Part shown: positions 1 to 49,988 of the stretch, piece after piece
Layout of the letters: every line of letters begins with the position of its first letter
Numbering within the stretch: position 1 is the stretch's first letter
DNA from: Monosiga brevicollis MX1
Lineage: Eukaryota > Opisthokonta > Choanoflagellata > Craspedida > Salpingoecidae
Assembly (NCBI RefSeq): GCF_000002865.3
Contig: NW_001865075.1
Span: 191,811 to 241,798 of the forward strand
DNA length: 49,988 bases
Direction of reading: 5' to 3'
Notes under the pieces: generated by a model
Databases searched by the model: none
What the model saw: the letters and a program-made list of their open reading frames with translations, nothing else
What the model was told of the DNA's origin: nothing
Program-made: the position numbers and the translations under genes

Positions 1-781
1 TGTGTGATGAATCAACTTGCAGGGAGTAAGTACCGCGCCAATGGCAATGGGTCACTGTCTGTTTCGATTTGCGAGTGTGTCTGTCGGATGTGATGATGAA
101 CAGGGGACACCTCTCATGCTGGTGGTTTGCTGATGTGTTGGGACGTGGTGTGATGCTCCATGGCCTACGCTTCGTCGATTTGACATGGGCCGGGGCTGTA
201 TGTATGGCGTGTGTGTGATGAATCAACTTGCAGAAAGTAAGTACCGCGTCAATAGCAATGGGTCACTGTCTGTTTCGATTTGCGAGTGTGTCTGTCGGAT
301 GTGATGATGAACAGGGGACACCTCTCATGCTGGTGGTTTGCTGATGTGCTGGGACATGGTGTGATGCTCCATGGCCTACGCTTCGTCGATTTGACATGGG
401 CCGGGGCTGTATGTATGGCGTGTGTGTGATAAATCATCAACTTACAGGTTGTAAGTACCGCGTCGGCAGCAACAGGTCACTGTCTGTTTCGATTTGCGAG
501 TGTGTCTGTCGGATGTGATGATGAACAGGGGACACCTCTCATGCTGGTGGTTTGCTGATGTGCTGGGACATGGTGTGATGCTCCATGGCCTACGCTTCGT
601 CGATTTGACATGGGCCGGGGCTGTATGTATGGCGTGTGTGTGATAAATCATCAACTTACAGGTTGTAAGTACCGCGTCGGCAGCAACAGGTCACTGTCTG
701 TTTCGATTTGCGAGTGTGTCTGTTGGATGTGATGATGAACAGGGGACACCTCTCATGCTGGTGGTTTGCTGATGTGCTGGG
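1..781. repeat. Tandem array of a 211-bp unit, about 3.7 copies
   Basis: Near-identical units start at 1, 212, 423 and 637. The spacing is 211, 211 and 214 bp; the third and fourth units carry a 3-bp insertion near their start. The fourth copy stops matching at about 781. Each unit has one short block where an acceptor-like CTTGCAG or CTTACAG is followed three bases later by a donor-like GTAAGT. No long coding frame survives on either strand, so the array is probably intronic or 5' sequence of the ankyrin-kinase-PARP gene that follows. The array begins at the window edge and may be longer. Confidence 0.93.
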
Positions 782-816
782 ACTGTTCATGACGTGCATG
801 ATGCTGAGCAATATAG

Positions 817-3800
817 AATGGATCTACGCCGCTGTACGATGGCCTCTGTTCCACGGACATTCTGATGTCATCGACGTCCTATTGGAGCATGGCGCAGACC
901 TTGATGCCAAAAACACAGTTAGTTTTGCCTGTGTGACCAAACCCTTATTCTGCCTTTCCGCGCGGTGCCCACCGTCGTTCTTCGCATTGTGTTAAAAGTC
1001 GCTACTTTGAACCTCCACTGTTCTTTGTGTACCGTTTGAGCTTGAATCAACTGTTGTACACGTGCTCCTTTGCTTTTTTTCGGCGCCTCAAATTTTCATC
1101 GTTTTTTGTTCGATTGCTTTCGCCTCACCTTTTTTTTAAGGCTAAGTGGGCCTCTTTCACACACCGCCGTTGCTTGGCATTGCCCCCACATTGCCACCTC
1201 TATTTTTGACCAATTCATTGCACCTCTCATCTCTCCTTTCTTCTTATGGCTTGTTCGCCCCGTTTGGCAGGAAAACCAGACACCGCTCGACTTAGCACGC
1301 CAAAACGGCCATGGCGACAAGGTGGAACGCATATTTGCAGCTTACAAGGCTGCACAAAACGCACCCCCCCATTCAACTTCTACGCAAACTGCTCCTGCTA
1401 CGCAGCTTGAGCCATCTTGGCCGCCAACGCTGCCTGACGACGTACCCACCTTGAAGGTGTGTCCAAATCACCTCGTACCAACGGCTTTTCTTCCCCCGCG
1501 GTCCAATCATCTTCATATTCGCACTCCTTTACTATTGCACTTTGGAACAGGCGACAGCCTCGGTGGTCATGGCAGTCGAAGCCTGGCTCCAGCCACTGCT
1601 GCCCACGAATGCCATCACCCACCCGTTTCCGCACCTCGACGCTTTTGTCACCAATGCCCAAAGCAACGCCGGCGTGCGAGTGTCTGCAAAAGTGATCAAA
1701 CAGAGAATTGACGAAGCGCCAGTGGATTTGCCTCAGATGGATTGGGCGGCTTTTCAAACAATTGCAGCCAACGCCCTTGCCTCGCTTGACCAGGTGTTGA
1801 AAATAGCCGAGGCCCTCGCTGCCCGCATGAGCCAATCGGACCCAGAAGCCACCACTCTTAAAGCAGAGCTCATGGCAATGCACGATCTGACGTGCCAACC
1901 CGACCTGAAGCCGGCCTTTCATGAACTTTGCGAAGCACTCACACAATGCCCCGCTCCACCTGCCCCCAGCCCTTCGGCACCGAAAACCCCCCCGGCAAAT
2001 CTCACAGCGGCCATTGACCGACTGGCTAGCCTTCAGAACGTGGGCTCGGAGCACTCACGTCTCCTGAGGACTAGCAACAACCAGATTGAGCGCCTCATAC
2101 TCGATCTCATTGATGCCCTGGATACCCTGGCGGAAATGGGAATCAAGGATACGAGTAACCGCGTTCGAAGACTGCGACAACAAGCCAAGCGCCAGCCAAT
2201 CGAACAGACACCTCCTCAGAGCTTGTCCGCAGCCTGGAAAAAACTCTGCCGGGCCCACGAGAAGCTCAGCCAATCCAATCAGAATGGTCTTGAGCCAGTT
2301 GCGCAGTGGCAACCACCTCCCGACTACGAGCATTACGCCTGGTATCAAGCGTTTGTGCATCACGAAACCCAATGCCTGGTGCAACAGCTACAAGACATGA
2401 ACAACTGGCGAGAAAAGACGATGTCCGTGCTGTCTTCGTGTATGGATCTTGCAGACAATCTGGCTGAGAGCGTTGATGATCAAACTGTATCTGCGCATAA
2501 AGAGCTAGCCGAGTTGCACGAGCAGATCAAAGCAATTTCTTTCTTTCTCCAGGCTGCGCCCCCGGACATGCGATCTGGCCTTGGGGACAGATTGAACGAA
2601 ATGAAAGCTCGACGCGACACCTTGCAAAGACAGCTTCAAGGCCCATCGGATGACGTGGCAAAGTTGGCACAACTGCTGCATCAACATTTTCCGGCCCTCC
2701 TGGTATTTTTGTGCCCGGATCAGAGCATGTTGGGAGCGCATCTCCGTACCGTGCTTGGCCCCGATCTTCCGGTCAGCCTCATCTTGGAGGCCATGACCGA
2801 AGTGGACGGATCATTGACGCTCCTCAGCCTAGGCCAACTTGAGCTGATCTACATCCAAAACCACAAGGTGTACAAAGCCCGCGCACAGCTGCCAAATTGC
2901 CCTGAGCAAGAATTGGCCGTCAAAGAGTATGCGTTTGCTCGACAGCAGCAGGATCAGTTCCGTACTTTTCTTCGCGAGCTTCGCGCCATGCGTAAGCTAC
3001 AACATGCGCACATCATTCCAGTCCTGGGCGCGCTTGTGGATGTGCGAGATGGGCATCCAAGTGCCTACCTGGTGCAGCCATGGTGTGCGCAGGGTGACCT
3101 GCAGCAGTGGTTGAGCAAGGTGACTCGCCATGTGGCCACCTCGGGCGTCATTAAAGGGCTGATGAACCAGCTGCGCACGGCCCTGGCCTTTATGCACAGC
3201 AAGGGCTTAGTGCACCGTGATGTCAAGCTGAGCAACGTCATGCTGGACGGCTCGGAGGATCACCCTAAAGTACGGCTGGGCGATTTTGACATTGCCAAGG
3301 CGGCGGCTGAAGCAACGTTGTTGCCTTGCACGGCCACTGCATCGTCGGGCACGGCAGGCTATGTCGCACCCGAGGTCCTCTTTGGCAGGGGTCGCGTGGG
3401 TGCGCGTCCAACACAGGATGCCTTTTCCTTTGGCTGCGTTCTCTACAATACCTACATGTTCCCACAGACAGTACCGCCAGCTAGCTTGCCCACGGACCAG
3501 CTGGTCGAAAAGAGCAATTGGGATCCAACAGCAACAACCACAGAAAATAAGGCCTGCAAGTTTTCGCATCTAGCTGCCGAGGTTGGTGTTGACTTTTGTG
3601 GCAGTGATGATAGCGCGATCGTTTGAGGCCGACGCTCATGCTTGCTTTTGGTGCAGATGTGCGATTCGACGAGCAGTCTATATCAGGAAACGCGTGGTTT
3701 GCTTTCCACGGATCCGATGCAACGTCCAAGTCTCCTGAGTGTTCAGGTAGTTGGAGACCAGCCCTCCACTGATGTGGGACCAGCCATTGAAGTACTGCAG

Positions 3801-4686
3801 AATGCACCCGAGCTCATATCCGAGGTGTGTCGTTCGTGCGCTTGCTGCGTTGGAGGTGGGACAAGCCGTTACCAACCTAGTGCCTTTTATGTTGCGCGTG
3901 ACAATCAATGCAATTAGGTGGCTGAGCTCTTGAAGCAGCTGGGCGCCGACGGACGAGGTCCCAGAAACATGACTGTAAAACGGGTGGAGCGTGTGCACAA
4001 TCCCGTACTGTGGGAGCGCTACCGCAGCAAGCGACGTGAGATGGCCGAGCGCACGGCAAACTACGAGCACTTTGCCCAACTCCAATCAGCTACGGTGGAT
4101 GCGCTGCCAGGCCAACCAGCCTTGCTCCGAGATATGCCGTGCCAGGAGCGCCTGCTGCTCCATGGCATTGGCCCCGATCACGAGCTGCGTGATAAGATTG
4201 TGCGCCTGGGCCTCGACTATCGCTTTGCTGGCAGCAGTGCCGGTACTCTCTTTGGGCGGGGCATCTATCAAGCCGACCACCCCGGCAAGGTGGGCGGTCG
4301 TTTGGCAAATGCTCTATCTTGTCACAGCAAAATCTTATGAGTACACACCATGTTCATAGAGTCATCAATATGCCAAGCCATCTCGCCCTAATAAGGAGCG
4401 AACATTGATCATTACGCGGGCGTTATTGGGACGTGCGTGTGCCCATAAATCCCCCGATCCCAAAGCCTTGGATGCACCCCTTTTGCCCCATGCGCCCAAT
4501 AACGAGCGGTGCGTGAGCCACAGTCGCGCTTGCATGTTATACCCCATTCCTGTCCTTTTCTTAACACGTGCATTCTTCTTTAGTTATGACTCGGTGATTG
4601 CCACGCCGGCTGGGCAGTATCGCGAGGTGATCATGTTTGACAATGCCCAAATCTACCCTGAACTGGTCGTGTACTACACGGCTTAG
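817..4686 (+). CDS. Ankyrin - degenerate kinase - PARP fusion protein, 5' end missing
   Basis: Likely exons are 817-917, 1271-1456, 1551-3581, 3657-3824, 3918-4289, 4396-4508 and 4584-4686 (TAG). An ankyrin unit ends in GHSDVIDVLLEHGADL and continues over an intron into NQTPLDLARQNGH. A helical region of several hundred residues follows. The kinase-like domain has AVK, HRDVKLSN, TAGYVAPEV and FSFGCVLYN. Its DFG motif reads DFD (3282-3290) and the glycine-rich loop is not recognisable. The end is a PARP catalytic domain with LLHGIG, FGRGIYQAD, YDSVIATP and REVIMFD. This gives His, Tyr and Glu at the H-Y-E triad positions, so ADP-ribosyl transfer and even polymer formation look possible. Ankyrin plus PARP recalls tankyrase, but a kinase domain is not part of tankyrases. 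Two uncertainties remain: the first ankyrin unit is frame-broken, and the 4289/4396 junction, although in phase, omits residues normally present in PARP domains. Earlier exons lie outside the window. Confidence 0.82.
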
Positions 4687-5038
4687 ATTCTCTCGACAAT
4701 CTGCGGTTCGGTCCTTGCCATGGCAATGTCTCCTTCGGGTGTTGCACTGCCTGCCGAGATAAGTATGCCAACATGTTTGACAATGCCCAAATCTACCCTG
4801 AACTGGTCGTGTACTACACGGCTTAGATTCTCTCGACAATCTGCGGTTCGGTCCTTGCCATGGCAATGTCTCCTTCGGGTGTTGCACTGCCTGCCGAGAT
4901 AAGTATGCCAACATGTTTGACAATGCCCAAATCTACCCTGAACTGGTCGTGTACTACACGGCTTAGATTCTCTCGACAATCTGCGGTTCGGTCCTTGCCA
5001 TGGCAATGTCTCCTTCGGGTGTTGCACTGCCTGCCGAG
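4632..5038. repeat. 140-bp tandem repeat duplicating the PARP gene 3' end, 2.9 copies
   Basis: Copies begin at 4632, 4772 and 4912. As far as can be read they are identical until the third ends at 5038. Each copy holds the final codons of the PARP-containing gene (from MFDNAQ to the TAG stop) plus about 85 bp downstream. Copies two and three therefore carry an untranslated duplicate of the coding end. Identity over the stop codon and spacer points to a very recent duplication or an assembly artefact. Confidence 0.95.
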
Positions 5039-5479
5039 GCCACACCCAAGATAAGCATGCCAACCTTCCATTTTGTATTCAAGATGACCTTGGCGCCTGC
5101 CGCTGTGCCACTGTGCTTCGGTGCCTTTGTGCCGTGCCCAAATCTCTGTATCCCTCTGTCTACATGTGGTATTATTGTTCCTCTGTGTCTCTTGTCTTCG
5201 TTTCTCTCTCTTTCAATTCATTCATTTTGTTTCTCTCTATCTCGCTCTCAGTCATCTCTCTCTTAATTGTCAGCAAAATTATATTTGTATGTGTTTGCAG
5301 GGTAAAAATACAGCTCCAACGTATTTGCATTTGCGATCGACTTGACAACCAAGCGGCGCAGCATCGATCCGGTCGCAGGATCAGGGACGGGGTGGTGGTG
5401 GTGGTGGTGTTTGTGAGACGGGGCCCCCGAATTGGGGGGCGCATCGCACCGGGTGCACTGCTGCTAGGACCGTGCCAAG
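5039..5479. other. Spacer between PARP-fusion gene and CCDC146
   Basis: No gene is seen here. The stretch from about 5150 to 5290 is rich in C and T. It is followed by a GTGGTGGTGGTGGTG run near 5391-5409 just before the CCDC146 start. It probably contains the CCDC146 promoter and 5' UTR. A TTTGCAG at 5295-5301 could be the acceptor of a 5' UTR intron. Confidence 0.5.
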
Positions 5480-8400
5480 ATGAAGGCCGAGGCGGCAGAG
5501 ACCGCTTTGATGGCGGCGCAAGCGCGATTGCCCGTAGACCGCTTCGCCGCGCTGCGCTCGAGCCTCGATGCCCTCGTAGCGGCGCTGGCACAACAACAAG
5601 AGACTGAAGAGGCACAGCGCCGTAAAGCTGAGCAGTTGCATACGGACGTGCAGGTGAGCCCGGCATGACATGCTACCTGGGGCCTCACTGCCACCCCAGC
5701 TTCCTCTCCGCACTCGCCTCCTCCCTCTCATCTGGCCCGTGCATGCATCGTTCCTTGAAACAGAACCAACGCCAACGGCTGGCTCAGCACGATGGCAGCA
5801 TCCTCCAAGAGGGGACCCCACAGATGGCGCTGCACCAAGAGCTTCTGACCGCCAGCAACGAGCTCACACTCGTTCATCGGAAGCTACAAGACCGCGAGGA
5901 AGCCATTGACCAGCTCAAGGAAGACCTGGCCAACGCCAAGTTTGACCTCGGCGTCTCCCTCGATAGTCGCGGTGACAGCGAGCGCATACAGCAGATTGAA
6001 CAGCAGTCAACCGGCTTGCAGGCCGAGATTGATCGTGACACGTTACAGGCCTCGGAGTTGCAGGAAGAACTTGAGTCCTTGCGCGCCACCGTTCTTGCGA
6101 GTCGCGATCGAGAGGCCGCTGCCGCGGCTACTGTACAAAGCCTCCAAAACGATATGCAGGCAGCCAACGCGCTCCCCCAACGCATTGCAAATCAGGCTGG
6201 GCTCCTCGTTAACAACAAAAACCGTTGTGCCGCTGAACTTGAGCAACTCGAGCAAACGCTGCAAAATCGGAACCAAACCCTGGTTGATTTGCGCGACAAC
6301 CTCGCCCGCGTGCAGCAGGATACCAGCGCGGTCGATGACGCCATTGAAGCCGCCATCGCCGATCGCCTGCGTCTCGAGCGACTCCAGCAACAACATGAAC
6401 TTACGATTCAGAGCACTGAAGAAGCCAGTGTCGACCTAATTGGGCAACGTGCCCTGCTTGAAACCCAAATAGATTCTGCCGCGGGCCGCCTTCACTCCCT
6501 TGATGAGCAGGTGGCTGCCATCAAACGCCATCAAGACCGTGCCTTGCGTGAGCTCAAGGCCGCCCAGAGCAAGGAGGAAACGCTACGCTTGGCACGAGAC
6601 ACGGCTGTCAAAGAACGTGACCGGGTGGCTGTCGCGGTGGATGCTCGCCGCAAAGAAGCTCTAGATATTGCCGGCGGACTAGAACGACTCGAGGCCGACC
6701 TAACCACGAGTCAGCGCGCATGGGAATCCACAGCAGGCGTCTCGCGCGCCGCCGTGGCCAAGGTACAGGGCATGCATGCCAAAAACCGCTCCCTTGAGAA
6801 GGAGCTGGCCCATCTGGTGCGCCAAAGTGCCGACTTGGCTCGGCAACATGCGGCTGTCCGTCGGGCCGTAGATCATGCAGGCGCCGAAAAGCTGCGCTCG
6901 CTGCAAGTGTTGACGGCGCAGGAACAGCACCTCAACTCGGCCGCCCTGGGCCAGCGAGATGCCAAGCGCAGCCTTGATCAAGTGGGTTCAAAGGTCACGG
7001 CCGTTGCTATGCTTCTCGGGACCGCCAAGAATGAGAAGAACCTCTGCCTCACGCAGATCAACAGCCTGCAGCAGCGCCTGGCCGAAATGCGTGACAAACA
7101 GCGCATGTTGCACACGGAAATTGAGATTCTTCGCGCCTCGGCTGAGGAGAAGGATGTCAAAATCAACGAGATCAAGGCTGACGCCGCTGCCCGTGGCGTC
7201 ATCCTTGAGGGCCTGCGCGGAGAAGTCAATAGCACACGGCAGCAAGAGCGCGAGCTGCAGACCCAGGGCAAGAATCTGGGGCGCCTCAACCAAAAGCTGT
7301 TGGAAAGCATAGAAGTGGTGGAGAAGAAACTGGCACAGCTCCGTCAGGAGCAGGAAAGCGTCGTTCGCCAACGTGACTTTCATGCCAAGGGATTGGTGCG
7401 CCGGCAACACGACTTGGCTCAGCTTTATGAGAACCTCAACGTCACCAACAACACGCTCCACCAGGGCGAGGTTGGTACACATCGGCATGCCTGCGCTCAT
7501 TTATGTCTTTGACCTGCAGCCCTCGAGCTCACTCTCTCTCACCCACTTGGCTGGCCCTGGATGGATTTGGTAGATGGAATTGCAAGAGCGCGAGCAGGAC
7601 CTGAAGCTGCTCAATGCCGAAAAGGCTGAGCTGCTTCGAGCTATCCGTCTCCTCAACAAAGCGGTGCCTGTCAAGCACAAACTACAGAACGATCTCCTGG
7701 AATCGCAGGTACAAGAGTGCCTGTGGCTCGCCGGCCGCACTCTCGCCCTTGCCACGTGCGGATCCTTTGCAGTTGCGACCGCACCTATAGCCCTGACCCC
7801 TCACGCTTGTCCCTTGGTAGCTGGAACTGGTTTCCTGTCAGAAGCGAACGTCCGAACTTGAGGAACAGCTGCAATCACATACGCGCGTACAGCGGCAGCG
7901 TCCCGAGGATGAAACAGAAGACCTTGATCCGGTGGCGCTTGAGGAAAAGGCGACGCGCTTGGCCGAACGCTTGGCCAACAAGGAGGAGCAGGTCTTGGAA
8001 CGTGACATGGTGCTTGCAGAAACCGAACGTCTTCTGGGTCGCGCTCTGCGCCGACTCGAGGCCGGCCGGGGCGACGCACTGCAGGCCACCGCCACCGCAC
8101 GCGACTTTCAGATGCGCCTCAACGAGCTGCAGCTCAAGCTCAAGGCCTGCGTGTCCGAGCTGGCCATGTACCAGACCAAGGCCTCACAGTATCAGCGCGA
8201 AGCAGACGACCTTCGCGATACACTTGAAATGGCCGAAGCCAACCTCCTGGCCAACCGCCCTCCCAATCCCGAGGTGGGTTTAGAGACAAGTCATGTCGGT
8301 TCCGCGGCAACCACACGAGGGCATCCGACATGGCACTGCTTATTGCGCCGGTCAAATTACCAGACGAGGCATGCCATTGCGCGCTCATGTTCTTGCCCTC

Positions 8401-8773
8401 GACATGCCATGGTCTTGTTTGCAGATTGAAAGCGAGTGGCAACGGTTGAAGCGCCGTTTCAAGCAGGAATGGAATGCCGCGCTATCTGCCAGTATGGATC
8501 TTACCCAAGGTTCGACACCATCGTACAGTGACACGAGTTTTTGTTTGTTTGTTCGTGTGCTTTTTCTCATTTTTTTTTTTATGCTTTGGACTGCCAGGTC
8601 TATCACAGACGCACCGCCAAGGCGATTATGTTCCAGATGCCGATGGTGCGCTTCCGATTGCAAAGCCGTTTGGTGCTCAAGCGCCCTTCAGGCCGGCCAA
8701 TCGGCCACCCAAGCTACGGCATTATCGTAATCTTGTCAAAGCCCCCGCGGAATCAGCTGTGGCCATGCCCTGA
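5480..8773 (+). CDS. CCDC146: CCDC146 / MBO2 ciliary coiled-coil protein
   Basis: Six exons (5480-5653, 5764-7470, 7574-7708, 7842-8273, 8425-8509, 8598-8773) join in frame with GT-AG borders and encode about 902 residues; the human protein has about 955. Almost the whole protein is coiled coil. Family landmarks appear in order in the last third: LYENLNVTNNTLHQGEMEL, then RLAERLANKEEQVLERD, then RLNELQLKLKACVSEL with a short proline stretch, an IESEWQRLK segment, and a C-terminus with IAKPFGAQAPFRP followed by LRHYRN. This matches the conserved end of CCDC146. The family (Chlamydomonas MBO2) sits in cilia and basal bodies and is needed for normal flagellar beating and sperm flagella. The start is the ATG at 5480, the first in the exon that joins in phase to exon 2. 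The gene converges on SEPSECS. Confidence 0.9.
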
Positions 8774-9440
8774 GGGCTTGATAGCTTTATGGCTTGCGCC
8801 TTTGATGGCGTACTTTGCCGCTCTAGTTTTCCGAGTAAATGTCTTCTGCCCCGCTCTGGGATCCCCGCTGTGCGGACCACTTCCAGATACGGGCGTCAAG
8901 TTGATTGATTGATTGATTGAGATTCATCGGGTCGCAAAGTGGAGATAAACTTTAGGGATCGAACACTTGTTTCAATGCTTCGGTTTACAACACACAACCA
9001 ATCAAGGGCGATTCGCGGCACTTGCGAACGACATCAAAGCTCGTTCAACATTCAACATGAGCTATGGCTTAAGGATAACCCCAGCCAGAGAAAGGATTGC
9101 AAGGACTTCTTTTGTAGTCCCCGAGGTTATTGCCTGCTTGATTGAGTCTGCTCGTTTACCCTTCTTTTCTTTTCTGTTTTTCTCTTGCTTGCTCCCTCCA
9201 CAGTCATGCGCAGATTTTCGGAGTACCGGTCAGTGCAGTCTCTCATATGGCTGCCATTTCCTGCAGCCTGCAGGTCGTTTTTCTATTTTTCTGCCCAAAA
9301 AAAGAATTGAAAAAAAAAATCCTTTTCTTCAAATTAATGTCTGCAAAGTTTGTTCAGAAAATGCCCATGCTTCACAGAAGCAGAGCTGGAGGGGGGGGTG
9401 TATGAAGATCTACTCAGGGCGACCAAAGAGCGGAATTCCG
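8774..9440. other. Convergent intergenic region, CCDC146 / SEPSECS
   Basis: The 667 bp between the CCDC146 stop and the SEPSECS stop on the other strand hold no convincing gene. There is a short TTGA tetranucleotide repeat at about 8902-8919 and an A-rich patch at about 9296-9320. Both 3' UTRs should lie here. Confidence 0.6.
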
Positions 9441-12080
9441 TCATTCGCGGGACGCTTCGGAAGCGCGCCGGTGGATATCGGTGATGATCTCGTCCAAACG
9501 TTCCACAGCCTTGAGAACCTCTGCCTGCACACACGGCCGACAGATATGAAAAATCAGATTTCCTCCATAACGCTCTCAACTTTGAATCTCCCCCCATTCC
9601 ACCAAGGTCGACGAGGGGTTACACAGCCATCACCACCACCAACCTCGCTAGCTCCGATAGCGGCAGCCACGGTCACATAAGGAGAAGGGTAGTCATCCAC
9701 GTGTGCACCATATCCCGTAAACTGTAAGCCAGCAACCTTTTTTTCTGCGTGGCCCGACACCACCCTGTCAAACACCAGTCGCTGATGAGTTGCCCACCTC
9801 AAAAGTGCGCCGGTGTAAGCAAAGCCTTGCCACCGAGGTGCCCTCTTTTTGTGAGGATGTGGCAACATCGTACCGGGCCCCGGAAACGCGGCGCAAAAAG
9901 AGCTGCGAGCCGAGATAAGTGACATCAGTGCCACACGCGCGCAGAGCCGTCTGTACATGATCGAGTGACATGGCTGAGAGGAGAGAGAGAGGGGGAGAGC
10001 ATATGGTTGAGTAGGATGGCCTGCGAACATTGAGCAACGCTTCTGATGCTGGCTGCGGATACAGGCGCTGATTAGGTGAAGGTCAGAAGCGCACCGAAAG
10101 AAATGAGGTTGCCCTTGGCCAGGATTATTCGCTCGCCGTGCTTCGTCGCAAGTTGTTGCATGGCTGTTTGCAATGCTGTGAATGCAGCCTGGGTCGAGGC
10201 AATGGCAACACGGCAAGAGTAATTAAAGGTTGAGCAGACGTGGGGTCCAAACGAGCATGGCATCGTACTGTGCGTTCTTCCAAGAGCTTTTTAAAACCAG
10301 TTTGCCCCAGCGACAGAAGAGTTAGAAAGACATCAACAATAGGCCCGCTGCTAGCCCGCCCTGAGATACTCGCAAGCAGCAAGGGACATGGATCCACGAG
10401 CACAATCAGTACAGATCAACTCCAAAGAGGACAAGTAGCGGGTCAGCCGAGGCCTCTAAGAATCCGCTGGGACTGACCAGGATAGGTTTGGCTGAGTGCA
10501 GTTATGAGGGCTGGGGTGGAGCTGGCCACAATAGAGCCACCGACAGGCACCATAAGATTCTTGTCGGTACTCTGGACCACGAAATCCACGCGCCCAGCCC
10601 GTTGAGCTGTATCAGGCGGTGCAAATGGGCGCGCATGAGTTGAAGCATTCCGTGTGCGCAGGGTTCACTCCCAAAGCGGGACGAATTATCCACCTGTTTC
10701 TATCAAGTGTATGCATTTGGTTGACTGGAGGCCGTACGCATTATTGACAACGTGAGGCACTTGCAAGTCCTTGCAAACGGCACCCACCCCTGGCACGCTA
10801 GCACAAGACGCCCCGTTTCATGGACGCGGGTTGGCATGTAAGAAAGATATCTTGGTTGGCGCTGGGGTCTCGAAGAGTTTGGAGAGGGCGTTTCTTACTC
10901 ATCTGGACTGCGCGGGGCAAAGCAGGAAGTCGTGGTAACAACGCAGAGGATGGCATCGGGGCCGTGTTCCTCGATGGCTTGACGGATGGCAGTCACGTCG
11001 GTAGCCAGCTGGTCCCCACTGCGGCGCAACTCAATAATGATTGGTGTATATCCTGGGCATGCCGAGGAGGGGGATGAGAACCAGGTCAACCGCTGTTTAA
11101 CTTGACCATTGGGGAAAGACGAGCAGCCAACCGGCCGTGACGATGGCTTTGAGGCAAGTCTTTTGATCGATGCGGGACCAGACGACGTAGCTGAGGATAT
11201 GTACGAGGGACCACAAGAATTGAGATTAACAAGTGTGCATAGAAAATTGTCTGAGCCGGTTGGAAAGGACTGTGAGGGGAAGTCACGCACCGAGCGGAGG
11301 GGCGTCGGGGACGGAGGGTCAGCATGGCAAAGACCAGGGCCATGCCGGTGGCCACGGGCAAAAGAATGCACTGTTTGGTACTCCGGAGGCCTACGCACGA
11401 CATGTGGAGGGAGGAAGAAAGGGCACGAGCGGATTCGCGTGGCCATCAGGCAAGAGCATCGGGAGCTCGAGGAGAAGGAGGGAAGCCTTGGCGAGCAGCG
11501 AGGGCTAACCGACAACTCGGAGGAGTTGCAAGGTCATTTTCTCCGTGAGACGAGCGAGCAGAGAAGAACCAGCGGCCTTTGGCTGAATGGCTGCAATGTC
11601 ACCCGACCGCCCGATGCCATGACCGAGCCTGTACTCATGTCCGTGGTTATGGTCCAGGCAAGATGCAAGGTGAGCAACGAGGGGAAAGTCGGCTCGGGTG
11701 GGGTGTGCTGCACGCACCGAAAATGTCTTCGAGCAACAATGCCAGCGGCGATTCGTCCTTCACGTTCACCGAGACCTGTGCTACCCGGAAAATTGTTCGA
11801 ATCCATAATGGCAAGCTCGTGCATCAACAGTTCGATGGTCTCATCACTCCAGCCCTGCTCGGGCCATTGGTGCTAAAGCAACAAGCAGCCCCCCGCATCA
11901 GACAGGAGCAACCAACCCCACCAACCATAACAGATGCATCCATCACCGCCACAATCAGGCACCGACCTGAGTTAAGAGTGCACGAATCTGTCGAGTATGC
12001 GTCCGCCGGGCATCCAAGCCCGTTTGCAAGTACGTCTCGCCCAAGAGCGCCGCCGCCGCCGCCACTGCCGTCTCGTCCAT
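9441..12080 (-). CDS. SEPSECS: O-phosphoseryl-tRNA(Sec) selenium transferase (SepSecS)
   Basis: Thirteen exons on the minus strand join with matching phases: 12080-11967, 11872-11718, 11628-11510, 11390-11291, 11190-11132, 11052-10899, 10797-10694, 10606-10478, 10360-10269, 10188-10095, 9973-9874, 9764-9644 and 9524-9441. The product has 474 residues against about 501 in human. This PLP enzyme converts phosphoseryl-tRNA(Sec) to selenocysteinyl-tRNA(Sec) using selenophosphate. Landmarks are [116 protein letters not shown] and RRVSGAR. The Lys in STDKN is residue 284 in this model, the number of the PLP-binding lysine in human SEPSECS. The start ATG at 12080 precedes [15 protein letters not shown], which aligns with the usual N-terminus. 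The gene implies a working selenocysteine pathway. Confidence 0.96.
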
Positions 12081-13553
<1,473 letters not shown>

Positions 13554-14576
13554 ATGTCCAAAGTCAAGGTTGGTGCACGCGTCCACATCCCACTCACTTG
13601 CGCAAGTACCCCCGGCTCTCGTGCCATGGGGGCAGCACTCGGTTCAGCCATTTACATTTCCTGATTACACTGACCGTCGCGCTCTCACCCCCTCGCACCA
13701 TCGCCTGCTGCACTCACACACACAATCGCACATTCACGTCATCTAGGTGGCCGTGCGGTCGCGCCCACTCAACAAGCGCGGTTCGTACCTACAACTCTTC
13801 TGCTCTCCTCATCATCCCCGACCGCTAATTGTCATGGTGACGGTCATTCATCGTACCCAACACCCATCCCCGCGACAATGCATGCGTTGGCTTGTAGAGC
13901 TTAAACGAGCACACGAGGTCATTGTGGAGATGCGCGGTGGCACGCAAACCATCCTCACCAAACCCAACGACGGCACAACCAAGGTCGGTTCGGACTCTGC
14001 ACCCGAGTGCAGAGTCAACCCTTCACAAGCTCACCCCACACTTGGGCGCGTGTACGCCCAATAGATCTTCAACTTTGACCACAGCTTCTGGAGCTCCAAT
14101 CTTGGCGATGACCATTATGCCGACCAAGCCCACGTCTTTGAGTCCCTGGGCAGTGATGTTTTGACCAATATTTTTGATGGCTACAACGTTCGTTCTTGCT
14201 ACCACTTGGCTCTTTCTCTTTAACTTACTTGCCTTAGTCACCTGCTCCGTCCCTCACCCTCGGGTCATCTCGTGCTGCCGTGCACGCGCTTTAGGCTTGC
14301 ATCTTTGCTTACGGCCAGACTGGTGCGCCTACCTTTGCATCGTGTAGCAGCAGCCCGGCAGTGTCAGTGCATGTACGCACCTGATCTTCCTCATGCCTGC
14401 CCGTGTGTACACGTGCTCTAGGCTCTGGCAAGACGTTCACCATGATGGGCAACCAAGACGACCACAGTGACCTGGGCATCATCCCTCGACTTTGCAATGC
14501 CATCTTTGAGCGGTCTGTCCTCTGTGCCCTCTCTCTGAACCAATACAATCTGAACACTTTCTGTCTGTCTTTCTTC

Positions 14577-14611
<35 letters not shown>

Positions 14612-17600
14612 GCTTTCTTGCTTTCTTGCTTTCTTGCTTTCTTTCTTTCTCTTTCTTTCTTGCTTTCGTTCCTGTTCCTTCTGGTTTTGACTGATGATAT
14701 CCGCGACCCTTTGCACCAAGAAGTTTTATGCGCCACCCCTCTTGCTGTCTCACAACTGACTCAATCATCCTGGCATGCTCTACAGTGTGGATGGCAACGA
14801 AAATCCCGACCTCAAGTTCAAGGTGGAAGTGAGCTACATGGAAATTTATAACGAAAAGGTATGTCGCAAGCCACCAATTTCCGTGTTTACACAGCTTCTT
14901 GCTCGTTTTCCGCTCATCGTGTGCGTGCTGCCCTGTGCAACCAGGTCCAAGATTTGTTAAATCCACGCAAAGGCTCAAACATGCGCGTCCGCGAGCACAA
15001 AGCCCTTGGACCTTACGTCGAGGGGTACGGCCGCGGTTCTGCAACTCCACGAATGCTCGGTGACCCGGTTCTGACCTGACATGAAACCATGTCTTGTTTG
15101 GGCGACAGATTGTCCAAGCTCGCGGTCAAAGGCTTTGACGCCATCAAGACTTTAATGGAAGAAGGCAACAAAGTAAGCCATGCAGCTTGGTACCCACCTC
15201 AATTGTCTTACTGTGGACGAGCCAGACAACTACTCACCTTTTTCCTTCTTTGCTACAAATGATTCAGCTGCGCCATACAGCAGCCACGGAGATGAACGAC
15301 AAAAGCAGTCGTTCCCATGCTGTATTCACCCTGACAGTGACACAGGCCCACTACTTTGCCGCCACTAAATCCACTGGTGAAAAGGTTCGCCCCAATCGCC
15401 CGCCATGTGACTGACTGCGAGGCTTTTCGGCAAAATTTTGACCATTGCAAATTCCCTCTCGCGCAGGTTTCGAGGGTGGCGCTCGTTGATCTTGCAGGCA
15501 GCGAGCGAACCTCCAAGACCGGTGCTTCGGGCATGCGGCTCCAAGAAGGCTCCAACATCAACAAGTCCTTGACCACGCTTGGCCTGGTCATCTCTGCACT
15601 GGCCGAAAACGGTGGGCACCACCATGCTTGACGGCTTGGAACCTATATTCAACAGACACTCATGGGGTGCCTCGCCGTCGCAATACATCCTGGAACATGT
15701 GCTTAGGCAAGGGCAAGCACAAGTTTGTGCCGTACCGTGACTCAACCTTGACCTGGCTTCTCAAGGTAAGGTGGCCATCTCCAAAGCCAAAGTGGCAAAT
15801 CACTGGTTGCTCATTCTCATCTGCACCACTGGGGTTGCTCGCCAGGATTCGATCGGAGGCAACTCCAAAACGGTCATGGTGGCAGCCATCAGCCCTGCCT
15901 CGGACAACTATGAGGAAACCCTCTCAACTTTGCGTTATGCCGATCGTGCCAAACGCATCGTCAATAATGCCATTGTCAACGAGGTTCGTGGCCATTTGAC
16001 CTTTTTTTTTTTCTTCTTCTTTTCAATTCCCCACCCCTCCTTCTTGTTGTTGTTGTTTATTGTTATTGTTGTTATTGTTGTTCGGTGTTCCATGCGCTGG
16101 TTTTCTCGAGCCATGTGCGCCATTCTGATGCTTGATCACGCTTCTCGGTCGGTCACAGGACCCCAACGCCAAGGTTATCCGCGAACTTCAAGAGGAGCTC
16201 GAGCGCCTTCGCTCAGAGGTAGCTCATGGAGGTAGTGGCGGCGACACCGAGGAGCTGCAGCACATGCGTGATCGCCTCACGGAGACCGAGAGTCTTATGA
16301 AAGAGATGGAGCTTACTTGGGAAGAAAAACTCAAGCAAACCGAACAGATCTTGTTGGAGAAACAAAAAGTAAGTCTTGCGCTCCTCAAAAGATTGATCCC
16401 ATGCGGCGTCCGCTATTGGACCCATGGCCAACGCGCAAGTTGATGCCCTTGCTTGTTCGCAGGCGCTGGATGAGCATGGTGCAAGTGTAGCCTCTGGCAA
16501 CCGTGCCCTACGTGTCGAATCCAAACTGCCACATTTCATCTGCCTGAGTTCATCGGACGACAGCTCGGCCGTTACAATTTACACCTTCAAGGTAAATCGA
16601 CGACACAAGTTTGCGTTTATGCTGCGCAGATGGCGCTTCCAGTCCAACCGGCTGGCGCGCCTCCATGCTGCCTCTACTCTTCTTTCTCTTTTCTCTCTCT
16701 TCTGGCCCAACTTCCGTGCGTTCTTTTGTCTCTTTCTGATGTGCCTGGCTACTCCTCTTGGCATGCCATTCTCCCAATTGCTAGGAGGGCATCACCCGCA
16801 TTGGCAACCCCAATGATCCCTTGGTTGAGGACGACATACCGGAGCAGGACATTATGCTTGACGGCGAAGGCGCTGAGGCAGAGCATGCGATTGTGGAGTT
16901 CAACCTTGAGCTTGATGCCGAAGCCAATTGCCTTGTGGAGATGGTTCGCCTCCACCCCATTGGCGAGCTCTGCTTGGTAAACGGTGAAGACATGGAGGAC
17001 TCGATGCGTCTGCGCCATGGTGACCTGATTCAATTGGGCGAGGAGAACCTTTTCCGGTTCAATCACCCCACCGAGGCCCGCCGTTTGAAAAAGCACAAAG
17101 GCAAGGGTCGCAAGGCCCACAGCGTCGTCAAGGTTCGTGTCGTCACAGCTATTAGGGGCTATTTTCATTGATTTTTTTTGTGTTTATTATGATGATTCTT
17201 CTTATCATGATTACTCCTCCCCTTGTAATTTTTTCATCTTTCTTCGTTTCTTCCCTTCCTCGCAATACTGCGAATGCCTTGCTTATGGGCATGGTGCTTG
17301 ACTGACGATAGATGATGGCACGGAAGCACGACAAGCTCAGTCCCGAGCAGATTGAAACAATGCGGAGCCAGCTGGATGCTGAGAAGCAAGCAGAAATTGC
17401 CCGATTGCAGGCCTTGCGAGAGGCTGCAGAGCAGGAGGCACGCGAGGAGATGGAGCGCAAAGCGGCCGAGACAGAGCGCCTCAAGCAAGAAATGGAGCAA
17501 ATGCGTTTGCAGTACGAGAAGCAAATGCAGGAGCAGATGGCAGCTGAACGTGAGCGACAGGAACGCGAACGTCACAACCAGGCTAAGAAGGCTGAGGCCG

Positions 17601-20409
17601 ATCAGCGCGAGCGCGAGCTGGACCGTGAGCGTATTCAAGCAGAGATGGAAGCACGCCTTCGCGAGCGCGAAGAGGAAATGCGGGCCAAGCTCAAAGCCGA
17701 GCTGGCAGACACGGCCACCGAGAAGCATCAGGCGCAGGAGCACGTGCGGCAAGCAGAACAGGCCATGCGTGAGCGTGAGGCACAGTTGGCCAAGTTGACA
17801 TCACAACTGAAGCAGATGGAAACTGAGACGGCACAGGAGCGTGAGCTACGCGAGCAGCGTCACCAAGTGGAGCTGGCCGAGCGTGCCGCTGAGCAAGAAC
17901 GTCAGCTGCGTGCTGAACTAGAATCTCGCGAGCAAGAACATGAGCGAGAATTGCAGGCGGAGCTAGCTCGACGTGAAGAAGAGAACCGTCAACAGCTTCA
18001 GGCCACGCTTGAAGCGCATGAGGCCAACATGCGCAAGGTACAGGAGGAAGAGGCGCGTCTTCGGGAGGAGGCCTTGCTCCAAATGCAAGCCAATGACGCA
18101 GCCACCAAGGAGAAGCTGCGCCAGCTCGAGGAGGAGAGCTTGCGGCGCGAAGAGGAGCAGCGAGAAGCTTCAGAGCGGGAGGTTGCACGCATGCGAGCAG
18201 AAATGTCAGAGCGCACATCGCGGTTTGAAGAGGAACAGCGCCGGCGTCGTCATGCTGAAGAAGAAGCTGAGCACACGCGGCGCCTGCGGGAGATCGAGGC
18301 GGCCAATGAGCGCAAAATGTACGAGGAAGAGATGAAGCAAAAGGTGCGTTTGTTGGTTTGAGAACTTTGGGTCCTGGGCTGTGTCTCGTGACTCGCAACT
18401 TCTTCTGGCACGCGATCGCATTTTTGGCTCCTGATGTTGTTGTGGCTGGCAATGCGACGGATGAAATCTAGGAAATGCAACAACGGCGCAACATGCAGGC
18501 CAAGGATCGGTGGTTGAACCGGCAGCAGCTTGAGGCCGAGGTCCGAATGCAAGAGCAGGCCATGGCGGAGGAGAAGTTGCAGGCTGAACTGGCACGGAAA
18601 GAGCTGTCCAAGGCCAACATCAAGCATGATCATGCACGTCGGCAGTCTCTCATGTACCGTGAGGGTTCGTCGCAGCCTTCGGACACGGAGGATGATGACG
18701 GTGCCGGCGTGCGCACGCTTGATCAGCAGTTGCAGGAACTTTTGCAGCTAGCCAACGCGGATGCCACAATCATGGAAGAGGAGAATGAAGAGGATGAAGA
18801 AGGCGAGGATGGTGATGAGGGCGACTACCACGAGGAGGATGAAGACGAGGATGAGGATGAGGATGAGGATGAGGATGCGAATGTCGATGGCGACGAAGAC
18901 GAAGATGAGGACGAGGACGAGGACGAGGACGAGGAAGAACAGGAATCGCCGAGCAGCGGAAAGGCTGTTTTTGCGGATGCCGAGCCTGAGTCGCCGCTTC
19001 AGTCGGTGGTTGAGCGACCAGCTCACCCTTTTTTGGACCTCATGGATGAGGCCAAGCCGATTAAAAAGGAACGCCTGCCGACTGAGTCGGATGACGGTGA
19101 TGATGAAGAGGCCGAAGAGGACGAGGAAGAGGACGAGATTATTGACCTTATGTCGGGTCGTTCCTCAACGGTGCGCATCAACCGATCTGACTCGGATGGT
19201 TCGATGAATAATCCCTTTTTTACCATGGACACGACTTCTCCGTCGAATACCGCGCGCAGTCGTCCGAAAGCCAGCAGTTTTACGGCGGGTTCGGATGATT
19301 TCAACCCCTTTGCCAACATGGGTCCCGTTTCCACGGGAAGGGCGTCATCTGGGAAAGTCAGCCCGGCCTCGGCCCCGGCCCGCTCGAGTCGGACAGTACC
19401 ACCTCGTGGATCCAGCGACGTCGCGGCAGGTCAGAGCCAGGATGCCATGCGTGAGCAAGAGCGAGATCGTAAGGCGCGACAGATGGCTAAGTTGCGTCAG
19501 CAACAAGAGCAACAGCGGAAAAAGCAGGCCGTGGGCAACGGAGCACCAAACGTGCCTTCTGGGCCGAGCCGAGCCGATAAGTACCGCGTTGATCTGACCC
19601 CGCAGACTCGGAGCAACGTGGACCTGCAGCAAAACCAAGCTGCTGTCCGCCAAGCGCGCCGACCTACGCAGAGCATCGCAGACGCCAAAGCCCGTGCTGC
19701 GGCCCGCAGTACGTTTTTGTTTTCTTTCTTTCTTTCTTTCTTTTTTTTTTTTTTTTTTAGCCATTCAGCAGAGTGAAAATGCTCGCTGGAACAACAATCT
19801 TTCTTTGATCTTTCTTGTCTCCTTGTACCCGTGACCAACAAACGCATTTCCTCTCACATGAGCTGTTGATGATGATGGCAGATGTAAAAGCGGCTGCGAA
19901 CGGCAAGGCCGGCCGCGCACCCTCGGTCACCAGTAGTACTGGCAGCGTGTCGCACGATGACTCGGTACGTGCCAACATGAGCGTTGGCATGCGAAAGATT
20001 ATGGAGGCCCAACAGGAACTTCGTCTGGTACGTTACCCAAACCTGCACGGGGTGTTTACTCAATGCACTGCTGAGAACTGCTCTCTCTTTCTCTTTATCT
20101 CTTTATCTCTCTCTCTCTCTCTCTCTCATTATCTCTCTTCCTTCCTTCTCATCCAAATGACTTTATGCGCTGCAGGCCAAGGATCGTAGCGCACAGCGTG
20201 CAGCTTCCAGCAAGAAAGAGTCACGCAACTCAGATGGGGTGGGTCTATGGCATCATTTCGTTCAGGGTGTGCTGAGTTGAACGCTCACGCTCGTTGCTGA
20301 TCGTCTGGGTTTGGGGTGTGTGCAGAAACGAAGCGGATCACGCTGGAATTTGTTCAAATCCAAGCATGCTCCGCTCGAAGGCGATGCGGCTGAGAATAGC
20401 ACGGCCTAG
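13554..20409 (+). CDS. Kinesin-3 family motor with FHA domain and long acidic coiled-coil tail
   Basis: Twenty-one exons join in phase: 13554-13568, 13747-13780, 13898-13983, 14065-14187, 14295-14322, 14422-14512, 14786-14858, 14945-15024, 15109-15172, 15268-15384, 15467-15611, 15707-15765, 15846-15983, 16159-16368, 16463-16591, 16785-17132, 17312-18343, 18472-19708, 19882-20027, 20176-20238 and 20326-20409. The product has about 1433 residues. The motor (about 1-350) has P-loop GQTGSGKT, switch I NDKSSRSH, switch [12 protein letters not shown] and [11 protein letters not shown]. Loop 12 is short (GKGKHK), with fewer lysines than the KIF1A K-loop. A neck coil follows, then an FHA domain (about 465-580) ending in FRFNHP, typical of kinesin-3. 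Residues 581-924 are charged coiled coil. The next exon has a long Glu/Asp run (18770-18940) and a serine-rich part. The end, around [10 protein letters not shown], shows no PH or PX domain. The motor should carry cargo to microtubule plus ends. Confidence 0.95.
14569..14666. repeat. (TTTC)n tetranucleotide repeat in a kinesin intron
   Basis: TTTC units with interspersed TTGC units fill much of the intron between 14512 and 14786. Confidence 0.95.
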
Positions 20410-21043
20410 GTCAAGATAGCTCGCCTATTCTGTTTTTTTTACCAATGGCTTTCCTCTCTTCTCGTTCTCTTTTTCTTTTTTCCATTCCTTTTTCTCTCCC
20501 TTTCCTTTTGCGCTCTATTTTGCCGTTTGAGCTTGAGAGCTTGTGGTTGAGGTTGTCGAGTCTGTGTGGGTCCGAGCGCCACTTGACTGCCGCTCTGGCT
20601 CTATCCCTCAATCACTTCTATCTAGTCTTTATGTGTCTTTTTTGAATTTCTTTCAGTCCTCCCCCCCCCACACACACACACTTTTTTTTTTTTTTTGCTT
20701 TGATTTGAACATTAATTGTGCTTCTCGTTCAGCCACCTCGCACCGATGGGCGCAGATTGTTTGTGTCTGCTCACCAGATTGCGCGTGGGCTGACCATTGT
20801 ACTGGCAGTTGCTGTCAAGCGTTCCCTCATTTTCCCGTTGTGTGAGTTTGCGTGTCGTCCCGGGGTGGCTGATTTCCCGTGAACACATGGATGCGTAGGC
20901 CCATGGTCGTGTGTTTGCCATTCCAATTAGGCTTTTTCTCTTTCATTTCAGCAGTTGTTGTTTTTCTCTCACTCGAATAGATTTCCAAAGTCTTGCTCCT
21001 TCTCCGTGTTTTTCCCACCGAGCCAGCCCCCACACCACCATCG

Positions 21044-21045
21044 TC

Positions 21046-21140
<95 letters not shown>

Positions 21141-21174
21141 ACACACACACACACTCACACACTCACACACACAC
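21044..21174. repeat. Compound (CA)n(CT)n(CA)n microsatellite
   Basis: (CA)n runs to about 21093, (CT)n from about 21094 to 21136, then interrupted CA repeats follow. Confidence 0.97.
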
Positions 21175-21507
21175 GCGCGGTCATTGATCTGCCACTACCC
21201 ATGCGAGCCCTCGCGCTGAACCGGCACCTCAAGGAGCCCGGAACCACAACGAGTCGGCCTGAGCATAATCTGACAATCCCACCTCACATCACATGCACAC
21301 TCAGCACGAGCGCGAGTGAGCGAGCGAGTGAGCCAGCACGTCGACCACTCGCTGACCTAAAGGCATCAAAAGACTTGGTTGCTCGAATATAATCAGGTGG
21401 GATGGCTCGTCGACTTGTGCCCTCCCTCCTGCTTCCCTTTGATTAACATGCCCGTATTGGAATTTCCTACGCTGTCTACTGTTGTTTTTGTACGTTTGCA
21501 ACAATTC

Positions 21508-21635
<128 letters not shown>

Positions 21636-22320
21636 TTTTCGCGGGAAGCAGACCGATCAAACGGCAGCCCCGGTGAGTGATGAGAGCCAGTGACAGCAAC
21701 GAGGTGGAGCAACACAAATCAGCAAACGCTCTACACACACGGTCAACGGCACCGAAAGATGCCACCACCACCCCCCACGAGATCAGGGCTCCATTCAGCA
21801 CGACCCCACCACTGCACTGTGCGCTTCTCTTTGTTGTCGCTTACACCCGCGTCTCGATATATAACTGATCAACTGCTGCTTCCCGCTTCCTCCCCCCTGG
21901 CCGTCCTCCTCCTCCTCCTCCTCCTCCTCTTGCTCGTCCTTGTCCTTCTCCTCTTTGCCTGCATCTACCGGTCATGTGCCCCTGCCCCTTGCTCTCCCCA
22001 CCGTTCGTGCCTTGCTCATCAAATCGATCCCTTGTGCGCCGGCTGGACTCGTGTGTAACACAGGCGACCGGACCCCTTCTCGTGCCTGCCAAGACACGCA
22101 ACACTGCGCCGCCGTTGCACTAGACGACGTGCATTCTTACACCTTTCCTCTTCCCTTTGCCCCCTACACACACGCGCGCCTTTTCTTGAACACGACCTTG
22201 GAGCCCCCGCCGGCGCGTTGCGTGGGTTGCTTTGTCGCCTCCTCGCTCGGTGGCGAGCCGAAAAGGCTCTCAGCCTTGTAGCTTCAGTATCAGGCTCCTC
22301 GGCAAACCCCACTTGACATC

Positions 22321-25300
22321 ATGGTGGCCAAGGAGGTTAAAGATGCCGTCAAGGCTGCTCTACGCGATCGCAAGATCAAACTCTGGAACCCTCCCTACAC
22401 GTTAGTGGCCCCGCCTTGCCCCGTCCAATCTCTGGGAACAAACCCAAACCCGCCCCCCTCTCATCGTGTTTCATCCTTTTACTGTGCTCGACACAATCCC
22501 CCTTCCCCTTACTCTACTGGCCATTTGCCTGCCCTTTCTTGCACATTCTTTCCCTTTTCAATGCACCTAGAGATGCCGACGGCAACAGCACCGTCCCTGA
22601 GGAACTGATTGCAGACCTCGTCAACACCACATCATACGGTGAGTTGACACACAACATCAGTCGAGTTCCTTGAGCCCACCTGGCTCAGGCAAACCATGCT
22701 CGTCCTGACCATGTCTATGTGTCTCACCCCCACCGTCCTGGTCGCAACAGATGCCAGCACCGTTTCCGAAGCCGTCGAGGCGCTTCGCGCTGCTGCCGTC
22801 AAACGATCTCGCGAACGCAGCAACACGATCGATAGTGCAGGGCGGAGTGGCTTTGATAGTGCCCACGACAGTGGAGCTGCCACTCTGACCCCGGCCCCTG
22901 TGCCAGCTGCAGCCGTGGCTACCACTTCTTCGCCACACGCTGAACACGACGCTGCTTCAACAACCCCGGCCACACATTCAACGCCTGCCGCTGACAGCCA
23001 CAAAGAGAAGGGCAAGGCCGCCTCCAATCAACCCTCGGAGGACGAGGAGGAAGTTCGCGCCAGGCCCCCACCTTTAAACGCCGGCATGATGGATGACATC
23101 TTTGGAGGCGAGGAAGCGACGCACAGCCCGGCTGCCAGCGCAGAAACCGATGCAGATGAGGATTTGCCGCGTTCGGCCACCGGAAAATCTCGCAAACAAC
23201 GCCTCCTCACGGGCGTGCTTAAGAGCCTGCGCCCCAGCAGCAAGAAGGACCTCTCTGACCAGATGGTCTCGCTCGAAAATGATGCCTTCTTCATGATGCA
23301 AGAACAGTCTGTGCACATGACCGTCACCAAAAACCCCGATGAAGAACCAGCCTACTTTGACGATCTGACGCCAGAGCAGCAAGCCCGGTACAACCGCCGA
23401 CAATCCGTCTCCACCCGTCTGCAGGCACACAACGAACCCTTTGATCCTTTTGCCGCACCCTCGGAAATTGCGCCCGAACCCCCCATCTTTGATATGGATG
23501 TGGAAGACCAAGACGCTGCCGCGGCTGCACCAACATCGGCAGACTCTGCGTCCAAGGAGGAGAAGGACGACGATGAAGCGAATGAGGCGCAGACCTCGAA
23601 CCAGGATGATGAGTCCGCTGAAGACGATCAGACAGCAGACAGTGCACCAGCTGCAGGGTCTGAGCCAAGCAAGACACTTGACCAACCGGAAGACAACAAC
23701 GACGAAGACGCCGCCTCTTCCTCCGCAGCCACGGGGGCCGCAGGCGATGACGAAGCCTCAGAAATGGCCGACTCTGTGTCCCAGCTCCCACAAACCAAGT
23801 TCACCAAGAACACGCATGCCTGGAAGCGCTCCATCTCTGGCAAACACCTCGTTGCTGCTGATGCAGAGGAGGAAAAGGCTGATGAGGTCGGTGCTGAGGC
23901 CGTGCACCTCGGTAGCGAGCTCTCGCAGGAATCCTCCACTGGTACGCTTCTTTTCACCTGCTTTGGCGCAATACTGATCACCCATTTTTTTTTTTTTGTT
24001 TTTTTTTTTCGCGCTCGAACTTGCTTGTTTTGGGACTCACTGTGGAGTCCGCTGAATTCGCAATTGCTGACAGATGAGCCTGTCAAGAACAAGCGACGCT
24101 TCGGCTTCAAGAGCATCAAACTTGGTCTTGGTCGCAAACACAAGAGCGACCCGAGTTTGCTGCCCCCACCCGCCCCCATCGTGCAGGTCGGTTCCGCTCT
24201 CCCCATGATGGACAACCAGATAGGAGAGTGAGGGGAAAGGGGGCCCGCACTTGGTTTGGGCAGGTCTGGTCGCGAACCACATGAATTTCCAAGGGCGTGT
24301 GCTCACCTTGGCCGCCCATGTAGCCCTCCTCCGAGCTTAAAGCCAGCGAGATGATGATGACCGATGCTCAGCGCATTGCCGTCATGACCATGGTCCGGGA
24401 TGGTACTTTGACGATCGACCAGGCCATTCGCAAGGTTTTGGCCGTGGAAGAGCTGCTGCACGACACGGCTGATGACAGCAAGGAAGATGGCGGGGCCAAG
24501 CCTGAGCCCACAGCCGCAGCTAATTCAGACAACCTTGACCTCAATGCCAGCACTGGTACTTCTGCGAGCGTGCGCATTGACCGAGAGATGCGCCGCCACA
24601 TCATGAATCAGGTTTGCAATCCGTCCTTGGCTCGACGTCACGTGTGATGTTTGCGTGTGTTTTTTCCTCGTGGATAGTGCAAGGGGAGCCGACGATTCGT
24701 CTTTCAGCTTCATACACGCCGTGTTTCTGCCTTGATTGACTTATTCTCGCCACTCACACTGATGTTTGGGCTTTGTTAGGTCAAGGCAGGAAAGCTAACG
24801 GTAGATGAGGCCATCTCCATCATCCTGGATGCTGAAGATGAGATGGCCATCGCACAGGGCCTCAAGCCCAGGCCTGCCAAGGCCCGCGCCAAGCAAGGAC
24901 GCGCCTCGCTCATCTTCTCTGATGACGACCTTGCCTACATGGCGGGCACGGTGCAAGAGCCTCTATCCTCAGCCACGGCTTCACGACCTCGGCCCAAGAA
25001 TCGTCCCCCCACTCGTGCAAAACTGCGTGAAACGGTCAACTTTGCCGCCGATCCCCGGTTCGAAGATGAGAGCGCAGCCGCAATGTTTGAAGAGGATGCC
25101 AGTCATGCAGACCCCGAGCCTGTCTCAGAAGCAGCACCAGTCGAGATCAAGCAGTCTGAGCCTGCCCCCGAGCCTGCCCCTGAGTCTGCCCCCGAGCCTG
25201 AAAGTGAGGAGGCAGCCCCTGTCGTGGCGCCACGCCGCAAGAAGCGCGGCAAGAAGAGCTCACTTGCTCCTGAAAGTGTGGAAGCGTGGCTCGCTGATCT

Positions 25301-27885
25301 TGGGCTGGAGGTGCGTCGGTACCTCAGCAAATGCACGCCTCTGACATTGTCATTGACGTATTTATTTATTTGTACTCATACGCTTGCCTCTTTGTGGCCC
25401 ATTGCTGCTGTTGCCCCCAGGTTCTGAGCCCCAAGTTCACCGCGCACGGATTAACCGACCCTGCAGCACTTGCAGAGCTGACTGACAGCACCTTGGTGTC
25501 CATGGACGTGGACGATGCCGAGCACAGGAAGCGTCTTCTTGAGGCTGCTGCGAGCTTGGGTAATGGTAAGGGTGAGAAGAAAGGCTTGGCAGCAGCTCTG
25601 AGCCCGCGCTCGGGCCGCAAGAAAGCCTCGCAGGAATCGCTACCCCCTGTTGAGGTCAAGTTCACTGCGCCGGCTTTCAAGGCGTCAGAGCTGCACCTTT
25701 CGCAAGAGCAGCAGCTTCAAGTCCTGAATTTGGTCAAGGAAGGCAAGCTGACCATGGATGAGGCCGTTGCGCGGGTGCTTGAGGTGGAGCGGCAGCATCA
25801 GGCTGGGAGCACGGACCCTGCGGTTGACGAACAGGGGTTCACCGTGGTACCAGAGGCACCGACTATGCGCCCAGAGGAGGCCTTCAAACAGGCCTTTGCC
25901 TCAGACTCGGAAGACGACAAGGACTCTGACGAAGAGGAAGAGAACAAGCCGCGTGCTCCCAAAATTCGGGTCCAGATCAAAGCCCACTCTGCCACGAGCC
26001 TGGATGACCCATTTGCCTCTGCTACCTCAGCAGCTACGAGCAGTGTGACCGCAGACGAATCAGTCACGCGGGAGCGCATAGACACAGCAACTGTAGCTGC
26101 GGCTTTTGATGGAACAGACGCTTTTGGCGTGCCCGCGTCAAGCACCGACGCGGCAAACGCCACCGCCGCATCGTTTGATCCGTTTGCTGCCTCGACGGAC
26201 GACCCGTTTGCCGCCGGTGCTACACAAGCGCCCGCTGCCCCTACCCCTGCCGAGGCGGTCGAAACCAACGCGGCCACCAATGACTCTGTAGATGTTACAG
26301 CCGACCCCGCGCAAGTGGACACCCAAACTGAAGATGTGCCAAAGCCACCCGATGCGAGCACCACGCAAGGCCCTGCCACTGGCTCAAGTCAGCCAAAGTC
26401 AGAGGATGAAAGTCAAACAACTGCTTCCGAAGCAACGCCTGCTTCCGAAGCAACGCCTGCTTCCGAAGCAACGCCTGCAGCTGAAGTCCCCGCCACTGCG
26501 CCCGTCCGCCCTACCCCTGCGCCACGGCGTGCATCCGTTGGACCGGCATCCGCGCCCAAGCAGCCACCGCCCGTGGCCCGCAAACGGTCTTCCACCGAGG
26601 TCAAAAAACCAGCACCGCCACCACCCAAGCCCAAACCCAAACCGCGTCCGGCTTCAGTGAGTTCCGAAACCGGAACTGCCGAAGCCTCTGAGGCCGTGAA
26701 GCCCGTCCCAACAAAGCCGGCTCTGGCAGAAACATCTGCAGCAGAGGCAGCTCCAGCGGAGGCAGCTCCAGCAGAGGTGACATCGGCAGAGCCCGCTGCG
26801 ATGACTGCTACGGAACCTGTAGCAGAGTTGCCCGCCACGGACGCCGCTGACGCCACCGAGGCCGGCGCGGCAAAGTCCGCCCCGCCAGCTACAGCACCGC
26901 GCAAATCAGCCAAGGCGCGCATGCAACTCAACCTAGCTGGTGTGACTCATGACGACTCGCCAACAGAGACCGCCAAGGCGGGGCCGTCTGCTCAACAAGC
27001 AGCAGAGCCCGAGCGAAGCCGCATTTACCAAGCCTTGAATGCCAAACCACTTTGGGCAGAATCCGATGAGGACCGCAAGAAGCGCGAAGCGTCGGCCGTG
27101 ATTGTTGGAACTGGGCGCAGTCAACGCTCAGCAGCTGCGTAAGTATCCAGTCTGATTGATTGGGAAGCTGCAGACTGAGCATTCTTGTTTTGGCTGGTTG
27201 TCTTGCTGGCTGGCCGTTGTCTTCTCGACATCTCACAATGCAGCTCGTCTACGCTCTGCTGCTTAGGTTTCTTGCTCAAGAGGACAACAGTATGGAGGAC
27301 CTAGAAGCGGCAGATGCTCGCATCGAGACTCTACGAAAGCAGGTATGTTACTGACGACCTTACTTCCTGTGGATGCCTCATTGAGAGTGACCGGTGCGTG
27401 GTGCGTAGGCATTGGGCAAGATGGAAGACTTTGATTCAGCCATGGTTGAGATGCAAACCGGTGGTAAAAAGGCTGCTCCACCACCCGTTGCGCCCAAGAA
27501 GAAATCGGCGGCCCCAAGCACGGGGTCGGCTGATTTCAATCCATTTGGCGCGCCGGCGACGAATGCTGCGTCATCCCAAGCAGAGGCTGAGGCCACCAGC
27601 GAGGACGAGCGTGAAAGCGACTCGGACTTTGATGCCGACTTCATGGCCCAGCTCAATCGTCGTCGCGCTGAGCGCGAGGCGGAGGAGCAGCGCCGGGCTG
27701 AGGAACTGCGCAAGCAATTTGAGGCCAAGAAGGCGGCCGAAGATACGGAGCGCGCCGAGCTGCTGGCTGCATTGGCCAAAGAAAAAGCCGAGGAAGAAGA
27801 AAAGGAACGACGTCGTCGCTCACAACTTTTCCACGAAACCATGGCTCGTGCTCAAGACATGTCTTTCCAGTTTTCCTTTTCTTAG
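22321..27885 (+). CDS. SAM-domain scaffold with DPF/NPF motifs and three short helical repeats
   Basis: Nine exons (22321-22400, 22571-22638, 22751-23941, 24074-24186, 24324-24611, 24780-25310, 25421-27138, 27267-27342, 27409-27885) join in phase and encode about 1513 residues. A SAM domain (about 742-805) spans an intron: ESVEAWLADLGLE, then KFTAHGLTDPAALAELT, then EHRKRLLEAA. Three units of one helical motif are present: VRDGTLTIDQAIRKVL (about 505-520), VKAGKLTVDEAISIIL (about 581-596) and VKEGKLTMDEAVARVL (about 860-875). Acidic, Pro/Ala-rich linkers carry DPFAAP, DPFASA, DPFAAS, DPFAAG, NPFANM-like and NPFGAP motifs of the type that bind AP-2 appendage or EH domains. The C-terminus is a basic/acidic coiled coil ending in MSFQFSFS. 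A role as an endocytic or actin-linked scaffold is inferred; I do not recognise a named orthologue. Confidence 0.85.
26422..26478 (+). repeat. 18-bp coding minisatellite
   Basis: About three exact copies of an 18-bp unit encode Ser-Glu-Ala-Thr-Pro-Ala repeats in the linker of the SAM-domain protein. Confidence 0.9.
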
Positions 27886-28328
27886 ACCCCTTTGGCCCAC
27901 TCTTTCTCGGCGCAGGCGCTGGTGACTTGACTTTGGCTTTGTGTTCCTCCTGTCTTGTTCGCGTTGACTCTGTTTTTGTTGGGGTAGAGATGAAGGTACA
28001 GGTATTGTGGCTCCACCGTCCAGCGATGATGTAACCCATCATCCTTTTGGCAAAATGGATGTACTTGGAGAGGTGCACACTTTTGTTTTGGAGAACCAAT
28101 GCAATCCCAAAGTATCACGGCCTCAAGCCTTTTTCTTGCTCTTTCATGTCCAAAAACTTGTATGGGCTTTTGGCGTCGATGAATACAGGATGGCGGCGCT
28201 TTGAGATTGGAGGTTGGTGTCTGAATCAGAAAATTGAGCGCCTGAACGTCCTTTTTCATTTGGCATCAGCTCGACGGCCCCCCAAAAAAGGCGGGGTCAA
28301 GCAGGGTCTTCTCAGAACAAAGACCTTT
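27886..28328. other. Convergent intergenic region, SAM gene / MMUT
   Basis: The 443 bp between two convergent stop codons should contain both 3' UTRs. No gene is seen. Confidence 0.6.
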
Positions 28329-31300
28329 TTACTGCTCGCGGGGAATGTCGTGAAGCACCTTGAGTGCCGCGACGGGAATGCGCGTACCTGCAGAACACAG
28401 ACCATCTTAGTTTGTGCGCAAAGAACGCCTACAATCCCGCGCTTTCATTCAAAGAATAACACTACCTAGCTCCCCGCCTTGCGCTCACGTACCAGGACCG
28501 AAGACGTGCTTGACGCCCTTGCTTGCCAGAAATTCATAGTCTTGAGGGGGAATGACACCGCCACAAATGACAACAATATCCTCACGGCCCATGGCAGCTG
28601 ACGACAGGAAAACGAATACCAAGACAGACAGGGTGAGTGCACCGAGTTTGGACGATGCAGGCGAGAGTTGGTTGTTCAAAGAGCATTGGGCAGCAAAGCA
28701 GCAAAGATTGGGAGCAAAGCTATACCGAGCTCATCAATGAGGGCAGGAACAAGAGTCTTGTGACCGGCAGCCTGTGAGCTCACACCGACGACGTGCACAT
28801 CGGCATCTACAGCCTGCTGCGCCACCTCACGTGGTGTCTACGAGGAAAGCGTTCACAAAAAGATCAGAATAGAAGAAAAGAAATCCAGAAGAAACCAAGT
28901 AGGAAATGGAGAAGCCATACTACCCCGTACTTGGAAAAGCGGTGCCACATCGACATCAAAGCCAAGGTCGGCAAACCCAGTGGCAATGACCTTTTGTCCG
29001 CGGTCGTGGCCATCTTGGCCCATCTAAAAAAATTAAGTTCAAACAAAATACAAGAAATAAAATAGTGCATAGAGCTCATTGTGAGATGGAATCACCAAAG
29101 CTAAATTGAGAGCAACGGGTGGCAGTGTCAGGATGGAACGCGACCTTGGCCACGAGGATGCGAGGGCGACGGCCCTCGTCTTCTGCAAACTTGCTGACTT
29201 CGTCCATCACGTTCTTCAGCTCATCCGTCTCACCAAACTCAGCGGCATATGCCCCAGAGACGGTCTGAGTGGACGGCTGATGACGGCCCCAGACCTGAGC
29301 AGCAACAGTGCCGCATTGTAAAACGTGGGGTGAGTGTTCCCGGGCCACCAGCACTCGCGGGGGAGCAAGCACGTGTGTACCTTTTCCAAGGCGGAAGAAA
29401 TCTCGCCAACAGTCGCACGGGCGCGAGCTGCATCAATTGCCAAAGCCAGCAGGTTTTCTCCATTGGTGGCGCCGGCCTCAAGGGCAGCAAGCGCTGCGTC
29501 GGTTTTGCTTTGATCACGCGTAGCACGCAGGGTCTTGATCTTGTCCACCTAAGAAATGGGACAGGGCAATCTCTTCGGTGGGTGGCGGGTGTCGGCTGCA
29601 AATGGTGTCAACCCATGGGCGTGACCTGACTGACGAGCTGACCTGTTTGCGCAGCACCTCCGCATTGTCGATGGCGAGAACCTCGACGCTCTCGGCATCC
29701 TGCACCTGATACTTGTTGACACCCACAATCACCTCGTTGTTGGAATCGATGCGTGCTTGCTTGCGAGCGGCGCTCTCCTCGATGCGTAGCTTGGGCATCC
29801 CTGTCACGTGTCGGGTGTGCACTAACATGAGTTGAAAGGACCAGACCTGCACGGATGAACAGGCGGTGGGAGTATGGCACGCACCGCTGGCCACAGCCTT
29901 GGCCATGCCACCGAGGTCCTCGACCTCGCGAATAATCTCCAGTGCTTTGTCGTACATCTCGTTGGTCAGCGACTCCATCATGTAGCTACCAGCCCAAGGA
30001 TCTGCGACCTACAGGGCAAGCCACATGAGATGAGATGAGATGGGCCATCAGGTTGGCGGGATACGCATGAGTGGTGCTTGCAGCGGAGACGTTACAAAAA
30101 AGCGCAAGTGTGCGGGCTTCACCGCTGACGTACCTTGGTGATGTGCGTCTCCTCCTGGAGGATGATTTGAGTGTTGCGGGCAATGCGTGCAGAGGTGACG
30201 GTGGGCAGGCCTGGGCGAGAAAAAATAAATAAAATAAGCTCGGGGCTATCGGGCGGAGCTCGGGCGGCGCAAAGGAGACGAGCCGGGTCTTACCCAGAGC
30301 CTCGTCAAAGGCATTGGTGTGCAGAGACTGTGTGCCGCCAAAGACGGCAGCCATGGCCTCAACGGTGGTACGAATCACGTTGTTGTAGGGATCCTGGATT
30401 GCCACAGGCCAGGACAGAGGTGCGTAAGGGTATGTCCCTGGCATGCTCAGAAGCAGCGCCAACGGATTGGATGAAGCAGAGAACATGAATACCTGCTCTG
30501 TCAGGGACACGCCCGAGGTTTGGCAATGGGTACGAAGAAGAAGGGACTTCTCATTCTTGGGGGCAAACTTTTCCTTCATCAGGTTTGCCCAGAGTCGACG
30601 ACCGGCACGCATTTTGGCGACTTCCTGGGGTTGGCGTCCAGTGTGAGGGCAGAAAACCGAGCGTTCTGATGGAGTGAACGTTGTGCCAGGAGGGCGTACG
30701 ACACCGAAAAACACCACCGGGCGTGGAGGACCAAGTATCTTGGCTTGCATGAGGCGCATGTGTCACGTACGACAAAAAAGTTCATGCCAATGGCCCAGAA
30801 AAAGGAGAGACGAGGGGCAAACTTGTCGATATCGAGGCCAGCGTTAACGCCAGAGCGGCAGTACTCGAGACCATCGGCAATGGTAAAGGCCAGTTCGAGC
30901 TTGGGATCCGCACCGGCTACCAAGAATATGGGAAGAACGATAGCAAAGAACGACGAGTTTGAGCGATGAAGAGACCGGATCATGGCCTAGCTCAGTAGAG
31001 GAAATCATAACGCATGGCGAGGCAGAACAGGAGCATCAAGGCAGAAAGGGAACTTGAGCTCGAACCTTCTTGCATGTGGTACCCAGAGATGGAAATGGAG
31101 TTGTAGCGGGGCATGTGCTCCGCCGTGTAGGCGAAGATGTCGCTGATGATGCGCATTGAGGGTTCCGGGGGGTAGATGAAGGTGTTGCGGACCATGAATT
31201 CCTGTGGGTGCGGGCCAGGCAGGTGTGGACGGCGTGAGGCGTGGAGGTTCATGGTGGACAACAGTATGCAAAAGGCCAAAGGGAAACGGGCGGCCATGGG

Positions 31301-31989
31301 GGATCGGACCTTGAGGATATCGTTCTGGATGGTACCGGCCAAGTCGGCCTGCTTCACGCCTTGCTCCTCGGCAGCGACGACATACATGGCAAGGATGGGG
31401 AGAACGGCGCCGTTCATGGTCATGGAAACGGACATCTTGTCGAGGGGGATGCCATCAAAGAGACGCTTCATGTCCTCCACTGAGTCGATGGCCACACCAG
31501 CCATACCGACATCACCCACAACGCGGTCGTTGTCTGAATCGTAGCTATAGAAGTGCAAGTGATGTGTGTTGACCCGAAAAGGACGAGGCGTGATGTGGGT
31601 GAGGTAAGGTGGCACACTGGATAGGATCGCAGGCAGGGCTCGGGACAACGGGGGCGTACCCGCGATGCGTGGCAAGGTCGAAAGCCACGGAGAGGCCCTG
31701 CTGGCCAGCCTCGAGGTTTTTGCGGTAAAAGGCGTTGGATTCTTCGACGGTGCTGAAACCGGCATACTGACGGATGGTCCAGGGGCGCCGGGTGTACATG
31801 GACGCATAAGGGCCGCGGGTGAAGGGGTACACCCCGGGCATCTCCGTGGGCAAGCCAGCCGTGTCCTCGGCCGAGTACACGGGCTTGATGTTCAGGCCCT
31901 AATGGCGTGCCAAAAACAATGACCAGCATGACAAGGCGAAGGTGACCATGGGTGAGACCAAGGCGCACGCGAGGCACACTGAATAACTT

Positions 31990-32024
<35 letters not shown>

Positions 32025-32339
32025 AGCCAACCTCGGGAGACTTCCATGTCAAAGCCTCATAAGGATCTTGGCCCTTGTTCTCCTTGGTAGCCTTGGCCAG
32101 CCATTCATCGTGGACCTGAGAAGACGCGGCTCGCACCGTCTGCCAGCGCCCAGCAGTAGTAGTGAGATGCACGCCTCGCAGACAAACCCCACCCAACCCC
32201 CGACTGACACCATAGCTGCCACAGATACCCCCCAGCAGGCCCATACCACAAGAGCCGAAGCATTGCTACCAGCACCCAGCCCCGACTGGAGCCTGGCCAC
32301 GGCGGCGGCCCGTCGCGCTGCCATTTGCATCGACTGCAT
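28329..32339 (-). CDS. MMUT: Methylmalonyl-CoA mutase, mitochondrial, adenosylcobalamin-dependent
   Basis: Seventeen minus-strand exons join in phase: 32339-32247, 32115-32032, 31898-31660, 31544-31310, 31201-31066, 30916-30771, 30624-30493, 30393-30294, 30210-30134, 30008-29885, 29800-29643, 29548-29381, 29294-29145, 29023-28931, 28837-28726, 28597-28493 and 28387-28329. The product has 736 residues (human about 750). It converts methylmalonyl-CoA to succinyl-CoA in propionate breakdown. Residues 1-31 are rich in Arg and Ala with no acid residue, like a mitochondrial presequence. Family blocks include [78 protein letters not shown] and the C-terminal B12 domain with MGQDGHDRG, where His620 fits the DxHxxG cobalt ligand. 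Nothing looks degraded. The start is the first of two ATGs in exon 1, ahead of the Arg-rich stretch. Confidence 0.97.
31994..32022. repeat. Homopolymer A run (T on the gene strand) in MMUT intron 2
   Basis: 29 consecutive A on the plus strand. On the MMUT strand it is poly(T) near the donor side of the second intron. Confidence 0.97.
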
Positions 32340-32385
32340 CTCGCCGACTGTACAAAACAAAAAAAATGTTTCAAGTGTGTGTGTG

Positions 32386-32416
<31 letters not shown>

Positions 32417-32803
32417 CTCTCTTAAGCTCTCTCTCTCTCTCTCTTAAGCTCTCTCTCCTCTCTCTCTCTCTCTCTCTCCTCTCTCTCACTCTCTCTTTCC
32501 TCTGTGTGTAGTGTAATCAGTTCAAACAAAGTGTAGCCTTATACACACTTTTCTGTTCAAGCTTCTGGACGTGTGTTCCGATGATGTAATTGTCAGATAA
32601 ACCCCTTCGAAAGTCCAGTCAAGACATTGGCACTACTAATCCCCGTTGATCACATGGTTTATGTAGTTAAATACGAGTTTACATCCTGCCATATAGCTTA
32701 AAGAATAAGACGTTTGTGTAGAAGATGTGGGGGTTATTGCAGTTTTCTTTTAAATTTCAATTCCGGAATCGTCGCGCTCTGTCTGTCGTCGCGCTCCGCC
32801 GTC
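32340..32803. promoter_or_regulatory. Divergent promoter region, MMUT / TEDC1-like gene
   Basis: Only 464 bp separate the two divergent start codons. An interrupted (CT)n tract (about 32386-32503; GA-rich on the MMUT strand) begins 47 bp upstream of the MMUT ATG. The rest is comparatively AT-rich. A shared, bidirectional promoter is likely from the geometry; no core element was identified. Confidence 0.55.
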
Positions 32804-34493
32804 ATGCAGCTCAAACAGGCCATGCGGACGGTGGTGCATGCTCTACGACTGTGCCAGCTACCATGTCCAGAGGCCGAGCTTTTGCGTCAGGCGCGCCATG
32901 ATGAACCTTCTGCTGTAAGCTACTTTTTTTTTTCTTTTTCTTTGAGAGTGCGTGGCCTCTCCCTCGCGTGCTGACGCCTTCTGCACCCCCTGGATAGCTG
33001 GCCGCGTTATGGCGTCTCTTACATGCCTTGGTCGTGCTGGTGGAAGCCGAGCGGTTGGGTTTGACCTACCACTGCCCGCTTGGTGCCGTCGACGAGCGGG
33101 GTAAGCCCCATGGCCGGCCCATCTACCCTTTCTAAGCTGCCGCTGAACTGATGGGCCCATTCGCTTCGTGTAGCTCGCGAATTTTGCCGGGCACGCTTGG
33201 CCGTCTTTAAATGCCCGGTCGTCGCCATCTACCTGCGTGGCATCGATTCTTCCCTGTAAGAAATTCTTCCTTTATCACGTCACATTTGCCTGCTACCTGC
33301 TTCTTCCATCGTACTGACCCGCCGCCACACACTGACCTGCTGCTACGCTTCGCCTCTTGTCATCGTCTTGGCCCCGGCTAGTGCCGTCTTGCAGGCCGCC
33401 ATGTGGCTCACCGAGACCGTTGGGTTGCTGGACCCGAATGTGTTTCTGGCCACCGTTCAACGCGAACATGGCCACTTGGCGGACAGCTTCCGCAGTCACG
33501 ACCTGACCACCACCGAGGCCGCGCTTCAATTGGTTCGCCCAACCCATGCACGAGCCGCCGCATTGCATATCGGCCCAATCGCTCACCTTGGCCCCTCGCC
33601 GTGGTCGCCTGGCTAGGCCCTGCAACGCCAAGCTGCTCGGACACGCACCAACCCCGATCGCAGCGTCTGCGATTCTCCCGGTCAGAGCGCTGCCCTGGCC
33701 CCAGAGTACAGACCCTGCGAGCATCAGATTCTGACCAAAGGCTGCTGAAATCATTTGCTCTGATCCCAGCCATGGAAGCCCTGATGCTCGCCCGGCGTAG
33801 CCTGGCCGCGCGGCACCAGCTGCAACAAGCCGTCCATCTGCTCGAAGCCAAAATCGAAGAGCTGCAAACCGTTCAACGGCGCTGTGCTCAAGCCGCGGTA
33901 CGATCTGCCCTGCCAGCAAGCCAAAGCGACGTTATGTGTGGTGACTGGGCCTCAAACCCGATTTTCCAAACACTAGGCACCGTTGCCCACAAGCATCGGC
34001 CTGGCCGGCGCCTGTCTGTTGGCCTCGAAACCTGAGCGGCAAGCCGTGCAGACTGCGCTCGCCCAACTCAATGGTAAGCCTCTGTCCACCCCCACCCCCC
34101 GGTGCGCCCGGGCTACAAGCGAAAAATCTACGTTGAACACCTGGAACCCGTTTTCACCCTTGGGGCATAAATCCGATGTCGAGCTCAAGTACACTGTCGC
34201 TCTCCCCGACCCGCCCTTCCCCAATAGAACGTCTCGAACCAGTGGCCCGAAATTTACCGATTGCACGTGTCTACATGCTCCGGTGGCTGAGCCTCGTTCG
34301 CATTTGAGCCCCAAGACTGAGTTAGGCCGTCCATCTTGCTGAGCAAGCACCCGCCCCATGCTGTCAAACGTTTAAGCGAATTGATCGATCCCCAACTTTA
34401 TCATTTCATCCCAGGACAGCCTTCCCTATCACCCCAGTTTCAAAAGAGATGTTGGCACGCCTCGCCCATGCAATTGTGTCTCTGAGAGAGTGA
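32804..34493 (+). CDS. Small protein resembling TEDC1 (tubulin epsilon and delta complex 1)
   Basis: Exons 32804-32914, 32998-33100, 33174-33255 and 33382-33532 join in phase. They encode MQLKQAMRTVVHALRL, then PEAELLRQARHDEP, LAALWRLLHALV, FCRARLAVFKCPVVAIYLRG and VLQAAMWLTETVGLLDP. The order of an R-A-R-x-D-x-P segment, an A-L-W-x-L-L helix, a basic helix and an A-x-x-W-L helix resembles TEDC1 (C14orf80), which acts with TEDC2 and delta/epsilon tubulin in centriole triplet stability. That comparison is from memory. Further coding sequence is likely at 33770-33897 (a helix around LQQAVHLLEAKIEELQ), about 33975-34074, and a last exon ending at a TGA near 34493 after MLARLAHAIVSLRE. I could not join these exons in a consistent frame, so the 3' half and the end coordinate are uncertain. 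Confidence 0.5.
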
Positions 34494-34901
34494 GCACGCC
34501 TGCACCTTTGCCCGTGCCTATGCCTGCACCTGTACCTGTACCTGTACACCTGGACACCTGGACACCTGGACACCTGGACACCTGGACACCTGGACACCTG
34601 TACACCTATACACTTGTACCTGGACTTGTACACCTGTACACCTGTACACCTGGACACCTGGACACCTGGACACCTGGACCACCTGCACGTCGTACCTGCA
34701 GTACACCGTCCCTGTAGTACCTGTTGCCTGTACCTGTCTCTCTCTCTCTCTCTCACTCTCTTGCTCTCCAAAATCTCTACTATATTCAAAGTGTGATCAA
34801 ATCTATACTTTAGAGATCATTGTACTACCAAATGTACTTGCCAGATCGGACTCGACTCTTGCTCTCATTTTTTCCAAAAGAGAGAGAGAGAGAGATCTCT
34901 C
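34494..34901. other. Spacer upstream of the receptor tyrosine kinase
   Basis: Contains the 8-bp ACCTGGAC/ACCTGTAC minisatellite and a short (CT)n tract at about 34737-34760. A GA repeat (34880-34895) ends just before the RTK start codon. No gene seen. It probably carries the RTK promoter and 5' UTR. Confidence 0.5.
34523..34692. repeat. Minisatellite of ACCTGGAC / ACCTGTAC units
   Basis: About 170 bp of 6- and 8-bp units based on ACCTGTAC, ACCTGGAC and ACCTAC-like variants, open in several frames but without a start context or neighbour exon. Confidence 0.93.
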
Positions 34902-40931
<6,030 letters not shown>

Positions 40932-41401
40932 GGTTCCTCAACGATTACCAGCGGTTGTCGTGTTCATGGCATTTTTGTGGCAACACAACGCATATGTGGC
41001 ATTCCTGCCTGTCGCTGCTGTCTGCGTAAGAAAAAACCATTGGTTGTTGAATTTGCATCCGGCTTGGGCTCCCTTCTGCTTGCGCGTCCAGTGCAACAAG
41101 GTTTTTGCCTTGTACGCCGGAATTGATGCAGACTCGGCTTGGTCCGTGATGTAACTGAATTCTGATTTCACATGTATTGCGCCTTGGGTGCCGTCAAAGG
41201 CGTGTGAATCACAATGAACAACCAGTCTCCAAAACCACTGGTGGGAACATTGAGCACAGAAGAGGTTTTGCGCATCTGGTTGTCCCCAGCCAAGGGGCGC
41301 AAATATATCAGACAGAGAAAGCACACGATGACTAGCCACTTGCGGCGCTTGCTCAGCAAGTCACGCAAGAGCCCCCCAATGTGATGCATTGCACGAGCGG
41401 A
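40932..41401. other. Convergent intergenic region, RTK / MED8
   Basis: 470 bp between two stop codons on opposite strands. No gene supported. It should hold both 3' UTRs. Confidence 0.6.
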
Positions 41402-41828
41402 TTACAGATTGATACTTTGTAGCAAATCGATCGCGGGATCCTCTACAGGTACCCGGGCTAGAGAGACCAAGGTTGAGGCCTCTGTCTTACCAGCCGCCTA
41501 AAGGACCATTGTGGGCATGAGTGGGGGCATCATGGTCAAGAGAATGAAACAAGAGCATAATCCTGCCATGAGGCAGAACCGACCAGGATGTCTTTGCGCC
41601 GGTCCAACTGCAGGAGGGCACGCTGCGTGGCGAGCGAGAGCTCATCCAGTTCGTTCAGAGCGCTTTCAAAGGCATCCTTATCGGGTACGCTGTCATCAGT
41701 CTCCCTGAGCCAAGCCTCAGCCTCGGGTGTCAACCTCGTTCGGAGCAGCTCGGGGGCTGGGGCAAGCAAGCGGTGACACAACAGCAGGTGTAAGCTGCCA
41801 TACCAGACGCATCCCTGATATATTTTGT

Positions 41829-41886
<58 letters not shown>

Positions 41887-42470
41887 CGGATTTTTTATTT
41901 TTTTGAGGCACACGCACGAGGGGGATGCAGCACTCACGCTGAAGGTGGGTAAAGGCGTCAATGCTGCCTTGTGTCATTGAATGCAGGTGTTCGTCGCGTT
42001 CATGGCTCAAAGAGAAGGGAAGAACAACGACATCATGAAGCTGCCTTTGCTGGTTAGTAAGGTCGTTGACCTTGAGATTGACCAACAAGGCTTGCAATTG
42101 CTCTGCGTCAAGCGGAGACCCAAAGGGTGTGGTGAGGGGAAATGAGTCAGAGACATGCCATGCTCCTGCCGCAAAAGGGTCTGCAGGCGGTACAAACTTT
42201 GGATAGAGGAGAAAGAAGTCAGTGCATTCTCCCTAAAGAGATTCAAATTTTGAAAAGTATGAAACAGCACGTGAGCAGTCGGTCAGCTCTGTCAACAATG
42301 ACGGCAAATCGGTCCGAGCAGCATCACTGGCCTCGGGCCCAAACGCACCAGCTAAAGGTCGGATCTTGCTCCAGCTTGAAATGCAGCAGATGCAAGTCCT
42401 GCTTAATTTGATGCAGACGAGGGGTGACCTGCTGCAAAAGCACCGCAACCGTGTGCCCGTCCTTGGACAT
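41402..42470 (-). CDS. MED8: Mediator complex subunit 8
   Basis: Five minus-strand exons (42470-42349, 42326-42266, 42196-41938, 41756-41584, 41497-41402) join in phase and encode 236 residues, against about 268 in human MED8. MED8 is a head-module subunit of Mediator that links activators to RNA polymerase II. The N-terminal helix VAVLLQQVTPRLHQIKQDL is followed by FKLEQDPTF. The signature strand VVVLPFSLSHERDEHLHSMT aligns with the conserved IPLxLSPDRDExL stretch. Then FTHLQPPELLRTRLTPEAEA corresponds to the FSHxxVPDxLRTKPDPExE block. The C-terminal exon (AAGKTEASTLVSLAR) is less certain, because its only support is the phase and an acceptor. The gene lies head-to-head with the SH2-SH2-PDZ gene, 556 bp apart. 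Confidence 0.88.
41826..41886. repeat. (TTGCTG)n hexanucleotide repeat in a MED8 intron
   Basis: About ten copies of TTGCTG, lying in the intron between exons 41938 and 41756 of MED8. Confidence 0.95.
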
Positions 42471-43026
42471 GTTCCCTCGTCCACTCCCACGTCTCAGTCT
42501 GATGCTGCTGCGCACACGCTGCCGTTTTCCAGTCCGTCGTCTCCACAAAAAAAAAAAAAAAAAAACTGAAACTGGAACTCGTCGTGTGAATGTAAACTTG
42601 ATCTCTTCAAAGTAAATTCTCTCTTCTGAGGCATCTGCTACCTAGTGTAATTTATTAAAGTGTAGCTACAAGTACACTTAGACATGCGTTTTGCGTGCAT
42701 GCATGTAACTACGTCGGCTTCGTAAAAGAAAGGGGCGGAGCTTGTCGCCCTGTAGCACTTGCTTAACCTGTGTGCTTTGTTGATTTGACTCTTTGATGGT
42801 CGGGTTTGGGTTCCACCGCGGCAGCAGCGACAAGTGCAGGGCTTCGGGTTCGCAAAAGCATGAACAGTCATCGATGGGCTCATGCAATTGTTTGTTTGGC
42901 TGCCAAATGCACCTGCAGGCATTCGTCATTTGTCCGGACAGGCAACGCTTCCATTGGTGCGCATCACAGCTTGGTTGAAAAAGCACGTCAGACGCGAGCC
43001 TCCGTCGAGGATCTGAGCGTGCCGCC
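42471..43026. promoter_or_regulatory. Divergent promoter region, MED8 / SH2-SH2-PDZ gene
   Basis: The two start codons face away from each other across 556 bp. An A run lies at about 42546-42565. The right-hand start has the strong context GCCGCCATGG (43021-43030). Core promoter elements were not identified. Confidence 0.5.
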
Positions 43027-46000
43027 ATGGCAAACCCCTGGCAGTTTGGTGAAATCTCCAAGGATGCTGCCGATGGTACGATGCGCCATGACTTGCCCTG
43101 TTGGTCGATCATTACTGTTGCAGGGCGCATGCAAGTGTGCCGTCACCTCGTCCGCGTGTGACCGTTGTTGTCATTGGTTTTTATTTTTGATCCGCCCCCA
43201 CGTTTTTTGTTTTTTGTTTTTTATTGGCTTGCTTGCTTGTCTCCGCACCCATTCGACTCATCCATTCCCCTCTTCAATTATCATGGACTCGGCGTGTTTT
43301 CAGAGCTGTTGCAAAAAGATGGCTTGGAGGATGGCAAGTTTTTGGTTCGCATTCGACCGGGACACCCAGAAGACTACGTCCTAGCCGTCGTGTTCAAGGG
43401 CCGTCCGACGCACCACCTGGTGCAAAAGGGGGTTGATGGCATGTTCACGGTCAACAAAAAGAGTTTTGGCCCAGCACGCAGTATCAGTGAGGTGCGCTCT
43501 TGCCAGACCCCATCTTGCACTCGCCCACAACGCTCAGAGCCAGGGTAGAAGAAAAAGAAGAAGAAGGCCATTGTACTCGGCGCCTCGAAGTTTCGGCCAC
43601 CTGACCTGAATGTGGCAATAGGTGGTGGCCCTATTCCAAACGGATACACTTCCACCCAATTGGCCAGTCAAACTGGCTTCCTTTGTCCGCAACCCCAATC
43701 TAGCGACCCCGTCGAGTGCGCCGGCACCCGCGGCGGGTGGCACTGAAGCCAACGATGCGGCAGGTGGTATCCGTCGGCAATCTTTAGCGCGACAGTCCTC
43801 ACGCCGAGGTCCCCCACCATGGATGCACCGTCCAATGGGGAAGAGCGACGCCGATCGTATGTTGCAACTATGCTGTCTTTCTGGCATCAATCGACCGGAG
43901 TTGCCTCGTGTAGGCAAGGGAGGCACGCTCTGGGAGTTTGGGATGGGAAAGCATTCCGTCATGTTTGATGGGCCCTTGCGCTGTTTCTCATGGTTGGCAT
44001 GACCCTTGTTGGGCTGTAGAACTGATCATGGCACATCCCGAAGTAGTGGATGGGCTCTTTTTCGTGCGGGGTCGGGGGGCCGATCGTCCTGGCGAGTACG
44101 TTATTACAGTCGTGTACAAAGGCAAGCCGACGCAACATTTGGTGCGCCAGAGTAGCAAGGGGGAGGAGTACACCGTCAATGGCAAGGCGTGCACCGATTG
44201 CACAACTTTGGGTCAGGTGGTCAAGTTTTTGCGCTCGGCCCATCCATTTTGGCCCGTACCTCTGAAGGACCACGTCCCCGCTCAGGGACGTAGCCGCAGT
44301 GACTCGGTCAAGAGCACGGGCTCGGCTCAGGGCTCAGCGTCGACAACTCCAGTTGCGGCTGCGGCGCCTCTTGCTGATGCAGCCCGTCGTGAGGCTGAGG
44401 ACAAGGCTCGCCGCGAGGCCGAGGACAAGGCCCGTCGTGAGGTCGAGGGCAAGGCCCGTCGTGAGGCCGAGGACAAGGCCCGTCGCGAGGCCGAGGACAA
44501 GGCCCGTCGCGAGGCCGAGGACAAGGCCCGTCGTGAGGCCGAGGACAAGGCCCGACGCGAGGCCGAAGAATCAGTGGAGCAACAGCGCCGCGCTCATGAG
44601 AGTAAAGTGGCAGCTGCTGAAGCAGAGGCCCGTCGCAAGGCAGATGAGGAATCTCGGATCCTTCGGCAGCAAGAAGCTGAGGCCGAGGCGGCGCGAGAGC
44701 GAAAGCTACAGGGTGAGGCAGAAGCAGAGCGCCGTGCCGAGGCCACACGTCGCCAGCAAGAGGCCCGCCAGCAAGAGGCCCGCCAGCAACAACAACAACA
44801 ACAACAACAACAACAAGCAGAAACAGATGAGGCACCCCCTCCCAAAATGCTGTCCGAAGCGACGAGAGCCAATGCCCGCCACTTGTCTCGTCATAACTTG
44901 GCAAACCTTATGCGCTCGGATACGCCCCTGTCCAACAATGACGATGTAGCTTCAGAACTAGGTTAGCCTTGCTGTCTGAGACGCGCGCCTAGTTTGACAC
45001 GACCTTGCTCTTGTCTTGCCTTGACTCCTGTCTTTGCCTTCTCTTGCGGGACTTCTCATGTTGTTGCCTTTGCCAGAGATCAACAAGCCTCGAGCCATGC
45101 CCAACGGGCGGGAGGTGACGCTTATGATATCGCGGCCCAACCGCATGGTTGCCTTTGGCTTCACCGTCTCGTCAATGTGGCGCGTTGATGCCCCCGACGA
45201 CGAGTACGGGCGCTACAACATTATCAAAATGATTGAGCCCGGTTCGCCCGCCGAGACTGGCAAGCTGGAGGTGGAAGACATTATCAAAACCATCGATGGC
45301 ATGGTCTGTCCTGGATACGAAATGCAAGCTTGCTATGTGGACACCGTGTCAGCTCATAGGCGCCCGCGGGCATGGTGTTTCATTTTTTGACTCGACTCGG
45401 GGTGAATGATGCGTGTAGGATGTGTCACACTGTGATATCAACGAGCTCAAAGCCATTGTGCGCGAGCGGGGTAAGTGGTGTCCGGACCGATTCTGCGCAT
45501 TTTGATTGGATTGGTTGCTACCACCGCTGCGCTCAACATTAAAAGGTTTTGGCCAAACTCATGGAGGTCCGATCCGCATTGATTTGATGGATGAAATATG
45601 GGGTAGAGCTCAAGTTTGAAGTCGTGGTGGTTCGCCCAGACCTGCAAATCTTTCGCAAGCGACAGGACATGTGTCGCAAGAAGGATGCCTCGCTACGTAC
45701 GTGCTGACGGCCGAGATTGGTGGCCATTGTTGTGCGAGCATTGCGGTTGTGCCAGCAATCTGCGACTATTGTCGCTACCGCCTTGGTTGTGATGCGGCGC
45801 CACGCGCGTGTCGACCATCAACCCTCGTGGAACCTCATGGGGGGTGGCGATTGGCCTGGCGGTGCCGATTGTTTATAGTGAAAAAGTCCAAGGGCAAGAA
45901 CGCCGTGCGCGCAAGTCAGAAGGCCAAAACCCGCCTTTCACGACGTAGGTGCTGATTTAAATCGAGTTGCCTTAGAGCGCATATCTGGGGCGAGGACTCA

Positions 46001-46210
46001 CCTAGATGTGGCGCCTTGCCGGTGGCTGTTCTTGTTGTTTTGGCAGAGGGCGAGTGCTGCGGTGGCATGTGGTGTCATCATGAAAGCAGTCAAGCCAAAC
46101 GCGAGGCGGAGGAGCAACAAATTCTCAACTCCTGGATCAGCGTCAAGCAGCGCTTGGCAGGCAAGCCTCAGGCGGTTCTCTTGGGCACTCAGGAGGTGTC
46201 TCGCGTTTGA
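43027..46210 (+). CDS. Tandem SH2 - coiled coil - PDZ adaptor protein
   Basis: Nine exons (43027-43075, 43304-43491, 43622-43856, 44020-44961, 45077-45303, 45419-45470, 45607-45696, 45879-45944, 46047-46210) join in phase; 670 residues. SH2-1 starts at PWQFGEISKDAAD and has DGKFLVRIRPG, then YVLAVVFKGRPTHHLVQ. SH2-2 starts at WMHRPMGKSDAD and has DGLFFVRGRG, then YVITVVYKGKPTQHLVR. Both keep the phosphotyrosine-binding Arg (FLVR, FFVR). Next is a helical arm of eight ARREAEDK-type units, a Gln run and a basic stretch. A PDZ domain follows (VAFGFTVSS, MIEPGSPAETG, VEDIIKTIDGM, DVSHCDINELKAIV, ELKFEVVVVRP). The last exons are basic. No catalytic domain is present, so it should be an adaptor that binds phosphotyrosine proteins and C-terminal PDZ ligands. 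The start has a near-ideal context (GCCGCCATGG). The final two exons rest on phase and splice sites only. Confidence 0.9.
44382..44573 (+). repeat. 24-bp coding tandem repeat, eight copies
   Basis: Eight 24-bp units encode ARREAEDK with minor variants (one ARREVEGK, one ending AEES). The result is a charged single helix or coiled coil between SH2-2 and the PDZ domain. Unit-to-unit identity suggests recent copy-number change. Confidence 0.95.
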
Positions 46211-47924
46211 GCAGGCCTCGTCGGCTCAGGTGTTCTCTCCCTCCCGCTCTTCCTCTCTCTGTCTGTGGCTGTTGCTGTTTGATTTTTTTTTTGTTTTTTG
46301 CGTGTTCGCGGGTGCACGAAGGCAGGCCTTGTGTCCCCTTCGTGTTGGCACTGGTTGGCGACATAATATGGATCCATGATGTGCAGCTCTTGGCGTGTCT
46401 CTTCTTGCTGGGTGCAAGTTTCGATGGCATGGCCATGCATGCACGCTTGCTGCCCCCTTCAAATTTAACTCGTTCCACGAAAACACACTCATTTTCAACT
46501 TTTACAACTCTTCTCTCAATCAATTTCATTAACTTTTACTCTCTCTGGGTTGACTCATCACACGCGACCCATGGGAAAAACCTTCACAAGCTGGGGCCAG
46601 CGAGGAATTCATAGGAACACTATGGCAGAGATTGGCACCTGCCAGATGGTATTCGCCTGACCCTCACTCTGCGATTCTGTTGAGACGCTCCTGCCTACCT
46701 ACCGGCCACCACGTGTAGATAGATAGTGGGCGTCGTTGCAAATCAGTTGATGAGTCTTCCCCATGGACTCCTCGATTGTGCTTTGCGCTGATGAACCTCG
46801 CGAGCGATGAGGCATGCCTGCCTGATCTGAGGCAGGGATGCAGTCAAAGCGCAGTAGTCGTATCAAAGGGAAAGCGGGCGCAAGGTGTAGCGGTCAGAAT
46901 CCCACGCGGTTGACCATGAACATTGATTACAGAGAGAACAAAGTAGTTTGTGCCTTGCGCCGATTGTCGGAAAAACGCACGATAATCAAGCGCCAGCTTG
47001 GTAGGGCACTCCTGCTCTAGAGTTGACGTCTTCGCAAGGCACGATCTACCTTGTCAGGTGGGCTCTATTGCAAGTATGGCCGCCCAGATGATTGCATGCA
47101 TCGACACCTTGTGTCGACGACATCCCGGCAACCCAGCCGTCATGCACAAGCTCTTGTTTCATATGAAGATGAAGTCGATGATACCCTGTTGCGCCCAACT
47201 TCGATGCAGCTGACCTGATTGTTGTTGGTGGAGAGAGCCATTCCAGCAAAGCATGGCGGTAAACCCTCGATAAACAAGAGTGCGCACCTCACCGACCAAC
47301 CAGACAGACAGACAGACCCTGGCTCCGCCATTCATTGGAGAAAACACCTTGCCTCGCGGTGGCGCAGATCATCAACATGCTATAATAACAGAAGGTCACT
47401 TTGAAGTTCTGTCAAGAACTCGATTCAACAGTTGTAGGATAGAAAAAAAAAAGGTAGAGGCTTGCAAAGCCACACCAACGACGCTAGCAAAGCTAAAGAA
47501 GAAGGGAACGGAACAGCTCACACCTGAGCTGGAACACGGACACAGGGCGCACACGTCTCGAAAATAAAAATAAAAAAGAGACAGCGACCCAAAACACACT
47601 CAAACAAGGCTAAGAGGAATCATCGAATGCTTTCCTAGGGGCGGCAAAGTACGCATTGACGTCGAGGGGAAAGCAGGGGAATAACATGGGAAGGCTAAGA
47701 TGAAGTTCGACATGGAGAGATATATGGAAACAGCGACAAGAAAAGAAACAGGCTGGTGCCCGGACGGTAATGACGCGAAGAATAAGAACAGTGAAAAAGC
47801 GGGTCGAATGCAGAGAGCCAGCTCAGCACTCGCTTTGACGTTGGTCTTAAGATAAGACGACGCGCACAACGCCGTTCACAAACAGGAGAAACAAACAAGG
47901 GAATCTGTGAAAGGAGGGCAGGGC
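46211..47924. other. Convergent intergenic region, SH2-SH2-PDZ / zinc-finger gene
   Basis: The longest stretch without an identifiable gene apart from 20410-22320. Short frames occur on both strands, but none has a family match or a splice partner. There is a TAGA repeat at about 46717-46727 and an A-rich patch at about 47440-47455. Both 3' UTRs should lie at the ends. Confidence 0.55.
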
Positions 47925-49497
47925 TTAGGCAAGAGTTGCCAGAGTCGAGGCCATCTTGCTGCGCTTGGCGGCAGGTTGAGCCACATCATTGGCTGGGTTC
48001 TTTGCCAAAGACTTTTTGCTGGTTGACTTCTTGCCCATGGGCTTGGCCTCGCCCTGTTTTTGGCGCGACGTGCCATTGTTCACGACTGAATGATGTAGGA
48101 CAGAGAGGAAAAGGGTGAGTTGGGCCGTTGGGGCAGGCAATGGCGCGCAGATGCACGGCACATGACACTACTATCGCAGAGAGGGGACCGCGACTTACTC
48201 TCCACGGCCAAGCGCGGGGCAAAGGTGAGCGTGTAGATGGATCGACACCGCGTGCACTTTTCTTGAGGGGAGAGGGATGCCAAGAACTTTTCTGGACCAC
48301 ACATGTGCTTGTTCTGGCAGCCACGAGGAATGGTTTGCAGCGCTATTGAGAAGCAAATGGGGTGAGATGGTGGGAGCTTGTGCATTGCCCAGCAAGCTGT
48401 ACTAGTACGTTGGAGGGATGGGGGCTTACCAGTGCGAATAGTTTCGAGGTTCGTTTGCAGGTTCGAAGTCATGCACAACTGGTGCTTGACGCGAATGGCT
48501 TTGGCGATATCATTCCACAAGCCCGAGTAACAGGTCTACGCAAGCATCCCCAAAAAAAAAAAAAAAAAAAAAAAAAAACATGAGGTCGAATGAGTGCTCG
48601 GGCCTTTGTAGACAGGAGGCAGCCATGTGAATACAGCGTGCACCGCAAACTTACGCCACAGATGCGCAGATCGCTATTACGACCGGGCCCCTTGCAAACG
48701 GGACAGATGATGCCGTTGGTGCAGTTGGAGGTCTTTGTGGCCGTTTCAACCTTGGGCTTGACACTGCCTCTGCCCTTGCCCTTGCCCTTGCCTTTGCCCT
48801 TGCCCTTGCTCTTGGCTTTGCTCTGGGACTCGCCTTGATCGGTGCTAGCAGGGATCATGCCTGATGCAGATGCGGGACTTGCGGTTGGGTTCTGAAGCGC
48901 TTGGTAGTTGGAGAACGAGGAGCTCTCAGCGGTGGCTTCGATGGGCGAGACGGCGTTGCAAATGTGGATGGGAGAGGAAGCGGTTGCTTCGAGCTGCAAG
49001 CCCGGAGCATGGGTTGTGGAGGACGGGGTGTCGTACATGGAGGAAAAGACGCTGTCGCGTTGATCCATCAAGGCACCCAGTGGGCTCACTTGAGCCGCGG
49101 CTGAGAGGTATTGAGCTGGATCCTGAATCAAGCTGTGGAAGATACTTGAGGGCGGGAAGATGGGAACCGAAGGTGGGTTCACATGGGAGTGGCAGTCGGG
49201 GGAGTTGGTGCGTGAGTTAAAGCTGCTGGTGGCGCTGCTCGCGGCGGTGGGGCCGGGTTGTGGTGGAAGGGTGGTCACGGGCATGTTGATCAGATCGCCC
49301 AGATCCAAGTCCAGGTTGAGATTGACGAGGGTCGCAAAGGCATTGCTGTCCATACTGGCAGCGAAGGGAGGGAAGTCATCCTCCATGGTGGAGCGCAGAT
49401 CATCCACGATCATGTTCAAGTCGAGGTCAGGCAAGCCGCCGATCGCAGGCAAGCCGCCGATCGAACCGGTGGAGACCGCAGAGGCCAAGCAGTCCAT
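47925..49497 (-). CDS. Nuclear protein with two C4 zinc fingers, function unknown
   Basis: Four minus-strand exons (49497-48655, 48535-48430, 48342-48199, 48085-47925) join in phase and encode 417 residues. The first 230 residues are acidic, Ser/Pro/Thr-rich and low in complexity, like an activation domain. A Lys-Gly repeat (about 235-248) follows. Then come eight cysteines in two groups: C265-x2-C268-x11-C280-x2-C283 (CPVCKGPG ... ICGTC) and C325-x5-C331-x14-C346-x2-C349 (CQNKHMC ... CTRCRS). The tail is basic (MGKKSTSKKS), a likely nuclear signal. I do not recognise the family. The spacing recalls a nuclear-receptor DNA-binding domain, but the FF/KR signature residues are absent. The ATG at 49497 opens the acidic region; the frame stays open upstream to about 49935, so an earlier start is possible. 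Confidence 0.75.
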
Positions 49498-49988
49498 GAT
49501 GGCAGAAAGGGGAGCTAGAAGTGAACTGGTGCGCGTGTTTGTTGTGTGTTTTCGTGGGTGCCAGCTGCCGTCTGAACGAACGAATGGTCGAGGCAAAAGA
49601 AGACGAACTGACAAAGGGGGCGGGCGATAAACGGTAAATGAGGTGCAGTGGCTCGCTGGCGTGGAAGCCAAGGGACCGACAAGTTGGGAGATCAAGTCGT
49701 TGGGGCATGTGGTGGTGGGGCGTGTGGTGGGGGTGTTTGAGAACGATCCGGTCCTTGAGGTGGGGGCTAACGGGGGTACACTGACTGATGTCGTCCAAGA
49801 TTGAGTGAGGAAGAAAAATGAGCAGGTTGAAGTCTCCACAGACGGAGCTGATCGGCACAAGAGCTTCAGGTTCAGTCCCTGCCAGTGGTGCTTGTTGAGC
49901 AAAACAAGCAAATGGATGTACCAGGCGAAAGTCAATGAGGTGAGTCGCTACAGAGAGAGAGAGAGANCCGTGTGTGTGTTTGTGTGAT
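49498..49988. other. Upstream region of the zinc-finger gene, window edge
   Basis: Probable 5' UTR and promoter of the minus-strand zinc-finger gene. It ends in a GA repeat (49951-49966), one undetermined base at 49967 and a GT-rich stretch at the window edge. No other gene supported. Confidence 0.5.

Follow-up and report, generated by a model that had tools for sequence, protein, structure and literature searches.

A multicopy kinase–PARP gene family with one-repeat-per-exon ankyrin arrays in Monosiga brevicollis

Gene structure at the locus

The window, by which we mean the whole 49,988-nucleotide stretch of Monosiga brevicollis DNA that was analyzed (C20:191811-241798), contains a gene in which a protein kinase domain and a PARP domain are encoded by exons of the same unit, along an open path from 789 to 4686 (Table 1). 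When the seven exons from 789-917 to 4584-4686 are joined, with the helical and kinase parts forming one exon of 2031 bp (1551-3581), they encode 1045 aa followed by a stop, ATG 789 being the presumed start. The stop codon occupies 4684-4686, and the closest in-frame stop upstream is at 666.

Table 1. Features of the kinase–PARP locus, in positions of the window.
Feature	Position	Strand	Evidence or remark
214-bp tandem array, 3.6 copies	11..783	+	occupies the place of the relatives' ankyrin exons
Possible first coding exon, ATG 789 (presumed start)	789..917	+	43 codons in open frame; splice donor GTTAGT
101-bp remnant of an ankyrin unit (99 bp in relatives)	817..917	+	comparison with relatives
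Exon: terminal half ankyrin repeat and linker	1271..1456	+	tblastn: matching exon in 13/18 relatives
All-helical region, first part of the 2031-bp exon	1551..2780	+	helical in low-confidence models
Protein kinase domain	2781..3581	+	Pfam Pkinase E 1.6e-34; NHKVYKA in place of the glycine loop
Intron, phase 0	3582..3656	+	
56-aa linking exon, kinase to PARP	3657..3824	+	conserved in 18/19 copies, dN/dS 0.186
Intron, phase 0	3825..3917	+	
PARP exon 1, catalytic H (4161) and Y (4266)	3918..4289	+	PF00644 E 2.5e-6 alone
Intron, phase 0, overlooked earlier	4290..4359	+	present in 18/18 relatives
PARP exon 2	4360..4508	+	
Intron, phase 2, overlooked earlier	4509..4583	+	present in 18/18 relatives
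PARP exon 3, catalytic E (4624) and stop	4584..4686	+	
140-bp repeat, 2.9 identical copies	4632..5038	+	begins in the last coding stretch, runs beyond the stop

A sequence-only reading of this locus had described one exon chain joining ankyrin units, a kinase fold with HRD and APE motifs, and a PARP domain with the H-Y-E residues. That observation is partly confirmed and much extended, and the interpretation attached to it is partly supported. The kinase fold was recovered by the Pfam profile on the exon 1551-3581, with K at 2922, E at 2976, HRD at 3213, DFD (not DFG) at 3282 and APE at 3366, and the spliced PARP domain matched PF00644 with an E-value of 9.6e-15, with all three residues of the triad in place. 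The junctions 1456/1551, 3581/3657 and 3824/3918 have GT/AG sites and are in phase 0, as had been stated; the last two also occur in all 17 relatives with the intervening exon. The exon chain held up in these junctions and in its open frame, but both introns that interrupt the PARP domain had been missed.

The ankyrin units, on the other hand, are present in 14 of the 19 family copies that we read in detail but are largely missing from the window copy. We recognized no intact ankyrin exon inside the 214-bp array, and neither this array nor the remnant unit had a blastn match among the fetched family loci. The second half of the possible first exon is half an ankyrin repeat, which, when joined to the next exon, gives an Ank match with an E-value of 1e-6. 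At 101 bp, compared with 99 bp for the units of relatives, the remnant is out of frame with the next exon, and the path from ATG 789 retains only its second half and the terminal half-repeat at ~1271-1336. As far as can be judged from the DNA, the window copy has retained its enzyme half and lost its ankyrin array, and with the array gone it represents the family poorly. The gene may now encode a subunit that acts constitutively or as a partner, or it may be disappearing.

The family across the genome

We searched the genome of M. brevicollis, 39.5 Mb in 57 contigs, with the kinase and PARP exons of the window. A Sec1-family exon of this genome agrees at 47 of 48 aligned residues with UNC18 in PDB entry 2XHE, a protein of the choanoflagellate M. 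brevicollis. The PARP exon query matched 57 places, and the kinase query gave 110 matches, of which the best 48 were used for pairing. This resulted in 45 kinase–PARP pairs on 25 contigs, with the kinase upstream of the PARP on the same strand and 306-484 bp away, an order that recurs more often than chance would explain, while 12 of the 57 PARP places and 3 of the 48 kinase places were left unpaired. The fusion described in the sequence-only reading is one among about 45 such loci and not a singleton. Several of these are broken, with stops in the kinase matches at C17, C40, and C47, and decayed second PARP copies ~2 kb downstream on C9, C7, and C14, so that "45" is a count of loci, not of working genes. 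The kinase matches outside the strongest 48 look like ordinary distant kinases. PARP-profile scans gave 21 pattern matches in viral contigs and 75 in prokaryote genomes, with no confirmed relatives in either.

Nineteen copies were read in detail, namely the window copy and 18 fetched relative loci (L040, L047, and L048, fetched on PARP matches, had no family match and were excluded). The frame from the kinase to the PARP stop is open in all 19. All four junctions (kinase/linker, linker/PARP1, PARP1/PARP2, and PARP2/PARP3) have GT/AG sites and the same phase in 18 copies, the exception being L035, which has no linker match. L050, a close relative of the window copy, is intact. The median pairwise dN/dS (18 sequences each, L035 excluded) was 0.131 for the kinase, 0.186 for the linker, 0.167 for PARP exon 1, and 0.146 for PARP exons 2-3; for the helical part, from which L036, L042, and L045 were also excluded, it was 0.245 (15 sequences). 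By this measure, purifying selection acts on the helical region as well as on the kinase, linker, and PARP. The constraint on the linker is the best evidence, short of RNA, that the kinase and PARP belong to one protein, and, together with the conserved splice sites and the open frame, it supports the earlier claim that one chain carries both folds.

The family has an uneven placement. On contigs of at least 500 kb, 11 of the 29 pairs are no more than 40 kb from a contig end, compared with an expectation of 2.8 (0 of 5000 simulations); when every contig is included, the count is 18 of the 45 pairs, compared with 9.5 expected (p 0.0012), with contig ends being a proxy only for chromosome ends, with which they may not coincide. 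Arrays also differ between loci whose enzyme halves are almost the same. L030 and L031 are 99% identical in PARP exon 1 and 91% in the kinase, with zero ankyrin units in common, and L029 and L033 form a mosaic, 97% identical in the helical part and 92% in the kinase but only about 70% in the PARP exons.

The kinase is Ser/Thr-like in its HRDVK and GTxGYxAPE motifs and has no close solved relative, the top match being TYK2 (1.3e-17). K, E, the HRD Asp, the Asn, and the DFG Asp are all kept in 17 of the 19 copies. The third DFG residue is Asp instead of Gly (DFD) in 18 copies, with L045 reading AFD and L035 GFE. The glycine-rich loop GxGxxG is absent in all 19, which have NHKVYKA or close variants instead, and the Pfam match in the window begins at profile position 24. 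The PARP H-Y-E triad is kept in 19/19 copies, and a Glu at its third position permits chain formation in other PARPs. A profile built from 8 of the 19 PARP domains scored best with PARP12 (1e-17) and PARP15 (about 4e-16), followed by PARP14 (1.5e-11), tankyrase-2 (1e-10), and tankyrase-1 (about 3.5e-9). On account of the two top scores, we class the catalytic domain as PARP10-15-like, an assignment that reflects solved structures and not a tree.

Either enzyme can be lost while the other is kept: in L035 the kinase is dead but the PARP is intact, and L054 (on C50) has kept HRD and DFD while the PARP H and Y are replaced. L055 has kept HRD, DFN, and the PARP H and Y. AlphaFold2 models of the helical part (16 rows) and of the helical and kinase exon (15 rows) reached a mean pLDDT of 55 and 47, respectively, too poor for use.

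Ankyrin arrays and their variation

Every ankyrin unit has its own phase-0 exon, exactly 99 bp long and flanked by AG and GT. The 19 copies hold 78 units in total, and the copies without any are the window copy, L036 (upstream sequence all N), L039 (495 N), L042, and L045. The finder returned no unit in 388,970 shuffled bases or in 82,976 bases of the reverse strand. The longest array, with 11 units, is that of L031, where the unit and its intron recur with a period of 217 bp and the introns are near-identical; 11 of its 17 slots pass the exact test and 6 fail, indicating that some units are broken or off-length. The matches listed include ankyrin arrays at other places in the genome, so that such arrays are not peculiar to the kinase–PARP family. 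No kinase–PARP was found within 3.5 kb downstream of a neighboring array on C12.

Entropy calculated over 76 units was highest at codons 1, 3, 8, 11, and 12. Because codons picked in this way make a test partly circular, we repeated it with codons 1, 3, 11, 12, 31, and 33, which we take to be the randomized binding positions of designed ankyrin proteins. The test covered those 25 of 37 disjoint within-array unit pairs, from 11 arrays, that differ at no more than 30 of 99 nucleotides. The surface codons had a pN of 0.326, compared with 0.105 for the other codons and a pS of 0.152. The excess of surface pN over synonymous sites was significant (Fisher p 3e-10), with the pairs not being fully independent, as L029 and L033 have three identical units in common. 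In the pooled data, only 0.125% of random codon sets did as well as the surface set or better. Array by array, fewer than 1% of random sets did so in 8 of 12, compared with 6-34% in L032, L041, L043, and L050, and surface pN exceeded pS in 8 of 12, the remaining arrays being older ones with a high pS. In 79 close unit pairs (54 from L031), the flanking introns diverged by 0.108, compared with a pN of 0.466 at the entropy-chosen codons; this comparison carries the partial circularity of its codon choice and uses pairs selected for similar introns. At the expected binding surface, ankyrin codons thus evolve faster than synonymous sites do. The available portion of PMC10542815 gives no residue numbers for the designed-repeat positions.

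Interpretation and comparison with known systems

What might such a family do? Its predicted layout is an ankyrin array, a helical region, a Ser/Thr-type kinase, and a PARP, often near contig ends. On balance, the locus is probably one of a lineage-specific family of ~45 genes encoding NOD-less, NLR-like sensors with kinase and ADP-ribosyltransferase outputs. We read the family as recognition receptors because of the high copy number, the conserved enzyme half, the fast change of the expected binding face, the swapping of arrays and parts, and the placement near contig ends. In such a sensor, the ankyrin array would bind a range of targets, in all likelihood intracellular proteins of foreign or non-self origin, and binding would assemble chains or open them. 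The kinase would then phosphorylate its own protein or its partners, and the PARP would ADP-ribosylate targets with NAD+ as the output. It would be unusual for a signaling enzyme to carry out phosphorylation and ADP-ribosylation with one chain.

A broader proposal, which is a real possibility but falls somewhat short of probable, is that the sister group of animals has its own hypervariable, exon-per-repeat ankyrin receptor repertoire, with phosphorylation and ADP-ribosylation outputs and no NOD module; that is, an innate immune or self/non-self recognition system independent of animal, plant, and fungal NLRs. If so, the one-repeat-per-exon layout would allow receptor diversity through alternative splicing. 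Since the exons do not vary in length or phase, repeats can readily be recombined or spliced, and the diversification of intracellular receptors in unicellular eukaryotes could therefore be tested by strain sequencing. Members predicted to have a single active enzyme (the kinase in L054, the PARP in L035) offer natural contrasts. The kinase–PARP family is unusual and testable.

Part of the evidence would also suit a fast birth-and-death family, partly decaying, in which the ankyrin repeats vary as a side effect of tandem duplication and gene conversion and have no role in recognition: units are broken and stops occur at several loci, second PARP copies have decayed on three contigs, mosaics such as L029/L033 exist, and the loci cluster at contig ends. 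We consider this unlikely, as dN/dS is 0.13-0.25 over all the exons of the enzyme half and the excess of amino-acid change is restricted to the surface codons. A pseudogene or an array-less leftover is a more serious prospect for the window copy itself, the family being real nonetheless, though we lean against it. Its 99-bp ankyrin exon is absent, the 101-bp remnant and the 214-bp array stand in that place, and the last coding stretch is tandemly repeated; however, ATG 789 begins a frame that runs uninterrupted for 1045 aa up to the stop, every catalytic residue is retained, and its close relative L050 is intact.

It is improbable that the family represents an ordinary ankyrin-scaffold PARP with an inserted kinase, acting in the manner of a tankyrase on fixed endogenous partners. 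Ankyrin repeats and an H-Y-E PARP domain do recall tankyrases, and PARPs bearing ankyrin repeats are mentioned for M. brevicollis in PMC4245714, in the text of which a search found no kinase-domain terms. On the other hand, the loci number about 45 and their repeats change, and PMC9688111 reports that no tankyrase was found in M. brevicollis. The label "tankyrase-like" given in the sequence-only reading was also rejected on the PARP profile, which is closer to PARP12/15 (PARP12 1e-17, compared with 1e-10 for tankyrase-2), and on the SAM domain, which was not found in the window exons or in the helical and kinase pieces of three relatives. Finally, we give next to no credence to the kinase and PARP being two separate adjoining genes, a reading that we rejected: the constrained 56-aa linking exon, the conserved phase-0 junctions, and the short spacing shared by 45 loci all stand against it.

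Taken as an NLR-like sensor family, these genes can be set beside several known systems. Among the titles and abstract beginnings listed by the literature searches, none describes a kinase–PARP fusion family, and a prior mention in the genome or kinome papers of M. brevicollis is possible. The best profile match to the family PARP is with the catalytic domains of PARP12 and PARP15, in the PARP10-15 group (clade 3), and the stretch VQKIERVQNLALWEVYQ is common to PARP12 and the family PARP. In contrast to that group, the family PARP keeps glutamate at the third triad position and is fused to a kinase. The Pfam scan of the window exons found no macro, WWE, or CCCH domain. Tankyrases (PARP5a/b, clade 4) have ankyrin repeats ahead of an H-Y-E PARP domain, an order also seen in the 14 family copies with ankyrin units but without an intact unit in the window copy; the family has a kinase and a helical region between the two, is multicopy with changing arrays, and has a lower profile score to tankyrases than to PARP12/15. 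The SAM search with Pfam extended to E-values of 1 in the window exons and 0.1 in the pieces of the three relatives.

As a receptor architecture, the family resembles the fungal ankyrin NLRs, for which PMC4986451 describes internally similar repeats, selected sites at the binding face, a multigene state, and varied effectors, with PKinase among the effector domains. The similar repeats, binding-face selection, and multigene state match those of the kinase–PARP family, which differs in having one repeat per exon and a PARP output. No NACHT or NB-ARC match was obtained in the scanned window exons and the pieces of three relatives. A repeat array under diversifying selection, a feature of NLR/STAND proteins, is found in the family, except in some individual arrays. 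A parallel in gene structure is offered by the ROCO-LRR genes of brown algae, which PMC11378527 presents as multigene candidate receptors with one repeat per exon, constant phase, and positive selection at the concave face. The 99-bp phase-0 ankyrin exons match this exon-per-repeat plan of constant length and phase, but the family has ankyrin repeats instead of LRRs and a kinase–PARP instead of ROC-COR, and the two probably arose independently.

Mosaic and decayed family members

Two kinase-PARP loci on contig C28, L029 and L033, are nearly identical in their kinase and helical parts, and their PARP exons are ~70% identical. The pair is a mosaic, with the break falling between kinase and PARP. 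On contigs C9, C7 and C14, second PARP copies, decayed and carrying stop codons, lie ~2 kb downstream of intact ones. Among the divergent members, L035 (contig C37) keeps the PARP H-Y-E triad with a dead kinase, and L054 (contig C50) keeps the kinase motifs with the PARP H and Y replaced; judged by these residues, each would possess a single working enzyme.

Repeats and neighbours

Through the 140-bp unit, the terminal stretch of the final PARP exon and its stop codon recur 3′ of the window gene; the repeat may reflect a very recent duplication or else an assembly effect. Each 214-bp unit contains splice-like signals (ttgcag...gtaagt) separated by a few bases, and blastn of this array against the other family loci gave no match. 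The Glu/Gln/Leu-rich frames look like a long coiled-coil protein. Over the first 3.5 kb 3′ of the ankyrin array on C12, no kinase-PARP was found.

Features in and outside the window
Feature	Location	Remarks
214-bp tandem array	window 11-783	96% matches
140-bp repeat unit	window 4632-5038	2.9 copies, identical
Neighbouring frames, high Glu/Gln/Leu content	window 5480-8429 (+)	
Ankyrin array	C48:1025529-1036080	single-repeat matches; far from any kinase-PARP pair
Ankyrin array	C12:61561-65193	single-repeat matches; far from any kinase-PARP pair
PTGMGKT stretch	L031 8900-9422	end of contig C51

A contig-end neighbour

The PTGMGKT stretch adjoins family member L031 and, read by eye, suggests a putative helicase-like ATPase fragment. 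Its position at a contig end may be compared with that of subtelomeric helicases.
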